From the NCBI GenBank assembly GCA_910574995.1, contig CAJTCS010000002.1, positions 186,001-250,000 of the forward strand: DNA of 64,000 nucleotides, in the 5' to 3' direction. This document shows, one piece after another, positions 1 through 64,000 of the stretch. The DNA comes from Oscillospiraceae bacterium (GTDB lineage: Bacteria > Bacillota > Clostridia > Oscillospirales > Acutalibacteraceae). How positions within the stretch are numbered: position 1 is the stretch's first letter; every line of letters begins with the position of its first letter. The translations under genes were made by a program, and so were the position numbers. The notes beneath the pieces are model-generated. The model was not told where the DNA came from and made no database searches. It saw only the letters and a list, made by a program, of their open reading frames with translations.

Positions 1-29
1 TTGCATTTTGCACCAGGGTATGCTAAAAT
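1..29 (+). promoter_or_regulatory. SigA promoter of rplS
   Basis: A -35 TTGCAT (1-6), 17-bp spacer and -10 TAAAAT (24-29) with an extended -10 TG at 21-22. It lies about 135 bp before the L19 start, so the mRNA carries a long leader. The window edge cuts off anything further upstream. Confidence 0.75.
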
Positions 30-35
30 ATAAAA

Positions 36-134
36 GCATTTGAATTCTGCGGGTATCCTCAAAGGCTTGCCCGTGGGGGTCGAAGCGCGGGAGGCCGCGC
101 GAGAAGCGGACAGTCCGCTGCCAGCTATGCTGGC
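36..134 (+). promoter_or_regulatory. Structured 5' leader of rplS (candidate L19 leader)
   Basis: The leader holds three back-to-back perfect hairpins: GCGCGG/CCGCGC (85-100), AGCGGA/TCCGCT (105-119) and GCCAGC/GCTGGC (120-134). No T-run follows them, so they do not look like terminators. Structured autoregulatory leaders before rplS are known in Firmicutes (L19 leader). Assignment to that family is inference; a covariance-model scan would decide it. Confidence 0.5.
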
Positions 135-170
135 ATGAATGTCTGAATTTTGAATTTGGAGGAATATCAA

Positions 171-515
171 ATGGACGCATTGAAGCTTATTTCCCAGGGC
201 TCTTTGAAAAGTGAGATCCCGCAGTTCAGCATTGGCGACACCGTAAAGGTGGACGTGAATATCCGTGAAGGCGAGCGGGAACGTATCCAGCAGTTCGAGG
301 GCACGGTTATCGCCCGCAAGGGCAGCGGCATCAGCGAGACCTTTACTGTGCGCCGCGTATCCTACGGCGTAGGTGTAGAAAGGGTTTTCCCCGTACATTC
401 TCCCAATGTGAAGGCTGTACAAGTGGTACGCCATGGCCGTGTACGCCGGGCCAAGTTGTATTACCTCCGGAACCGGGTGGGCAAGGCCGCCAAGGTCAAA
501 GAGCAATTGAAGTAA
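171..515 (+). CDS. rplS: 50S ribosomal protein L19
   Basis: Component of the large ribosomal subunit at the subunit interface. The 114-residue product has the usual L19 length and sequence, with the family's conserved [14 protein letters not shown] block and a basic C-terminal [13 protein letters not shown]. The reading frame is open back to a TTG at 150, but GGAGG at 158-162 sits 8 bases before ATG 171, which gives the canonical N terminus MDALKLIS. It has its own promoter, a structured leader and an intrinsic terminator right after the stop, so it is probably mostly monocistronic. Confidence 0.97.
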
Positions 516-536
516 GAAAATCGCATATAGGTTATG

Positions 537-563
537 AAAAAGGGACAAAATTGTCCCTTTTTT
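537..563 (+). terminator. Intrinsic terminator after rplS
   Basis: Twelve-base inverted repeat AAAAAGGGACAA / TTGTCCCTTTTT with a two-base spacer, ending in six Ts. It lies 22 bases after the rplS stop. Confidence 0.9.
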
Positions 564-611
564 GCTATGGTGAGATGGAAAAGTCAGTGGAAGGGAGGGT
601 TGAAAGCGGGA

Positions 612-1193
612 GTGGTTATACGGAACAAAAAAGATGCCCCAGGACGGAAACGGGGCATCCCCATCAGCATATTCCTGGATTGGGTAGAGGAGCTGGTGGT
701 CGCCATCGTGTTGATTGCAGCTGTTTTTACATTCTGTTTCCGCATTATCACGGTCTCAGGCACGTCTATGGTACCCAATTATGCCAATGGGGACCGTATT
801 TTGATGATAAACCGCTTTACGGCCCCCCAGCAAGGGGATGTAGTGGTGATCATCAACGTGTTGGATGATCCTATTATAAAGCGTGTCATTGCCACACAGG
901 GCCAGACTGTGGATTTTGATTATGAAAAAAAGGCTGTGCTGGTAGATGGCCAGCCAGTGGACGAGACAGCGTTTGGGCTGGAGAACGGCATTACCGAGTA
1001 TCCGTACGCCTCTTTCCAGCTGTTAGAGTTCCCCCAGACCGTGCCTGAGGGGTGTATCTTTGTGCTGGGGGATAACCGGGCCGTGTCGGAAGACAGCCGT
1101 TATCAGGTGGTAGGCATGATAGACCAGCGGGATGTGCTGGGGAAAGCCCTGTTCCACGTTTTCCCTTTGCACCGGATCGGCCCCGCCAGGTAA
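612..1193 (+). CDS. lepB: Signal peptidase I (first of two tandem copies)
   Basis: Type I signal peptidase that removes signal peptides from secreted proteins at the outer face of the membrane. One N-terminal membrane segment (about residues 28-48) is followed by box B GTSM with the nucleophile Ser52, general base Lys90 in PIIKRV, and the box E motif GDNRAVSEDSR. The frame stays open upstream to 534, but that stretch is the rplS terminator. AGGGAGG at 592-598 favours GTG 612 (193 residues); TTG 600 or ATG 567 are possible. A second copy follows 36 bp downstream. I see no promoter after the terminator, so read-through or a weak promoter must drive it. Confidence 0.92.
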   Translation: MVIRNKKDAPGRKRGIPISIFLDWVEELVVAIVLIAAVFTFCFRIITVSGTSMVPNYANGDRILMINRFTAPQQGDVVVIINVLDDPIIKRVIATQGQTVDFDYEKKAVLVDGQPVDETAFGLENGITEYPYASFQLLEFPQTVPEGCIFVLGDNRAVSEDSRYQVVGMIDQRDVLGKALFHVFPLHRIGPAR

Positions 1194-1229
1194 AAAGTAT
1201 TTGGCAACGATATATTGATCAGGGAAAGG

Positions 1230-1814
1230 ATGAGTGCCTTGCAGGAAGCAAGACGGACAGAAAGGCAGCCAGGAAAAGGCTTCTGTGCCTCTGTATTAGA
1301 GTGGACGGAGACAGTGGTCATGGCCATCATACTGGTGGCGGTGGTGTTTACCTTTGCAGCGCGTATCATTACAGTGGACGGGCATTCTATGGAGCCCACC
1401 TATTCCCATGGGGACCGGGTCCTGGTGTCCGGCTTTGCCGGGAAAGTGGATCCAGGGGATATCGTTATCATTGTGCATGCGCTGAGCGAACCCATTATCA
1501 AGCGGGTAGTAGCCACAGAGGGCCAGGTGGTGGATTTTGACCAGGCTTTGGGGGAACTGACCGTGGACGGCACGCCTCTGGCAGGGGAAGCTTTTGGGCT
1601 GGAAAGTGGTATTACGCATTTGCCAAATGCTCCCGGCGAGGTGTTGGAATTCCCACAGACTGTACCGGAGGGCTGCGTATTTGTATTGGGGGATAACCGG
1701 GAACATTCTACGGACAGCCGTTTTACGGCGGTGGGCATGGTAGACCATCGGAATATCTTGGGCAAGGTGGTTTTCAACCTATACCCTTTTTCTAAATTGG
1801 GGCAGCCTGGTTAA
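1230..1814 (+). CDS. lepB: Signal peptidase I (second tandem copy)
   Basis: Second type I signal peptidase of 194 residues. It has a single membrane anchor (about residues 28-48), catalytic Ser53 in GHSM, Lys91 in PIIKRV and GDNREHSTDSR. It is clearly paralogous to the preceding gene along its whole length, including an unusual insert motif shared by both (FGLE.GIT) and the block LEFPQTVPEGC, so a local duplication is likely. ATG 1230 is preferred because AGGG lies 5-8 bases upstream; an in-frame TTG at 1215 would add five residues. Why two copies are kept is unknown; different substrate preference is an inference. Confidence 0.92.
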   Translation: MSALQEARRTERQPGKGFCASVLEWTETVVMAIILVAVVFTFAARIITVDGHSMEPTYSHGDRVLVSGFAGKVDPGDIVIIVHALSEPIIKRVVATEGQVVDFDQALGELTVDGTPLAGEAFGLESGITHLPNAPGEVLEFPQTVPEGCVFVLGDNREHSTDSRFTAVGMVDHRNILGKVVFNLYPFSKLGQPG

Positions 1815-1870
1815 ACGGGCCGTGCGCAAAGGTATGCGGCTTTACATGTTTTAGAAGGGAGGTGCCTGCC

Positions 1871-2746
1871 ATGGAGGAGGCGCGTTCTATACAATGGTAT
1901 CCTGGGCACATGGCCAAAACCCGGAGGAAGATTACCAGCGACTTGAAGCTGGTGGATATCGTGGCTGAGATCCTAGATGCCCGGGTCCCCCGAAGCAGTT
2001 CCAATCCAATATTACGGGAGATTATTGGGGCAAAACCTCGGATAGTCCTGCTAAATAAAAGCGACATGGCGGATCCCGTTGAAACCGCCAAATGGGTGGG
2101 ATATTACAAAGGCATGGATATCCCGGCAATCCCCATCGAAAGCAAGACGGGCAAAGGCATCCCCGCTTTTTATGCGGCGGCCCGCCAGGCTTTACGGGAA
2201 CAGATCGCCGCCTGGGAGCGGAAAGGCATGGTGGGCCGGCCTATCCGGGTGATGGTGCTGGGGGTGCCCAATGTGGGCAAATCCTCGTTTATCAACCGCA
2301 TCATCCTAAAAGGCGGCGCGGGTAAGGCAGAGGTACGGGACAAGCCCGGCGTTACCCGGCAGAACCGCTGGTTTACTGTGGGAAAGGGATTCGAGCTGCT
2401 GGACACCCCAGGCGTATTGTGGCCTAAATTTGAAGACCCGGCCGTGGGGGAGCATTTGGCCTTTACAGGCGCGGTTAAGGATGAAATTCTGGATTTAGAA
2501 TACGTAGCAGCCCGCTTATTGGAGCTTTTGGGGCAAATATACCCCGAAGCCCTGGAGGCACGGTACAAAATCCAGTTGGATCCAGGTACGGAAGGGTACG
2601 CGGCATTGCAGATCATCGGGCGCAAACGGGGAATGCTGGTTCCCGGTGGGGAAACGGATATCCAGCGGGCAGCCATCATGGTGCTGGACGAGTACCGGGG
2701 CGGCAAGTTAGGGCGTATCACACTAGAACGGGCTGGGGAAGCTTAG
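1871..2746 (+). CDS. rbgA: Ribosome biogenesis GTPase RbgA/YlqF
   Basis: Circularly permuted GTPase required late in 50S subunit assembly. Motifs run in permuted order: G4 NKSD (near residue 60), G1 GVPNVGKSS, G2 KPGVTRQ, G3 DTPG. The N terminus SIQWYPGHMAKTRR is typical of the family. The product is 291 residues. ATG 1871 is chosen because AGAAGGGAGG at 1853-1862 is well placed; a GTG at 1862 overlaps that site. rnhB follows directly, the same pairing as in Bacillus subtilis. Confidence 0.95.
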   Translation: MEEARSIQWYPGHMAKTRRKITSDLKLVDIVAEILDARVPRSSSNPILREIIGAKPRIVLLNKSDMADPVETAKWVGYYKGMDIPAIPIESKTGKGIPAFYAAARQALREQIAAWERKGMVGRPIRVMVLGVPNVGKSSFINRIILKGGAGKAEVRDKPGVTRQNRWFTVGKGFELLDTPGVLWPKFEDPAVGEHLAFTGAVKDEILDLEYVAARLLELLGQIYPEALEARYKIQLDPGTEGYAALQIIGRKRGMLVPGGETDIQRAAIMVLDEYRGGKLGRITLERAGEA

Positions 2747-2760
2747 GGGGGGGGATCCCA

Positions 2761-3366
2761 TTGGAAGAGCCATTCGCGTACGAGCGGCGTGCTATGGAAC
2801 AGGGGTATGCCGCGGTCTGCGGCGTCGATGAAGCGGGGCGCGGCCCTTTGGCAGGACCCGTATGCGCAGCAGCCGTCATCCTGCCGGTGGACTGTTCCAT
2901 ACCTGGCCTGGATGATTCTAAAAAGCTGACGGAAAAGAAGCGGGAACACCTTTTCCAGGTGATACAGCAAGAGGCCCAGGCTTATGGTGTCGGGTGGGCC
3001 AGTGTGGAGGAAATCGACCGGTATAATATCCTGCAGGCAACTTTTTTAGCTATGGGACGCGCTGTAAAGGCTATCAGCTTTCTTGCTGACTGGGCTATGG
3101 TAGATGGCAACCGGATGCCGCCTTTGCCTATCCCTGGGGAGGCCATTGTAAAAGGGGATGGGAAATCCGCTAGCATCGCGGCGGCGTCTATCTTAGCAAA
3201 GGTTAGCCGCGACCGCCTTTTGCGGGAATTGGACGCCTTGTACCCGCAATACGGTTTTGCCCAGCACAAGGGATATGGGACTAAAGCCCATTACCATGCT
3301 ATCCAGCAGTATGGGGTGTTGCCGGTCCATAGGAAAACCTTCCTAAAAAATTTTTTGAGGGAATAA
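2761..3366 (+). CDS. rnhB: Ribonuclease HII
   Basis: Cleaves the RNA strand of RNA-DNA hybrids and nicks at single ribonucleotides in DNA. The 201-residue protein has the acidic metal-binding motif VDEAGRGPLAGPV near the N terminus, DDSKKLTEKKR, and the type 2 motif GKSASIAAASILAKV. Start is TTG 2761 after a run of eight Gs (2747-2754). It sits 14 bp after rbgA and 2 bp before the next gene, so the three are very likely cotranscribed. Confidence 0.95.
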   Translation: MEEPFAYERRAMEQGYAAVCGVDEAGRGPLAGPVCAAAVILPVDCSIPGLDDSKKLTEKKREHLFQVIQQEAQAYGVGWASVEEIDRYNILQATFLAMGRAVKAISFLADWAMVDGNRMPPLPIPGEAIVKGDGKSASIAAASILAKVSRDRLLRELDALYPQYGFAQHKGYGTKAHYHAIQQYGVLPVHRKTFLKNFLRE

Positions 3367-3368
3367 GC

Positions 3369-3731
3369 ATGGGAAAGCAGTGTGCCAACTATAAGGGCCG
3401 GCTGGCAGAGGATTACGTGGCCCAGTACCTGGAAAGGGGCGGCGGGAAGATATTGGCCCGGAATTACCGTTCCCGATTCGGGGAGGTTGACATCGTCGCG
3501 GAAGGGCATGGCTGGCTATTGTTTGTCGAAGTCAAAGCCAGGAGCAAGGGCATAGCGGGCCCATTGGAGGCCGTTACCCACCAGAAGCGGCAAAAGCTCA
3601 TATGTACGGCTAGACAGTATCTGGCAGAGCATCCCAGCCTATCCCAGCCCCGGTTTGACGTGGCAGGCGTGTATATGCAGGATGGCCGCATCGTAAAGAT
3701 GCAATATGTAAAAAACGCCTTTATGGCGTAA
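3369..3731 (+). CDS. YraN/UPF0102 family nuclease-like protein
   Basis: Small (120 residues) protein of the UPF0102 family, which has a restriction-endonuclease-like fold related to Holliday-junction resolvases. The diagnostic residues are visible: GRLAEDYVAQYL, FGEVDIV and LLFVEVKARS, giving the D...ExK arrangement. It follows rnhB by two bases, the typical family neighbourhood. The biological role of the family is not settled. Confidence 0.88.
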   Translation: MGKQCANYKGRLAEDYVAQYLERGGGKILARNYRSRFGEVDIVAEGHGWLLFVEVKARSKGIAGPLEAVTHQKRQKLICTARQYLAEHPSLSQPRFDVAGVYMQDGRIVKMQYVKNAFMA

Positions 3732-3743
3732 GGGGGGTGTATC

Positions 3744-4685
3744 ATGCGTTTTTTTGACCTACACTGTGACACCATGACCGAGTGCTTCCTACATGGGAAG
3801 GCCTTAAAACAAAATGATTTACATATAAGCTTGGAGAAAGCGGAAGCCCTGGAAACATACGTCCAGTGTTACGCCGTATGGATACCGGATGACCTACGGG
3901 GGGATAAGGCTTTCCAACGTTTTCTGGACATTGCGGGGAAACTGGACGCGGAAACCCAAGGGAACAGCAGTTGTCTTTTGCAGTGCAAAAATCCGGGGGA
4001 TCTAGCCCGGGCTTGCAGGGAAAAGAAGTCTGGGGCTATCCTGACGGTAGAAAACGGCGCGGCTTTGGGAGGCAAGGTTGAAAATATACAGGTATTTAAG
4101 CGCCTTGGTGTAAAGATATGCACCTTGACGTGGAATGGGGAAAACGAGCTGGGCCGGGGCGTATTGGCGCCGGGCAGCGGCGGCCTGTCCGCTTTTGGCA
4201 GGCAGGTGGTGGATGGGCTTGAAAAGGCCGGCATCCTGGTGGACTTGTCCCATGCCAGCCCAGAGCTTTTCGATGATGTGGCGGCAATGGCCACGAAACC
4301 ATTGGTGGCTTCCCACTCCAACGCCAAGGCGGTGTGCGGGCATCCCCGGAACCTGACGGACCGCCAGTTTTCTATTATTAAAAATTCCGGAGGCTTGGCT
4401 GGGTTGAACTTTTTCAAAGCCTTCCTCCACGACTGCCCAGAAAAGGCGTCTATGCTGGATGTGCTTCGCCATGCCGAGCATTTCCTGGCACTGGGCGGGG
4501 AGGACTGCCTGGCAGTCGGCGGTGATTGGGATGGGGCGGCCCTTCCCCAGGATATGGCTGCGGGCTTAGGGGCGGTCCCGGAACTGTACGAACTGTTCTT
4601 ACGCCACAACTACCAGGAAAGCCTGTTGGAGAAAATTTTTTGGAAAAATGCCCAGCGCCTCTTTGAAACGCAAGATTTGCTTTGA
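3744..4685 (+). CDS. Membrane dipeptidase, peptidase family M19
   Basis: Zinc-dependent dipeptidase of the amidohydrolase superfamily (renal dipeptidase type), 313 residues. Metal-ligand motifs are present in order: the N-terminal HCDT, the bridging Glu in TVENG, VDLSH, VASHSNA, and GGDWDG near the C terminus. Start ATG 3744 follows GGGGGGT 6-12 bases upstream. It closes the rplS-side operon; the thrC promoter begins three bases before its stop codon ends. No signal peptide is visible, so the bacterial protein is probably cytoplasmic. Confidence 0.88.
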   Translation: MRFFDLHCDTMTECFLHGKALKQNDLHISLEKAEALETYVQCYAVWIPDDLRGDKAFQRFLDIAGKLDAETQGNSSCLLQCKNPGDLARACREKKSGAILTVENGAALGGKVENIQVFKRLGVKICTLTWNGENELGRGVLAPGSGGLSAFGRQVVDGLEKAGILVDLSHASPELFDDVAAMATKPLVASHSNAKAVCGHPRNLTDRQFSIIKNSGGLAGLNFFKAFLHDCPEKASMLDVLRHAEHFLALGGEDCLAVGGDWDGAALPQDMAAGLGAVPELYELFLRHNYQESLLEKIFWKNAQRLFETQDLL

Positions 4686-4710
4686 CAGAATGGGAAAAGT
4701 GCGGTATAGT
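4682..4710 (+). promoter_or_regulatory. SigA promoter of thrC
   Basis: TTGACA (4682-4687), 17-bp spacer, TATAGT (4705-4710). Predicted transcription start near 4717, about 35 bases before the thrC start. The -35 overlaps the dipeptidase stop codon. Confidence 0.85.
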
Positions 4711-4751
4711 ATGGGCGTGAAGTTTCAAAATCTAATATGTGGGTGATGCGG

Positions 4752-6257
4752 ATGCAATATATAAGCACCAGAAATCCAGACTTGCGCTTGCAGGCTTCGC
4801 AGGTGATCGCGCAGGGGATATCCCAAGAGGGCGGCCTTTTTGTGCCGGAAAAACTGCCCTTAGTTGGGGAGAAGCTGCCATTGTGGCTGCATATGGATTA
4901 CCGGGGGTTAGCCAAAGAAATATTCCAGCTTTTTTTGACGGATTTTTCCCCCGAGGAAATCGGCCATTGTGTAGAGGCCGCCTATGTCCCGGCAAAATTT
5001 GAAGGGGAGGCCCCTGTAAAGCTGGTCCCGCTTACGAATTCTGGGGCAGCCTGTTACCTTTTAGAGCTGTGGCATGGCCCTACCTGTGCGTTTAAGGACA
5101 TGGCTTTGCAGATCTTGCCCCATTTCCTGACAAAGGCTTTGCAAAAATCTGCCCAGGGCCAAGAAGCTGTCATCTTGGTTGCCACCTCTGGGGATACGGG
5201 CAAGGCTGCCCTGGAAGGCTTCCGGGATGTGCCGGGGACCAGGCTGTTGGTGTTTTATCCCCGGGATGGGGTAAGCCCTTTGCAGAAACGCCAAATGGCT
5301 ACGCAGGAAGGGAAAAATGTGGGGGTCTGCGCGATTGAAGGGAATTTTGACGACGCCCAGACCAGTGTCAAGGGGATTTTTACAGATTGTGGGATGCAGC
5401 AGGAGTTAAAAAAGCGGGGGATGCAGTTCTCCAGCGCCAACTCCATAAACTGGGGCCGCCTGCTGCCGCAAATTGTATATTATATTTATTCTTATTTGGA
5501 ACTCCACCGCAGTGGGAAGCTGCTTTCCTGGGAGGAACCGGTGAATATTGTGGTGCCTACAGGGAATTTCGGCAATATTTTGGCTGCCTATTATGCCCGC
5601 TGTATGGGCCTGCCAGTAAAAAAGTTTATTTGCGCTTCCAACCGTAACAAGGTATTGTCAGATTTTATCCGCACCGGCGTATATGACCGCAGGCGGGAGT
5701 TTTTTGCCACCTCGTCGCCATCTATGGATATCTTAATCTCCAGCAATTTGGAGCGTCTGCTGTACGCCCTTTCTGGCGGGGACAGCGCCGCGCTTGCCAA
5801 CTGGATGGGGCAGCTGGCAAAGCAGGGATGGTATGACATAGGCCCTGCCATGAAAGGGCGGGTACAGTCGCTGTTCTACGGCGGCTTTTGTGGGGAATCC
5901 GGCACTAGCCAGGCAATCCGTGAGGCCTGGGAACAGGAAGGCTATCTGTGCGACCCCCATACGGCAGTTGCCTTGGATGTGTACGGTCAGTATGAGAAGG
6001 ACACAGGCGATAACAGCACCCCTGCCATCATTGCCTCCACCGCCAGCCCTTATAAATTCGCCGGAAGCGTGCTGGGGGCTTTAGGTCCTTTGGCTACGCA
6101 GGATGAATTTGAGAATCTACACAGGCTGGAAGAGTTGACCCACACCCAGGCCCCCAGACAGCTTTCGGCTTTGCGGGATAAAGAGATACGCTTTCAGGAC
6201 GTGGTATCCAAAGACGCAACGGCCACTTATGTGCGCCGAGCGTTGGGGTTGGGTTGA
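4752..6257 (+). CDS. thrC: Threonine synthase
   Basis: PLP enzyme that converts O-phosphohomoserine to threonine, the last step of the pathway. The PLP-binding lysine lies in GPTCAFKDMALQ, followed by ATSGDTGKAA. The N terminus MQYISTRN matches the fungal/enteric-type enzyme, and the length (501 residues) fits that longer class. The frame opens at 4737, but ATG 4752 gives the family N terminus; 4746 is also possible because the SD is weak. It has its own strong promoter. The phosphoesterase gene follows after three bases. Confidence 0.94.
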   Translation: MQYISTRNPDLRLQASQVIAQGISQEGGLFVPEKLPLVGEKLPLWLHMDYRGLAKEIFQLFLTDFSPEEIGHCVEAAYVPAKFEGEAPVKLVPLTNSGAACYLLELWHGPTCAFKDMALQILPHFLTKALQKSAQGQEAVILVATSGDTGKAALEGFRDVPGTRLLVFYPRDGVSPLQKRQMATQEGKNVGVCAIEGNFDDAQTSVKGIFTDCGMQQELKKRGMQFSSANSINWGRLLPQIVYYIYSYLELHRSGKLLSWEEPVNIVVPTGNFGNILAAYYARCMGLPVKKFICASNRNKVLSDFIRTGVYDRRREFFATSSPSMDILISSNLERLLYALSGGDSAALANWMGQLAKQGWYDIGPAMKGRVQSLFYGGFCGESGTSQAIREAWEQEGYLCDPHTAVALDVYGQYEKDTGDNSTPAIIASTASPYKFAGSVLGALGPLATQDEFENLHRLEELTHTQAPRQLSALRDKEIRFQDVVSKDATATYVRRALGLG

Positions 6258-6260
6258 TAT

Positions 6261-6950
6261 ATGGCTTTATTTACGATCGCAGACCTGCATCTTTCCTTAG
6301 GCGCCGACAAGCCCATGGATGTGTTCCGGGGCTGGCAGGATTACGTGGAACGCCTGGAAGAAAACTGGCGGGATGCCGTGGGGGAAGAAGATACTGTCGT
6401 GATAGCCGGGGATATTTCCTGGGCGATGAAGCTGGAAGATACTGTAAAGGATTTTTCCTTTATCCATTCCCTGCCAGGACAAAAATTGCTATTAAAAGGC
6501 AACCATGACTATTGGTGGTCTACACGGAATAAGCTAGATCAGTTTTTCTTGGCTAACGGCTGGGACAGCTTGCACATTTTGCACAATTGTGCCTACCGCG
6601 TAGGGGATAAGGCTATCTGCGGTACAAGGGGCTGGCTGTATAACGCGGAAACCGAGGATGACCGGAAAATCGTCAGCCGGGAAGCGGGCCGCCTACTTTC
6701 CTCCATCCAGCAGGCCAAGGTCTTGGGCGGGGAGCTGGTGGCATTCCTCCATTATCCACCAGTATACGACGGCATGGAGTGCCAAGGGCTTCTGGATATC
6801 CTGTGCGAGAACCGGATACGGCATTGTTATTTTGGGCACATCCATGGGCAGGTTGCTGCCCGCAGGGCCCTGGCGGGGCAGTATAAAGGCATACAAATGC
6901 ATTTGATCGCTTGTGATTCTATAAATTTTTGCCCAGTACTGGTGGGATAA
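6261..6950 (+). CDS. Calcineurin-like metallophosphoesterase
   Basis: 229-residue phosphoesterase with the complete dinuclear metal motif set: ADLHLS (DxH), AGDISWAM (GD), GNHDYWW (GNHD), LHYPP and GHIHG (GHxH). The substrate cannot be read from sequence; relatives act on phosphoproteins or nucleotides. It starts three bases after the thrC stop and has only a weak SD, which suggests translational coupling to thrC. Confidence 0.85.
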   Translation: MALFTIADLHLSLGADKPMDVFRGWQDYVERLEENWRDAVGEEDTVVIAGDISWAMKLEDTVKDFSFIHSLPGQKLLLKGNHDYWWSTRNKLDQFFLANGWDSLHILHNCAYRVGDKAICGTRGWLYNAETEDDRKIVSREAGRLLSSIQQAKVLGGELVAFLHYPPVYDGMECQGLLDILCENRIRHCYFGHIHGQVAARRALAGQYKGIQMHLIACDSINFCPVLVG

Positions 6951-7035
6951 GCGGGCCTTTTTGTGAAAACCCAAAAATTTTCACGTTTTTCCCACAAGAA
7001 TTTACGTCCTGGATATAGATTCTTGGGCGTTGCTA

Positions 7036-7044
7036 TGATATAAT
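7036..7044 (+). promoter_or_regulatory. Extended -10 promoter of tig
   Basis: Perfect -10 TATAAT (7039-7044) with an extended TG at 7036-7037. No good -35 sits at the expected distance, so the extended -10 probably carries recognition. Predicted start near 7051. Confidence 0.65.
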
Positions 7045-7091
7045 GGCTTAGTTAACTTCTGTTTTAGTTTATTCGGAGAGGAACAAGAAAA

Positions 7092-8405
7092 ATGAATCTG
7101 AAAGAAACCAACCATGTAGAGACCAACCGGTACCAGTTGCAGCTGGAGGTTACCCCCGAGGAATTCAATAAGACGGTAGACGCTGTATACAAAACGGAGG
7201 TCAAACGGATGAGTATCCCTGGCTTCCGCAAGGGTAAAGCCCCCCGGGCGTTTGTGGAAAAATATTATGGCGAGCAGGTTTTTTATGAAGCGGCTGTAGA
7301 CCGCTTGTACCGCTCAATCGTCATGGAGGGGATCGAGCAGTCCAAGCTGGACGTGGTTAGCGTGGGCGATTTCAAAATCGATGAGATCGGGAAGGAGAAG
7401 GGCATCCAGTGTACCCTGACAGTGGTTACCAAACCCGAGGTCGCCATTGAGGGCTATAAGGGCATAGAAGTCCATAAAGAACCCGTGGTAGTTACAGAAG
7501 GAGATATTGACGGGGAGATACAGCGGGTACGGGAGCGCAATTCCCGGATGGTCACTGTAGAGGACCGTACCGCCCAGAATGGGGATATCGCTGTCATTGA
7601 CTTCGACGGCTATACGGGCGGCAAACCGTTTGACGGCGGCAAAGCGGAGAATTACGAACTGACGTTGGGCGCAGGTCAGTTCATCCCTGGCTTCGAAGAG
7701 CAGGTGGTTGGCCACAAGCCTGGGGAGGAGTTCGACGTGAACGTCACATTCCCAGAGGATTACCACGCGGAAGAGTTGAAGGGCCAGGAGGCTGTGTTCA
7801 AGATTAAGCTTCATGAGATCAAGGTGAAAGAACTGCCGGAGGTGGATGACGAGTTCGTAAAGGATGTAAGCGAATTCGATACCTTGGAGGAATATAAGAA
7901 AGACATAGAGAAGACCCTATTGGAGCGTCGGGAAAAGGCAGCGGACGCGGACGTGGAGAACCAGCTGGTTGACGCGGTCATAGAGCGTGTCCAGGCGGAG
8001 ATTCCAGACGAGATGGTGGAAAACGAGATAGACGAGATTATCAACGCGTTTGCCCAGCGCCTGCAGTCTCAGGGCTTGAAGCTGGAAACCTACCTGCAGT
8101 ATACCAACATGACTACCGACGACCTTCGCACCCAGTACAAGCCTCAAGCCGACCGTCAGGTAAAGGTGCGGCTTGGCTTGGAGAAGATTGCCCAGCTGGA
8201 GGGGATCAAGCCGACGGAGGAGGAATGTGAGGAAGAACTCAAGCGCCTGTCAGAAGCTTACGGCATGCCTCTGGAGAATGTAAAGGGCCTGGTGAACATG
8301 GAGATGGTCAGCGCAGACCTGGCAAACCAGAAAGCAGTGGAGTTTGTCCGGGCCAATGCCGTTATCCATGAACCCGACAGCGGCGAGGAGCCCAAGGGGG
8401 AATAA
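7092..8405 (+). CDS. tig: Trigger factor (ribosome-bound chaperone, peptidyl-prolyl isomerase)
   Basis: First chaperone to meet nascent chains at the ribosomal exit tunnel. Domains in order: ribosome-binding domain with the signature GFRKGKAPR (about residues 45-53), FKBP-type isomerase domain with DFDGYTGGKPFDGG (about 160-245), then the long helical C-terminal arms. Length 437 is normal. ATG 7092 is preceded by GGAGAGGAA. It heads the tig-clpP-clpX-lon-engB block. Confidence 0.97.
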   Translation: MNLKETNHVETNRYQLQLEVTPEEFNKTVDAVYKTEVKRMSIPGFRKGKAPRAFVEKYYGEQVFYEAAVDRLYRSIVMEGIEQSKLDVVSVGDFKIDEIGKEKGIQCTLTVVTKPEVAIEGYKGIEVHKEPVVVTEGDIDGEIQRVRERNSRMVTVEDRTAQNGDIAVIDFDGYTGGKPFDGGKAENYELTLGAGQFIPGFEEQVVGHKPGEEFDVNVTFPEDYHAEELKGQEAVFKIKLHEIKVKELPEVDDEFVKDVSEFDTLEEYKKDIEKTLLERREKAADADVENQLVDAVIERVQAEIPDEMVENEIDEIINAFAQRLQSQGLKLETYLQYTNMTTDDLRTQYKPQADRQVKVRLGLEKIAQLEGIKPTEEECEEELKRLSEAYGMPLENVKGLVNMEMVSADLANQKAVEFVRANAVIHEPDSGEEPKGE

Positions 8406-8508
8406 AAAAAAGAGGCCGGCAGGCGTCCGGGGAATATTTTTCCGTATACCGAATAAATCTTATTGCCTGCTTTCATACTAATCAAGTCTGAGAAAGGAGC
8501 GGTTTGCT

Positions 8509-9090
8509 ATGAGCTTGGTACCTTATGTTGTGGAACAGACCAACCGGGGCGAGCGGTCTTACGATATTTTTTCACGCTTGCTCAACGACCGGATCGTAAT
8601 GTTGAATGAGGACGTGAACAGCGCTTCGGCCGGGGTGATTGTAGCCCAACTGCTGTACCTGGAGGGCCAGGACCCAGAGAAGGACATCTCCCTGTACATT
8701 AACAGCCCCGGCGGCGTAATTACAGACGGTATGGCTATCTATGACACCATGCAATATATCAAGTGCGACGTGTCTACCATCTGCATCGGCATGGCGGCCA
8801 GCATGGGCTCCTTCCTTCTGGCTGCCGGGACGAAGGGGAAAAGATTCGCATTGCCAAACAGCGAGATCATGATCCACCAGCCCAGCGGCGGCGCACAAGG
8901 CCAGGCCACCGATATTAGCATCCATGCCGACCATATCCTGCGTACCAAGAAGCGGCTGAATACCATCCTTTCCCAGCGTACAGGCCAGCCCATTGAGATT
9001 ATCGAGCGGGATACGGAGCGGGACAATTTTATGACCGCCCAACAGGCGCTAGACTACGGCCTAATCGACAAGGTGCTGGAGACGAGATAA
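8509..9090 (+). CDS. clpP: ATP-dependent Clp protease proteolytic subunit
   Basis: Serine peptidase subunit that forms the tetradecameric degradation chamber capped by ClpX. The triad is intact: Ser98 in GMAASMGS, His123 in MIHQPSGG, Asp172 in ERDTERDN. Length 193 is typical. ATG 8509 follows AAAGGAGCGG. clpX follows after 18 bases, so the two are almost certainly coexpressed. No CtsR-type operator was recognised upstream. Confidence 0.97.
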
Positions 9091-9108
9091 GAGAAAGGTT
9101 GTGGACAG

Positions 9109-10410
9109 ATGACGGGAAACCATGATAATGATATCTGTTGTTCCTTTTGCGGCAAGCCCCAGGCGGTTGCCAACCGGTTGATTGCAGGATCTGGGGTATA
9201 TATCTGTGACGCTTGTGTCCGGCTGTGTATGTCTATTATCGAGGATGAAGACCGGCTGAAAAAAGGCAGAAGCGATGAAAAGGAAGTGGGGATCCTTCTG
9301 CCCAAGCCCCAGGAGATCAAGCGGAAGCTGGATGAATATGTAGTGGGGCAGGAGGGCGCCAAGGTGGCGCTGTCAGTAGCTGTGTATAACCACTATAAGC
9401 GCATATATTTTTCCAACGACGATGTAGAGCTCTCAAAAAGCAATGTGATGCTGTTGGGCCCCACTGGCGTAGGCAAGACCTATTTGGCCCAGACTTTGGC
9501 AAAGCTGTTAGACGTGCCTTTTGCTATCGCAGACGCCACTACTTTGACAGAGGCCGGTTATGTGGGCGAGGATGTGGAAAACATTCTCTTGCGGCTCATA
9601 CAGGCAGCAGACTACGATATTTTCAAGGCAGAGCGTGGTATCATTTATATAGATGAAATCGATAAGATTTCCCGGAAATCCGAAAACCAGTCTATCACGC
9701 GGGATGTAAGCGGGGAAGGCGTGCAGCAGGCCCTTTTGAAGATTTTAGAAGGGACCACTGCCAGCGTCCCTCCCAAGGGCGGACGCAAACATCCTCAGCA
9801 AGAGGCTATCAATATCGACACCTCCAACATCCTTTTTATTTGCGGCGGCGCGTTCGATGGTTTAGAAAAAATTGTCCAGCAGCGTACGGCTTCCACTTCT
9901 TTAGGCTTCGGCGGTGAAGTGCATGGCAAGAAGGAATTGGACGCAATTGACTGGATGAAGGATGTAACACCCCATGACCTGGTAAAATATGGCCTTATAC
10001 CGGAACTGGTAGGGCGTATCCCAGTCATCACCTCTTTGAACGGCCTGAATGAGGACGCTTTGGTCCGCATTTTGCGCGAACCGAAAAATTCCCTTATCAA
10101 ACAGTACCAGAAGCTTTTTGACTTGGATAAGGTAGACTTAGAATTTTCAGATGGCGCACTGCAGGCTATTGCCCAGAAAACTTTAGAACGGAAGACCGGC
10201 GCCCGCGGCCTACGTTCTATCCTAGAGGGCGTTTTGATGTCCCTGATGTACCAGGTGCCCAGTGACTACACCATTGAAAGGGTACTGGTAACAGAACAGA
10301 TGGTAAAGGACGGGGCCCGGCCGGAAATCGTATATAATAAGGACCGGAAGCCTGTGAAAATAAAAATCACACAGCCTAAGCGGAGGGACCGCAGGGACTC
10401 AGTTTCATAA
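9109..10410 (+). CDS. clpX: ATP-dependent Clp protease ATP-binding subunit ClpX
   Basis: AAA+ unfoldase that feeds substrates to ClpP. The N-terminal zinc-binding domain has four cysteines (CSFCGK at residues 12-15 and CDACVRLC near 37-40). Then come Walker A GPTGVGKT, Walker B IIYIDEID, the pore loop GYVGED and the ClpP-contacting loop after VGEVHGKK. Length 433 is typical. A strong hairpin lies between it and lon. Confidence 0.97.
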
Positions 10411-10425
10411 AAAACAAGTAGCGGA

Positions 10426-10461
10426 AAAGGCTGTTGCCGGGTATACCCGGTCACAGTCTTT
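10426..10461 (+). other. Long hairpin between clpX and lon
   Basis: Arms 10426-10441 and 10446-10461 pair over 16 positions with one mismatch and two G-U pairs, with a TATA tetraloop. The core CCGGGTATACCCGG (10437-10450) is a perfect palindrome. No T-run follows, so it is not a standard terminator. It lies 22 bases before the lon start. Confidence 0.75.
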
Positions 10462-10482
10462 CGCTGGTTTCAGGAGAACATC

Positions 10483-12924
10483 ATGCAAAATTTTACAGAT
10501 GAAAGCAACAAGATCGAAAACAACTTGATACTACCTGTTTTAGCAGTACGCGGGCTGGTGTTTTTTCCAGGGATGATGCTGCAATTTGACATAAATCGAA
10601 AAAAGTCGGTGCTGGCCGCTTCAGAATCCATCACAAACGACCGGCTCATTTTTTTGGTTTCCCAAGTACATCTGGAAGATGGCGAGCCGGTGGGCGATGA
10701 TTTGTACCGTATTGGAGTAATTGCCCGTATCAAACAGGTGGTACATCATTCAGAAGAAGGCGCTAAGCTGCATGTAGAGGGCCTGTGCAGGGGGGAGATT
10801 ACTTCTTTTGTACAGGAAGACCCTTTCCTATTGGGGAATATTGTCAAGTGCCCCATGCTTACCTACAAAAAATCCTATAAATCAGAGGCGCTCATCCGCA
10901 TCATACATGAACGTTTTGACGAATACCTTCGTCTTTTCAAGCATGTCCCTCCAGATGTGCTGCTTGGCGTTTTACAGGAAAAAGACTGCGGCCGGTTGGC
11001 TGACTACATAGCTTCTAACATCTCTATCGATTTTGAACGCAAGCAGTATATTTTAGACGAATTGCGTCCTTTAAAACGGATGCAGAAGCTGATCGACGTC
11101 CTTACAGAGGAGATACAGATCCTAGCTGTAGAAAATGAAATCAACCAAAAGGCGCAAGCCCAAATGGACGAGAACCAGCGGGAATATTTCCTGAAGGAAC
11201 AGATGCGGGCCATTGCAGCCGAACTGGGGGAGGAAGACAATCCCCAACAAGAAGCGGACGAAATCCGCGATAAAGTAATGGCTTTACACCTGCCACAGGT
11301 CTGTCAGGATAAGCTTTTGAAGGAGTGCGACAAGCTGTATCATATGCCCTCTGGATCCCATGAGGCCAGCGTTATCCGTTTATACCTGGACACCTGCCTG
11401 GAGCTTCCTTGGAGGAAATCTTCCAAGGAAAAACTGGACTTGAACCGTGCCCAACGTGTTTTGGACCAGGACCATTACGGCCTAGAAAAGGTCAAGGAAC
11501 GCTTTATAGAGATTTTGGCTGTAAAAAGCTTAGCGCCTTTACAGAATGGGCAGATTATCTGTTTAGTGGGGCCCCCAGGCGTCGGGAAGACCTCTATCGC
11601 CCGTTCTATCGCCCGGGCAACCGGCCGGAAATACGTGCGGGTTTCTTTGGGCGGCGTCAGTGATGAAGCGGAGATCATGGGGCATCGGAAGACCTACGTG
11701 GGTTCTATGCCTGGGCGCATTATCAACGCGGTAAAGCAAGCAGGCGTGAACAACCCTTTGATTCTGTTGGACGAGATCGATAAGCTGGGCCAGAATTTTA
11801 AAGGAGATCCGGCTTCCGCGTTACTGGAGGTGTTGGATCCAGAACAGAATGGGGAATTTACAGATCATTATATCGATATGCCTTTTGATTTAAGCCACGT
11901 TTTGTTCATTACCACTGCAAATGATGCATCCCGTATCCCGGGCCCCTTATATGACCGCATGGATATCATTGAACTGGGGAGCTATACCTTAGAGGAAAAG
12001 TTGAACATTGCTACTAAACATCTGGTAAAAAAGCAGCTATCCCGGCACGGTATCAAGGTAAAGCAGCTGAAATTCTCAAAACCTGCCCTGCGGCTACTGA
12101 TCGAAGGCTATACCCGGGAAGCAGGTGTACGTACATTAGAGCGTACGATTGCCGCTATTTGCCGCAAAGTGGCCAAAATGATTGTCTTGGATGAGGATTT
12201 TACCAGTTATACGGTGAAGCCGGAAAACCTGGAAGAACTGCTGGGCCCCCGGAAATATACCCGGGACAAATTGACGGCTGAGGATACGGTTGGCCTGGTA
12301 AACGGCCTGGCTTGGACCAGCGTGGGCGGGGAACTTTTACCAATTGAAGTGGCCGTAATGGAAGGAACAGGTAAACTGCAGCTTACAGGCTCTTTAGGCG
12401 ACGTGATGAAAGAGTCGGCCAATGCTGCTATTACCTGCATCCGAACCCGGGCAGGCACGCTGGGACTAGCCCCCAAATTCTATGAAAAGTATGATATACA
12501 TGTTCACGCGCCAGAGGGGGCCGTGCCTAAAGACGGCCCTTCGGCTGGTATTGCCATGGCTACAGCTATTACATCAGCACTGTGTTCGATCCCAGTGCGC
12601 CATGAAGTAGCTATGACAGGGGAAATTACTTTACAGGGCAGGGTGCTTCCCATTGGCGGTTTGAAGGAGAAAGCCATGGCAGCCTATAAAAATGGTGTAA
12701 AAACGGTGTTGATCCCCATTGATAACGTTCCGGATCTGGCGGAAATGGACGAAGTGGTAAAGAAAAATATCTGTTTTATCCCTGTAAAAAAAGTAGATAC
12801 CGTGCTAGAAAACGCCTTACAATATATGCCCAGGCCTTCAGTCACAGAGGCCCCGGTGATTTCCCCGGAAATCACCAAACATACGCCGCCGGCTGAATTG
12901 TTTATCCAACCCAACCCTGTGTAA
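10483..12924 (+). CDS. lon: ATP-dependent Lon protease (LonA type)
   Basis: Homo-oligomeric AAA+ serine protease that degrades misfolded and regulatory proteins. It shows the N-terminal substrate domain (about residues 15-210), a coiled-coil stretch, Walker [10 protein letters not shown], Walker [10 protein letters not shown], and the protease domain with catalytic Ser in KDGPSAG (about 687) and Lys in [10 protein letters not shown] (about 730). Length is 813. SD AGGAGAA precedes ATG 10483. The hairpin just upstream may affect mRNA stability or processing. Confidence 0.97.
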
Positions 12925-12941
12925 AGCAAGAGGGCTTGCCA

Positions 12942-13541
12942 ATGGATTTTTTAAAAACAGAATTCGAGTATGCCGCGGGGCGGGAAAGCCAGCTTCCTTT
13001 GTCGGATTTACCAGAAATCGTTTTCTCGGGCAAATCCAATGTGGGGAAATCCTCCTTGCTGAATCGCTTGGCTAACCGCAAGGCTTTGGCCAGGGTGAGT
13101 GCTACGCCGGGGAAGACGGCTACTATTAACTTCTATCGCCTACCGGAATGCCGTTTTGTAGATCTGCCTGGCTACGGCTATGCTAAGGTTTCCAAGCAGG
13201 AGAAGGAGCGGTGGGCTTCCCTGGTGGAAGGGTACTTTGCCCAGCAGCGGCAGATTGCCTTGGTGATACAGCTAGTAGACATGCGGCACAAGCCTACCGC
13301 AAACGACTTGCAGATGATAAGCTTCCTACAAAATCTGGAGGTACCTTTTACGGTTGTATGCACTAAGTCGGATAAACTGAATAAAGGGGAAACGGCTTCT
13401 CAGATGGCATTTTTCCAGCAGCTTTTTGGCGAAGCCGGTATTGCCTTTTACCCTTTTTCTGCTGTGCAGGGGAATGGTCTGGAGGACGTTAAAGAAGCGA
13501 TTGCCAACGCGGTGGCAAAACATGGGAAAATAGGGATATGA
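12942..13541 (+). CDS. engB: Ribosome biogenesis GTP-binding protein YsxC/EngB
   Basis: Essential GTPase for 50S assembly. Motifs: G1 GKSNVGKSSLLN, G2 region SATPGKT, G3 DLPGYGYA, G4 TKSDK. The product is 199 residues. ATG 12942 is preferred because AAGAGGG lies 7 bases upstream; a TTG at 12936 is too close. It follows lon by 17 bases, the conserved lon-engB arrangement of Firmicutes. Confidence 0.95.
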   Translation: MDFLKTEFEYAAGRESQLPLSDLPEIVFSGKSNVGKSSLLNRLANRKALARVSATPGKTATINFYRLPECRFVDLPGYGYAKVSKQEKERWASLVEGYFAQQRQIALVIQLVDMRHKPTANDLQMISFLQNLEVPFTVVCTKSDKLNKGETASQMAFFQQLFGEAGIAFYPFSAVQGNGLEDVKEAIANAVAKHGKIGI

Positions 13542-13553
13542 AGATAGGAAAGG

Positions 13554-14858
13554 ATGATACATTTGATTTCTCCCTGCCTGGAGGTAAACGAACAAGGGCA
13601 TCTTGCCATCAGCGGCTGTGATACGGTGGAGCTGGCGGCAAAATATGGCACGCCTCTTTATGTGATGAGCGAAGACGAGGTGCGGCGTGTTTGCGAAAGC
13701 TATGTGTCCTCTTTTGCAAAATTTTACCAGGGTAATGGTTGCCCTATTTATGCCAGCAAGGCTTTTAGCTGCAAAGAAATTTGCCGTATTGTCAGCAGCG
13801 AGGGCCTGGATGTGGAGGTGGTGTCCGGCGGGGAATTGTATACAGCTTTACAGGCGGGCGTTTCCCCGGCGCACATCCATTTTCAGGGAAATAACAAGTC
13901 CTATAACGAACTGGTGTATGCCGTAGAACATGGCGTGGGAGACATCGTTGTAGACAGTTTGCAGGAGCTGCAGCTGGTGGAAAAAGTAGCCCAGGAGCGC
14001 GGCGCACTGGTTAACATATCCCTGCGGATCAAACCAGGGATAGACGCCCATACCCACGAGTTTATCCGCACTGGCCAGATCGATTCAAAATTTGGTATCG
14101 ACCTAGCCAGCGGCGAGGCTCTGGAAGCTGTTCGGCAAAGCCTTTCCTTAGAACATGTAAAGTTAATTGGCTTGCATTGCCATATCGGCTCCCAGGTTTT
14201 CGATGTAGAACCCTTTGTGCACGCGGCGGAAGTGATGATAGATCTGTATTACGAAGTTAAGCAGCGGTTTGGCTTGAAGCTAGACCATTTAAATTTGGGC
14301 GGCGGATTTGGGGTCCGTTATACGGAAAAGGACGATGCTTTGCCCTATGAAAACTATATGGAGGCAGTATCGGCTGTCCTGTCTAGGAAATGCCAGGATA
14401 TGGGTATAGACTTGCCCCGCATTTATATAGAACCGGGCCGTTCCATTGTTGGAGAGGCTGGTATTACCCTGTATACAGTGGGGACGGTCAAGGAGATACC
14501 GGATGTGCGCAATTACGTCTCGATTGATGGGGGCATGTTTGAGAACCCCCGGTATGCTTTATACCAAGCGGATTATACCTGTCTGGTAGCCAATAAGGCT
14601 GCTATGCCTGCCGATTATATTGCTACTGTGGCAGGGAAATGCTGTGAGAGCGGCGACCTGATACAGGAGCATGTGCCTATACAAAGGCCCCAGGAAGGGG
14701 ATATCCTGGCAGTGCTGACTACAGGCGCCTATAATTATTCCATGGCCTCTAACTACAACCGCAACCCCCGGCCAGCCTGTGTGATGGTTTCCCATGGGCA
14801 GTCACGGGTAATCATTAAAGGCGAAACCTATGAAGATCTGGTGCGCAACGATCTGTGA
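13554..14858 (+). CDS. lysA: Diaminopimelate decarboxylase
   Basis: Last step of lysine synthesis: meso-diaminopimelate to L-lysine. It is a fold-III PLP enzyme of 434 residues. Visible residues are the PLP lysine in YASKAFSC, HCHIGSQ, the glycine loop GGGFG, EPGRSIVGEAG, and CCESGD, which contributes the second-subunit catalytic cysteine. The start is ATG 13554 just after AGGAAAGG; TTG 13563 is an alternative. It is placed apart from the riboswitch-controlled dap genes at 34.9-38.5 kb, so lysine may not control the two loci in the same way. Confidence 0.95.
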   Translation: MIHLISPCLEVNEQGHLAISGCDTVELAAKYGTPLYVMSEDEVRRVCESYVSSFAKFYQGNGCPIYASKAFSCKEICRIVSSEGLDVEVVSGGELYTALQAGVSPAHIHFQGNNKSYNELVYAVEHGVGDIVVDSLQELQLVEKVAQERGALVNISLRIKPGIDAHTHEFIRTGQIDSKFGIDLASGEALEAVRQSLSLEHVKLIGLHCHIGSQVFDVEPFVHAAEVMIDLYYEVKQRFGLKLDHLNLGGGFGVRYTEKDDALPYENYMEAVSAVLSRKCQDMGIDLPRIYIEPGRSIVGEAGITLYTVGTVKEIPDVRNYVSIDGGMFENPRYALYQADYTCLVANKAAMPADYIATVAGKCCESGDLIQEHVPIQRPQEGDILAVLTTGAYNYSMASNYNRNPRPACVMVSHGQSRVIIKGETYEDLVRNDL

Positions 14859-14875
14859 AAAAGGGGGGACATGGG

Positions 14876-15601
14876 ATGAGGTATACCTACTTGATTTTTG
14901 ACGTGGATGATACCCTGTTGGATTTCAGCCATGCGTATTTCTATGCCTCAGAAGCTGTGGCCAGGAAACTGGGGATTGATTATTCTCCGGAATATGCGGA
15001 CCTGGATAAAAAGGCCAGCTGGAAAGGCTGGTATGAATCCGGTTTGGCGGATACTGGGCGGGAAGACGTACAACAACAGTACCATGCCTATTATTTCCGT
15101 TATTTGCAAAGGCACTTCGCCTACTTGTTGGAAGCCCTTGGTATGGAAGGGGATGCGGAAGAACTGGTGGAATGCTATCTGGAAAACGTGGCTGCTTCCT
15201 GTGCGTGGATGGAGGAAAAGATGTGGGCTGTTTTCCAGTCCTTAGCTGCCAGTTATAAGCTTGTTTTAGCTACCAATGGGCTCAGCCGGGTACAAAGGCC
15301 CAGGATGCGACAACTCATCCCTTTGGCGGAAGCGGTGTATATTTCAGAGGAAATGGGCACGATAAAGCCTGCCTCCTCCTTTTTTGAAAAAGTCCTGACG
15401 GGCCTGGGGTGCCCAAGGGAAGAGTGCTTGATGATAGGGGACTCCCTTTCGAACGATATAACAGGGGCTATGTCTGCGGGCATGTCTGCCTGTTGGTATA
15501 ACCCCAAGGGGAAAGCCGCCCCGGAAAACGTCCAGCCTACATATGTGATCCACAGTATAGAGGAGCTGCCGGGGATATGTAGGCAGGCCGGGAACGGTTG
15601 A
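14876..15601 (+). CDS. HAD-superfamily hydrolase, YjjG-like nucleotidase
   Basis: HAD phosphatase with motif I DVDDTLLDF at the N terminus, motif II ATNG, motif III lysine in GTIKP, and motif IV GDSLSNDI. The overall plan matches the YjjG/YfnB subfamily, described as house-cleaning pyrimidine nucleotidases; this assignment is moderate. The frame opens at GTG 14855 overlapping lysA, but GGGGGG at 14862-14867 points to ATG 14876 (241 residues). Confidence 0.8.
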   Translation: MRYTYLIFDVDDTLLDFSHAYFYASEAVARKLGIDYSPEYADLDKKASWKGWYESGLADTGREDVQQQYHAYYFRYLQRHFAYLLEALGMEGDAEELVECYLENVAASCAWMEEKMWAVFQSLAASYKLVLATNGLSRVQRPRMRQLIPLAEAVYISEEMGTIKPASSFFEKVLTGLGCPREECLMIGDSLSNDITGAMSAGMSACWYNPKGKAAPENVQPTYVIHSIEELPGICRQAGNG

Positions 15602-15618
15602 TTTTCTCGTTTTCTGTA

Positions 15619-15647
15619 TTTACTTTCCCGCTTTTTTGTGGTAAAAT
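15619..15647 (+). promoter_or_regulatory. SigA promoter before yerC
   Basis: TTTACT (15619-15624), 17-bp spacer, TAAAAT (15642-15647), about 45 bases before the start of the YerC-like gene. Confidence 0.75.
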
Positions 15648-15693
15648 AATAAACTAAAAGCTGTATTTTACCGGAAAGAGAGGATGGCGCGAC

Positions 15694-16002
15694 ATGAACG
15701 CGAAATTGCAGGACGGCAATGTAGACTTTTTGTTCCAGGCAGTCTTGTCCTTGGAAACCCGTGAGGAGTGCTACAAATTTTTTGACGATCTGTGTACGGT
15801 GCCAGAACTGAAATCTATGTCCCAACGTTTGGCTGTAGCCAAAATGCTGAGCGACAAACAAGTGTATAGCGATATCGTAGCAAAGACGGGTGCGTCTACC
15901 GCCACCATCAGCCGTGTGAACCGTTCGCTAAATTATGGCAGCGACGGGTACGAACTGGTTTTCAATCGCCTGGCCAAGGTAGACGAGGGGCAGGATAGGT
16001 AG
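15694..16002 (+). CDS. yerC: YerC/YecD family TrpR-like DNA-binding protein
   Basis: Small (102 residues) helix-turn-helix protein of the TrpR superfamily. The central stretch LKSMSQRLAVAKML followed by GASTATISRVNRSL is the typical TrpR-like HTH. YerC proteins are conserved in Firmicutes; their regulon here is unknown and nothing tryptophan-related is nearby. It has its own promoter and sits 7 bases before a methyltransferase gene. Confidence 0.88.
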   Translation: MNAKLQDGNVDFLFQAVLSLETREECYKFFDDLCTVPELKSMSQRLAVAKMLSDKQVYSDIVAKTGASTATISRVNRSLNYGSDGYELVFNRLAKVDEGQDR

Positions 16003-16008
16003 GGCGGC

Positions 16009-16752
16009 ATGAGGAGTTATGCGGTATTTGCCCAATTTTATGACGAATTGACCGCCAACGTGGGATATGCCCAACGGGCCGAGTATTTTTTGGCCCTGTG
16101 TGAAAGGCTGGGGCATACCCCTGGCTTGACATTGGATTTGGCCTGTGGGACTGGCTCGTTAACTTTAGAGTTGTTCCAGAGGGGGATAGATATATACGGT
16201 GTGGATGGCTCGGTGGAAATGCTCTCAGAAGCCCGGGGCAAGTGCATGGAGGCTGGGGCGGACATCCTATTCCTGTGCCAGAGAATGCAGGCGTTGGACC
16301 TGTATGGTACGGTTGACACAGTAATCTGTTCCCTAGACAGTATCAACCATCTAACCGGTGCTGGGGAAGTCCAGCAGGTTTTTGATAAGGTCTCTTTTTT
16401 TATGAATCCTGGCGGGTATTTTTTCTTCGACTTGAATACCCTGTATAAGCATGAAAATATCTTGGGGAATCACACGTTTGTATACGATATGAAGCACGTC
16501 TATTGCGTGTGGCAAAATCGGCTGGCAGGGAATTCCGGCAGGGTGGATATCCAACTGGATTTTTTCCAGCGCGAGGGGAAATGCTATCTGCGCAGCGGCG
16601 AGCGTTTTTCTGAGTATGCCTATCCCATCGGAGAGGTGCTGGCCATGTTGGGAAAGGCTGGTTTTGGCAATATACATCTGTATGATGAGCTTACATTCGA
16701 CCCGCCTAAGCCGGATAGCCAACGGCTGGTGGTCGCTGCGCAAAAGCAATAG
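16009..16752 (+). CDS. Class I SAM-dependent methyltransferase
   Basis: 247-residue methyltransferase. Motif I is LDLACGTGSLTLEL (residues 43-56), followed by the ribose-binding acidic loop VDGS and post-I region DTVICSLDSINHL. The substrate is not evident. Similar small-molecule methyltransferases are common next to yerC/hslO in clostridia. It follows yerC by seven bases and precedes hslO by 16, so it is probably in the yerC transcript. Confidence 0.82.
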   Translation: MRSYAVFAQFYDELTANVGYAQRAEYFLALCERLGHTPGLTLDLACGTGSLTLELFQRGIDIYGVDGSVEMLSEARGKCMEAGADILFLCQRMQALDLYGTVDTVICSLDSINHLTGAGEVQQVFDKVSFFMNPGGYFFFDLNTLYKHENILGNHTFVYDMKHVYCVWQNRLAGNSGRVDIQLDFFQREGKCYLRSGERFSEYAYPIGEVLAMLGKAGFGNIHLYDELTFDPPKPDSQRLVVAAQKQ

Positions 16753-16768
16753 TAAGGAGAAAACAGAC

Positions 16769-17674
16769 ATGGACCGTATCATCCGCACTATCACGACAGA
16801 CGGGAGCCTGATGGCTGCCGCTATCGATTCTACAAAGATCGTATATACGGCCCAGCAGCTGCACGGGCTTTCCAAGACCGCCTGCGCAGCCTTGGGCCGG
16901 CTGTTGACCGGTGCCTCGCTGATGGGCGCTATGTTAAAAAAGGATGGCGCCAGCGTGACCCTGAAGGCGAATGGAGGCGGCCCTTTGGGGACGTTGGTGG
17001 CCCTTGCGGATAGCAGGGGGAACGTGCGGGGCTATGTAGACCACCCAGAAGTGGAACTGCCCACCCGGCGGGACGGCAAACTGGACGTAGGCGGTGCTGT
17101 AGGTGCTGCTGGACGTTTGGCCGTCATACGGGATTTTGGCGCGGGGGATCCATATATCGGCCAGGTAGAGTTAGCCAGCGGGGAAATTGCCGAAGACATT
17201 ACCAACTATTATGCGGTCAGCGAACAGGTACCCACGGTATGCGCTTTGGGCGTACTGGTGGATAGGGGGGAGGGTAGCGCCCTCCTATCTGGTGGGTTGC
17301 TGGTTCAGGCATTACCCGGTGCGGAGGAATCCGCGCTGGAACGGCTGGAAGAAAATGTGGCAAAGCTGGATTCTGTGACCACTATGCTGGCCAAAGGCCT
17401 TACACTGGAAGAAATGTGCAAGCAGGCTTTGGCTGGCTTCCCCCTAGAAATATTGGATGAGTCTGCCATCCATTATGTATGCAACTGCAATAAACACCGC
17501 TTTGCAGACGCATTACTTACCTTAGGGCCAGAGGAGATACGCCGCTTACCCTTGGACGGCCAAGACAGGGCAGAGGCTGTTTGCCATTATTGCAGCCGGA
17601 AATATTACTTTACCAGGGAAGAGTTGGAATGCCTGGCCGTAAGGGCGGAAGGTTCTTTAAAAAAAGAAAAATAA
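16769..17674 (+). CDS. hslO: Hsp33 redox-regulated chaperonin
   Basis: Chaperone switched on by oxidation of a zinc-bound cysteine centre. The four zinc cysteines are in VCNCNKHR and CHYCSRK near the C terminus, separated by about 32 residues as expected. The open frame runs far upstream inside the methyltransferase gene, but AAGGAG at 16754-16759 precedes ATG 16769, giving 301 residues and the typical N terminus MDRIIRTITTDG. Confidence 0.95.
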   Translation: MDRIIRTITTDGSLMAAAIDSTKIVYTAQQLHGLSKTACAALGRLLTGASLMGAMLKKDGASVTLKANGGGPLGTLVALADSRGNVRGYVDHPEVELPTRRDGKLDVGGAVGAAGRLAVIRDFGAGDPYIGQVELASGEIAEDITNYYAVSEQVPTVCALGVLVDRGEGSALLSGGLLVQALPGAEESALERLEENVAKLDSVTTMLAKGLTLEEMCKQALAGFPLEILDESAIHYVCNCNKHRFADALLTLGPEEIRRLPLDGQDRAEAVCHYCSRKYYFTREELECLAVRAEGSLKKEK

Positions 17675-17688
17675 TTTTGCAAAACCCC

Positions 17689-17717
17689 TTGACAATTCCA
17701 GAAAAATCCTGTAATAT
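17689..17717 (+). promoter_or_regulatory. Promoter of the tRNA cluster
   Basis: TTGACA (17689-17694), 17-bp spacer, TAATAT (17712-17717). It lies 41 bases before tRNA-Val and 14 bases after hslO. Confidence 0.8.
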
Positions 17718-17758
17718 ATAGTACGTCGCTGGTAGACAGCGATTGAATGTGTAACTAA

Positions 17759-17835
17759 GGGGGCATAGCTCAGCTGGTTAGAGCACCTGCCTTACAAGCA
17801 GGGGGTCATAGGTTCGAGTCCTATTGTCCCCACCA
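17759..17835 (+). tRNA. tRNA-Val (anticodon TAC)
   Basis: 77 nt with encoded CCA. Acceptor GGGGGCA pairs with TGTCCCC; the anticodon stem CCTGC/GCAGG encloses CTTACAA (anticodon TAC); the T loop is GGTTCGAGTCC. First gene of a five-tRNA cluster. Confidence 0.97.
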
Positions 17836-17867
17836 TACACATAAAGGCGACGCACTGTTTACGATTT

Positions 17868-17944
17868 GGCCCGGTAGTTCAGCTGGTTAGAACGCTAGCC
17901 TGTCACGCTAGAGGTCGACGGTTCGAGCCCGTTCCGGGTCGCCA
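17868..17944 (+). tRNA. tRNA-Asp (anticodon GTC)
   Basis: 77 nt with encoded CCA. Acceptor GGCCCGG pairs with CCGGGTC; the anticodon stem CTAGC/GCTAG encloses CTGTCAC (anticodon GTC). Confidence 0.97.
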
Positions 17945-17949
17945 TATTT

Positions 17950-18025
17950 GCCTCTGTAGCTCAGTTGGTAGAGCAGGGGACTGAAAATCCCCGTGTCATT
18001 GGTTCGATTCCGATCGGAGGCACCA
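17950..18025 (+). tRNA. tRNA-Phe (anticodon GAA)
   Basis: 76 nt with encoded CCA. Acceptor GCCTCTG pairs with CGGAGGC; the anticodon stem GGGGA/TCCCC encloses CTGAAAA (anticodon GAA). Confidence 0.97.
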
Positions 18026-18028
18026 TTT

Positions 18029-18104
18029 GCGGGCGTAGCTCATCTGGTAGAGCGCCACCTTGCCAAGGTGGAGGTAGCGAGTTCGAGCCTCGTCGTCCGC
18101 TCCA
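18029..18104 (+). tRNA. tRNA-Gly (anticodon GCC)
   Basis: 76 nt with encoded CCA. Acceptor GCGGGCG pairs with CGTCCGC; the anticodon stem CCACC/GGTGG encloses TTGCCAA (anticodon GCC). Only three bases separate it from tRNA-Phe. Confidence 0.97.
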
Positions 18105-18111
18105 AGAATGT

Positions 18112-18144
18112 GAAAAGACGCTTCTTATGCGGGAGCGTCTTTTC
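18112..18144 (+). terminator. Terminator-like hairpin inside the tRNA cluster
   Basis: GAAAAGACGCT (18112-18122) pairs with AGCGTCTTTTC (18134-18144), ending in four Ts. It separates tRNA-Gly from tRNA-Cys, so it would reduce tRNA-Cys output or act as a processing spacer. Confidence 0.65.
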
Positions 18145-18153
18145 CATAAACAA

Positions 18154-18228
18154 GGTGACATAGCCAAGTGGTAAGGCAAAGGTCTGCAAAACCTTCATTC
18201 CCCGGTTCAAATCCGGGTGTCACCTCCA
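18154..18228 (+). tRNA. tRNA-Cys (anticodon GCA)
   Basis: 75 nt with encoded CCA. Acceptor GGTGACA pairs with TGTCACC; the anticodon stem AAGGT/ACCTT encloses CTGCAAA (anticodon GCA). It lies beyond the internal hairpin. Confidence 0.97.
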
Positions 18229-18230
18229 TG

Positions 18231-18264
18231 AACGCTGTGGATATAGAATCCACAGCGTTTTTTT
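18231..18264 (+). terminator. Intrinsic terminator of the tRNA cluster
   Basis: AACGCTGTGG (18231-18240) pairs with CCACAGCGTT (18250-18259), followed by a T-run to 18264. It starts two bases after the tRNA-Cys CCA. Confidence 0.92.
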
Positions 18265-18287
18265 GTTTTTGGGGAGGAAGAAAAGTT

Positions 18288-18701
18288 ATGTTGGAAAATA
18301 TCCCGGATGGGGAAGAATTGGCCAGACTGCTTGGCCAGGAGCTGTATGGAGTGTGGTCCGGGCTGTGTGCCGCCGTTGACGAAAAATATGAAATGGAACA
18401 TATATGGAATAAGGGCTATAAAGAATGGCAGTATGAGTACAAATACCGCCGGGGTGGGAAAACTTTGTGTACATTAAATGCCCGGAAGGGCTGCGTGGGT
18501 TTTATGGTTATTTTTGGCAAGGCCGAGCGGGAAAAGTTTGAGGCTGTCCGTGAAAGCTTCCCTGCATCAATTCAATTGGCCTATGATATGGCAAAGACCT
18601 ATCATGACGGGAAATGGGTGATGTTTGAACCAAAGGATATAGCGTCCTTGCCGGACTATGTGCGGCTATTGGCGATCAAGCGGAAACCAAACCGGAAATA
18701 A
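18288..18701 (+). CDS. DUF3788 family protein
   Basis: 137-residue cytoplasmic protein. The pattern YEYKYRRGGKTLCTL, then a hydrophobic strand GFMVIFGKAEREK and a C-terminal KWVMFE, matches the DUF3788 family, whose function is unknown. The frame runs back through tRNA-Cys, but GGGGAGGAAG at 18271-18280 fixes ATG 18288. It lies just after the tRNA terminator; no clear promoter of its own was found. Confidence 0.75.
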   Translation: MLENIPDGEELARLLGQELYGVWSGLCAAVDEKYEMEHIWNKGYKEWQYEYKYRRGGKTLCTLNARKGCVGFMVIFGKAEREKFEAVRESFPASIQLAYDMAKTYHDGKWVMFEPKDIASLPDYVRLLAIKRKPNRK

Positions 18702-18735
18702 AACGGCTATCTTGTGAAAGGAGTGGACGGAACCT

Positions 18736-19260
18736 ATGCAGCTGGAAACACAACGGCTATTATTACGGGAATTGACCCCCCATGACTTCGACGCATTGTA
18801 TGAAATTTTTTCAGATGCAGAAACCATGCAGCATTATCCCAGACCCTTCGATGAAGCCAAAGTGCGGTATTGGATCGACTGGAACGTGGAAAACTACCAA
18901 GTATACGGATTTGGACTCTTAGCTGTGGTGCTTAAGGAGACGGGCCGGTTGGTTGGTGACTGTGGCATTACCATGCAGAACATTGGCGGCAAGATCAAGC
19001 CTGAGATCGGCTACCACATCCACAAATCCCATCAGCGTAGGGGGTACGCCAAAGAAGCCGCACGGGCCTGCCGTGACTGGGTTTTTGAAAATACGCCTTT
19101 CAACATGATTTTTTCGTACATGAAATATACCAACGTAGGATCTTATTCTACCGCTGTCGCAAATGGGATGCATCTATTGGAAGAGTTTGAAGATGATGTG
19201 AACACGGTCACCAAGGTCTACGGGATCACCCGGAAAGAGTGGGAACATCTATGCCCATAA
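18736..19260 (+). CDS. GNAT acetyltransferase, RimJ/RimL-like
   Basis: 174-residue N-acetyltransferase. It starts with the typical ETQRLLLRELTPHDFDALY and carries the acetyl-CoA binding stretch HQRRGYAKEAARAC (Q/RxxGxG/A type). Target unknown; the nearest described relatives acetylate protein N termini or small molecules. SD AAAGGAG lies at 18717-18723. The next gene overlaps its 3' end. Confidence 0.85.
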   Translation: MQLETQRLLLRELTPHDFDALYEIFSDAETMQHYPRPFDEAKVRYWIDWNVENYQVYGFGLLAVVLKETGRLVGDCGITMQNIGGKIKPEIGYHIHKSHQRRGYAKEAARACRDWVFENTPFNMIFSYMKYTNVGSYSTAVANGMHLLEEFEDDVNTVTKVYGITRKEWEHLCP

Positions 19261-20042
19261 GAGAATGGGGGATACCCACCCTGTTGGAGACGCCGGGGCC
19301 CATGGAAGCGGCTGCGCTGTGCAAACGGCTGGGATTCTCTTTTGTGGAACTCAATATGAATCTGCCACAATACCAGCGGTGGGAGTTCTCTGCGCTACGG
19401 GAGGCAGAGGAGCGGTATGGGGTTTTCTTCACCATCCATCTAGATGAAAAGATGGATCTTTGTGATTTTAATCCCCGTATAGCCCAGGCCTATTTAGACA
19501 CGCTGCTGGAAACTATCACAATGGCCCGCAAGCTTCATATACCGGTACTGAACATGCATCTATCCGAAGGGGTGCATTTCACCCTTCCCGGGAAAAAAGT
19601 TTACTTATACGACATGTACCATGGGCAATTTCTGGGGCGGCTGCGGGAGGCTATTTCTAGGTGCGAAGGGGTAGCAGAGGGGGAACTGACCATCTGTGTG
19701 GAGAACACAGGCAATTTCGGCCTGCCTTTCCTGCAGGAAGCTTTGTCTTTGTTATTGGAAAGCCCCCTGTTTGGGCTGACCTTTGACATCGGCCATGACC
19801 ACAGCGCCGGGGGTGTGGACAAGCCCTTTTTCCTTGCCCACCAGGAGAAGCTGCGACATTTCCACATTCATGACGCCCTTGGTGGAAAAAACCATCTGCC
19901 CTTGGGCACAGGTGAAATAGACCTGCCCTGGCATTTGGCCTTGGCCTCTGAACGGGGTTGCCGGGCTGTACTAGAGGTCAAAACCATCCAGGCCCTGGTA
20001 AAGTCGGCAGGTTGGTTAAAGCAATGTGGACTGGTTATTTGA
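19251..20042 (+). CDS. Sugar phosphate isomerase/epimerase-like TIM-barrel protein
   Basis: 263-residue protein of the xylose isomerase-like/AP endonuclease 2 superfamily. Metal-ligand type residues appear in order: ENTGNFG (Glu), DIGHDHS (Asp-His), FHIHDALGGKNHLPLG (His-x-His) and a late Glu in AVLEVK. A sugar isomerase or epimerase is likelier than an endonuclease because the DNA-binding loops are not evident. The start overlaps the GNAT stop by 10 bases; an in-frame GTG at 19239 is the alternative. Confidence 0.75.
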   Translation: MPIREWGIPTLLETPGPMEAAALCKRLGFSFVELNMNLPQYQRWEFSALREAEERYGVFFTIHLDEKMDLCDFNPRIAQAYLDTLLETITMARKLHIPVLNMHLSEGVHFTLPGKKVYLYDMYHGQFLGRLREAISRCEGVAEGELTICVENTGNFGLPFLQEALSLLLESPLFGLTFDIGHDHSAGGVDKPFFLAHQEKLRHFHIHDALGGKNHLPLGTGEIDLPWHLALASERGCRAVLEVKTIQALVKSAGWLKQCGLVI

Positions 20043-20051
20043 ATGGGGAAA

Positions 20052-20108
20052 ATACCACAATGGGCCCAGTAAGGCAGCTTTCATGCCTTACTGGGCCCAT
20101 TGTGGTAT
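20052..20108. terminator. 25-bp perfect inverted repeat between convergent genes
   Basis: Left arm 20052-20076 and right arm 20084-20108 are perfectly complementary with a 7-base loop. A T-run begins at 20113 on the plus strand. It lies between the convergent TIM-barrel gene and metH. A bidirectional terminator is the simplest reading, but the stem is far longer than needed. Confidence 0.75.
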
Positions 20109-20183
20109 ATCCATTTTTTAAGTTGCGTGGTTCGTAGGCGTTTGCGATCCATGAATACAATCCTTAATACTCGCCCTAACAGC

Positions 20184-22562
20184 CTACCATTTTTCTGCCA
20201 GTGCCATAGCGTACCGTACGGAAGCCATAGCGTCTGGCCCATAGAAATCTGCGCCGATTTTATCAGCATACTCTTGGGTGAGGACCGCGCCGCCCACCAT
20301 GATTTTTACCTGGGGTACTTTTTGACGCAGCAACATGATGGTTTCCTTCATACCAGATACTGTGGTGGTCATCAAGGCACTTAAACCCACCAGCTGGGCG
20401 TTTTCCCTTTCAACAGCCTCCAGTACGGCTTCAGGGGGGACGTCCTTGCCCAGGTCTACTACATGGAAACCATAGTTTTCCAGCAGTACCTTGACAATAT
20501 TTTTCCCAATATCATGTACGTCCCCCTTTACAGTGGCAATGACAACCGTTAATTTCCCCTGCCCAGACGGTTGCCCCCCCAGGCTTCCTTTGATCACGTC
20601 AAAAGCGGCTTTAGCGGCTTCGGCGCTTGCAAGGAGCTGGGGGAGGAACCGTTCTTTTTTTTCAAACAGGCGGCCCACCTGATCCAGCGCGGGAACGATT
20701 TCTCCGTCGATGATGTCCAATCCGCTCTTTTCCCGAAGGAGCGCCCTTGTTGCCCCATCAGCAGCCTCTTTCAACCCCTTTTCAATAGATTCACGTAGGG
20801 TGTAGGCGCTGCCAGCCTCGATCCCCGCCACTGGGGCTGCCTGGGAGTAAGCCTCGATATACGCCATACAGTTTTTATCCATACCAGAAAGGGCGCAAAA
20901 TGAGCGGTATGCCCGCATCACAGCTTCCGACCGGGGATTTAGGATAGCGGCGTTTAAGCCGTCCGCAAGGGCCATTAGGAAGAACGCAGACGTGATATTG
21001 TCCCGCTGGGGCAGGCCAAAGGACACATTGGAAATGCCCAGGGAGGTACACACGCCCAATTCCCGGCGGATACGCCGCAGGGCCTCTAACGTAACAAGGG
21101 CGGCATCCTGCCCGGCACTGACAGCCATGGTCAAAGGGTCAATGATAATGTCCTGTTTGCCAATACCATATCCCGCCGCTGTATCGATAATATGCTTGGC
21201 TGCCTGTACGCGCCCTTCGGCTGTTCCCGGTATGCCCTCCTCAGTAATGGTAAGCCCAATGACCACGCCGCCATATTTTTGTACCAGAGGGAAGATGGCC
21301 GCCATGGAAGCCGCCTTGGCGGTAACGGAGTTGACCAAAGGCTTGCCATTGTACATACGCATAGCCTGGCCCATAGTCTCTGGGTCAGAGGTATCGATCT
21401 GCAGGGGCAAAGGGGAGATAGACTGCAGTTCCCCGACCACCCGGCACATCAGCGCGCACTCGTCTATCTCTGGCAGGCCTACATTCACATCCAGCAAGTG
21501 GGCACCCGCGTCCTGCTGGGCGATCCCCTCGCCCAGGATGTACGGGATGTCGTTTTCCCGCAGGGCCTGTTTGAAACGTGCTTTGCCTGTAGGGTTGATG
21601 CGCTCCCCGATGATCACTGGCACGTGGCCGAATTCTACAGCCTGTATCCCAGAAGCCACAACTGTGCGCCGCTTGATAGGTGCGGTATAGCCCGGGCGTA
21701 CGCCTGCGCAAAGCCGTACAGTTTGGGCAATGTGCTGTGGAGTGGTGCCGCAGCAGCCGCCGACAGCCCAGGCCCCGGCCTCTACGAGTTCTTTCATGGT
21801 CTTGGAGAATTCCTCTGGCCCCACGTCAAAGCAGGTACAGCCATCCCGCTCTTGGGGGAGGCCCGCATTTGGGTTTACAAGCAGGGGCAAGCCCGTGTAT
21901 TCCCGCAGCTCTTGAAGCAAGCCCACCATCTGCCGGGGGCCCAGGCCGCAGTTCAGGCCCATAGCCGTAACCCCCAACCCCTCCAATACGGCTGCCATCG
22001 CGCTCAAGCTGCCGCCAGTAAGCAATTTGCCATCCTCATCAAAGGTCATGGTGACAAACACAGGCAGGCGGCTGTTTTCCTGGGCAGCCAGCACAGCGGC
22101 TTTGGCCTCGTACAGGTCGTTCATAGTCTCAATCAGGATGCAATCTGCGTAGGGGGCCCCGGCCCGTACCATGCAGGCAAAAACCTCTACCGCGTCTTCA
22201 AAGGGTAGGTCCCCCAACGGGGCCAGCAGCCTGCCTGTAGGGCCGATGTCCAAAGCCACCGCTCCACGGCCAGCTTTTTCCACTGCCTGACGGGCCAAAC
22301 GCATGCCGGCAGGTACTATCTCTTCTACGGCGCAGCCGTTCTCCTGGCATTTGAAGGGGTTCGCCCCAAAGGTGTTAGCCTTGATGATATGGGCCCCCGC
22401 CGCCAGGTACGAAGCGTGGATAGCCTGTATTACCTCTGGATGCTGGAGGTTCCACAATTCCGGGGCCTCCCCAGGCAGCAGGCCCTTCCCCTGTAGGATG
22501 GTACCCATGGCGCCGTCAAAAAAGAGGATTTCATATCCCAATTTGTCCAGTATATCATGCAT
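20184..22562 (-). CDS. metH: Cobalamin-dependent methionine synthase lacking the activation domain
   Basis: Transfers the methyl of 5-methyl-THF via cobalamin to homocysteine. Domains in order over 792 residues: homocysteine-binding (zinc cysteines in GLNCG and GGCCGT), pterin-binding (GERINPTGK), cobalamin cap and Rossmann B12 domain with DVHDIGKNI (DxHxxG, near residue 690). The C-terminal AdoMet activation domain of Escherichia coli MetH is missing; the adjacent gene supplies it. The start is ATG 22562 after GGAG with 8-base spacing, within the 3' end of the activation gene (8-base overlap), suggesting coupled translation. Confidence 0.95.
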   Translation of the reverse strand: MHDILDKLGYEILFFDGAMGTILQGKGLLPGEAPELWNLQHPEVIQAIHASYLAAGAHIIKANTFGANPFKCQENGCAVEEIVPAGMRLARQAVEKAGRGAVALDIGPTGRLLAPLGDLPFEDAVEVFACMVRAGAPYADCILIETMNDLYEAKAAVLAAQENSRLPVFVTMTFDEDGKLLTGGSLSAMAAVLEGLGVTAMGLNCGLGPRQMVGLLQELREYTGLPLLVNPNAGLPQERDGCTCFDVGPEEFSKTMKELVEAGAWAVGGCCGTTPQHIAQTVRLCAGVRPGYTAPIKRRTVVASGIQAVEFGHVPVIIGERINPTGKARFKQALRENDIPYILGEGIAQQDAGAHLLDVNVGLPEIDECALMCRVVGELQSISPLPLQIDTSDPETMGQAMRMYNGKPLVNSVTAKAASMAAIFPLVQKYGGVVIGLTITEEGIPGTAEGRVQAAKHIIDTAAGYGIGKQDIIIDPLTMAVSAGQDAALVTLEALRRIRRELGVCTSLGISNVSFGLPQRDNITSAFFLMALADGLNAAILNPRSEAVMRAYRSFCALSGMDKNCMAYIEAYSQAAPVAGIEAGSAYTLRESIEKGLKEAADGATRALLREKSGLDIIDGEIVPALDQVGRLFEKKERFLPQLLASAEAAKAAFDVIKGSLGGQPSGQGKLTVVIATVKGDVHDIGKNIVKVLLENYGFHVVDLGKDVPPEAVLEAVERENAQLVGLSALMTTTVSGMKETIMLLRQKVPQVKIMVGGAVLTQEYADKIGADFYGPDAMASVRYAMALAEKW

Positions 22563-23205
22563 AGTGTGTCTCCTTTCGAAAAGGGCAATTAGAGGCCGTA
22601 CATGCCATACACCGGTGTATATGGCATTGCGTGGCATCTTGGGTCAAACCTATCACCGCTGTGATGGACTTAAAAGGCACCATCATACAGTCCCCGGTCA
22701 AAGATACGCCCAGCTTTTTGGGCATATCCAAAGCTGCGGACATGAACCGCTGGCTGGTAAGGGGGAAATCGCCATAGCCGGGGCTATAGCGGGGGCGCAG
22801 GTATAGCCCGTGCTTTCGGGCATAGCCCTCTTCCAGCCCCTTCTGGGCCTTGTCGGCATAGGCCTCGATATAGGCGGCCGAGCACGCCTGCAGCACAGGG
22901 GCCAGGGCCATATCTGAAACGGCATGGCGTTTTATCAGCATATCCACGCCTGGGCCCAGGGTGCAAGCGAAAAGAAACGCCTCTCGGCATCCCCGCAGAT
23001 GCTGGGCAAGGCTCTGGCTCTCCACCCGGGCCCCGCCGAGCACTACGGCGGTCCCCTGGGTTTCGACCGTTACCAGCCGGCTGGTATATTTAGGCCTGGC
23101 AACCGACACGATTTTCCCCCACGCCTGGTTTATCCATCTGTCCAAGGCCTGGCCGCTGCCGCCGGCGCCCAGATACCGCAGGACCTCCTGTTTATCCAAC
23201 TCCAT
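22555..23205 (-). CDS. Separate methionine synthase reactivation-domain protein
   Basis: 216-residue protein matching the MetH activation (Met_synt_B12) domain, which binds AdoMet and remethylates oxidised cobalamin. The key stretch is YLRPRYSPGYGDFPLTSQ, equivalent to the RxxxGY AdoMet-binding region, followed by GVSLTGDCMMVPFKSITAVIG. The C-terminal tail has three cysteines in CMACTASNC, not part of the classical domain; a metal or redox role is possible. It is eight bases after metF and overlaps metH by eight bases. Confidence 0.85.
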   Translation of the reverse strand: MELDKQEVLRYLGAGGSGQALDRWINQAWGKIVSVARPKYTSRLVTVETQGTAVVLGGARVESQSLAQHLRGCREAFLFACTLGPGVDMLIKRHAVSDMALAPVLQACSAAYIEAYADKAQKGLEEGYARKHGLYLRPRYSPGYGDFPLTSQRFMSAALDMPKKLGVSLTGDCMMVPFKSITAVIGLTQDATQCHIHRCMACTASNCPFRKETHYA

Positions 23206-23212
23206 AAGGCCC

Positions 23213-24070
23213 TCAACAAAGGATATGGCTCAGGTTATCCACAATCTTCCCAGCAATTTCCGGCCGGTTCATGGTGTAGATGTGGATGCTTTTGACGCCG
23301 TTTGCAACCAGGTCGATAATCTGCTCTGTAGCATAGGCAATGCCCGCCTGCTCCATCGCCAGGGGATCTTCCCCGAATTTGTCCGCGATTGCCCGGAAGC
23401 GGGGCGGGAGGGTCGCGCCAGAAAGCTCGCACGAGCGTTTGATCTGCCGGCTGTTAGTCACAGGCATGATACCAGGTATCACCGGCACACGGATACCCAC
23501 AGAAAGCGCCCGGTATAGGAAATTATAAAAAACATTGTTGTCAAAAAACATCTGCGTGGTCAAAAAGTCGCAACCGGCCTCCACTTTTTCTTTTAGATGG
23601 CCAATGTCGTCCCCCTTGTGGGCGCACTCCACATGGCCCTCTGGGTAACAAGCCCCGCCGATGCAGAAATCCCCTTGGGTACGTATGTCCTGGATCAAAT
23701 CGATTGCATGGGTGTAAGGGCCATTTTCTATAAAGCCCTCTGGCTTGTCACCCCGCAGCGCCAGGATATTTTCCACACCGTTTTCCTTCAATTGTACCAG
23801 CCGGTCTCGTATCTGTTCTTTGGTAGAATCGCAACAGGTCAGGTGGGCCAGGGCCGGGGTGCCACTGCCCTGGATATAAGAAGCTACCTCTACTGTTTTT
23901 TTCGAAGTACTGCCGCCTGCGCCATACGTCACGCTGATAAAGTCTACGCCTAACTGGTTGATACGGTCTACAATACCGAATATCCCACGGAAATGCCCTT
24001 CTTTTTTGGGCGGGAATATCTCACAGGACAGCGTAATCTTGTCCTGCTTCAGTAGTTCCCGTATTTTCAT
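23213..24070 (-). CDS. metF: 5,10-Methylenetetrahydrofolate reductase
   Basis: FAD enzyme that makes 5-methyl-THF, the methyl donor for the MetH downstream. TIM-barrel of 285 residues with the N-terminal EIFPPKKEG, active-site VTYGAGGS, LALRGDKPEG and the C-terminal GVKSIHIYTMNRP. ATG 24070 is chosen because GGAGGG lies about 8 bases upstream; the frame extends to 24094. It is first in the metF-activation-metH transcript. No SAM or cobalamin riboswitch fits in the roughly 35-base leader. Confidence 0.95.
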   Translation of the reverse strand: MKIRELLKQDKITLSCEIFPPKKEGHFRGIFGIVDRINQLGVDFISVTYGAGGSTSKKTVEVASYIQGSGTPALAHLTCCDSTKEQIRDRLVQLKENGVENILALRGDKPEGFIENGPYTHAIDLIQDIRTQGDFCIGGACYPEGHVECAHKGDDIGHLKEKVEAGCDFLTTQMFFDNNVFYNFLYRALSVGIRVPVIPGIMPVTNSRQIKRSCELSGATLPPRFRAIADKFGEDPLAMEQAGIAYATEQIIDLVANGVKSIHIYTMNRPEIAGKIVDNLSHILC

Positions 24071-24111
24071 AGGTTTTTCCCTCCATTTCTCCATGTTCCT
24101 TGTCCAAAATG

Positions 24112-24140
24112 ATTATACCACGCCGCCGCATGTTTGAAAA
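24112..24140 (-). promoter_or_regulatory. Promoter of the metF operon
   Basis: On the minus strand, an extended -10 TGGTATAAT (TATAAT at 24117-24112) with a poor -35 (TTTTCA) 17 bases upstream. The transcript would start near 24105, leaving a very short leader. Confidence 0.65.
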
Positions 24141-24143
24141 GGC

Positions 24144-24172
24144 GAATAGAAAAAAACCAGGCGGCATAGCCT
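24144..24172 (+). promoter_or_regulatory. Candidate SigE promoter of cwlD
   Basis: GAATAGA (24144-24150), 14-bp spacer, CATAGCCT (24165-24172). This resembles the SigE consensus of Bacillus (-35 ATA-type, -10 CATACAnT). The predicted start leaves a 16-base leader with a strong purine SD. Inference from motif and gene function. Confidence 0.45.
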
Positions 24173-24194
24173 TACAGAGAGAGGGGGAGAGGGA

Positions 24195-24902
24195 ATGAAG
24201 CGTACTGCTTTTTGGCTTCTGTTCTGCGGGGCCTTAGTATTATTTGTCATGCAGACTATGCAGGCTTTCGGAATTGTAGCCTTCCATGCAGATTTTTTCG
24301 AAAAGAAAGGCACCGTTGTACTGGACGCCGGCCATGGGGGTGAAGATGGCGGGGCGGTAGGGATAAATGGGGCCATGGAAAAGGATATCAATCTGGCAAT
24401 CGCCCTGGAATTGGAAAAGTATCTGAAGCTGAACCATTTCGACGTAGTTATGATCCGGGATTCGGACGTATCTGTGGGGGACCAAGGCTTGGGCACCATC
24501 GCAGAACGGAAGCGGTCTGACACTAAAAGCCGCTTGCGCACCGTAGAGGAATCTGGGGAATGTATTCTTATCAGTATCCACCAGAACCATTTTTCAGAAG
24601 GTAAGTATAGCGGCGCACAGGTATTCTATTCCGGCAACCGCCCTGAAAGCGCCGATTTGGCCGAGGCCATCCGGCAGAATATTGTATCCGCCTTGCAGCC
24701 AGACAACAAACGGGAAAACAAACAAGCCGAAAAAAATATTTATTTGCTTTATAACTGTAAGATCCCAGCAGTACTGGTAGAATGCGGCTTCCTGTCGAAC
24801 CCCCAGGAAGCGGAAAAGCTGTGTACGGAAAATTATCAAAAAAATATGGCGGCGGCTATCTACAACGGTCTGATCGACTATTTGCAAGCCTTGCAGCAGT
24901 AG
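24195..24902 (+). CDS. cwlD: N-acetylmuramoyl-L-alanine amidase, CwlD type
   Basis: Amidase_3 zinc enzyme. In spore formers CwlD removes the peptide from muramic acid so that muramic lactam can form in the cortex. The 235 residues include an N-terminal membrane anchor (about 5-25), zinc ligands in LDAGHGGEDGG (His) and MEKDIN (Glu), the third ligand in ISIHQNHF, and catalytic Glu in LVECGFLSN. Length and the single anchor fit CwlD (237 in Bacillus subtilis). A SigE-like promoter supports a sporulation role. Confidence 0.88.
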   Translation: MKRTAFWLLFCGALVLFVMQTMQAFGIVAFHADFFEKKGTVVLDAGHGGEDGGAVGINGAMEKDINLAIALELEKYLKLNHFDVVMIRDSDVSVGDQGLGTIAERKRSDTKSRLRTVEESGECILISIHQNHFSEGKYSGAQVFYSGNRPESADLAEAIRQNIVSALQPDNKRENKQAEKNIYLLYNCKIPAVLVECGFLSNPQEAEKLCTENYQKNMAAAIYNGLIDYLQALQQ

Positions 24903-24935
24903 GCAGAAAGCGCCAGATAATACGGAACTTGGACA

Positions 24936-24964
24936 TTGGCAAACCTTGTAAAATGTGGTATACT
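24936..24964 (+). promoter_or_regulatory. SigA promoter of radA
   Basis: TTGGCA (24936-24941), 17-bp spacer, TATACT (24959-24964), 50 bases before the radA start. Confidence 0.8.
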
Positions 24965-25014
24965 GTGTGTAACAGATGTTTTGCAACCAAAGCAATGTGG
25001 GAATGGAGAAAGCT

Positions 25015-26391
25015 ATGGCAAGTAAAAGCAAGGTCATTTACCAATGCACCCAGTGCGGCTTCGAGTCACCTAAATGGGCGGGGAAATGCCCTTCCTGTGG
25101 GGAATGGAATACCCTTCTGGAGACCTTGAAGGAACCGGAAACCGCCCAGCGCAGCGCCGTAAACCGGGCTATGGGCAGCATTTCACGGGCCGTACCTATT
25201 GGGGAGATCAGTACTACGGACGAGCACCGCTACCATACGGGGCTCAGCGAATTGGACCGGGTGCTGGGAGGAGGCATCGTAAAGGGCTCGTTAGTCTTGA
25301 TAAGCGGAGACCCTGGTATTGGCAAATCCACTATCCTGCTACAGATTTGTGAACACTTAGGGAAAAAACTGCGGGTGCTGTATGTGTCTGGAGAGGAATC
25401 CGCCAGGCAGATCAAGCTACGCGCCACCCGTTTAGGTGTGCAAAGCCCCAATTTAATGATATTGACCGAAACGGACATACAATATGTGGTAGAGCAAATC
25501 CGTTCTGAAAAACCGGACTTGGTGATGGTGGATTCTGTCCAAACCATGAACTACACCGAGCTTTCCTCATCCCCTGGCAGCGTTACACAGGTACGAGAGT
25601 GTACCAATGTGATGATGCGCTGTGCCAAGGCATTGGATATCCCCATTATCGTAGTAGGGCACGTAAACAAGGATGGGGCCATTGCCGGGCCTAAAGTTTT
25701 GGAACACATTGTAGATGCAGTCCTGTTGTTTGAAGGGGACCGGCAGATGACCTACCGTATCTTGCGGGCAGTAAAGAACCGATATGGCTCTACCAATGAA
25801 ATTGGTGTGTTCGACATGGGGGAGCATGGCCTGCAGCAAGTGGAAAACCCATCTTTGGCTATGTTGTCCGGGCGGCCCCAGAACGCCTCTGGTACCTGCG
25901 TTACTGCCATTATGGAGGGGTCTCGGCCCCTGCTGGCCGAAATACAGGGACTTGCCACTACATCTGGCTTTGGTACGCCCAGACGTATGGCCACGGGTTT
26001 TGACTACAACCGTATGGCTTTGATATTAGCGGTGTTGGAAAAGCGTGCCGGTTATTATTTTTCTAATTTAGATACGTACTTAAATGTGGTAGGGGGATTG
26101 CGGCTAGACCAGCCTTCTGTAGACCTGGCGGTAGCCATGGCCCTAATCTCCAGCCTAAAAGACACGCCAGTTCGGGAAGATACCGTGGTCTTTGGAGAAA
26201 TTGGGTTAGCCGGAGAACTACGCAGTGTCAGCCATGGGGAACTGCGCATTGCCGAGGTGGCGCGCCTGGGCTTCACCCGGTGCGTCCTGCCATACCATGG
26301 GTTGAAGAACCTTTCCACGCAAAAATCGGATGGGTTGGAAATTATTGGCGCCAAAAACCTCCGGGAAGCTTTCCAGGCTTCCACCACATGA
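25015..26391 (+). CDS. radA: DNA repair protein RadA (Sms)
   Basis: Branch-migrating DNA helicase that works with RecA. Order: C4 zinc finger (CTQCG and CPSCGEW), Walker A GDPGIGKST, the RadA-specific KNRYGSTNE motif (KNRFG type), and a C-terminal Lon-like P domain. Start ATG 25015 follows a GGAG about 8 bases upstream; earlier ATGs in frame (24976, 25003) would add non-homologous residues. Length is 458. The stop overlaps the next start (ATGA). Confidence 0.95.
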   Translation: MASKSKVIYQCTQCGFESPKWAGKCPSCGEWNTLLETLKEPETAQRSAVNRAMGSISRAVPIGEISTTDEHRYHTGLSELDRVLGGGIVKGSLVLISGDPGIGKSTILLQICEHLGKKLRVLYVSGEESARQIKLRATRLGVQSPNLMILTETDIQYVVEQIRSEKPDLVMVDSVQTMNYTELSSSPGSVTQVRECTNVMMRCAKALDIPIIVVGHVNKDGAIAGPKVLEHIVDAVLLFEGDRQMTYRILRAVKNRYGSTNEIGVFDMGEHGLQQVENPSLAMLSGRPQNASGTCVTAIMEGSRPLLAEIQGLATTSGFGTPRRMATGFDYNRMALILAVLEKRAGYYFSNLDTYLNVVGGLRLDQPSVDLAVAMALISSLKDTPVREDTVVFGEIGLAGELRSVSHGELRIAEVARLGFTRCVLPYHGLKNLSTQKSDGLEIIGAKNLREAFQASTT

Positions 26392-27116
26392 GTACGCCCC
26401 GATTGCCGGAATACCCAGTGGAACGGGCTATAGTTTCTGGGGAATACCCCGTGTTATCCTTGTCCTTGCAGGAAAGGGGCATCACCCCTGTTAAAACTTT
26501 GTTCGATTCCCGGCTGCCCCAACCTATAGCGTATCACCCAGATATGCAAGTATGCATGCTGGAGGCTGGGTATGCCTATGTGCTGCAAGGCAATCCCTTG
26601 CGGGACAAGTTGTATAAATTGGGGATGGCCATAACAGAGACGGAGAAGATTCCCGGAAACACCTATCCTAAGGACGTACTATGCAATGCATTTGTATGGA
26701 ATAGTTGGCTGGTGGGGAATCCCCAGACAATAGATCCGAGTATACGGAGATCGATGGATGCCCGTGGGCTACGGATCCTTCCGGTGCGGCAGGGCTACAC
26801 GGCATGTGCAGTGGCCGTATTGGACAAACAATGCGCTATTACATCCGACTTAGGCATAGCACGGCAATTGGAAAAAAACGGTTTTACAGTGCTGCGTATC
26901 CAGCCAGGGTTTATCCAATTGCCTGGCTATGGCGCAGGCTTTATTGGCGGTTGCTGTGGCAAGTTGGCGCCAGACCTGCTGGCCGTAACTGGACATTTGG
27001 AAAGCCATCCAGATGGGCAGAGAATGCGGGATTTCATACAAAAACGTGGTATTGCCGTATGGGAATTGACAGACGGGCCGCTTTTGGATGTGGGCGGGGT
27101 TTTGCCCTTGCATTAA
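26388..27116 (+). CDS. Putative guanidino-group-modifying-fold protein (DUF6873-like)
   Basis: 242 residues, not assigned to a characterised enzyme. Conserved-looking elements are IAYHPDMQVC, GNTYPKDVLCNAF, RQGYTACAVAVLD, ITSDLGIA and the C-terminal GAGFIGGCCGKL. The repeated beta-rich pattern ending in an Asp/His-rich then Cys-rich loop resembles the GME (arginine deiminase-like) fold, where a terminal cysteine is the nucleophile; this is inference. It starts inside the radA stop codon (ATGA), so it is translationally coupled to radA. Confidence 0.55.
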   Translation: MSTPRLPEYPVERAIVSGEYPVLSLSLQERGITPVKTLFDSRLPQPIAYHPDMQVCMLEAGYAYVLQGNPLRDKLYKLGMAITETEKIPGNTYPKDVLCNAFVWNSWLVGNPQTIDPSIRRSMDARGLRILPVRQGYTACAVAVLDKQCAITSDLGIARQLEKNGFTVLRIQPGFIQLPGYGAGFIGGCCGKLAPDLLAVTGHLESHPDGQRMRDFIQKRGIAVWELTDGPLLDVGGVLPLH

Positions 27117-27152
27117 ATCTGCAAATAGTGCAAGGGAGCGCGGGCAAAAAAC

Positions 27153-27182
27153 AATTATACAAAATTAGTATTTTGTATAATT
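27153..27182. repeat. 30-bp perfect palindrome before the recombinase gene
   Basis: Arms AATTATACAAAAT (27153-27165) and ATTTTGTATAATT (27170-27182) around TAGT. Each arm contains a perfect -10 hexamer (TATAAT) on one strand, so a protein bound here could gate promoters in both directions. It is 75 bases before the recombinase start. Confidence 0.8.
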
Positions 27183-27257
27183 GAGGGGAGGCCTAAAACA
27201 AGGGAACCCGCTAAACGGCGCTTTCAGCCAGATTCACCAGAAAGGACGTACATTGCC

Positions 27258-28277
27258 ATGAGTTTTTCCATTCGAGATGAAATGCCGGACATCGTGCAGC
27301 AGTATGCCATGTACCTGCGCAATATCAAAGGCTTGTCCGCTAAAACAGTAAACGAATACTGTATGGATTTGCGTACGCTGTTCCGGTTCCTAAAATCCCA
27401 CTGGGGTCCTATTGATTGCCCTTTGGAAGAAATCAAAGTGAACGATGTAGACATGGAATTCATCCGTAAAATCAAGACCTATGACTTGTTCGAATTCATG
27501 AATTTCGTGGCGGACGAACGCAATAACATGAGTTCTACCCGTCAACGGAAGTCTTCCTCCTTGAAATCTTTTTTTAAGTACTTGACGGTGCATGAAGGCT
27601 TATTGGAAGAAAACCCGACGGAAAAGCTGACCCCTCCCAAAAAGAAAAAAGCCCTTCCCCACTTCCTTTCCCTCGAACAAAGCATCGAACTTCTGCAAGC
27701 CGTGGATGGGCCTGACCAGGAGCGGGATTTGTGTATCCTGACGCTCTTCTTAAATTGTGGGATGCGCCTGTCAGAGCTGGTGTCTATCAATATCACCGAC
27801 GTACTTTACAACAACTCGACCCTACGAATCCTAGGCAAAGGCAACAAGGAACGTATCGTATACTTAAATCAGGCATGCCTGGACGCTATTGAAAACTACC
27901 TGGCTGTGCGCCCGAAAGACGGTGTAATCGACCGGAATGCCCTGTTCCTCAGCAAACGAAAGACCCGTATTAGCCCTAAAACCGTACAGTTTATGGTTAA
28001 AAAGTATCTGGACAAGATTGGCCTCAGCGGCCCAGGCTACTCGGTACACAAACTACGCCATACAGCCGCTACACTGATGTACCGCTATGGGAATGTAGAC
28101 ATTCGGGTACTGCAGGATATATTGGGCCATGCCAACCTAGGTACCACGGAAATTTACACCCACACCTCCAGTAGCCAGATGGAACGGGCCCTCAATGCGA
28201 ATCCACTGGCACAAATCAAGGTAGAGCCTAAAACCTCAAATAGCCAGGAGAGCGAAACGGATCCAAAAGAAGAATAA
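27258..28277 (+). CDS. Tyrosine recombinase, XerC-like
   Basis: 339-residue site-specific recombinase. The N-terminal SAM-like core-binding domain is about residues 10-125; the catalytic domain has Arg in NCGMRLSEL, Lys in LGKGNKER, HKLRHTAAT (HxxR), His in LGHANLGTT and Tyr in EIYTHT. SD AGAAAGGACG precedes ATG 27258. A second recombinase (xerD) lies 1 kb away in convergent orientation, so this one may be the XerC partner for chromosome dimer resolution. It is slightly long for XerC because of a 20-residue polar tail. Confidence 0.85.
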   Translation: MSFSIRDEMPDIVQQYAMYLRNIKGLSAKTVNEYCMDLRTLFRFLKSHWGPIDCPLEEIKVNDVDMEFIRKIKTYDLFEFMNFVADERNNMSSTRQRKSSSLKSFFKYLTVHEGLLEENPTEKLTPPKKKKALPHFLSLEQSIELLQAVDGPDQERDLCILTLFLNCGMRLSELVSINITDVLYNNSTLRILGKGNKERIVYLNQACLDAIENYLAVRPKDGVIDRNALFLSKRKTRISPKTVQFMVKKYLDKIGLSGPGYSVHKLRHTAATLMYRYGNVDIRVLQDILGHANLGTTEIYTHTSSSQMERALNANPLAQIKVEPKTSNSQESETDPKEE

Positions 28278-28280
28278 AGA

Positions 28281-28321
28281 AAAAAGCAGGCTGTTGGTTC
28301 TTTTTCCAAAGCCTGCTTTTT
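28281..28321. terminator. Bidirectional intrinsic terminator
   Basis: AAAAAGCAGGC (28281-28291) pairs with GCCTGCTTTTT (28311-28321). It serves both the recombinase (plus) and the DUF624 gene (minus), which converge here. Confidence 0.85.
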
Positions 28322-29212
28322 CTATTCTTCTTTTGGGGTACAGCTTTCTTCCCTCTCAAGTTTTTGCTGATAGGGTTGGATCAAAAAACGGTCGATCAAA
28401 GGGTAGACTGTGAAACTTATCAGAAATGCAAAAAAGGAGAATAAAATCAACGCCAAGAGCAACAAGAAAGCTGTTACCGAAAAGGGCGTGACAGGGATAA
28501 TACTAAAAAACAGATAGCCTGTACCGCCTAATATAGTGGTAAGCAACAGATTCCTTCCAAGGCCAGCTAGGGCAAGGATCAAAGCATTCCGGTAGACCTG
28601 CCAAAATTTTAAGTCAAAGGTGACAAATAGTATTGGCAAATAGTACTGGGAAAAGATCCATAAAATTGTAACAACCGTGCAAATACAAAATGGCAAGTAA
28701 TAGAAGGGATGCTGGGCCGCCCGGTTATAATAATAGACAATAGAAAAGAACAAAACAGCATAGGCCAGATAGCAGACCAGGCCGTTCAAGAGAAAATATC
28801 TCCAATTCGCTTTTACAGCAGACCAAAAATCGGACCATACGAAAGCATGTTCCTCCCGGGCAAAATTCCGTGTAACAAAGGCCATGCCCGCGATAAAGGG
28901 AGACAACAAAACCAATGGCAGCGGCAGGACAAACAGGTTCCAGAGATCCAGCAGCATCGGGCCACCATCTCTGCCAGGAAGCTGCATCATAAGGTGGTTG
29001 GGGAAAATGCTGAAACCTGCTATGAAAAACCCTACCGTCATTACAGTTACGGCTAGGAAAGGCAACAAAAAAATCAAGTTTAACTGTACAAGCTTGGAAA
29101 ATTTCCGTATCAGAATCGAACAAAAACGCACAAGCACAGGCTTTGGAGGCTCATCCTTGGGAACGCCGGGGCCTGGTTTATCATAGTTGCCAAAAAGGCC
29201 TAAAAAAGCCAA
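28322..29212 (-). CDS. DUF624/YesL-like membrane protein
   Basis: 296-residue integral membrane protein. The N-terminal motif LFGNYDKPGPGV is the hallmark of DUF624 (YesL) proteins. About six hydrophobic segments are visible, for example around residues 40-68, 90-112, 138-160, 172-200, 210-235 and 240-275. The start is TTG 29212, set by GGAAGGG 7 bases upstream; the nearer ATGs are out of frame. YesL genes often sit with sugar-use genes, but here the neighbours are xerD and spoIIM. Function unknown. Confidence 0.8.
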   Translation of the reverse strand: MAFLGLFGNYDKPGPGVPKDEPPKPVLVRFCSILIRKFSKLVQLNLIFLLPFLAVTVMTVGFFIAGFSIFPNHLMMQLPGRDGGPMLLDLWNLFVLPLPLVLLSPFIAGMAFVTRNFAREEHAFVWSDFWSAVKANWRYFLLNGLVCYLAYAVLFFSIVYYYNRAAQHPFYYLPFCICTVVTILWIFSQYYLPILFVTFDLKFWQVYRNALILALAGLGRNLLLTTILGGTGYLFFSIIPVTPFSVTAFLLLLALILFSFFAFLISFTVYPLIDRFLIQPYQQKLEREESCTPKEE

Positions 29213-29232
29213 ACATCATCCCTTCCTTTCCG

Positions 29233-30129
29233 TCATCCCAGCTTCAGCTTTGCTTTAGGGTGGCAGTCATGATAGACCTGGTTTACATGGCTGTCCAACA
29301 GTTGTACATAAACCTGGGTGGAAGAGATATCGGCGTGGCCCATCATAGTTTGGATGTCTTTGACAGAAGCGCCATTTTCCAACAGGTGCAAAGCGAAAGA
29401 GTGGCGGATAGTATGGGGGGTGATTTCCTTGGTGATACCAGCCTCTAGCGCATAGCCCTTCACAATTTTCCAGAATCCCTGGCGAGTAAGCCTGCCCCCA
29501 TTCAGATTGACAAACAGTGCGTCGCCGCTGTCAGGCCCTACAATAAGGCCGCGCATCCGATAAATATAGTCGGAAACAGCAACCACTGCCGATGGATATA
29601 CGGGGATGGAACGCACCCCCTTGCTACCTTGGCAGTATAATACCCCAGAGCGGAGGTTGATATCTTGGACGTCCAGATTGATCAACTCAGAGGCCCGGAT
29701 ACCTGTGGCATAAAGCAGTTCCAGCATAGCTTTGTCCCTGCACCCCTTAGGCTCTGTTACGTCCGGCTGAGCAAGCAACAGGTCAATCTCTTCCCCTTGC
29801 AGCACTTGGGGGAGTTTTTTTTCGGCTTTTTCTAGCTTAATGGCCTTGGCTGGGTTGTGGTCCAACAGGCCGCTTACAATAAGGAATTTATAAAAACAAC
29901 GGACAGAGGCAAGATTCCGGGAAATTGTAGTGGTAGAACGTTTTAAGTCATAGAGATGCTGTACATACGCTTGGATATCGCGCTCATCCGCCTTTAAGGG
30001 AGGCACGTCGAACCGCTGAAGAAAATCCAAAAAATACAGCGTATCACGTAAGTACGATTCCCGGGTGTTAGCAGAACTGGTTTTTTGATCGGTCAGATAG
30101 TCGCGGAACATAGAATAATAGTCATACAC
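29233..30129 (-). CDS. xerD: Tyrosine recombinase XerD
   Basis: 298-residue recombinase for chromosome dimer resolution at dif. Catalytic set: Arg in TGIRASEL, Lys in GSKGVRS, HTIRHSFA (HxxR), His in MMGHADISST and nucleophile Tyr in TQVYVQ. The start is GTG 30129 with GAAGGTG upstream. Its position just downstream of spoIIM matches the spoIIM-xerD neighbourhood of Bacillus, which favours XerD over the other recombinase in this window. Confidence 0.92.
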   Translation of the reverse strand: MYDYYSMFRDYLTDQKTSSANTRESYLRDTLYFLDFLQRFDVPPLKADERDIQAYVQHLYDLKRSTTTISRNLASVRCFYKFLIVSGLLDHNPAKAIKLEKAEKKLPQVLQGEEIDLLLAQPDVTEPKGCRDKAMLELLYATGIRASELINLDVQDINLRSGVLYCQGSKGVRSIPVYPSAVVAVSDYIYRMRGLIVGPDSGDALFVNLNGGRLTRQGFWKIVKGYALEAGITKEITPHTIRHSFALHLLENGASVKDIQTMMGHADISSTQVYVQLLDSHVNQVYHDCHPKAKLKLG

Positions 30130-30147
30130 GTTTCAACACCTTCTTCA

Positions 30148-30750
30148 TTATAAAAAAATTTCTCCATAAATCACAGAAAAAAGTGCGCCTACAAAAGCAG
30201 CCATCACTGAAAAAGAGAGGCATACCAAGAAATCACGCAAATAGCTGTGGAAATCCTGACCATCTTCTTGAGCGGTAAGGCCAGCCCGTGCCAAGCGTTT
30301 TGAGAAAGCCATAGCTTGTCCGGCAAAAAGCAACAACAGCAAAGAAAAAACAGCCGTAACAGGCGCATATAGGAACGCTGCCCGCCCCAGGCCAGGAAGC
30401 CCGTCCACAATAATAAAAGAAAGGACACCCAATCCTATTGCCATCCCTTTTACAAAAAGAAACAAAGGAACCGCGACCATACCAAAGGCAGTCATACCAA
30501 ACAGGAACAAGGCAAGGAGCCCGATCAACATATTCAACAGCAAAGTGGAAAAGCAGGAAAAAAAACCGGCTTCTGGGAAAGGGATGCCCGAAAAAACAAG
30601 CGGCAAAACATGCTGAGACTTAAAAATACCCCCAAAAACACCTGCGGCCGCTCCCCCCTGGATTCCACAGCAAAGCAGAGCCAACAAAGGAAAAAAAGAT
30701 TTCCAGAGCGGAGCCTTGCAAAAAACAGACTGCTTGCCACCAGACTTCAT
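30148..30750 (-). CDS. spoIIM: Stage II sporulation protein M
   Basis: Membrane subunit of the SpoIID-SpoIIM-SpoIIP complex that drives engulfment during sporulation. About 200 residues with five hydrophobic segments (for example near residues 15-35, 55-80, 82-105, 110-135 and 165-195). The frame is open to 30933, but that upstream part looks non-coding; AAAGGATGG supports ATG 30750, with ATG 30762 as alternative. A SigE-like promoter lies just upstream. Family assignment rests on topology, length and the adjacent xerD. Confidence 0.82.
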   Translation of the reverse strand: MKSGGKQSVFCKAPLWKSFFPLLALLCCGIQGGAAAGVFGGIFKSQHVLPLVFSGIPFPEAGFFSCFSTLLLNMLIGLLALFLFGMTAFGMVAVPLFLFVKGMAIGLGVLSFIIVDGLPGLGRAAFLYAPVTAVFSLLLLLFAGQAMAFSKRLARAGLTAQEDGQDFHSYLRDFLVCLSFSVMAAFVGALFSVIYGEIFL

Positions 30751-30777
30751 AAAGGACACCATCCTTTGCTTTTCATA

Positions 30778-30804
30778 ATAATATGCCTCATTGCATTCAT
30801 ATGA
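30778..30804 (-). promoter_or_regulatory. Candidate SigE promoter of spoIIM
   Basis: On the minus strand, TCATATG (30804-30798) and CATATTAT (30785-30778), 12 bases apart. This is close to the Bacillus SigE consensus, though the spacer is one or two bases short. The predicted start is near 30771, just before the SD. Confidence 0.4.
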
Positions 30805-30865
30805 AAAACCAAGAGCGTCTATGCGGGGCCCTACATAATATAACTTTTTTGGGAGGCCTATCTGC

Positions 30866-31109
30866 AACCCAGAGGTTCCCTCTATACAAAGTATACACGC
30901 AACAGGACCTCTTTTTATACATCCTGGACGCAAAGCGCGATGGTTTGCGTCCGAAAAGTCGCAACCACAAGATGCAGCTGTGCGAAACGCCCTGTATCCA
31001 CATATAGCGTTTTTGTCGGCAAATCAGACCGTTTTATCCGTTTACCATTCCACATCTCTCCCCCGTTCTATGTGAAATAGCAGAGGGGATTGATGGAATA
31101 TCTGGGTTC
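30866..31109 (-). ncRNA. Candidate structured non-coding RNA (about 244 nt) upstream of spoIIM
   Basis: A SigA promoter would start transcription at about 31109, directly at the arm AACCCAGA (31108-31101), which pairs with TCTGGGTT (30873-30866) at the far end. A second pairing, CCCTCT (31087-31082) with AGAGGG (30883-30878), continues the closing helix. Inside are several hairpins: AUUUCACAU/AUGUGGAAU, AAACGC/GCGUUU, GGACGCAAA/UUUGCGUCC (30952-30926), CAGGA/UCCUG and UAUAC/GUAUA. No credible reading frame was seen. No T-run follows the 3' arm on this strand, so it could instead be a long leader of spoIIM. Family unknown to me; raiA and 6S RNAs are worth testing. Confidence 0.6.
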
Positions 31110-31115
31110 TTTTCT

Positions 31116-31144
31116 ACTATAAACCATTTTCCGAGAATTTTCAA
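31116..31144 (-). promoter_or_regulatory. SigA promoter of the candidate RNA
   Basis: Minus strand: TTGAAA (31144-31139), 17-bp spacer, TATAGT (31121-31116). Seven bases after the -10 the closing-stem arm begins. Confidence 0.75.
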
Positions 31145-31270
31145 GAGGTAAAATTGAATATTTTTGCTTTTTATGCGAAAACAGCCAATTTTATGTGTTT
31201 TGCATTATGTAAACCGATGCATATTCATGGCCTGGTTTTATGTAATGAAACCCCTCTTCGAATATGCATA
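31145..31270. other. AT-rich gap with repeated TTATGT words
   Basis: No gene. The plus strand carries TTATGT at 31191, 31205 and 31238, just upstream of the candidate RNA promoter. These could be operator half-sites; the spacing is irregular (14 and 33 bases), so evidence is weak. Confidence 0.35.
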
Positions 31271-31301
31271 AAAATACACACGGTTTAACCGTGTGTATTT
31301 T
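31271..31301. terminator. Terminator after the TIGR04086 gene
   Basis: AAAATACACACGGTT (31271-31285) and AACCGTGTGTATTTT (31287-31301) form a perfect 15-bp inverted repeat ending in Ts on both strands. It closes the queA-tgt-yajC-TIGR04086 transcript. Confidence 0.85.
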
Positions 31302-31326
31302 GTGTGGAAAGCGGGTTGCTTCCCAG

Positions 31327-31707
31327 TTAGAATTTCACCTTATTTTTCCGATTTGCGCCTAAAATTCCGCCAATAGCCCCACTGAACAGAAGCGCGGATA
31401 TTTTCCCTACACTCCCGACTCCATACTCCATTTGTTGGTAAAAGAAAAAAGATATCAGCCCCATACATAAGGCTAGTAGCAGCGCGGCGCCCAATCCCAG
31501 GAAAAGCCCCTTTTCCCGGATGGCCAGTGCAGCTAAAAACCCGCCCAGGAATACCGCGCCACAGCCTATGGTCGTTGTAAGGATAGGCAGAGGGCCTCTG
31601 GGTAAGGCACCGGCTTTTGCTACTATAAAAGCGGTAGCTGACAGCAATAGCAAAGTGCTTCCCCCTATCGTGACTGCGGAAAGAAGTAGTGCTCGGAAAA
31701 ATTTCAT
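31327..31707 (-). CDS. TIGR04086 family membrane protein
   Basis: 126-residue protein with four hydrophobic segments (about residues 5-28, 40-60, 67-88 and 98-118). Size, topology and location downstream of tgt-yajC fit the TIGR04086 (YrzE-like) family, common in clostridia; function unknown. The frame extends to 31728, but GAGGTC 7 bases upstream supports ATG 31707. Its SD is inside a hairpin with a following U-run (31715-31760). Confidence 0.75.
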   Translation of the reverse strand: MKFFRALLLSAVTIGGSTLLLLSATAFIVAKAGALPRGPLPILTTTIGCGAVFLGGFLAALAIREKGLFLGLGAALLLALCMGLISFFFYQQMEYGVGSVGKISALLFSGAIGGILGANRKNKVKF

Positions 31708-31714
31708 AAAAAAG

Positions 31715-31760
31715 ACCTCACTGCTCAAAGTTTCTACTACAAAACTATGCGCAGTGAGGT
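31715..31760 (-). promoter_or_regulatory. SD-sequestering hairpin / attenuator before the TIGR04086 gene
   Basis: On the minus strand, ACCTCACTGC (31760-31751) pairs with GCAGTGAGGT (31724-31715). The right arm contains the GAGG SD of the next gene and is followed by TCTTTTTT up to the start codon. It could act as a yajC terminator or hide the ribosome site; both would lower expression of the downstream gene. Confidence 0.6.
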
Positions 31761-31779
31761 TCCACTATGCTATTCTTTT

Positions 31780-32118
31780 TTAGACCTGATCATCTTCGTG
31801 TACCGTTTCCACGCTGCCAATGGCCCAGCGTTTTACACGGATTTTTGCTTTATCACTGCCGGTCTCGATGACAATGGACTCCGTCTCCTCTTTGATTGCC
31901 ACAATACGGCCACAGATCCCACCGATAGTGGTGATCTCATCCCCTACCTGGGCGTTGTTCCGCATCTCGGCCTCTTTCTTTTTCCGCTTGTTTTGAGGAC
32001 GGAAGAAGATGAAATACAAAGCTACAATAAATACGGCATAAATCAATAATACCATGATCATGTTCATGCCGCCGCCCTGTTGAGCAGCCGTCCCGCTTAA
32101 GGTCATGAATTGGTTCAT
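31780..32118 (-). CDS. yajC: Preprotein translocase subunit YajC
   Basis: 112-residue accessory subunit of the Sec translocon. One N-terminal membrane helix (about residues 18-38) is followed by YFIFFRPQNKRKKKE, the typical RPQ..K turn, and a soluble domain with VGDEITTIGGICGRI. ATG 32118 follows GGAGG. It is third in the queA-tgt-yajC order shared by most bacteria. Confidence 0.93.
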   Translation of the reverse strand: MNQFMTLSGTAAQQGGGMNMIMVLLIYAVFIVALYFIFFRPQNKRKKKEAEMRNNAQVGDEITTIGGICGRIVAIKEETESIVIETGSDKAKIRVKRWAIGSVETVHEDDQV

Positions 32119-32194
32119 TTCTTTTTACACCTCCGAGTTAATAGTCTGATTATAGCAAGAATTGGGGTAAGTTGCAAGCATATTTACAGATTTC

Positions 32195-33325
<1,131 letters not shown>

Positions 33326-33521
33326 GGCCACTCCTTGTCGCGCAGGTATGATTGCGCCCATCCTTTCTTTTTATATAATTAAAATATAATTTATAATTGA
33401 AACTGGGGATTCGGTTTTTCTTCATGCACAATATAAGCCACGCGCCATATATTATACAAAATATTTATTTTAAGCAATTATAGACTACGTGCCCCAACAA
33501 CCGCCTGCCCCAATTTTTTAC
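33326..33521 (-). other. AT-rich gap between queA and tgt
   Basis: No gene. The minus strand has TATAAT (33456-33451) with TTGCTT 15 bases upstream, a possible weak tgt promoter. The plus-strand word ATTATACAAAAT (33451-33462) is identical to 12 of 13 bases of the palindrome arm at 27153. Confidence 0.45.
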
Positions 33522-34580
33522 TCACACTATGAGCATAGCATCGCCAAAACTGAAAAACCGGTATTGTTCTTTCACCGCAACCCTATAGGCGTGCAATACA
33601 CGTTCTCGATCTGCTAAGGCCGACACCAGCATGATAAGTGTGCTTTCTGGCAAATGGAAATTGGTAATCAGCCCGTCCAGCACCCTGAACTCATATCCTG
33701 GGTAAATAAAAATATCCGTCCACCCCTCGCTTTCCTGAAACCCCGGCTGTCCATGGGCTATCCCCTGTTTCTGTGCTACAGATTCCAGCGTGCGGCAGCT
33801 GGTGGTGCCTACGGCGATGACACGCCCCCCATGTTCTCTGGTAGCATTCAAAAGGTCAGCTGTCTTCTGTGGCAAATGGTAATGCTCGGCGTGCATCCTG
33901 TGGTCTATGATGTGCTCGGCACTGACAGGCCGAAATGTCCCCAGGCCCACGTGCAGCGTGACAAACCCCAGCTTCACGCCTTTGGCTTGCAGCTTTTCCA
34001 ACAGTTCCGGGGTAAAATGCAGCCCGGCTGTAGGCGCAGCAGCAGAACCTGCCTTGTGGGAGTATACAGTCTGGTACCGCTCTTGGTTCTCTAGCTTTTC
34101 TTTAATATAAGGTGGCAAAGGCATCTGCCCAAGTTGATCCAAAAGGTGGAAAAATATCCCATCATACTGAAAATGCAGAAGCCGGTTCCCGTCCTCCAGC
34201 ACGTCTATGACTTGGCACCTCAACAGCCCGTCTCCGAACGTAAAGGTGCTTCCAACCCTTGCGCGCTTCCCAGGCTTTGCTAAAGCTTCCCAGGTGTCGT
34301 CCCCTTTGTTCTCCAACAGCAGGAATTCCACATGGGCGCCGGTGCCGTCTTTCACCCCGTAAATGCGGGCAGGCAAAACCCGGGAATCATTTAGGATTAG
34401 GCAGTCCCCTGGGCAAAGCAGGTCCACGATATCGGAAAAACGGCGGTGCCCTACCTCCCCTGTCCGCCGATCTAGTGTCATCAAGCGGGAAGAATCCCGG
34501 GGCTCTAGGGGTGTTTGGGCAATCAGCTCCTGGGGCAGGTCATAATAAAAATCATGGGTTTTCATTGTAGGCGCATTCAT
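33522..34580 (-). CDS. queA: S-adenosylmethionine:tRNA ribosyltransferase-isomerase
   Basis: Transfers and isomerises the ribosyl of SAM onto preQ1 in tRNA, making epoxyqueuosine. The 352-residue protein has the family N terminus [24 protein letters not shown] and the block [16 protein letters not shown], with [15 protein letters not shown] near the end. ATG 34580 is preferred (GGTGAT 6 bases before); GTG 34592 or ATG 34565 are alternatives. Its promoter shares a -35 with the divergent lysine operon. Confidence 0.95.
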
Positions 34581-34608
34581 AGCAATCACCAATCCTATAA
34601 AAAATCAT

Positions 34609-34636
34609 AGAATATCCCGGACGAAAAAATTGACAA
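34609..34636 (-). promoter_or_regulatory. SigA promoter of queA
   Basis: Minus strand: TTGTCA (34636-34631), 16-bp spacer, TATTCT (34614-34609). The -35 overlaps five of six bases of the plus-strand -35 of the lysine operon. Confidence 0.65.
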
Positions 34637-34658
34637 CCGGGCAAAACTAGGGTATTAT
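34630..34658 (+). promoter_or_regulatory. SigA promoter of the lysine-riboswitch operon
   Basis: TTGACA (34630-34635), 17-bp spacer, TATTAT (34653-34658). Transcription would start close to the 5' strand of riboswitch helix P1. Confidence 0.85.
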
Positions 34659-34662
34659 ATGA

Positions 34663-34826
34663 AGTGAATAGAGGCGCGGCTTTCAAAAGTAGTGAGATCG
34701 AGGTTGCCAAAACTGAGGAAGTCTTATGAAAGGGTAAGCTGCCGAAGGGGAAATTTGGCAAATCGCCCCTGGTTGCAGCGGCGAACAGCTTTGCGACTGT
34801 CATCGATCCTGATGGAGTGCTATTTG
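34663..34826 (+). promoter_or_regulatory. Lysine riboswitch (L box)
   Basis: Conserved L-box words appear in order: AGAGGCGCGG (34670-34679), AGTAGTGAG, ATGAAAGGGTAAGC, TGCCGAAGGGG (34740-34750), CCCCTGGTTGC, GCGACTGTCATCGATCC and TGATGGAGTGCTAT. GTGAATAG and CTATTTG close helix P1. It is followed by an intrinsic terminator, so lysine binding should stop transcription of the downstream mazG-like/asd/dapA/dapB/ACT genes. Confidence 0.93.
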
Positions 34827-34865
34827 TTTCCTTTTTATGCAGCATTTCTATTATAGGAGATTGGC

Positions 34866-34889
34866 AGCCGGTTTTCAACCGGTTTTTTT
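34866..34889 (+). terminator. Regulated terminator of the lysine riboswitch
   Basis: CCGGTT (34868-34873) pairs with AACCGG (34877-34882) around TTC, followed by seven Ts. Placed about 40 bases after the aptamer and 50 bases before the first gene. Confidence 0.9.
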
Positions 34890-34938
34890 ATTCTTCTTGC
34901 TTGCCGCCTCTCTGAAACGGGATAAGGGAGATAGGCAT

Positions 34939-35229
34939 ATGACAGGGACGGAAAGGGCGGTCTTCCATAAGGCACTGGACACTTGGGGGGCTGAAGCCCA
35001 GTTTCTCTGCTTATTGGAAGAGATGGCAGAACTGCAGGACGCGTTGTGCAAACACAAGCGGGGCAGGCGTTCAGCAGAAGACATTGCGGAAGAAATAGCC
35101 GATGTGGAAATTATGCTGGACCAGATGAAGCTGCATTTCCACATAGAAGAAGAAGTAAAGGCCCAGCGGGTCCGCAAGGTGGCCCGTGTAGAAGAACGGT
35201 TGGAAAATTGGGTAAAACAGGAAGCATAA
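34939..35229 (+). CDS. MazG-like nucleotide pyrophosphohydrolase-type protein
   Basis: 96-residue helical protein. The metal-binding pattern of the MazG/all-alpha NTP-PPase superfamily is visible: LLEEMAELQDAL (ExxE) and EEIADVEIMLDQM (ExxD). Such enzymes hydrolyse nucleoside triphosphates; the substrate here is unknown. The frame runs back into the riboswitch, but a purine-rich SD before ATG 34939 fixes the start. It is the first gene of the lysine-riboswitch operon and lies 27 bases before asd, which is unexpected for a biosynthetic operon. Confidence 0.78.
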   Translation: MTGTERAVFHKALDTWGAEAQFLCLLEEMAELQDALCKHKRGRRSAEDIAEEIADVEIMLDQMKLHFHIEEEVKAQRVRKVARVEERLENWVKQEA

Positions 35230-35256
35230 CTCCCAGTAAAGAAAGGAACATGGAAC

Positions 35257-36336
35257 ATGAAGCAGTATCGCGTAGGCATCATCGGATGCACCGGCATGGT
35301 GGGGCAGCGGTTTGCCACCATTTTGGAAAACCATCCTTGGTTTAAAGTTACGGCCCTGGCGGCCAGCGCACGGTCCGCCGGGCAGACGTATCAGGAGGCC
35401 GTAGAGGGCCGCTGGGCCATGAAGACGCCCATCCCCCCGGCCATGGCCGGCCTGCCGGTCTATGACGCCCAGAAGGACATAGACACCGTGGTATCCTTGG
35501 TGGACTTCGTCTTCTGCGCAGTGAATATGAAGTCCGAGGATATCATGGCCCTGGAGGAGGCTTATGCCAAAAAGGAGTGCCCGGTCATCTCCAACAACAA
35601 GCAGCACCGGGGCACCCCCGACGTCCCTATGATTATCCCAGAACTTAACGCCAGCCACCATAAGGTCATCGAACACCAGCGGGAGCGCCTGGGCACCAAG
35701 CGTGGTTTTATCGCCGTAAAGTGCAACTGTTCGCTGCAAAGCTATGTGCCGGCCATCCACCCCCTGCTGGACCTGGGCGTGACCAAGGTGCTGGCCTGTA
35801 CCTACCAGGCCATTTCCGGCGCGGGCAAGACCTTTGAGACCATGCCGGAAATTTTGGACAATGTCATCCCCTACATCGGCGGCGAAGAGGAAAAGTCGGA
35901 GCAGGAGCCCCTGAAGATTTGGGGCCATGTGGAGGGCGGCGTCATCGTCAACGCCACCGCGCCTTCCATCACCTCCCAGTGCTTGCGGGTACCTGTATCC
36001 GATGGGCATATGGCGGCGGTATTCTTCTCTTTAGAGAAAAAGGCTTCTGTAGAGGAAATCATTGAACGATGGAAAAGCTTCCGGGGCCCTGCCCAGGAGT
36101 TGGAGCTGCCCAGCGCCCCCAAGCAATTTATCCATTACTTTACTGAGAACGACCGTCCCCAGACCAAGCTGGACCGGGATATAGAGGGCGGCATGGCCAT
36201 CTCTGCCGGGCGTTTGCGCCCCGACACCCAGTATGACTACAAATTTGTCTGCCTTTCCCACAATACCCTGCGTGGGGCGGCTGGCGGCGGCCTGTTGATG
36301 GCAGAGCTACTATGCAAGCTGGGCTACTTTGACTGA
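35257..36336 (+). CDS. asd: Aspartate-semialdehyde dehydrogenase (archaeal/fungal-type length)
   Basis: Reduces aspartyl phosphate to aspartate semialdehyde, the branch point to lysine, threonine and methionine. 359 residues with NADP-binding GCTGMVGQRF, the catalytic cysteine in KCNCSLQ and active-site Arg/His region GRLRPDTQ. The longer form and CNCS motif fit the archaeal/fungal subgroup more than E. coli Asd. Its first two thirds have strikingly G/C-rich third codon positions compared with the flanking genes, a possible sign of high expression or different ancestry. Confidence 0.92.
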   Translation: MKQYRVGIIGCTGMVGQRFATILENHPWFKVTALAASARSAGQTYQEAVEGRWAMKTPIPPAMAGLPVYDAQKDIDTVVSLVDFVFCAVNMKSEDIMALEEAYAKKECPVISNNKQHRGTPDVPMIIPELNASHHKVIEHQRERLGTKRGFIAVKCNCSLQSYVPAIHPLLDLGVTKVLACTYQAISGAGKTFETMPEILDNVIPYIGGEEEKSEQEPLKIWGHVEGGVIVNATAPSITSQCLRVPVSDGHMAAVFFSLEKKASVEEIIERWKSFRGPAQELELPSAPKQFIHYFTENDRPQTKLDRDIEGGMAISAGRLRPDTQYDYKFVCLSHNTLRGAAGGGLLMAELLCKLGYFD

Positions 36337-36355
36337 TATTTCGGAGGGATCACCT

Positions 36356-37249
36356 ATGACAAAAGAGGTTCTTTTCACTGGTGCGGGCACAGCCCTTGTC
36401 ACGCCTTTCACCCATTGTGGGGAAATCAATTGGGATGAATTGGAGCGCCTGGTGGAATTTCAGCTGAAAAACGGCATAGATGCTATCATTGCCTGCGGCA
36501 CTACCGGCGAAGCAGCCACTATGGATACGGATGAGCACATCCAGACCATGGACTTTATCATCAAAAAGGTCAAGGGGCGCGTACCTGTCATCGCGGGCAC
36601 TGGCAGCAACGATACCCGCTTCTGTGTAGAGCTCTCTCTGGAAGCCAAAAGGCTGGGGGCTGACGGCCTGCTGCTGGTGACGCCCTATTACAACAAGACG
36701 TCCCAGAAAGGATTGATTGAGAGTTTCCGTTTTATTGCGGATTCCGTACAGATGCCCTGTGTGTTGTATAATGTCCCCAGCCGCACCGGTTGCAATATCC
36801 AGCCAGAAACTTACCAAGAGCTGGCGGAAAACCCCTATATTGTCGCTGTGAAGGAAGCCAATGGGGATACGGCTTCTGTGGCCCGCACTATCGCCCTGTG
36901 CGGTGACAGCCTGGCAGTTTACTCTGGCGAAGATAACCAGACGCTGCCCATCATGGCATTAGGCGGCAAGGGCGTTATTTCCGTATTTTCCAATGCCCTG
37001 CCTCAGCAGATGCACGACTTGACGGAAGCCATGCTTCATGGGGACTTAGAAGAGGCCAGGCTGATAAATGTAGAATACCTAGACTTAATGGATGGCTTCT
37101 TTATGGACGTAAACCCGATCCCCATTAAGGAAGCTCTGTTCCATATGGGTCAGATTTCTTCCCATTACTGCCGTTTACCCTTGACCACCATGCCAGAGGA
37201 AAAATCTGCGCGGCTCAAGCATCTGCTGGAAAAGCACCAGCTGTTATAA
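36356..37249 (+). CDS. dapA: 4-Hydroxy-tetrahydrodipicolinate synthase
   Basis: Condenses pyruvate with aspartate semialdehyde. TIM-barrel of 297 residues; pyruvate-binding GTTGEAATM, catalytic Tyr in LYNVPSRTG and Schiff-base Lys in VAVKEANGD. Start ATG 36356 follows CGGAGGG at 36340-36346, 19 bases after the asd stop. Confidence 0.96.
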   Translation: MTKEVLFTGAGTALVTPFTHCGEINWDELERLVEFQLKNGIDAIIACGTTGEAATMDTDEHIQTMDFIIKKVKGRVPVIAGTGSNDTRFCVELSLEAKRLGADGLLLVTPYYNKTSQKGLIESFRFIADSVQMPCVLYNVPSRTGCNIQPETYQELAENPYIVAVKEANGDTASVARTIALCGDSLAVYSGEDNQTLPIMALGGKGVISVFSNALPQQMHDLTEAMLHGDLEEARLINVEYLDLMDGFFMDVNPIPIKEALFHMGQISSHYCRLPLTTMPEEKSARLKHLLEKHQLL

Positions 37250-37288
37250 CTGGGCCCTAGGGATGTGAAAAGGAAAGGAGCTGCGGGA

Positions 37289-38041
37289 ATGACAAAATTA
37301 CTTTTATGCGGCTGCGGAGGGAAAATGGGCCAGGCCGTGCAGAATTTCGTACGGGAGCGGACGGATTGCGAGATTGCGGCGGGGGTGGACATTACCGGCA
37401 CACCCCAACAGGGATTCCCTGTGTATACGGCTGTACAGGAGGTTACGGAGGGTATCGACGTTATCATCGACTTCTCCCACCCCTCTGCCCTGAGTTCCAT
37501 CTTGGATTATTGCCGGGAACACCCTGGTACGGCCGCCGTATTGTGTACCACAGGCTATTCCCCAGAACAGACAGCCGAGATACGCGAATCGGCAAAAGCA
37601 TTGCCCTTGTTTTATTCCCGCAATATGTCTTTGGGTGTAAACCTGCTGATTGATTTGGCAAAAAAGGCGGAAAGCGTACTGGGCCCCTCTTTTGACGTGG
37701 AAATATTAGAGATGCACCACAACCAAAAGATCGACGCCCCCAGCGGTACGGCTTTAATGTTGGCCGACGCAATCGACAGCGTACAGGAGGGTTCTATGAA
37801 GTACGTATATGACCGCCACTCTCAGCGGCGGAAGCGGGAAAAAAATGAGATTGGACTCCACTCTGTACGAGGTGGCACGATCGTGGGGGAACATCAGGTG
37901 ATCTTTTCTGGTCAACACGAGGTAATTACCCTGGTCCATTCGGCCCAGTCGAAAGAATTATTTGCTTCCGGGGCTATCAACGCAGCTGTTTTTATGGAAG
38001 GTAAAGATGCAGGGCTTTACAGCATGGCAGATCTGCTGTAA
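37289..38041 (+). CDS. dapB: 4-Hydroxy-tetrahydrodipicolinate reductase
   Basis: NAD(P)H-dependent step after DapA. 250 residues with nucleotide-binding GCGGKMGQ and the catalytic signature EMHHNQKIDAPSGTA (His-His and Lys). ATG 37289 follows AAAGGAG; the frame opens at GTG 37265. It is 31 bases before the ACT-domain gene. Confidence 0.96.
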   Translation: MTKLLLCGCGGKMGQAVQNFVRERTDCEIAAGVDITGTPQQGFPVYTAVQEVTEGIDVIIDFSHPSALSSILDYCREHPGTAAVLCTTGYSPEQTAEIRESAKALPLFYSRNMSLGVNLLIDLAKKAESVLGPSFDVEILEMHHNQKIDAPSGTALMLADAIDSVQEGSMKYVYDRHSQRRKREKNEIGLHSVRGGTIVGEHQVIFSGQHEVITLVHSAQSKELFASGAINAAVFMEGKDAGLYSMADLL

Positions 38042-38072
38042 AAACACACCATTGGGAAAGGAAGTGCAATAT

Positions 38073-38531
38073 ATGGGCAGTTCCACGGTCATCAGCACTG
38101 TTGACAATATCACACTTGTAACTTTGGTGGGCTTCCCAGCCCACGTAGATTCCATCTCCCAAATTTTTAAAGCCATTGCCAAGTACCAGATCAATATCGA
38201 TATGATTTCCATGGCCCCCACCCATGGGGCTGTTACAGGGCTTTCGTTTACGATATCAGACAGCGACCTGATCGACATCTTGGCTTTCACCACAGAACTG
38301 AAGAAGGAGACCCAAATCAATGTAATTGTCAGCAGTGTAAACCACAAAATTTCTGTCTACGACCCGGCCATGAAAAATACGCCTGGCATTGCCGCGTGTG
38401 TCTTTGGGGCGATTTCTGGAACGAATGCGGACATCCGTCTGATCACTACCTCGGAGGTGGAGATTTCCCTTTTGGTTACAGAAGCAGACTTCGACACGGT
38501 ATTGGAAGCTATCCAAAAAGCCATGGCGTGA
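38073..38531 (+). CDS. Stand-alone tandem ACT-domain protein (aspartokinase regulatory-like)
   Basis: 152 residues consisting of two ACT domains and nothing else. The first (about residues 10-75) has VTLVGFPAHVDSISQIFKAI and NIDMISMAP, the second (about 85-150) GIAACVFGAISGTNADIRLI; these are close to the C-terminal amino-acid-sensing part of aspartate kinase. No kinase domain precedes it and no aspartokinase gene is seen in this window. It may sense lysine or threonine and control a partner enzyme. Start ATG 38073 follows AAAGGAAG. Last gene of the riboswitch operon. Confidence 0.8.
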   Translation: MGSSTVISTVDNITLVTLVGFPAHVDSISQIFKAIAKYQINIDMISMAPTHGAVTGLSFTISDSDLIDILAFTTELKKETQINVIVSSVNHKISVYDPAMKNTPGIAACVFGAISGTNADIRLITTSEVEISLLVTEADFDTVLEAIQKAMA

Positions 38532-38577
38532 ATCTGCTTGGCAAGGTTAAAATCCGCTGTCTCCCTAATCCATAAAG

Positions 38578-38614
38578 AAGGACGGGTATGCGATGCATAC
38601 CCGTCCTTTTTTAT
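38578..38614. terminator. Bidirectional terminator
   Basis: AAGGACGGGTATGC (38578-38591) and GCATACCCGTCCTT (38595-38608) form a perfect 14-bp stem with a three-base loop and a T-run. It ends the lysine operon on the plus strand and tyrS on the minus strand. Confidence 0.93.
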
Positions 38615-39837
38615 TTGTATAAGACTTTATGAAAGACCTTTTTTCCTTTTTTCAAGATCAGTCCTTCCCCCAAAAAAGCATCCTTTGTAAAGGACTTGGC
38701 AATATCTAATACCTTTTCGTCGTTAGCCGATACCCCTCCTTGTTGTACCAGCCGTCTGCCCTCCCCTTTTGAGGGTGCCAATCCAGTTTTCACAAGCAAG
38801 TCTAGAATGGTGATGTGCCCTTCGGGCAAATCTTCCTGAATCAGCATAGTGGTAGGCATGTTAGCCGTGTTCCCTCCAGAACCAAACAACGCTCGGGCGC
38901 CTTCCTGGGCTTTCTGGGCTTCCCCTTCGCCATGGACCATCTTGGTCAGTTCAAAGGCTAAAATTTCTTTTGCCCGGTTCAACTGGCTCCCCTCCCAGTT
39001 GTCCATCTCATCTAACTGTTCCAGAGGCAGGAAAGTGAGCATCCGCAGACACTTAAGCACATCTGCATCCCCTACATTCCGCCAATACTGGTAAAAATCA
39101 AAAGGCGAGGTCTTGTCGGGGTCCAGCCAAACGGCATTGCCAGCGGTCTTGCCCATCTTGTTGCCTTGCGAATCGGTCAGCAATGTAATGGTCATGGCTT
39201 GGGCATCTTTGCCCAATTTTTTACGGATAAGCTCAGTCCCGCCCAGCATATTACTCCATTGGTCGTCGCCGCCAAACTGCATATTGCAGCCATAATGCTG
39301 GAACATATAGTAAAAGTCATAAGACTGCATGATCATATAGTTGAATTCTAAGAAGGACAGGCCTTTCTCCATACGCTGCTTATAGCACTCGGCCCGGAGC
39401 ATATTGTTGACAGAGAAGCAGTGGCCCACCTCCCGCATCAAATCCATGTAGTTTAGGTCCAAAATCCAGTCCGCATTATTGAGCATAGTAGCTTTCCCCT
39501 CGCCAAACTCTATGAACCTCTCCATCTGGCGCTTAAAGCATTCTGCATTGTGGTTAATGTCTTCCCTGGTCAACATTTTGCGCATATCACTCCGGCCGGA
39601 AGGATCGCCAATCATGGTAGTTCCGCCGCCAATCAAAGCTATAGGTTTGTTCCCTGCCATCTGTAAACGCTTCATCAAGGTCAAGGCCATAAAATGGCCA
39701 GCCGTAAGGCTGTCCGCTGTACAGTCGAAACCAATATAAAAGGTAGCTTGCCCGCTGTTTATCATTTCCTTTACACCAGTTTCGTCCGTCACCTGGGCAA
39801 TAAGCCCGCGGACCTGCAGTTCTTCATAAATCCCCAT
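38611..39837 (-). CDS. tyrS: Tyrosyl-tRNA synthetase
   Basis: Class I synthetase, 408 residues. The HIGH-equivalent is TAGHFMAL, the tyrosine pocket lies in GFDCTADSL and MQSYDFYYM, the KMSKS loop is KMGKT, and the C terminus has an S4 RNA-binding domain. ATG 39837 follows AGGAGG. It overlaps the upstream GNAT gene by 14 bases and both lie behind a tyrosine T-box. Confidence 0.95.
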   Translation of the reverse strand: MGIYEELQVRGLIAQVTDETGVKEMINSGQATFYIGFDCTADSLTAGHFMALTLMKRLQMAGNKPIALIGGGTTMIGDPSGRSDMRKMLTREDINHNAECFKRQMERFIEFGEGKATMLNNADWILDLNYMDLMREVGHCFSVNNMLRAECYKQRMEKGLSFLEFNYMIMQSYDFYYMFQHYGCNMQFGGDDQWSNMLGGTELIRKKLGKDAQAMTITLLTDSQGNKMGKTAGNAVWLDPDKTSPFDFYQYWRNVGDADVLKCLRMLTFLPLEQLDEMDNWEGSQLNRAKEILAFELTKMVHGEGEAQKAQEGARALFGSGGNTANMPTTMLIQEDLPEGHITILDLLVKTGLAPSKGEGRRLVQQGGVSANDEKVLDIAKSFTKDAFLGEGLILKKGKKVFHKVLYK

Positions 39838-40324
39838 ACGTTTGTCCTCCTGTCGTTTGTTTTTTGTAGTCTACCAAAGTCATACCAGGTTTTATCTCTT
39901 TCAATCTGCCTGTCCTGCGGTAACCCAGCTTTTCATAGAGATGGCACAGCTTTGCTTCCTCCCCTATGGTGTCTAACTCCCAAAGGCTGGCTTGCGGGTA
40001 GAGCTTTTCTGCCAAAAGCATGGCTTGTTGTGCATAACCGCGCCCTTGGTATTCTGGCAAGATACCGATAGGCGACACCCGGCAGCTGGCGCCAAGATTT
40101 TGTACCCGCATAAAGCCTACCGCTTCCCCGCCATCTACCAGGAAATAATAACAAGAATTTGGGGCCTGCATCCGCCCGGTTATTTTCCCAACCGGCTCGG
40201 CGGCCGGGTTTGTGTCATAATCCCGGTACTTTTCCAGTAGTTCGTGGAACGCCCGTACCTGCATAGCCAGAACTGTCCCAGCATCTTCCAAAGAAGCCCT
40301 TTGTAAAGTGATAATACCTCCCAC
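39824..40324 (-). CDS. GNAT acetyltransferase in the tyrS T-box operon
   Basis: 166-residue N-acetyltransferase. Beta-1 ITLQRAS opens the fold; the acetyl-CoA loop is LPEYQGRGYAQQAM (Q/RxxGxG/A). It ends with LYEKLGYRRTGR, the usual GNAT C-terminal motif. The only start that keeps beta-1 is GTG 40324, placed only about 20 bases after the T-box terminator and lacking a standard SD. It overlaps tyrS by 14 bases. The substrate is unknown. Confidence 0.8.
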   Translation of the reverse strand: MGGIITLQRASLEDAGTVLAMQVRAFHELLEKYRDYDTNPAAEPVGKITGRMQAPNSCYYFLVDGGEAVGFMRVQNLGASCRVSPIGILPEYQGRGYAQQAMLLAEKLYPQASLWELDTIGEEAKLCHLYEKLGYRRTGRLKEIKPGMTLVDYKKQTTGGQTYGDL

Positions 40325-40345
40325 CCCCAGTCAAAACGCAGAAAG

Positions 40346-40620
40346 CCCCCCGCACAGGAAAAACCTGTACAGAGGGCGAACATCGTCGCGGTACCACCTC
40401 AGTTTACCGAAGCCTTTGCAGCCTTCGGCCTCATCAGGCACAAACATGCCCTTGCAGTGTAACGCCTGCCATACGGCTCCCCCTACTTGAATGGATTGGT
40501 TCAAGGAAGCGGCTCAGGAGGGTATTTTCAGCTATTGCCATGCGCTTGCTTACACCGACCGCAAGCTCTCTTTGCCATATAAAGCAACACTTACTTAGCT
40601 CCATCATTGCCATTGCATGT
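40346..40620 (-). promoter_or_regulatory. Tyrosine-specific T-box riboswitch
   Basis: On the minus strand the T-box sequence GGTGGTACCGCG lies at 40398-40387. Upstream are the Stem I landmarks AAGTAA, AGAGAG (40573-40568) and the GGTCGGTGTAA loop, then GAAAA followed by the specifier UAC (Tyr) at 40524-40522. The terminator is GCCCTCTGTACAGG (40378-40365) paired with CCTGTGCGGGGGGC (40359-40346). Uncharged tRNA-Tyr should allow read-through into the GNAT and tyrS. Confidence 0.93.
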
Positions 40621-40621
40621 T

Positions 40622-40650
40622 ATTATACAGGGCATTCCGGGAAATGTCAA
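40622..40650 (-). promoter_or_regulatory. Consensus SigA promoter of the T-box transcript
   Basis: Minus strand: TTGACA (40650-40645), exactly 17 bp, TATAAT (40627-40622). A perfect consensus promoter whose -35 overlaps the recN stop region. Confidence 0.92.
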
Positions 40651-42305
40651 GGCTTTTTTAACATTTCTTCTGCCATCTGCAGTTGCAGCTCTGTTACAGA
40701 TTCCCCAGAAATAATACGGGCTAATTCCTGTTTGCGGCCTTCAAAATCTAAGGGCTCCACTTGTGTAAAGGTGCGTTCCTTGTCTGTGCGCTTGTTGATA
40801 AACAAATGATGGTCTGCCATAGCCGCAATCTGAGCCAGATGGGTGATGCATAACACTTGCCGGTTATGGGAGACCTGTTTCAGCTTTTCCCCTACCCGGT
40901 TCGCCGCCGAACCGCTGATACCTGTGTCCACTTCATCAAAGATCAGGGTATCAACCTTGTCCATACCAGAAAGCACGGTTTTTACCGCCAGCATGATACG
41001 GGAAAGCTCGCCGCCGGAGGCAATTTTAGACATAGGCTTGGCGGGCTCCCCTTTGTTGGCGGAAACAAGGAATTGCAGCTTGTCACAGCCAGAAGAGTTC
41101 AGCGGCACCCGCTGGATTTCCACTTGGAAAGCAAGCCCCGGCATATTCAAGAACGCCAATTCTTTTTTTACTTGTTGGGAAAACGCACTAGCGGCCTCTT
41201 TGCGTTTTTGAGAAAGCTCTTTCGCAAGGGCAATTGCTTTCCCTTTTTCCTCTTCATATTCTGCTTCCAACCGTTCCCGCTCTTCGTCGGAGAATTCGAT
41301 AGCATGCAACCGCGCTTGGCAATCCGCTAGATACGCCAATATCTTTTCCTCCGACCCGCCATACTTTAGCCCCAGCCTGTATAATAAATCCAGCCTATCT
41401 TCTATGGCGTCCAGGGCCGAGGGGTCGAAGTCAACGGAAAGGCTATGCAGGGTACTGTCCGCGTCTTCCAGCAGATAGCTGGCTTCCCGAAGCTTTTGGG
41501 CTGCTTCCCCTGCCTCTGGGAGGAAGGATGCGGTTTTTTCCATCTCAGAAGCGGCCTGCTCCACATCAGACAGGATGCCTCCCCGGTCTTCATCCCCAGC
41601 CAGCAGTACCTTAGCTAGTTCTACGGAAGCTGAAATTTTCTCACTGTTACGGATCGCATCCCGTTCCTGGCTCAAGTTTTCCTGTTCTCCCGGCTGGATG
41701 GCTGCCGCCTCTATTTCATCAATTTGATAGCGCAGCAAATCCAGCATGCGGGCCTTTTCACCCTCGTCGGTGTTGAAATCTTCCAATTCCCCCTGCAGCA
41801 CCCGTAGCCTGCGGTAGCTGGCTTGGTATTCGCTTCGTAACCCATCCAGACGGGCAAAGCTGTCTATATATGTCATATGGACTTCTGGGGAAAGCAGCTC
41901 GTAGCTTTCGTGCTGGCCATGGATACTAATAAGGCGGGCGCCAATCTCCTTAAGCATGGATACGGTAGCCGGGGCCCCATTCAACTTACAGGTAGAACGT
42001 CCACTCAGCCGGATATCCCTTTGGATAAGCAAAGTACCATCTTCCTCCATGGGTATGGAAAGAGACTCCAATAGCTGCAACGCATCTGGCTCTAACCCTG
42101 TAAAAAGGGCGGAAACAGAAGCTGCGTCTGTACCAGTGCGGATCAACTCTTTCGAGGTGCGCTCCCCCAGGATAGCATGGATGGCGTCGATTATGATGGA
42201 TTTGCCCGCACCTGTCTCTCCGGTAAGCACGGTAAAACCCCGGTCTAATTCAATGGAGGCTCGCTCGATCACGGCAATATTGTGGATATAAAGCTGTGCA
42301 AGCAT
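40647..42305 (-). CDS. recN: DNA repair protein RecN
   Basis: SMC-like ATPase acting at double-strand breaks. 552 residues: N-terminal Walker A GETGAGKSIIIDAI, a long coiled coil (about residues 150-360), then the C-terminal half with signature IASGGELSRIMLA and Walker B TLIFDEVDTGI. It is last in the lgt-folD-dxs-tlyA-nadK-argR-recN transcript and adjoins argR, the conserved argR-recN pair. Confidence 0.95.
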   Translation of the reverse strand: MLAQLYIHNIAVIERASIELDRGFTVLTGETGAGKSIIIDAIHAILGERTSKELIRTGTDAASVSALFTGLEPDALQLLESLSIPMEEDGTLLIQRDIRLSGRSTCKLNGAPATVSMLKEIGARLISIHGQHESYELLSPEVHMTYIDSFARLDGLRSEYQASYRRLRVLQGELEDFNTDEGEKARMLDLLRYQIDEIEAAAIQPGEQENLSQERDAIRNSEKISASVELAKVLLAGDEDRGGILSDVEQAASEMEKTASFLPEAGEAAQKLREASYLLEDADSTLHSLSVDFDPSALDAIEDRLDLLYRLGLKYGGSEEKILAYLADCQARLHAIEFSDEERERLEAEYEEEKGKAIALAKELSQKRKEAASAFSQQVKKELAFLNMPGLAFQVEIQRVPLNSSGCDKLQFLVSANKGEPAKPMSKIASGGELSRIMLAVKTVLSGMDKVDTLIFDEVDTGISGSAANRVGEKLKQVSHNRQVLCITHLAQIAAMADHHLFINKRTDKERTFTQVEPLDFEGRKQELARIISGESVTELQLQMAEEMLKKP

Positions 42306-42311
42306 CTGGCA

Positions 42312-42764
42312 TCACCTATTCATCAATTTGCTGAAAGTCTCGTGGGCCTCGGCGGCAGCGGATTCGCTTCGGCACACAATAAAGATGGTATCCTCCCCTG
42401 CCAGGGTCCCCACAAACCCCTGCCAGTACATGGCGTCCATAGACGCGCACACGGCCTGGGCCATGCCTATCATACATTTTATTACTACCATATTCATGGC
42501 GTATTCAACGGACAGGACGGAATCCGCAAACAGCGTATAAAATTTAGAGGACATATCACCAGCATTTTCATTTCCGGTGGCATATTTATATTTCCCCGTG
42601 CGGGAGAGCGTCTTAATTAGGCGCAATTCCTTGATATCCCGCGAGACAGTGGCTTGCGTCACATCAAAGCCGCTTTCCCGCAGATACCGTAGAAGTTCGT
42701 CTTGGGTTTCGATGTCGTGTTCTTTGATCAGTTCCAGAATTTTAGCATGGCGTCGGGTCTTCAT
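42312..42764 (-). CDS. argR: Arginine repressor
   Basis: 150-residue transcription factor. The N-terminal winged helix includes FDVTQATVSRDIKELRLIK; the C-terminal arginine-binding, hexamer-forming domain includes GTLAGEDTIFIVC (GTIAGDDT type). ATG 42764 follows GGAAAGGA, rather than the frame opening at 42803. It is in the recN operon and no arginine genes are nearby, so it acts on distant targets. Confidence 0.95.
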   Translation of the reverse strand: MKTRRHAKILELIKEHDIETQDELLRYLRESGFDVTQATVSRDIKELRLIKTLSRTGKYKYATGNENAGDMSSKFYTLFADSVLSVEYAMNMVVIKCMIGMAQAVCASMDAMYWQGFVGTLAGEDTIFIVCRSESAAAEAHETFSKLMNR

Positions 42765-42809
42765 AGCAGTCCTTTCCGGCGGGTCTACGCCTTTATGCCC
42801 CAAAGGGCC

Positions 42810-43658
42810 TTAATAAACCAGTTTTTCATGGAGGATATCGTAAAAGTTCCTGTCCGTCAACCGGATAAATCGGGCTGCCTGGGAGGAACGGGAGAAAAAT
42901 AGCTTGTCCCCTGGACGCAATTCGAGAGGGCGCTCCCCATCTACAGTAAGGTATAAACGGCTACGGTTTTCTGGGATACCCACTTCCAGGCAGGTGTCCC
43001 CGCCAAAGAGCACACTGCGGTTAAAAAGGGAATGGGGGCATATCGGGGTGTAAAGCAGGCAGTCTAAAGAAGGGTCTACCACAGGCCCGCCGGCTGAAAG
43101 GGCGTACGCTGTAGAGCCGGTAGGGGTGCTGACAATGAAGCCGTCCGCCCGGTAAGGATAGCCTGGTTCTTTTCCCAAAGCCGGCTTCTGGCTTAAGGCC
43201 ACTTGGTAGTCGATGATTTTGGCCAGCTCTGCAGACACGACCGCATCGTTTAAAGCGTGGTACACGCCCTTCCCCTTTTGTGCGGCCACCTCCACTTGCA
43301 GCATCAACCGGGGCTCTTCCTGGTATTCCCCCCGTACCAGGTTTGCCAATAGGGATAGTTCCCCCCGCTCTAGGGATGCCGTAAACCCCAGTTTCCCCGC
43401 ATTGATCCCTAATATAGGCGTATCAAGGGCAGCGGCAACTTTTGCGGTGTGGATAATGGTACCGTCGCCGCCAATGGCCAAAAGGATGTCATATCCACGC
43501 AAAGAAGTGGCAGTTTCTTCCAGGCAAGCCTGCAAGCCTATACACCGGTAGTCATGCAAAATAGCCTCACAGCCTAAGCCGCCTAAGATTTTCAGGACCT
43601 CCTGGGCACAGTCTACCGCCTCTTGCCTTGTATTATTCGGAATAACGGCTATCTTCAC
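42810..43658 (-). CDS. nadK: NAD kinase
   Basis: Phosphorylates NAD to NADP. 282 residues with the GGDGT motif in AIGGDGTIIHTA, GINAGKLGFTA, the conserved NDA in HALNDAVVSA and the GGPVV glycine-rich loop. It lies between tlyA and argR, the standard clostridial order. Confidence 0.95.
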   Translation of the reverse strand: MKIAVIPNNTRQEAVDCAQEVLKILGGLGCEAILHDYRCIGLQACLEETATSLRGYDILLAIGGDGTIIHTAKVAAALDTPILGINAGKLGFTASLERGELSLLANLVRGEYQEEPRLMLQVEVAAQKGKGVYHALNDAVVSAELAKIIDYQVALSQKPALGKEPGYPYRADGFIVSTPTGSTAYALSAGGPVVDPSLDCLLYTPICPHSLFNRSVLFGGDTCLEVGIPENRSRLYLTVDGERPLELRPGDKLFFSRSSQAARFIRLTDRNFYDILHEKLVY

Positions 43659-43679
43659 ATGCGGCCCCTTTCTGCAGCC

Positions 43680-44486
43680 CTACCGGTCCAACTCCCGGTG
43701 GGAAGCCTCCACCACCTCGCTGGATCCCGGTACGTCCGCCTCTCGTATAGGCGTTCCAGATTTTTGCAAGTAAAGTAAGTATTCGATATTCCCCTCCGGC
43801 CCCTTTACTGGGGAAAAATCCAGCCCTAATATGGAAAAACCACTTTCCAGCGCGAAGCCCATAACCTTTTCTATCACTTCCCGATGGACAGATTGATCCC
43901 GCACCACGCCTTTTTTCCCAACTTTTTCCCGGCCTGCCTCGAACTGGGGCTTAATTAAGCATACGGCCTGGCCGCCCGAGGCCAGCAACTGCCTGGCGGC
44001 CGGCAAAATTAAGGAAAGGGAAATGAAGGAAACATCCACAGAGAGGAAGTCGACTGGCTCTGGTACTTGTTCTGCCGTGAGATAGCGGGCGTTGGTCCGT
44101 TCCATATTGACCACCCGGGGGTCGTTGCGCAGTGCCCAAGCCAACTGTCCATAGCCCACATCCACCGCGTATACTTTTTTCGCGCCATTTTGCAACATGC
44201 AGTCGGTAAAACCTCCGGTAGAGGCCCCTATGTCCATACAGACTAAGCCAGATATGTTTAAGGTGAATACAGATATAGCCTTTTCCAGCTTCAGACCGCC
44301 CCGGCTGACATACCGAGGGCCTTTGTCCCGGACCTCCAAGGCCACGTCCTCTGGATAGGCATCGCCCGGTTTATCCGCCTTCTGGTTATCTGCGTATACA
44401 GTCCCAGCCATAATAAGCGCCTTGGCCTTTTCCCGGCTTTCTACCAGGCCCCGTTCTACCACCAGCAGGTCAAGTCTTTTTTTCAG
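43680..44486 (-). CDS. tlyA: TlyA-family rRNA (cytidine-2'-O)-methyltransferase, apparent CUG start
   Basis: S4 RNA-binding domain followed by an FtsJ-like SAM domain (DIGASTGGFTDCML, then FLSVDVSFISL). The first canonical start in frame is GTG 44462, but the family N terminus KKRLDLLVVERGL continues upstream to a CTG at 44486, preceded 9 bases earlier by AAGGAG and with no other start codon in that stretch. A CUG start (268 residues) is therefore the best reading. The gene overlaps the end of dxs by 17 bases, which fits coupled translation. Confidence 0.85.
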   Translation of the reverse strand: MKKRLDLLVVERGLVESREKAKALIMAGTVYADNQKADKPGDAYPEDVALEVRDKGPRYVSRGGLKLEKAISVFTLNISGLVCMDIGASTGGFTDCMLQNGAKKVYAVDVGYGQLAWALRNDPRVVNMERTNARYLTAEQVPEPVDFLSVDVSFISLSLILPAARQLLASGGQAVCLIKPQFEAGREKVGKKGVVRDQSVHREVIEKVMGFALESGFSILGLDFSPVKGPEGNIEYLLYLQKSGTPIREADVPGSSEVVEASHRELDR

Positions 44487-46362
44487 GGGGATCGGCTCCT
44501 TTCTCCTTGCTATATCCTTCCAGGATACAGGCTGTTATGCCCTGGGTGTTCAGCCCCAAGGATTCCAAAGAACGGAACATGGGCGCGTGTGGGATATAGG
44601 GGTCTTCGATGGCCCGCAGGGAATATCGTCCCGTAAAGCCCTTTTCTTGCAGCAGACATCCAAAATGTTCCCCTATGCCGCCCGACCTTACCCCTTCTTC
44701 AAAAAAGAACACCTGGCAGCAGGCACAGGCATGTTCCGCCGCCTGTGGGGCGAGGGGGATGATGCGGTTCAGCTTCAGTAGCTTGACGGGGATGCCCTGG
44801 CGCCCCAGGGATTCCATGCTCTCAGCGGCAAAGGAAAAAAGCCGGCCATAAGTGATTATACAAATAGACGCATCCCGCTCCCCATAAACAGAATAAGGCT
44901 CTGCCGTGTCCTGGAACCAGGAAGGACGGTACAGCTCACGGCCACGGGGGTAACGGATCGCGCATATCCTTTGGCCTTTTTGTGCCAAAAAACTTAGTTG
45001 TACCCGCATTTCCTCAAAATAGGCTGGGGAATAGAGCGTGACATGAGGGATCGTCCGCAAATAGGCGGCGTCAAATACCCCCTGGTGCGTCTTGCCATCT
45101 TCCCCCACAACCCCAGCCCGGTCGATGGCCAGCAAAATTTTGAACTCCTGCAGGGAAACGTCATGGATCAGCTGGTCATAGCTGCGCTGTAAAAAGCTGG
45201 AATATACCGCAAACACAGGCAACATGCCCCCAGCGGCCAATCCCCCCGCAAAGGTTACCGCATGCCCCTCTGAAATACCTACATCAAAAAAACGTGACCG
45301 GAAATGCTCTCGGAAACGGTTTAGCCCCGTCCCGTCCTGCATAGCAGCTGTAATGGCACAAAGCCGGGTGTCATGTTCCGCCATCTTACAAAGGGCCTCG
45401 CCAAATACATCCGAAAAGCTTTGCAGCTTTGCCCCCGTCTCCCCGGTGTCCACATCAAAACCAGAAAGGCCGTGGTACATGCCAGGGTCTTGTTCGGCAT
45501 ACTGATAGCCCTTGCCCTTATAGGTGCGCACATGAAGCAGTACCGGCTTGTTCAGCAGCTTGGCACTTTCCAGGGCTTCCGTAAGCTCTTTGATGTTGTG
45601 CCCATCAAAAGGGCCGTAATAGGAAAAACCCAGATCGTCGAAAATGGTGGGGTTATAGAAAACTTTTTTAACGCGCGCTTTTATATGCCGCAATAGGGCC
45701 GAAAGGGATCTTCCCAATAAAGGCAGCCTTCGAAAAGAGCTTTCCAGGTTGTTTTTGGCCTTGATATAACCAGGTTTTGCGCGCATATAGGTGAGATAGC
45801 GGGCAATAGAACCCACATTTTTGGAGATGGACATGGTATTGTCGTTGAGGATCACGATGAAATTCCGGTGCAGGCGCCCCGCATTGTTCAAGCCCTCGTA
45901 GGCCAGGCCCCCTGTCAGGGCCCCATCCCCGATAACCGCTACCACATGCCCCACTTTCCCCTGTAAGCGGTTGGCCTCTGAAACACCCAACGCCGCTGAG
46001 ATGGAAGTACTGCTGTGTCCGCTGCTAAACAGGTCATAGACGCCCTCCTCCCGGCAAGGATAGCCAGCCAGGCCCCCCTCCTGCCGGATGGTAGAAAATT
46101 GGGGGTATCGTCCAGTCAACAGCTTATACGGATAGCTTTGGTGCCCAACGTCCCATACAATGGTATCCTGGGGCGGCTCAAATGCCAAACCTAGGGCTAC
46201 GGTTAACTCTACCACCCCAAGGTTAGAGGCCAGGTGCCCGCCGTTGTGGGAGACAGTCTCAATGATAGCCGAGCGCATCTCCTCACACAACGCTGCCAAC
46301 TCTTCCTTATCCAGGCCCTTGATATCCCTGGGGGAGTGGATCCTTTCCAACAAATTGCCCAT
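44470..46362 (-). CDS. dxs: 1-Deoxy-D-xylulose-5-phosphate synthase
   Basis: Thiamine-dependent first step of the non-mevalonate isoprenoid pathway, condensing pyruvate and glyceraldehyde 3-phosphate. 630 residues: GHQSYPYKLLTGR, the thiamine motif GDGALTGGLAYEGLNN, the pyrimidine domain with FDVGISEGHAVTFAGGLA, and a transketolase C-terminal domain. ATG 46362 lies 6 bases after folD. Confidence 0.96.
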   Translation of the reverse strand: MGNLLERIHSPRDIKGLDKEELAALCEEMRSAIIETVSHNGGHLASNLGVVELTVALGLAFEPPQDTIVWDVGHQSYPYKLLTGRYPQFSTIRQEGGLAGYPCREEGVYDLFSSGHSSTSISAALGVSEANRLQGKVGHVVAVIGDGALTGGLAYEGLNNAGRLHRNFIVILNDNTMSISKNVGSIARYLTYMRAKPGYIKAKNNLESSFRRLPLLGRSLSALLRHIKARVKKVFYNPTIFDDLGFSYYGPFDGHNIKELTEALESAKLLNKPVLLHVRTYKGKGYQYAEQDPGMYHGLSGFDVDTGETGAKLQSFSDVFGEALCKMAEHDTRLCAITAAMQDGTGLNRFREHFRSRFFDVGISEGHAVTFAGGLAAGGMLPVFAVYSSFLQRSYDQLIHDVSLQEFKILLAIDRAGVVGEDGKTHQGVFDAAYLRTIPHVTLYSPAYFEEMRVQLSFLAQKGQRICAIRYPRGRELYRPSWFQDTAEPYSVYGERDASICIITYGRLFSFAAESMESLGRQGIPVKLLKLNRIIPLAPQAAEHACACCQVFFFEEGVRSGGIGEHFGCLLQEKGFTGRYSLRAIEDPYIPHAPMFRSLESLGLNTQGITACILEGYSKEKGADPPEKKT

Positions 46363-46368
46363 GCCTTG

Positions 46369-47226
46369 TCAACTCCTGACCCCATTCTGCAACTTAGCCG
46401 CTGCTACCGTGTTTTTCATCAGCATGGCAATCGTCATGGGCCCCACCCCGCCAGGTACAGGGGTGATATGAGAAGCAATGGGCTCAACCTGGCCAAACTC
46501 CACGTCCCCGCACAGCTTGCCGTTTTCATCCCGGTTCATGCCTACGTCAATGACCACAGCCCCAGGCTTCACCATGTCCCCGGTGACAAAATGGGCTTTG
46601 CCCACAGCGGAAACTAGGATATCCGCGCCTCGGCAAACCTCCGCCAGGTTCTGGGTGCGGCTATGGCAGATGGTAACCGTGCCATGTTCATGAAGCAACA
46701 GCATGGCCATGGGCTTTCCCACAATGTCGCTGCGGCCGATGACCACGCACTGCTTACCGCTGATTTCCACGCCGGTGGAGTGGATCAGTTCGATGACACC
46801 GGCTGGGGTGCACGGCAGGAAAGTGTACTTCCCCTGCATGATCTTCCCCACATTGTAGGAATGGAAAGCGTCTACATCCTTATGGGGATCGATTTTCTCT
46901 ACCACAGCGGCTTCATCCAGCCCCTTTGGCAGAGGGGACTGTACCAGGATCCCACTGATTTCAGGTTTCTGGTTCAGTTCCTCTATAAGCGCCAGCAGCT
47001 TTTCCTGTGTGGTATCCGCAGGTAAGGCGTATTCTTCTGAATAGATACCTGTCTCTTCACAAGCCTTTTTTTTGTTATTTACATAGATCCTGGAAGCGGG
47101 GTCGTCCCCCACCAGCACCACGGCCAAACCAGGGTGCACCCCTTGCTCCCGCAGCGTCTGTACCTCCTGGGCTACCCGCGCTTTTACAGCAGCCGAAATG
47201 GCCTTCCCATCTATCCGTTTTGCCAT
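46369..47226 (-). CDS. folD: Methylenetetrahydrofolate dehydrogenase/cyclohydrolase
   Basis: Bifunctional enzyme linking 5,10-methylene-THF and 10-formyl-THF. 285 residues; catalytic Lys in YVNNKKKACEE, VQSPLPKGLDE, NADP-binding GRSDIVGKPMAMLL and the C-terminal TPVPGGVGPMTIAML. AAGGAGGGG precedes ATG 47226. Works with fhs and metF elsewhere in the window. Confidence 0.96.
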   Translation of the reverse strand: MAKRIDGKAISAAVKARVAQEVQTLREQGVHPGLAVVLVGDDPASRIYVNNKKKACEETGIYSEEYALPADTTQEKLLALIEELNQKPEISGILVQSPLPKGLDEAAVVEKIDPHKDVDAFHSYNVGKIMQGKYTFLPCTPAGVIELIHSTGVEISGKQCVVIGRSDIVGKPMAMLLLHEHGTVTICHSRTQNLAEVCRGADILVSAVGKAHFVTGDMVKPGAVVIDVGMNRDENGKLCGDVEFGQVEPIASHITPVPGGVGPMTIAMLMKNTVAAAKLQNGVRS

Positions 47227-47245
47227 GCTACTTGCCCCTCCTTTC

Positions 47246-48238
47246 TTATTCCTCGGCTTTTTCTTCTGGCTCTTTTGGAGCGGTGTCTTCTTTGGGCCCT
47301 TCCCCCTCGTCTTGGGTTTCCAAATCGGGCTGAGGGGCTTCTAAGGGCAAGTCTCCAAAAATTGTGCTCTTCCCCAGTTCCGGGTCGACTTCGGGCTTTA
47401 CAAGCCCTACAGCCTCCATCACCTGGCGGCTGCCGCATCCAGAAAGGCTGGTTCTGTGCCGGAACACAAACAGCAGAATAAGCCCTACCACGACACTGGC
47501 GGCCGCTACTACCTGAGAGACCCGCAGGTTGGCCACATGCAGCATCAGGCTGTCCGTACGCGTGCCTTCAATGAAGAAGCGGCAAGCACCGTACCAGACG
47601 ATATACAGCAAGAACGTCTGCCCATCATAGCGCCGGTATTTCTTGTTAAAAATGTGGAGGAGGATAAAGCCCAGCGCACACAGCAAGGATTCATACAAAA
47701 AACAAGGATGTACCGCGATGTTGCCTGTATTGTCGCTACTCATGCCCCAAGGCAAAAGCGTGGGCCCGCCGAAAGCCTCTTGGTTCACGAAGTTCCCCCA
47801 ACGGCCAATAGCCTGCCCAATCAAAAAACCCAGAGAGGCCACGTCCAGCACAGCGGGGACACGCAGTTTACGCAGTTTGGCCATAATCCCCCCAAACAGC
47901 AAAGCCCCAATAAGGGAGCCGTAAATGGCAATACCACCATCGTGTATCTTCAAAATCTCAATGGGGTTCTTTATGTACTTGTCCCCCGGGTAAAAGGCAA
48001 CGTAATATAACCGGGCACAGACGATACTGCCGATCAAGCCCACGATAATGGCGTCGAACAGGCGGTTCATATCGATATTCATGGTTTTCACCATCCGGGA
48101 CACATATAGCACCCCCATCAGGAAACCCAATGCTAAGATGACACCATACCATTGTATGTGATAACTTCCGATAGAGAACGCTACTTCATGGACCGTAAAA
48201 CGCAGTCCCAGCCCAGGAAACTCAACTATATGGCTCAT
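47246..48238 (-). CDS. lgt: Prolipoprotein diacylglyceryl transferase
   Basis: Membrane enzyme that attaches diacylglycerol to lipobox cysteines. About seven membrane segments; the Lgt signature GRWGNFVNQEAFGGP and HDGGIAIYGSLIG are present. 330 residues, longer than usual because of an acidic, Pro/Glu-rich cytoplasmic tail of about 55 residues at the C terminus (EGPKEDTAPKEPEEKAEE). ATG 48238 follows GGGAGG. First gene of the operon that runs to recN. Confidence 0.95.
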   Translation of the reverse strand: MSHIVEFPGLGLRFTVHEVAFSIGSYHIQWYGVILALGFLMGVLYVSRMVKTMNIDMNRLFDAIIVGLIGSIVCARLYYVAFYPGDKYIKNPIEILKIHDGGIAIYGSLIGALLFGGIMAKLRKLRVPAVLDVASLGFLIGQAIGRWGNFVNQEAFGGPTLLPWGMSSDNTGNIAVHPCFLYESLLCALGFILLHIFNKKYRRYDGQTFLLYIVWYGACRFFIEGTRTDSLMLHVANLRVSQVVAAASVVVGLILLFVFRHRTSLSGCGSRQVMEAVGLVKPEVDPELGKSTIFGDLPLEAPQPDLETQDEGEGPKEDTAPKEPEEKAEE

Positions 48239-48291
48239 ATATGTTTTCCTCCCATATATCCACGCGTCCATAACGCGTTAGGGTTTTTTCT

Positions 48292-48320
48292 ATTATACCA
48301 ACTACAGGGCATTCTTGCAA
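48292..48320 (-). promoter_or_regulatory. SigA promoter of the lgt-recN operon
   Basis: Minus strand: TTGCAA (48320-48315), 17-bp spacer, TATAAT (48297-48292). The leader contains the palindrome TAACGCGTTA (48271-48280). Confidence 0.8.
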
Positions 48321-48362
48321 GGACTGTAATGAAATTTATTGCCAGCAGCCGCATTTTTATAC

Positions 48363-48389
48363 AAAAAAGCCAGCCCATAAAAGGCTGGC
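48363..48389 (-). terminator. Intrinsic terminator after the GH3 gene
   Basis: Minus strand: GCCAGCC (48389-48383) pairs with GGCTGGC (48375-48369), followed by six Ts. Confidence 0.9.
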
Positions 48390-48406
48390 CGTTTTGGGAA
48401 ATGGGA

Positions 48407-50626
48407 TTATTTTTTAAAACGCTGCACACGGCTGTCGTTTATCACGCCGGACCAATCCATACCAAAGGCAAAATCATAGGCATGGCCACAGTCATCTACG
48501 TAGGGCTCTATGTCAAAGGGGACGTCTTCGCAGTGCTTCTCAACAGCCTCCATGCTGGCAGGCATCTGTACAGGCAGCAAGGCCGAAGGTTCCGCCTTGC
48601 CGCTGACCAGATCCAGGATGGCCTGGGCCTGTACGCCAAAGTCTACCAATATCGCGTCGGCCGAACTTTCCAGCTCGGAGACAACCGTGGGGTTGTGCAT
48701 CCGCAGGCAAACGATCACAGGCTTGTCCCCCATGGCTTTCTTGGTGTCCAGTACCAGGTCCAAGTCGCTTTCGTTGGCCGCCGTGCCAGTTTTGCCCTTA
48801 TAGCCGCGGTTGGTGAAATCCTCCCGGAAGTCCCCTCCAGCGATGCTTTCTTCCCGGGCCGCATCCGCCCGGTAGGGCCGGTATTGCAGGGAGATAGGCA
48901 TATAGCCGTTGCCGCCCTGGGCCAGGTCCTCTGCGGAATAGCCGTCAGACAGGGGGCTTTCGATAAATACCAGGGCAAAGTCCGCGTCCTCTGGGCGTTC
49001 GGCCCAGTCAAAATATTTTTCTGCCAATTCCTTGGTTACAGGCTGTACCGTTTGTTCCGGCATAGGCTGGCGGAAAAACCCTTTCCTAGCCTGGATAGTA
49101 CGGCCAGGGATATAGGCTTTTTTCCGGCCCTGCACGGGCAACGCCTGCTGGTTTTTCACCATAACCACAGAACGCAGTTGGGCTTCGTACCCGGCCTGGC
49201 ACAGTTCTTCCTTGCCAATGACCCGCGTGCTTTCCTGGGGGTCCAGGTAGGGATTCTCAAACAGGCCGCAGCGGAAAATGTTCTTTAAAAGCCGTACCGC
49301 AGACTGCTCCATCCTGGCCCGCATGGCCTCTTCCCCATGCCGCTGGCATCCTATTTTGTAGGCCTCTAAGATGGGGCCGATTTCAGAGTTGCCGCCAAAC
49401 TGGTCTACCCCGTTCTCAATGGCCAGAAGGTGCCGCTGGGCAACGGTCAGATCCTCTACGCCATAGCAACGGCTGCTGAAGGAATCGATCGTTGGCAGGG
49501 GGTCGGCGGTGATGCCCCAGTCTGTACAGACGATGCCATCGTATTGATAGGTCCCACGCAACAGGTCATGAACCAGGTAACGGCTATAGGAATTGCCTAC
49601 ATTTTTGCCATCCTGCTTGTCCAGCCCCCAGGAAACCGTATAGTAAGGCATAACGGCAGAGGCGCACCCTGTGGGGCCGTCCAGCTTGAACACGCCCTCG
49701 GTGAAGGGTTTGCGGTGGTCCGCGGCATTGTCCCCAGGATATACGGCAAATTTGCCAAAGGGGTAATGGGCGTCCCGGCCCGCCTCGCATGGGCCGCCGC
49801 CAGGCCAGTGCTTGGCCATGGCGCAAACGCTGTTCTTCCCCCAGCCGTCGGGTTCGCCGCTGGTGGTCTGGAGGGAATCACAATATATTTTACCTAGCTC
49901 CGCCACCATGTCCGGATGGGTGCCAAAGGTGTCCTCAAAGCGCATCCAGCGGGGCTCGGTAGCCAGGTCCACTTGGGGGGACAGGGCTGTGGTGATGCCC
50001 AGGGCGCGGTATTCCGTAGAGATCGCTTCGCCGAACTTCCGGCAGGTATCCGGGTCAAAGGTGGCGGCAATGCCCATGCCCTCCGGCCATTTGGACACAT
50101 CGTCCGCACCGCTTTTGAATTCAGCCCCCGCCTTGCTGGCCCCATGGCGGGGGTCGCTGGAAATATTGACCGGGATACCCCAAGGAAGCCCTTCTGTGAA
50201 CTCCTGCAGCTTATTGCTCCACCGGGCCGCAATTTCTCCTGATTCCAGCTTCATGGCCAGCACATGGCGCACGTGGTCCTTATCCAGGAAATGCCGCTGC
50301 TGGTCGGTCAGCTCCCATTTCTCCTTGCCGCTCTCTGGGAAGGGCTTCCCGTCATAGGTAGCCTGGAAAGGCCCGCCCGGCATGGTGGGTACCATCTGGT
50401 GGGGGGAATAAAGCATCAGCCCAGCAATCTCTTCAATAGACAGCCTGCCTGCCAAGTCTTTAGCCCGGGTCTCGTCATCCAAACGCCAGTCTTCGTAAGG
50501 GAGCAGTTCCCCCGTGCCTGCCAAATCCTTAAAATACAGCCCATCTACCTCTAAAACCTTGGCTGATACCGTACCGATTTCCGGCCCGTTGGGGTTTTGG
50601 TAAAGCTTATGTTTGTTTTCCTGCAC
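48407..50626 (-). CDS. Glycoside hydrolase family 3 beta-glycosidase
   Basis: 739-residue GH3 enzyme. The N-terminal barrel has AKHWPGGG (KH motif) and the nucleophile Asp in GIVCTDWG (about residue 369); the C-terminal sandwich domain includes VVMVKNQQALPV and ends with YDFAFGMDW. No signal peptide, so it is likely intracellular. The frame opens at 50713, but GGAGG 8 bases before GTG 50626 fixes the start. It is monocistronic with its own strong promoter. Sugar specificity (glucoside, xyloside or other) is not readable. Confidence 0.88.
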   Translation of the reverse strand: MQENKHKLYQNPNGPEIGTVSAKVLEVDGLYFKDLAGTGELLPYEDWRLDDETRAKDLAGRLSIEEIAGLMLYSPHQMVPTMPGGPFQATYDGKPFPESGKEKWELTDQQRHFLDKDHVRHVLAMKLESGEIAARWSNKLQEFTEGLPWGIPVNISSDPRHGASKAGAEFKSGADDVSKWPEGMGIAATFDPDTCRKFGEAISTEYRALGITTALSPQVDLATEPRWMRFEDTFGTHPDMVAELGKIYCDSLQTTSGEPDGWGKNSVCAMAKHWPGGGPCEAGRDAHYPFGKFAVYPGDNAADHRKPFTEGVFKLDGPTGCASAVMPYYTVSWGLDKQDGKNVGNSYSRYLVHDLLRGTYQYDGIVCTDWGITADPLPTIDSFSSRCYGVEDLTVAQRHLLAIENGVDQFGGNSEIGPILEAYKIGCQRHGEEAMRARMEQSAVRLLKNIFRCGLFENPYLDPQESTRVIGKEELCQAGYEAQLRSVVMVKNQQALPVQGRKKAYIPGRTIQARKGFFRQPMPEQTVQPVTKELAEKYFDWAERPEDADFALVFIESPLSDGYSAEDLAQGGNGYMPISLQYRPYRADAAREESIAGGDFREDFTNRGYKGKTGTAANESDLDLVLDTKKAMGDKPVIVCLRMHNPTVVSELESSADAILVDFGVQAQAILDLVSGKAEPSALLPVQMPASMEAVEKHCEDVPFDIEPYVDDCGHAYDFAFGMDWSGVINDSRVQRFKK

Positions 50627-50669
50627 AATACATCCTCCTTTATACGTAATGCAATAAAATACCAAACTT

Positions 50670-50698
50670 AGTATAAAACACACAATGTGCACTGTCAA
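50670..50698 (-). promoter_or_regulatory. SigA promoter of the GH3 gene with a palindromic spacer
   Basis: Minus strand: TTGACA (50698-50693), 17-bp spacer, TATACT (50675-50670). The spacer contains CACATTGTG and GTGCAC, inverted-repeat words that could be a repressor site. Confidence 0.8.
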
Positions 50699-50876
50699 TA
50701 CAAATTTCCGCATGCAAACTGCAATTTTATGAATATAGGAAGAAGAACCGTTTTTTCATAGTTATCCCATATATAAAAACCACCGGGCAAAATACCTAGC
50801 AGCAGTATTATGGGACTTATAAAAAGGTTATTTTTAAAAAAATGTACATATTTGCAGCCGCCAAAGCCTGCCATAT
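50699..50876. other. AT-rich gap upstream of the GH3 gene
   Basis: No gene was found. The sequence is AT-rich with several A/T runs and lies between the M16 operon terminator and the GH3 promoter. I see nothing recognisable in it. Confidence 0.5.
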
Positions 50877-50904
50877 AAAAAGCGCCGCCTGTTACAGCGG
50901 CGCT
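50877..50904 (-). terminator. Terminator of the fhs-M16 operon
   Basis: AGCGCCGC (50904-50897 on minus) pairs with GCGGCGCT (50888-50881), followed by a T-run at 50880-50877. Confidence 0.88.
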
Positions 50905-50918
50905 TAAGGGATATATGG

Positions 50919-52196
50919 TTATTTTTCCAGGGGGAGGATCACAGAAAGTACGCTGCGCCCGGCTTGCAAGAGTTCCAATTTTGCCGCCACTTGTTCCAAC
51001 GTCAAGTGCGCTATGGCGTCGATATAAGCGAACAGCTCCCTGCCCTTCAGGGACAGGTTCAGCACACCGTTAGCTATGCTGGCCGTGCTATTTAGGGCCG
51101 CTACATTCTCCCCATACAGCGCACGCTTAGAACGTTCAAATGCTTCCTGCGGTATGCCGTCCTGCGCCAGGCGGACAGCCTCTTCCTGGATAGCCTGGGC
51201 TACAGCCTCTGGGTTCTGGGACTCCCCGCTGAAAAGGATGCTGGCGTAACCCGCGCCCTCAAAATATTCATAGCTGAAGCTAGACTCGTTGATAAGCCCG
51301 GCATCCAGCAAGCGGCGGAACAAAGGCGAGGCTTCAGAGGCCAAAATATCCAGCAAGATCTCCACAGCAGCCAGGTCCCACTCCGTGCGTGGAAGGCTTC
51401 CGTTTTCCTTGAAGCCAAACTGAAACAAGGGCAAAGCAACAGCCAGCCGTTCTTCTACTTTGGGCTGTACTACGCTTTCCGGCTCTTCTGGGAAGACACG
51501 TTCCACTTGGACAGAGGCTGAAGGCTTCAACAGCTTATCACAAAGGGCCAGCACCTTATCCACATCAAATTTCCCTGCCAGAACCAAGGCCATATTGTGC
51601 AGGTTATAAAAGGTGTGGTAACAGCGGTACAGGTATGCAGGCGTGATTTTTGCGATACTCTCCACTGTCCCGGCAATATCCAACCGGATAGGATGCGCAT
51701 GGTACATGGCCCGCAGATAGTTGAACATCACCCGCCATTGTGGGTCGTCGTCATACATTTTGATCTCCTGCCCGATGATCCCCTGCTCTTTTGCCACAGT
51801 TTCCGTTGTAAAGTACGGATGCTGTACAAAATCCAGCAATATCCCCAGGGAATCATAAAGCCGGTCTGTGCAGGAAAACAGGTAACAAGTGGACTCGAAA
51901 GAAGTGAAAGCATTCGCACTGGCCCCCGTTTCAGCATAGCGGTCAAAGGCATCCCCTTCTTCGCTTTCAAACAATTTGTGTTCTAAAAAGTGGGCAATGC
52001 CTTCTGGAACGGTCTCAGCCTCTGCTTCATCACTGCGGCGGAAGCAATTATCAATAGAGCCATATCGCGTACCAAAAACAGCGTAGGCAGTGCTACAACT
52101 CTCTTTAGGGTACAGATAGATGGCCAACCCACTGGGATGCCGGAACCGGTAGTAGAAGTCCCCTACCCGGCCTCCCGTTATCTTTTCCAATTCCAT
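50919..52196 (-). CDS. M16 family zinc peptidase (YmfH-like, active subunit)
   Basis: 425 residues. The inverted zinc motif HxxEH is present in IAHFLEHKLFES (near residue 75), with the distal Glu expected about 76 residues later. The upstream gene encodes a similar protein without the motif, so the two resemble the active/inactive pair of bacterial heterodimeric M16 proteases (YmfH/YmfF). Its start shares a base with the upstream stop (TGATG), indicating coupled translation. Substrate unknown. Confidence 0.87.
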   Translation of the reverse strand: MELEKITGGRVGDFYYRFRHPSGLAIYLYPKESCSTAYAVFGTRYGSIDNCFRRSDEAEAETVPEGIAHFLEHKLFESEEGDAFDRYAETGASANAFTSFESTCYLFSCTDRLYDSLGILLDFVQHPYFTTETVAKEQGIIGQEIKMYDDDPQWRVMFNYLRAMYHAHPIRLDIAGTVESIAKITPAYLYRCYHTFYNLHNMALVLAGKFDVDKVLALCDKLLKPSASVQVERVFPEEPESVVQPKVEERLAVALPLFQFGFKENGSLPRTEWDLAAVEILLDILASEASPLFRRLLDAGLINESSFSYEYFEGAGYASILFSGESQNPEAVAQAIQEEAVRLAQDGIPQEAFERSKRALYGENVAALNSTASIANGVLNLSLKGRELFAYIDAIAHLTLEQVAAKLELLQAGRSVLSVILPLEK

Positions 52197-53458
52197 CAGC
52201 CAGGTTCTCCTCCTTTCAGCCGGTATACAGCCCCTAAGTGGATCCTTTGGGCGGCGGTAGCCACATCTTCCACCGTATATCCCATCACGTCTTCCGCAGC
52301 CTGTTGAGGCGTCTGGCCGCCGTTGTCAAAAGTCCGGGAAAGGTACCAATTTTCCACGGCACCCAAGGAATCCTCTACAGAATGGAGAGCATTACACAAG
52401 GCTAACTTAGCAAAACGGAGCTCGTCTTCCTTAACCTCCCCCCGCTGTAAAGCGGATAGCTGATCCAAAATGGCCGCTTCGGCTTTCTCTAGATTTGCCG
52501 TCTCTACGCCGCTTTCCACAAACATAGCGCGGCTGGCACTGGAAACGGAAGAAGAACAATAGTAACATAGGCCCATCTTTTCCCGCACGTTCTGGAACAA
52601 TTTGGAACTGGGCGTCCCTCCCAGAACGGCAGAAGCCAACTGAAATAGCATACGCTCCTCTGGTGCAGCATCCATTCGGAATCCCATGGACAGTTTGGAC
52701 TGGGACAGTGGCTGTTCTTCTGTGACCCGCCGCACCTCTGGTTCCCGGTAGGGTACTAATCCAAGGGCATGGGGCCTCCCGGCCTTTTCAAAATGCATGG
52801 CAATTGCAGCCGGGTCAGGGCAGCAGTCACCCAGAGTAAAGATTTCAAAACGGGCTGAGGACAAAAGCCCTTCCCAAGCGGCAACTAAGGTTTCCCGCTG
52901 CAGGGCCTCCACATCTTCCCGGCTGCCACAGCGGTTCAAGCCTGCCTCTTCTCCCTGAAACAGGATTTCTTCACAACGCTGGTGGGCAAAGGCCATCTTG
53001 TCGTTATACTCCGCATCCTTCATCTCTAAAAGCTGCCGTTTTTCCTGCAAAAAGCCAGCTTGTGGAAAAAGCCCGTCCCCGTCCAACAGGGGATCCAAAA
53101 GCACGCTGAAAAGCAGCTGCGAAAGTTCGGCAAACATATCCTCCCCGCCAAAAGCATAACGGCTGGCAATACCGCTTACAGAAAGGCTTATGGACTGGTA
53201 CCCGCCAAATTTACGTACGCATGTATGGAGGGAAGCGCCATACAATTCTTCTAGACGGCAATTCAAGGCCGTATAATCCGGATACTGTCGGGATGCCCGG
53301 CTGACAAGCGACGGCAAAATAGCGTAGGTAGCTGCCGTTTGTTTTGACAGCGGCGCCAACATATTCACGGAAAGACGCATTGTCTTGAAACTGGCATCCG
53401 TAAAGCTTTTTAACGTTACACCTTTGCGGATAGGATGGACTGACATTTTTTGTATCAT
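52196..53458 (-). CDS. M16 family protein lacking the zinc motif (YmfF-like)
   Basis: 420 residues with the M16 fold pattern (for example GLCYYCSSSVSSASRAMFVESG in two parts) but no HxxEH where the active subunit has it, so it is presumably the non-catalytic partner. ATG 53458 follows AAAGG by about nine bases. It lies 28 bases after upp in the fhs operon and immediately precedes its catalytic partner. Confidence 0.85.
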   Translation of the reverse strand: MIQKMSVHPIRKGVTLKSFTDASFKTMRLSVNMLAPLSKQTAATYAILPSLVSRASRQYPDYTALNCRLEELYGASLHTCVRKFGGYQSISLSVSGIASRYAFGGEDMFAELSQLLFSVLLDPLLDGDGLFPQAGFLQEKRQLLEMKDAEYNDKMAFAHQRCEEILFQGEEAGLNRCGSREDVEALQRETLVAAWEGLLSSARFEIFTLGDCCPDPAAIAMHFEKAGRPHALGLVPYREPEVRRVTEEQPLSQSKLSMGFRMDAAPEERMLFQLASAVLGGTPSSKLFQNVREKMGLCYYCSSSVSSASRAMFVESGVETANLEKAEAAILDQLSALQRGEVKEDELRFAKLALCNALHSVEDSLGAVENWYLSRTFDNGGQTPQQAAEDVMGYTVEDVATAAQRIHLGAVYRLKGGEPG

Positions 53459-53486
53459 AAATTCTAACCTTTCCTACGCAGACTTC

Positions 53487-54125
53487 TCAAATCGTCCCGA
53501 AAATACGGTCCCCCGCATCCCCCAGGCCAGGCAGGATATACCCATTTTCATTAAGCTTCTCATCTACAGCCGCACAGTACACCTGTACATCCGAATGGGC
53601 TTCTTGTAAGGCCCTGATACCCTCGGGCGCGGCAATGATGCACAAGAATTTGATACTTTTAGGCTGGCTACGCTTTACAATGGTGATAGCATCTATGGCA
53701 GAGCCGCCTGTAGCCAGCATAGGGTCAAGTACAATTACGTCCCGTTCCGTGATATCTTGGGGCAGCTTGTTGTAATATTCTACGGGCTTCAAGGTATCAT
53801 GGTCCCGGTACAGGCCAATATGCCCCACTTTGGCAGAGGGCACCAGCTGTAGCATGCCGTCTACCATGCCCAGCCCAGCCCGCAGGATGGGGACAAACGC
53901 TAATTTCCGCCCTGCAATGACCTGTGTAGTGGTTTTCTGCATGGGGGTCTCGGTCTCAACATCCATCAAAGGTAGGTCACGGGTCGCCTCATAGCACATC
54001 AAAGTGGCAATTTCACTTACCAACTCCCGGAATTCTTTTGTGCCAGTGGCCTTGTCCCGCAGGAAGGTCAACTTGTGCTGGATAAGCGGATGATCCATGA
54101 CAAAAAGGGTTTTTGGGTTCTTCAT
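53487..54125 (-). CDS. upp: Uracil phosphoribosyltransferase
   Basis: Salvages uracil to UMP. 212 residues; PRPP-binding loop [15 protein letters not shown]-terminal [16 protein letters not shown], and uracil-binding C terminus [17 protein letters not shown] precedes ATG 54125. It is 44 bases after rpiB. Confidence 0.96.
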
Positions 54126-54169
54126 ATAATGCCTCCGTTTCCATGTATGCCCTAATATAAAGCCTGGCT

Positions 54170-54616
54170 TTATAATGTTCCTTCCTCTATCTGGGCGATT
54201 TGCCCGATACGCCTCACATGCCGCCCTCCGTCAAAGCCGGTGTCCAGGAAAATCCCCACCATCTGTAAAGCAGTCTCCTTGTCAACCACCTGCCCGCCCA
54301 TGCACAGGATATTGGCGTTGTTGTGGCGGCGGGTCATCGTGGCGCAATGGGCGTTTGTACACACAGCCGCCCGTATGCCCTTTACCTTGTTGGCTGCTAT
54401 GGAGATACCGATGCCTGTAGAGCACATCAGCACTCCATAATCCGCTTTCCCGTCTGCCACGCTGCGGGCCACTTTGGCGGCGATGGGAGCGTAATCTACC
54501 GATTCGGTGCTGTAACAGCCAAAATCTTCATATTCTACGCCCCTTTCCTCCAAGTATTTCCGCACAGCCTCTTTTATCCCAAAGCCGCCATGGTCGCAGC
54601 CAAGTGCCACTTTCAT
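54170..54616 (-). CDS. rpiB: Ribose-5-phosphate isomerase B
   Basis: 148-residue RpiB/LacAB-type isomerase. N-terminal [13 protein letters not shown] (catalytic Asp-His region), the catalytic Cys in [14 protein letters not shown], and [13 protein letters not shown]. It overlaps tsaB by four bases (ATGA) and precedes upp, the rpiB-upp pair common in Firmicutes. Confidence 0.94.
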
Positions 54617-55326
54617 TTAAACTCCCCCTCTTTCCCGTTTTTGCGCCTCAGCTCCCGTTCTGCCTGGGGCAAACGCAGGTATGCCGGCAGCAGTTCCCCG
54701 CAGGAAACAGTGCCGCCTACCGCCGCCTGCCCGGAAGCCAGGAACGCCACGCTGGCCGCCTGCTGATACCGGATACCCTCTGGTGCCAAGCGCGCACCCC
54801 ATACAGAAAATACCCGGTGGCATAATTCCGCCCCGTCTCCCAAAAGGAGCAGCGAAGGGCCATACGCCCTGCACTCCTCGTTTAATTCATCTACAGATAG
54901 GGCTCGGTCTTCTGTCAGCCGGGAAAGCATGCCGCCCCCTACACGGAACAAGGCGTTATATACCTGCCCGCACCGGGCGTCCATCACAGCACACAGGACA
55001 CTGCCCTCACAGGCTAAGCCTCCGTAAGCAATGGCCTCCAAAGTAGACACACCACAGCAAGGCGTATTAAAAGGAAAGGTCATCCCCTTTACGCAAGAAA
55101 CACCGATACGTACCCCTGTGAACGACCCTGGCCCAACGGACACCCCCAGCAAATCCAGATCCCCACAACTTTTCCCCAGGGAATGGAGCAGCCCTTCTAC
55201 CATGGGCAACAGGGTCTGGCTGTGGGTCATGGCTGTGTTACAATAGAATTGCCCCAGCAGTTTCCCATCCTCTACCAAAGCCGCTGAGGCCGCCGACGCG
55301 GAAGAGTCGATCCCCAAAACCAGCAT
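54613..55326 (-). CDS. tsaB: tRNA threonylcarbamoyladenosine synthesis protein TsaB
   Basis: ASKHA-fold scaffold (YeaZ) that partners TsaD and TsaE in making t6A37 of tRNA. 237 residues; LGIDSSASAASAAL at the N terminus, HSQTLLPMVEGLL and GVSVGPGSFTGVRIG are diagnostic. It lacks a zinc site, as usual for TsaB. tsaE lies two bases upstream; tsaD is not in this window. Confidence 0.93.
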   Translation of the reverse strand: MLVLGIDSSASAASAALVEDGKLLGQFYCNTAMTHSQTLLPMVEGLLHSLGKSCGDLDLLGVSVGPGSFTGVRIGVSCVKGMTFPFNTPCCGVSTLEAIAYGGLACEGSVLCAVMDARCGQVYNALFRVGGGMLSRLTEDRALSVDELNEECRAYGPSLLLLGDGAELCHRVFSVWGARLAPEGIRYQQAASVAFLASGQAAVGGTVSCGELLPAYLRLPQAERELRRKNGKEGEFK

Positions 55327-55328
55327 AT

Positions 55329-55763
55329 TTAACCCCCCGTTTCCCAGTTTTCTATGGTAATCACCCTCTGGGATTCCTTGTCCCCAGGCGCAATATGGAT
55401 ATAAATGGCGCTATCTGGCAAAGCACCGTCAATATTTTCGCTCCACTCGATGACCAGCACCCGTCCAGTATCCAGATAATCAAAAAAACCAGTAGAATAT
55501 AGGCTATCCCAACTATCGATGCGATACATATCGAAGTGTTCCACAGTCAACCGCCCTGTATACTCGTTTACTATGGCAAAAGTGGGGCTAGAAACCACAT
55601 CCCCGGCCCCCAAGCCCAGCGCCAGCCCCCGGGTAAAAGCCGTCTTGCCCATGCCCATACCCCCTGTAAAGGCCAATACCTCCCCCCCCTGCAGCCGTTC
55701 TGCTAGGCGCGCGGCTAATTCCAGTGTCTCTTGGGGGGAATTGCTGATAAAAGTTTGGGACAT
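55329..55763 (-). CDS. tsaE: tRNA threonylcarbamoyladenosine synthesis ATPase TsaE
   Basis: 144-residue P-loop protein (YjeE). Walker A GGMGMGKTAFTRG, then SSPTFAIVNEY and the Walker B-like VLVIEWSENI (E-W pattern of the family). Adjacent to tsaB with two bases between. It follows fhs by six bases. Confidence 0.93.
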   Translation of the reverse strand: MSQTFISNSPQETLELAARLAERLQGGEVLAFTGGMGMGKTAFTRGLALGLGAGDVVSSPTFAIVNEYTGRLTVEHFDMYRIDSWDSLYSTGFFDYLDTGRVLVIEWSENIDGALPDSAIYIHIAPGDKESQRVITIENWETGG

Positions 55764-55769
55764 AGGTAT

Positions 55770-57449
55770 TTAGAATAAGCCGTGGATCACACCGTTGTCA
55801 TCCACGTCAATCTTTTCCGCTGCGGGCGCCTTGGGAAGGCCGGGCATAGTCATGATATCCCCGGCATAGGCCACCACAAAACCTGCCCCAGAGGACAACT
55901 TCAGGTCCCGGATGGTAACTGTAAAGCCAGTGGGCCTACCCAGCAGAGACGGGTCGTCCGACAGGGAATACTGGGTCTTGGCAATGCATACGGGCATAGC
56001 GTCCCCGCCCAGTGCCCTAATATCCCGCAAGGATTTCTCCGCCTGTTTGGTAAAGAGTACATTCCCCGCGCCGTATATTTCCTTGGCAATGGTACGGATC
56101 TTTTCTTCCACCGGGGCTTCGTCTGGATAAATGGGGGCAAAATGGGCCTGGCGCCCCTCGCATCTTTCAATCACATCGCATACAGTCTGGGCCAGTTCCT
56201 TGCCACCCTCGCCGCCTTTTTCAAAAACCTCTGATAAAGCATAAGACACGCCCAGCTCTTTGCAGCAGCGGTCGATAACGGCCAGTTCTGCGTCCGTATC
56301 CGTACCGAAACGGTTGATGGCCACCACCACGGGTACGCCGAATTTGTGCATATTCTCCACGTGTGCCCGCAGGTTGACGACGCCCTTTTCCAGCGCCTCC
56401 ACATTTTCAGTTGCCAATTCAGCCTTAGGCACGCCGCCGTTATACTTCAAGGCGCGTACCGTGGCAACCACCACGATACAGGAAGGCTTTAGCCCAGCCA
56501 TGCGGCACTTGATGTCCAGGAACTTCTCTGCCCCCAAGTCGGAGCCAAATCCTGCTTCTGTAATGCAGTAGTCGGCCAACTTCAGGGCCAGGCGCGTAGC
56601 CCGCACGGAATTGCACCCATGGGCAATGTTGGCAAAGGGCCCGCCGTGCATGATGGCTGGGGTGCCTTCCAGGGTCTGTACCAGGTTGGGGTTGATAGCT
56701 TCCCGCAGTAAGGCGGCCATGGCCCCCTCAACTTTCAGATCCCGGGCATAGACGGGCTGGCCGCCGTAGGTATAGGCGACTAGGATATTTCCCAGGCGGC
56801 GCTTTAGGTCGCTCATATCGGAGGCCAAACATAAAATCGCCATGACTTCGGAAGCCACGGTGATGATGAAGCCATCTTCCCGGGGCACACCATTTATCTT
56901 CCCCCCCATGCCCACTACGATATTCCGCAAGGCACGGTCGTTCATATCCATACAGCGTTTCATAAGTACTCGCCGGGGATCGATACCCAGGTGGTTTCCC
57001 TGCTGTAGGTGGTTGTCCAGCATGGCACAGCATAGATTGTTGGCCGAGGTGATAGCATGCATGTCCCCTGTAAAATGCAGGTTGATGTTTTCCATGGGCA
57101 CTACCTGGGCATAGCCGCCTCCCGCAGCCCCGCCTTTTACGCCGAACACCGGGCCGAGAGAGGGCTCTCGCAGGGCGATGACAGCGTTTTTCCCAATTTT
57201 TGCCATAGCCTGGCCTAGCCCAGCGGTAGTGGTAGTCTTGCCTTCGCCGGCAGGGGTGGGGTTGATGGCCGTTACCAAAACCAATTTCCCATCGGGCTTC
57301 CCAGCCAAACGGCTAAAAGCCCCGTCGCTCACTTTGGCAGTATACCTGCCATAAAGTTCCAACTCGTCCTCTTGAATGCCCAGGTCTTCTGCCACCTGGG
57401 CGATGGGCTTCATGGTGGTGCTTTGTGCGATCTCAATATCCGTTAGCAT
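55770..57449 (-). CDS. fhs: Formate-tetrahydrofolate ligase
   Basis: ATP-dependent formylation of THF, entry of formate into the one-carbon pool. 559 residues with the P-loop [31 protein letters not shown] and the C-terminal [19 protein letters not shown] 57449 has only a weak SD (AAAGGCG). It heads the operon to the M16 pair. No ZTP or THF riboswitch was recognised in its roughly 50-base leader. Confidence 0.95.
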
Positions 57450-57505
57450 ATAGAGCCATCACGCCTTTCTGGCCACGCAGGCCAAAAGATTTCTTTCCTG
57501 TATGC

Positions 57506-57534
57506 ATTATAAGGTATCTTGGAAGAATAGTAAA
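57506..57534 (-). promoter_or_regulatory. SigA promoter of the fhs operon
   Basis: Minus strand: TTTACT (57534-57529), 17-bp spacer, TATAAT (57511-57506). Confidence 0.8.
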
Positions 57535-57551
57535 GCCCGAAACAAAAAAAC

Positions 57552-57580
57552 TTGCCGAAAAGCCCAGAACGTGGTATAAT
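57552..57580 (+). promoter_or_regulatory. SigA promoter of the SEDS gene
   Basis: TTGCCG (57552-57557), 17-bp spacer, TATAAT (57575-57580). The leader is about 100 bases and contains the hairpin GGTGCG/CGCACC (57652-57675) just before the preferred start. Confidence 0.78.
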
Positions 57581-57687
57581 TCATTAACATAATTTGATGT
57601 CCTTTTGTCTTCTGTTAAGGCAAAGCGTGGCAAGACGATATGGGAAAGGATGGTGCGGAGCCTGTTGGGCGCACCACAGGGATTATT

Positions 57688-58881
57688 ATGGAGAACCGTT
57701 TTTTCCAGGGCCTTTGGGGATATCTGAAGCGGGCGGATATCATCCTGTGGCTCTTGCTTATTGGGATGTCGATATACAGCCTGCTGCTGCTGCACAGCGT
57801 AGACAGTGCCACAGGCTCTGGCTATGCCCGCACCCAACTGATGGCTATCGGCTTGGGGCTAGCTTGCGCAGTGGTGGTCAGCATGGTAGATTATGCTGAA
57901 TTGGCCAGTTTTTGGTATCTCATCGCGGGTGCATCTGTCTTTCTAATGATTTACACCTTTTTCTTTGGCGACCGGGTGCAAGGTTCTGGCGGCGTGGACG
58001 CCCGGGCCTGGATTTTTATTGGCGGTCGTACCTTCCAGACCTCTGAACTGGTAAAGATCTGTTTCATCATTACTTTAGCAAAGCACCTGGATATCTTACA
58101 AAAGCAGAACAAGCTACAAGAACCCCTTCAAGTTATCCTTCTGGCATTCCATGCTATGGTGCCGTTCCTGCTGTGCCAGCTGCAAGGGGACACAGGCGCA
58201 GGCGTAGTGTTCTTGTTCATCTTCCTGGCCATGAGTTTAGGGGCCGGGGTACAGCTGCGGTATTTTGCCATTTTATTGCTTTTGGTTTTAATCGCCTTCC
58301 CCATCCTATGGGAATTTTTCATGCCCGAATATCAAAAAGCACGGTTTACCGCTGTGTTTAATTTAGAAGATCCCGCGGTACAGCTGGACTATGGCTATCA
58401 CCAATATCAGGGGCGCATTTCCATCGGAAGCGGGAAATTCAGCGGCCAAGGGCTATTCCAAGGAAGCCGGGTGGCCAGCAATGTGGTTACATTCCAGCAA
58501 AGCGACTATATCTTCTCGGTTGCAGGGGAAGAGTTGGGCTTCCTGGGCTGCTCCCTGATTTTATCGCTGCTGTTCCTATTCATGGTCAAGGTGCTACACG
58601 TGGCCAGCATGTCCCGAGACGATTTGGGGAAGTATATGTGTTTCGGTTTTTTCGGTATGATCGCCATCCAGTCTTTGGTAAATATTGGTATGTGCCTGGC
58701 CCTGCTGCCTGTCATGGGGGTGACGCTGCCCTTTTTCAGCGCCGGCGGGTCTTCGGCTGCCTGCCTGTATCTGGGCTTTGGCCTGGTACAAAGCGTCCAC
58801 ATGCGCCGCAAGGAAAGCGACGGCCTACGCTTACGACGGAAACAGCCGTTGCGATTTACTACGAAAATGAAAGACTCTTAA
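57688..58881 (+). CDS. SEDS-family peptidoglycan polymerase (FtsW/RodA)
   Basis: Integral membrane glycosyltransferase that polymerises lipid II. About ten membrane segments; the family motifs GGVDARAWIFIGG (GxxRW type), LLCQLQGDTGAG with the catalytic Asp region, the extracellular loop QSDYIFSVAGEELGFLG and LPFFSAGGSS are present. Whether it is RodA or FtsW cannot be settled here. ATG 57688 is preferred (AGGG six bases before); ATG 57640 would add 16 residues. It is 397 residues long and monocistronic. Confidence 0.88.
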   Translation: MENRFFQGLWGYLKRADIILWLLLIGMSIYSLLLLHSVDSATGSGYARTQLMAIGLGLACAVVVSMVDYAELASFWYLIAGASVFLMIYTFFFGDRVQGSGGVDARAWIFIGGRTFQTSELVKICFIITLAKHLDILQKQNKLQEPLQVILLAFHAMVPFLLCQLQGDTGAGVVFLFIFLAMSLGAGVQLRYFAILLLLVLIAFPILWEFFMPEYQKARFTAVFNLEDPAVQLDYGYHQYQGRISIGSGKFSGQGLFQGSRVASNVVTFQQSDYIFSVAGEELGFLGCSLILSLLFLFMVKVLHVASMSRDDLGKYMCFGFFGMIAIQSLVNIGMCLALLPVMGVTLPFFSAGGSSAACLYLGFGLVQSVHMRRKESDGLRLRRKQPLRFTTKMKDS

Positions 58882-58914
58882 GCGGAGGGCGGGCTGCAAG
58901 AGTATCCCGGTTAT

Positions 58915-58943
58915 TTGCTTAAGAGGACGGGCAAGGCTATAAT
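58915..58943 (+). promoter_or_regulatory. Promoter-like site aimed at the 22-bp hairpin
   Basis: TTGCTT (58915-58920), 17-bp spacer, TATAAT (58938-58943). No plus-strand gene follows; a transcript starting near 58950 would run into the hairpin at 58968-59019 and then antisense to DUF3006. Confidence 0.6.
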
Positions 58944-58967
58944 ATCAACGGTTAAGGCGGCAATTTT

Positions 58968-59019
58968 CCCCAAATAACAAACCTCCACTGCTACAGTAGT
59001 GGAGGTTTGTTATTTGGGG
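58968..59019. repeat. 22-bp perfect inverted repeat
   Basis: Arms 58968-58989 and 58998-59019 are perfectly complementary around an eight-base loop. No T-run follows on either side, unlike a normal terminator, though it lies between convergent genes. Confidence 0.8.
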
Positions 59020-59107
59020 ATTTAGGACGGATCCTCTGGTTGCTTTTTGGTTTCTTTCATCCAGCCCTCTGTCCGCTTGATGTATATCCTCTCTAAATGA
59101 CAACGGT

Positions 59108-59332
59108 TCACCTACCGCCCAAAGCCCGCCGCTGTTTCTCTAATATCCGCTCACGCCGCCGCTGGGTTTCCTCTATGTCTAAGAGCAGTTCCCCCGCCTC
59201 CGTAATTTGCAGGGCACATCCTGGTTTCGCGCCCTCTGGCAACTCAGACAACTCGATGGCAAAATATTTCTGCTCATCATCCTCACAGATGGCATATTTC
59301 CCTTCATACCGGTCTATTATCAAATGCCTCAT
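59108..59332 (-). CDS. DUF3006 family protein
   Basis: 74-residue protein with a small beta-rich front (LIIDRYEGKYAICEDD, FAIELSELPEGAKPGCAL) and a charged helical tail (ETQRRRERILEKQRRAL). Matches the DUF3006 family, which is frequently found next to ComEC-type beta-lactamase-fold proteins, as here (20 bases downstream of one). Function unknown. Confidence 0.8.
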   Translation of the reverse strand: MRHLIIDRYEGKYAICEDDEQKYFAIELSELPEGAKPGCALQITEAGELLLDIEETQRRRERILEKQRRALGGR

Positions 59333-59352
59333 AACGCTACCGCTCCTCTCGA

Positions 59353-60249
59353 CTACCTGACAGTATCTATAAAAATCGTTGTCCCGTCGAATGCAAAAAT
59401 CATGTCCCCATCCGTGTCTGTCCTGTAAATTTCCACCCCAGCGCCCTCCAGACGGGACAGGGGGCCTTCTCTTGGCAGGCCATTGTTGTCTGGTCCTACG
59501 GAAATAACTGCCACCTGGGGCAGCACGGCCTGGACAAACCGTTCTGTTGTAGACGTACTACTGCCATGGTGTGCCACCTTCAGCAGTTGGGCGGATAAAT
59601 CTTGCCCAGACTTGAGCAAATCCAACTCAGCCTCCTCCTCTATGTCACCGCATAGCAAGGCGGCAAAGTCACCGTAACACACTCGTAAAACTAAGGAATT
59701 GTTATTTGTCCCTTCATAGGTGCGCAACGGACCTAATACCTGTACAGTAGCATCACCCAAGGGAAACAAATCCCCTGCGGACAGAACGCGCCGGGGCACC
59801 TTCCCTTTTCCCAAAGCTATATCCAAAGAGTCATAGGCAGCGCCACCCTCTGCCCACCCAGCACTTTGCAGGAAAAGGGCAGTGGGTATCTCCTGCATAA
59901 CCTGGGCCATACCGCCAATGTGGTCGCTGTCTGGGTGGGACATAATGGCATAATCCAAACAAGAGATGCCCTGGCGCAATAGGTAGTCTACCACATACTC
60001 CCCGTCAGCATAGGTGCCTGCATCCAAAAGGGCCGTACATCCTCCGCTTTCCAACACAATGGCATCTGCTTTCCCCACATCCAACACATGGATCCGGACA
60101 AGGCTAGATGGGGAATAACCCCACGGGCTACAAAAACCAGATCCGGCAAGCGCATGCTTCCAGAATAGCTGGCCATAAGGCATAAGAGAAAACAGCAATG
60201 CCGCCGATACTATAATGGCCCGGCACAGCCGCCTTATACGGCGGTCCAT
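59353..60249 (-). CDS. ComEC-type metallo-beta-lactamase-fold hydrolase, membrane-anchored
   Basis: 298 residues. An N-terminal hydrophobic anchor (about residues 10-28) is followed by the MBL core: VLDVGKADAI, MSHPDSDHIGG (HxDxDH), GDIEEEAELDLL and VAHHGSS. This is the ComEC C-terminal domain type without the competence channel. It probably acts outside the membrane on nucleic acid or small phosphodiesters; substrate unknown. ATG 60249 follows AGGGGTAAGGG and lies six bases after ftsK; the frame extends to 60303. Confidence 0.83.
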   Translation of the reverse strand: MDRRIRRLCRAIIVSAALLFSLMPYGQLFWKHALAGSGFCSPWGYSPSSLVRIHVLDVGKADAIVLESGGCTALLDAGTYADGEYVVDYLLRQGISCLDYAIMSHPDSDHIGGMAQVMQEIPTALFLQSAGWAEGGAAYDSLDIALGKGKVPRRVLSAGDLFPLGDATVQVLGPLRTYEGTNNNSLVLRVCYGDFAALLCGDIEEEAELDLLKSGQDLSAQLLKVAHHGSSTSTTERFVQAVLPQVAVISVGPDNNGLPREGPLSRLEGAGVEIYRTDTDGDMIFAFDGTTIFIDTVR

Positions 60250-60254
60250 TGCCC

Positions 60255-63011
60255 TTACCCCTCTGGTGACGGGTCTGGCCGCTGCATGTTCCGCTCCATC
60301 CACTGGGCGTAAGTCATCAGCACCTGCCGGGGCTTGGAACCCTCGTGTGGGCCTACAATGCCCAATTGCTCCATTTCATCGATGATACGCCCGGCCCGGG
60401 CATACCCCAGCCGCAGCCTGCGTTGCAAAAGGGATGTAGACGCTTGCCCAGCCTCTACCACACATTTGACCGCCTCTTCCAGCATGGGGTCATGGGCGCC
60501 GTCTTCCCCGTCGGCATCACCGCTCCTGCCCCCTTCGCTGGCGGCGTTACGCTCTATCTCCTCCAGCACGCTTTCGTCATAATCCAGCTCCTTTGTGGTT
60601 TTCACAAATCCCACAATGGAAGATATCTCCTCGTCTGTCACATAGCATCCCTGCACGCGCACAGGCTTGTTCACCCCTACAGGGGCAAAAAGCATGTCCC
60701 CCCTACCCAACAGCTTTTCTGCACCCACCGCATCTAAGATGGTACGGGAATCTACTGCGGTGGATACAGTTAGAGCGATACGGCTGGGGATATTCGCCTT
60801 GATCAAGCCTGTGACTACGTCTACCGAAGGGCGCTGAGTAGCCACCACCAAATGCATCCCAGCCGCACGGGCCAGCTGCGCCAGGCGGCAGATGGAATCC
60901 TCCACCTCCTTAGGGGAGGCCATCATCAGGTCGGCCAGTTCGTCGATGATGATGACAATCTGGGGCATAGCGGGCATGGGCTGGCCATTCTCATCTTCAT
61001 AGCCTTGCACCTCTGCCAGGGAATTATACCCCGCTAAATTACGCACGCCGTACTCTGAAAAAACCTTATACCGTTTCATCATCTCGGACACCGCCCAGGC
61101 CAACGCGCCAGAAGCTTTGTGGGGATCTGTGACCACAGGTACCAGCATGTGGGGCAGGCCGTTGTATTCGGTCAACTCCACAGCCTTGGGGTCGATCATT
61201 AAAAAGCGCACATCGCTGGGCGATGCTTTGTATAGGATACTGATTATAATGGAGTTGATGCACACAGATTTACCAGACCCGGTGGTGCCGGCTATCAGCA
61301 GATGGGGCATTTTTGCCAGATCCGCTATCACGGGCTGGCCCGCGATATCCCGGCCAAGGGCTGCGGACAGCTTTCCCTTAGAGGTTTGGAACGCATTGGA
61401 CTGTATCAGGTCCCGCATGCACACGCCGCTTCTAGCCCTGTTAGGCACCTCGATGCCTACCGCCGCTTTACCAGGAATCGGCGCTTCGATACGCACGCCA
61501 GTGGCAGCCAGGTTCAGGGCCAGGTCGTCCGCCAGGTTAGTGATTTTACTGATTTTCACGCCAGCGGCAGGCTGGATTTCATACCGGGTGACAGACGGGC
61601 CCCGGCAAATATCTAGTATTTTTGTCTGCACGCCGAAACTGTTCAACGTGTCTACCAAAATGCGCCCATTTGTCTGCAACTCTTCTGTCTCTTTGGCGGG
61701 ATCTGCAGAGGGGCTTTCCTGTAACATGCTTACCGGTGGGAAGCAATAGGCCGCCGTCTCCTGCTGCATGTTTTCCGCCGCCTGGTACAGGGCTAGCTGC
61801 TCCGGCGAGGCGACAGACGGCGCATCCTCTTGTTTTTTCCGCATGGCTTCCCCTGCCAGTTCCTGAAGCTCTGGGGGCTCCGCCAGCAAGGGGCCCTCTT
61901 CCGGTTCTACAGGAGGGGAGGGAATATCCCCCCCTTCCTCTTTAGTAAGAGGAGGTTCCAGCGCAGCAGATTGCTCCCCAAACTGGGGCAAAGGCATCTC
62001 CTGTATCTCCCGTATGGCTTGGTCTAATTCTTGTGTCGCTTCTGCCGCCTCTGGGCTCTCTCGTGGAGGCTCTTCTTTAGGGGCAGGCACTGTAGTTGCC
62101 TCCTCTATGCCAAATACAGCCTCCAGCTTGTCCAGTTTCTCGTTACGCTGGGGCGCCTTCTTTTTTGGTTTTGTTTTGGGGAACAAGGCCGTTATGTCCC
62201 CAGATGTCTCTCTGAGGGACATAGAAACAGGCTCTAAAGGTACGTCGATATAAGGGCGGTCCTGTTCAAGGACCAGGCGCTCCTCTTCCCTGCGCTGCCG
62301 GGCATTCTGCAGCCCCTCGGACATTACATCTACCGGCTTTTTAATGGTACGGAACAGCCCGATGAGGGTGGTGCCTGTAAGAATCATTAAAGCCACAAAA
62401 AGAAGCAGCAAGACAATGATTTTAGCGCCTATCTCCCCTGCAGCCTGCAAGAGCAGCTGTCCCAGGATACCGCCTATCACACCGCCGCCCACCCCTGCAT
62501 TCAGCGTATATAGGGATGTTATGTACTCTCCAAACCGCAACCCGTCGTGGGGTTTGGCTCCACCAAAGATAAAGCCTGTCATACAAAACAGGATAATAAT
62601 CAGCACGGTCATCCAGATCTTTCCCCCGATCGAGCCGCGGGGCTTTTCCAAGGTAATGACCACCGCTACATAAATCACGAGGACAGGCCAAAGCAGCGCC
62701 CAGCTGCCAAAAATGCCAAGTATCGCTGTATGGGCCCATTTCCAAAGGTTATCCCCAGGGATCAACACCAAACAGGCCAAAAAAATAGCGCAAGCAAAAA
62801 GGACTACTGCCCGCATCTGGTTGCGTTGGCGGATGGCTTCCGCATTCATACGCGCTGGGGCCGGGCGATTCCCCTTGCCGGCCGGCTGTTTCTTTCTTGT
62901 AGCGGATGCCCCGGCCGGCCTTTTGGCCGGGGGCCTTTTCTGCCCAGAAGCAGCTTCTTTTTTCTCTGCCAAAAAGTCCCTCTCCCTTTCCTTGTACTTT
63001 ATATCTTCCAT
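60255..63011 (-). CDS. ftsK: DNA translocase FtsK/SpoIIIE
   Basis: Septal DNA pump for chromosome segregation and, in spore formers, forespore filling. 918 residues: basic N terminus rich in Lys/Pro/Ala, about four to five membrane helices (near 65-215), a Pro/Glu-rich linker (about 270-420), the RecA-like motor with Walker A GTTGSGKSVCINS (near 575) and Walker B IVIIIDELADLM, and a C-terminal winged-helix gamma domain (LLQRRLRLGYARAGRI). ATG 63011 has no clear SD; it lies 21 bases after uppP. Confidence 0.95.
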   Translation of the reverse strand: MEDIKYKERERDFLAEKKEAASGQKRPPAKRPAGASATRKKQPAGKGNRPAPARMNAEAIRQRNQMRAVVLFACAIFLACLVLIPGDNLWKWAHTAILGIFGSWALLWPVLVIYVAVVITLEKPRGSIGGKIWMTVLIIILFCMTGFIFGGAKPHDGLRFGEYITSLYTLNAGVGGGVIGGILGQLLLQAAGEIGAKIIVLLLLFVALMILTGTTLIGLFRTIKKPVDVMSEGLQNARQRREEERLVLEQDRPYIDVPLEPVSMSLRETSGDITALFPKTKPKKKAPQRNEKLDKLEAVFGIEEATTVPAPKEEPPRESPEAAEATQELDQAIREIQEMPLPQFGEQSAALEPPLTKEEGGDIPSPPVEPEEGPLLAEPPELQELAGEAMRKKQEDAPSVASPEQLALYQAAENMQQETAAYCFPPVSMLQESPSADPAKETEELQTNGRILVDTLNSFGVQTKILDICRGPSVTRYEIQPAAGVKISKITNLADDLALNLAATGVRIEAPIPGKAAVGIEVPNRARSGVCMRDLIQSNAFQTSKGKLSAALGRDIAGQPVIADLAKMPHLLIAGTTGSGKSVCINSIIISILYKASPSDVRFLMIDPKAVELTEYNGLPHMLVPVVTDPHKASGALAWAVSEMMKRYKVFSEYGVRNLAGYNSLAEVQGYEDENGQPMPAMPQIVIIIDELADLMMASPKEVEDSICRLAQLARAAGMHLVVATQRPSVDVVTGLIKANIPSRIALTVSTAVDSRTILDAVGAEKLLGRGDMLFAPVGVNKPVRVQGCYVTDEEISSIVGFVKTTKELDYDESVLEEIERNAASEGGRSGDADGEDGAHDPMLEEAVKCVVEAGQASTSLLQRRLRLGYARAGRIIDEMEQLGIVGPHEGSKPRQVLMTYAQWMERNMQRPDPSPEG

Positions 63012-63032
63012 TTTTAAGAATAAAGGCGTACC

Positions 63033-63974
63033 CTACAGGGGGGTACCCGTAAATATGTTTTTCCCTACAAGATGCTCGACTGCACCCAATATGGTGACAA
63101 TGCCTCCGGCAATCAGGGTATAATAGGCAAATATCTGCATTTTATTGGTAGTTACAATCCACCGCAGCAGCTTGATGGCTAAAAACCCCACTATTGCCGA
63201 GGTTATGACGCCTACGACAAGCGGCCCTACGCCTATACCCTCTCCTGTGGAACCAATATCTTTCAAAGATACCAGGGCTGCAGCCGCAATGGAAGGGATC
63301 CCCAATACAAAGGAGTAGTCCAAGGCTGTCTGTTGGTTGACGCCCCGCAACAGGCCCACCGACAAGGTGGAACCAGACCGGGAAAGCCCTGGGAACACGG
63401 CCGCCGCGCATTGGGTAAGCCCGATAGCAATAGCGTCCATGGTATGAAGCTTCCGCCTTCCCTTGGAGGGCACCAACCGGCCATGCCGGTCTTTTACCTT
63501 TTTCGCCAGGTTCTGCCGGTTGGCGTGGATGCCCAAAAACAGCAGGGCGCTAGTCAGCAGCAAGGAAAGGCCTTCTATCAGGATAGAGCTGTCAGAAGCC
63601 AGCAGTTCGGAAAAATCCTTGACCTTCATGCCAGTACCCGGTATAGGCAAAAACAGCAGGAACAAAGGCACCAAGCCGATGATAAGCATCAGTAGAAGCC
63701 GTCTTTCCCGGCTCATCCCACTCCACTTGAATTCCCGGTGCACCAGGTCTACACATAAGGAGAAAAACTCCTGTATAAGCTGCCATACTAACTGGCGGTA
63801 CACAAAAATGACCGCTATCAGCGTGCCCAGGTGCAGCATGATGTCAAACAGGATACCTGGCAGTTCGATACCGAAGATATGCTGGGATATGGACAGATGC
63901 CCGCTGCTGGACACTGGCAGGAATTCAGTGGCCCCCTGGATGATACCCTGTAGGACAGCGTCAAAAATGGTCAT
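63033..63974 (-). CDS. uppP: Undecaprenyl-diphosphatase (UppP/BacA)
   Basis: Recycles the lipid carrier for cell-wall synthesis; overexpression is associated with bacitracin resistance in many bacteria. 313 residues, about eight membrane helices; signature GATEFLPVSSSGHL near the N terminus and PGLSRSGSTLS in the second half. A 40-residue polar insert (IHANRQNLAKKVKDRHGR and on) lies in the middle. GGAGG precedes ATG 63974; its promoter lies beyond the window. Confidence 0.95.
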   Translation of the reverse strand: MTIFDAVLQGIIQGATEFLPVSSSGHLSISQHIFGIELPGILFDIMLHLGTLIAVIFVYRQLVWQLIQEFFSLCVDLVHREFKWSGMSRERRLLLMLIIGLVPLFLLFLPIPGTGMKVKDFSELLASDSSILIEGLSLLLTSALLFLGIHANRQNLAKKVKDRHGRLVPSKGRRKLHTMDAIAIGLTQCAAAVFPGLSRSGSTLSVGLLRGVNQQTALDYSFVLGIPSIAAAALVSLKDIGSTGEGIGVGPLVVGVITSAIVGFLAIKLLRWIVTTNKMQIFAYYTLIAGGIVTILGAVEHLVGKNIFTGTPL

Positions 63975-64000
63975 GGCTTCCTCCTTTTATGTAACGGCGA

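Follow-up and report, generated by a model that had tools for sequence, protein, structure and literature searches.

What does the SigA-type promoter upstream of a spoIIM-like gene transcribe in this genome? In the window (the whole 64,000-nt stretch of DNA analysed here), the promoter faces a non-coding stretch on the minus strand whose two ends are complementary, and spoIIM and xerD follow on the same strand. The original prediction took this layout for a discrete structured RNA and named a long spoIIM leader as the alternative. Comparison with relatives favors the alternative: with a probability of roughly 0.6, the stretch serves a vegetative spoIIM-xerD transcript as its leader and is not a discrete structured non-coding RNA.

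A folded stretch behind a SigA-type promoter

The features at issue, in the direction of transcription, are as follows.

31271..31301, minus strand: predicted terminator of the upstream TIGR04086/yajC genes (15-bp stem, 100% complementary, T-rich tail)
31144-31116, minus strand: SigA-type promoter TTGAAA-17-TATAGT, 10/12 consensus matches
30855..31109, minus strand: candidate RNA, read here as the 5′ portion of a long non-coding leader (fold z -3.67)
31108-31101, minus strand: 5′ arm AACCCAGA of the end-pairing stem, not clearly common to relatives
30968..31007, minus strand: conserved motif pair CTATATGT ... CATCTTG (consensus C.A.AT.T ... AT.TTG), without covariation
30952-30944 / 30934-30926, minus strand: 9-bp hairpin GGACGCAAA/TTTGCGTCC
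30905..30919, minus strand: TATAAAAAGAGGTCC, a motif seen by eye in part of the relatives as TATAAAGTnnGGTCC
30873-30866, minus strand: 3′ arm TCTGGGTT of the end-pairing stem, the perfect complement of AACCCAGA
30864..30877, minus strand: 3′ motif AACCTCTGGGTTGC, in relatives AAC-N-GTTnC

The promoter described in the original prediction (TTGAAA, 17 bp, TATAGT) is present, and every other element named there also lies where it was placed on the minus strand, with the sole exception of the pairing between CCCTCT and AGAGGG. Upstream of it, the hairpin at 31271..31301 is likely the terminator of the TIGR04086/yajC genes, and a hairpin resembling it was judged by eye to occur in many relatives. 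The ends of the stretch are perfectly complementary over 8 bp, as had been claimed. Among 5000 dinucleotide shuffles, 0.58% pair the first 20 nt with the last 40 nt perfectly over 8 bp, and 3.0% do so when any partner past nt 40 is allowed. The 9-bp interior stem (30952-30926) is likewise borne out. The proposed inward extension of the closing helix is not, as CCCTCT (31087-31082) and AGAGGG (30883-30878) are unpaired with each other in the minimum-energy fold and CCCTCT sits inside a local hairpin there.

The fold of the window genome exceeds chance. The 255-nt stretch 31109-30855 folds at -88.8 kcal/mol, with none of 200 shuffles equally good, and a near-identical span compared with 100 shuffles gives a folding z of -4.47.

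Relatives of the locus and sequence conservation

A spoIIM pattern search of the contigs of a wider set of genomes returned 147 matches, none of which was confirmed as a relative, and xerD was therefore used to find relatives. The window genus is Neglectibacter/Acutalibacter-like and is represented by 29 genomes, with spoIIM found in 22. The comparison covers 24 stretches of 100-293 nt (100 nt in L047, 213 nt in L087, 123-293 nt in the remainder); the ends of those in L043, L087 and L047 were marked by hand, and L047 and L087 were assigned to other genera from xerD identity. At the 13 loci where the TIGR04086 gene was also matched, its distance to spoIIM is 553-656 nt.

The TATAGT -10 element is found at 21 of the 22 spoIIM loci of the window genus, and an AAC-N-GTT...C motif follows it by 107-277 nt, also at 21 of 22; L004, the locus missing from both counts, is cut by a contig end. 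The spacer within AAC-N-GTT is 4 in most loci and 5 or 6 in a few, and the patterns for both elements were devised after inspecting the loci. In other genera the promoter directly precedes a proC or a spoIIM-like frame, as judged by eye.

Over 171 pairs from 19 species, mean identity per aligned position is 0.77 in the promoter and 0.76 in the 74 nt upstream of it; the 3′ motif has 0.70, the 60 nt that follow 0.60 (shuffled 0.563), and fourfold sites in xerD are down to 0.38. For the RNA body, identity is 0.68 of the shorter sequence vs 0.659 with one partner shuffled, a baseline drawn from 60 pairs. At such near-saturated divergence a few motifs in the leader are kept, in 16 and 21 species, and part of the leader is therefore probably under selection.

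Search for known RNA families and coding potential

No Rfam 15 family matches the stretch at gathering scores, and lax thresholds yield only matches far below those scores. Among the other spoIIM loci, 19 of 21 were searched up to E 1, and the sole match (E 0.76) lies outside the stretch; at 20 loci of other genera a tRNA is the only match at gathering scores. The earlier failure to recognize RNase P, SRP, tmRNA, a T-box or a riboswitch by sight thus agrees with the covariance models, in the window and in relatives alike. Among the families proposed for comparison was 6S RNA (RF00013), which the stretch resembles in having its own promoter and mutually pairing ends. It differs in that no 6S match falls on the stretch and that the 6S RNA of this genome lies elsewhere, at G000:C5:91046-91249; a 6S identity is rejected, as 6S sits at another location in 26 of the 29 genomes of the genus, this one included. 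A DNA similarity search with the stretch matched its own genome alone among 60 genomes. Elsewhere in the window, Rfam identifies a T-box leader (40369-40616, minus strand), a lysine riboswitch (34661-34830, plus strand) and five tRNAs (17759-18225, plus strand).

Stop-to-stop open frames overlap at least 150 nt of the stretch in 16 of 24 cases, and often two or three frames of one stretch do so. Among these frames BLASTP gives 26 matches at E of 0.1 or lower; the frames involved differ, as expected from DNA similarity among L003, L005 and L006, and no single common reading frame was found in the stretch across the window genus. A short encoded protein is not adopted as an explanation on account of these differing frames; in a single species one is possible.

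Comparative test of a shared structure

Folding z falls below -2 in 10 of the 24 stretches (mean -1.71), compared with none of 18 xerD coding controls (mean -0.31). The antisense strands reach a mean of -1.31, also with 10 of 24 below -2, and 15 stretches from the 5′ part of proC have a mean of -0.96 with three below -2. The low values in 10 stretches count against a passive leader, which would not need them, although the antisense strands give the same count.

Does this folding propensity reflect a common architecture? When 15 of the 24 stretches are aligned by sequence, and hence poorly, RNAalifold returns no consensus pairs; the alignments used throughout are sequence-based. In six of eight overlapping subgroup alignments the alifold energy lies below that of column shuffles (z -2.05 to -4.35), and in the remaining two it does not (z -0.51 and -0.69). 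Structure within individual clades is thus possible.

The best-conserved internal element, and one that by eye resembles a helix, is the motif pair C.A.AT.T ... AT.TTG, which spans a near-constant distance (46-49 nt per segment in the 17 species anchored by hand). Across 16 species, 82.5% of cells are paired vs 83.9% when partners are shuffled among species, and pairing is equal or better in 92% of 10,000 permutations of the partners; slid partners pair in 17-56% of cells. Left out of this test were L011, L012, L014, L018-L020, L047 and L087, of which L012 was anchored with a poor match and the other seven lacked a confident anchor. Because the two arms from one species pair no better than arms taken from different species, the helix suggested by eye between C.A.AT and AT.TTG is rejected; the pair is conserved as sequence.

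The closing stem fares little better as a shared feature. When each 5′ end is paired with the 3′ ends of all 21 species, the window's own duplex ranks first and those of L013 and L017 second; over all species, the advantage of own over crossed duplexes is not clear (p 0.067), which leaves a common closing stem unsupported. In L007, L008, L010 and L013 the ends pair as ACAGG/CCTGT.

The original prediction had made its RNA depend on covariation among relatives, and that covariation is largely lacking. A discrete, functional, fast-evolving structured RNA, transcribed from the SigA promoter and with a 3′ end formed near 30860 in some unrecognised way or by a Rho-type mechanism, is thus unlikely. 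Such an RNA would account for the strong fold and rare end pairing in the window, for the ACAGG/CCTGT ends and for the signal in six of the eight subgroups, and a promoter of its own is present as judged from sequence. Against it stand the absence of consensus pairs, a conserved inverted repeat that does not covary, a structure signal confined to subgroup alignments, a closing duplex without a clear advantage over cross-species pairing, and a length that varies from 100 to 293 nt. Nor does a terminator define a 3′ end: the original prediction noted that no T-run follows the 3′ arm, and the window indeed has no terminator-like site anywhere from the -10 box to spoIIM, with weak ones of 5-7 bp in 5 of 21 species.

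The stretch as probable leader of a spoIIM-xerD operon

Downstream of the stretch lie the following features.

30797..30824, minus strand: putative SigE promoter of spoIIM (GCATAG ... TCATATGA), from a loose pattern
30148..30750, minus strand: spoIIM-like gene (TIGR02831, E 3.8e-6, 26.9 bits, below the curated cut-off of 100.2)
29233..30129, minus strand: xerD-like tyrosine recombinase gene, starting 18 nt past spoIIM

The best model for the xerD-like protein is TIGR02225 XerD at 299.6 bits (cut-off 329.6, unreached) vs 250.9 for XerC, and the protein exceeds the cut-off of the general tyrosine recombinase model PRK00283. Roughly 1 kb past xerD, in the opposite orientation, is a second tyrosine recombinase gene (27258-28277, plus strand); its best model is XerC, at 215.6 bits and below the cut-off.

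The promoter, the stretch and both genes share a single strand that is terminator-free between them, and the long spoIIM leader that had been named as the alternative fits best, with no terminator in the way and xerD only 18 nt past spoIIM. In the scheme that this suggests, SigA polymerase would start near 31109 and transcribe through the leader into spoIIM and xerD, and this transcript would supply XerD to growing cells. A second promoter inside the leader, of the SigE type, would drive spoIIM in the mother cell. The fold of the window, which is stable though without a shared architecture, may spare the vegetative message a wasteful translation of SpoIIM. The leader reading is based on the conservation of promoter and boxes (see below), gene order, and the terminator, covariation and Rfam results; from these we infer the transcript and its length, the SigE promoter and any regulation.

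Long structured 5′ leaders of operons, of which T-box and riboswitch leaders are regulated examples, offer the closest comparison. The stretch is like them in its SigA promoter, its folded non-coding sequence and the same-strand operon that follows with no terminator between. It differs in being silent to Rfam, and so without a known sensor domain, in having no architecture common to different species, and in having no attenuator hairpin in the window.

Several observations bear on which gene the leader serves. The original prediction found the sporulation neighborhood suggestive, and the stretch does adjoin spoIIM; the adjacency may nevertheless be incidental, because in L043 and L087 the promoter and stretch lead straight to xerD, without spoIIM. 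The same arrangement as in L043, with promoter and leader kept before xerD, is seen in G017, a genome 81% complete in which spoIIM is not matched. Weak promoter-like sites are present near both genes, one at the spoIIM-xerD junction (30136-30107, 9/12) and two overlapping ones before spoIIM (30807-30778), and xerD therefore might not depend on the SigA promoter here. In the library of papers searched, none treats spoIIM and xerD together.

The SigE-like pattern, a loose one built on a consensus that we take to be that of SigE, occurs downstream of the 3′ motif at 21 of 21 loci. Conceivably, AAC-N4-GTT and C.A.AT ... AT.TTG are protein-binding DNA sites, with AAC-N4-GTT serving the sporulation promoter of spoIIM. 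At 15 of 21 loci, 49-55 nt separate the 3′ motif from the SigE-like -35 element downstream of it (a choice was made where there were several matches), and the conservation of the motif pair as sequence, without covariation, is what such sites would show. This explanation is quite unlikely, however, since the distance is 23-47, 62 or 88 nt at the other six loci, the motif pair sits some 100 nt into the stretch, distant from the SigE promoter, and L043 retains the 3′ motif despite the loss of spoIIM, while in L087 just GGTTTC..ATAAT is left of it and AAC is gone. That the stretch is an inert spacer, its fold and end pairing in the window meaningless, would suit an RNA-body identity close to the shuffled baseline and a stem not clearly shared, but is very improbable given motifs conserved in 16 and 21 species and a fold that no shuffle matched.

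Possible descent of the leader from proC

If the stretch is a leader, its position invites the question of its origin. In L046, L048 and L049, which probably correspond to the three genomes of a neighboring genus, g158, the promoter runs straight into proC (pyrroline-5-carboxylate reductase) and the gene order is proC-spoIIM-xerD. A motif search places a proC frame upstream of xerD in at least 15 of the 60 loci L046-L105. The operon of the window genus lacks proC, the leader occupies its place, and proC is found elsewhere in 27 of the 29 genomes; in the four of these that were read, the protein is 31-37% identical to those of L046, L048 and L049. It is possible that a distant copy elsewhere replaced proC in the window genus by non-orthologous displacement. 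On the leader reading, the promoter is an old one that serves proC-spoIIM-xerD in related genera, and the leader that now stands in the place of proC is perhaps a remnant of its 5′ half.

Sequence similarity to proC is weak. When a profile of 22 leaders was searched against 59 loci of other genera, the best match was the 5′ half of proC in L048, in the collinear place (E 5.9e-5, mostly from one motif); proC of L046 came second at E 0.26, barely ahead of the third match at 0.36, and proC of L049 gave no match. Among 500 dinucleotide shuffles, none reaches the L048 score and 1 reaches that of L046; among 500 synonymous shuffles, 1 and 9 do, respectively. Mean z in pairwise comparisons is 1.95 for the 5′ half of L048, 0.16 for its middle and 0.44 for its reverse, with 1.08 for L046 and 0.12 for L049. 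Once the last 50 nt are removed, L048 has a mean z of 0.82, with controls at 0.25 and 0.57 (the latter a reversed sequence). By eye, L048 also has the C.A.AT.T / AT.TTG bases at equal spacing.

The four proC genes read from the window genus do not match the leader profile. Among 398 genomes, a search for closer proC-bearing ones gave just the three, all of one genus, and none further; a first sample of 120 genomes, at a laxer E-value, yielded three others at 47-48% identity. Overall, the leader and the proC of L046, L048 and L049 are alike in promoter and position, with weak collinear similarity in L048, and differ in that the stretches of the window genus have no single common reading frame and that a distant proC lies elsewhere. 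Homology of the leader to the 5′ half of proC is, from these comparisons, somewhat likely. To our knowledge, it would be unusual for a lost enzyme gene to live on, in a new use, as a non-coding leader.

Oriented boxes ahead of the promoter

Upstream of the promoter is a further feature.

31191..31245, minus strand: three ACATAA boxes (31243-31238, 31210-31205 and 31196-31191; spacings 33 and 14)

This tandem arrangement occurs at one place in the genome, here, and nowhere in the control. Boxes were counted at 77 of 80 named xerD loci (L026-L105), about 21 of the 80 being apparently of the window genus and three having less than 1.2 kb upstream. Upstream of the xerD operon, TTTACATAA-type boxes number 125 in the direction of the operon vs one in the opposite direction (189,614 bases), and downstream there are two on both strands (179,925 bases). 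At least one such box is present at 64 of the 77 loci and none at 13, with two boxes within 60 nt at 33 loci. Certain spacings between neighboring boxes recur: among 56, 25 are 14 nt, nine are 33 nt and eight are 20 nt.

The boxes track the start of the operon rather than xerD itself. They lie 449-509 nt upstream of xerD where spoIIM is missing (L087, L043), 971-1189 nt at loci of the same genus with spoIIM, and 1609-1961 nt at those proC loci that have a box, 14 of 15. The promoter with its oriented boxes is better conserved than the leader RNA.

On the opposite strand the boxes read TTATGT(AAA), like an arm of Bacillus dif. The right arm of dif is the one that we take to be XerD's. In PMC3025954 the right arm of B. 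subtilis dif is given as ACTTCCTAGAATATATATTATGTAAACT, and the boxes, which read TTATGTAAA on the other strand, are identical to part of it. Unlike dif, they are half sites repeated directly in tandem, and the other arm is missing. No dif-like site within three mismatches of the consensus used was found in the 29 genomes, nor was the dif of the window genome itself located.

Similar boxes also lie elsewhere in some genomes. In the small genome G004 (L157-L166) there is a recurring dispersed repeat with GTTTACATAATTCA, to which most of the ten box-like sites inspected belong. In G009 (L153), a cluster of TTATGTAAA-like boxes lies upstream of a dnaE-like gene, after the end of a whiA-like gene, both genes being named by eye. 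The box is therefore not exclusive to xerD, which, like the lack of a dif-like site, speaks against these boxes being bound by XerD.

Implications

An RNA candidate that is convincing in a single genome, with its promoter, pairing ends and strong fold, fails once relatives are compared, and the better-conserved feature of the locus is a promoter with oriented, dif-like boxes before xerD in many genera. Autoregulation of XerD through these boxes is possible, given their likeness to a dif arm. A fuller scenario can be drawn, though it is highly doubtful as a whole: after the displacement of proC by a distant copy, the promoter and the 5′ half of the gene would have stayed behind as the folded leader of the XerD message, and XerD, bound to a dif-like array of half sites in this promoter, would regulate its own supply throughout the order. 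Two reports describe B. subtilis XerD as unloading SMC at the terminus (PMC12322038, PMC13342612). If the boxes bind XerD, the recombinase that acts on chromosome dimers would regulate its own operon.
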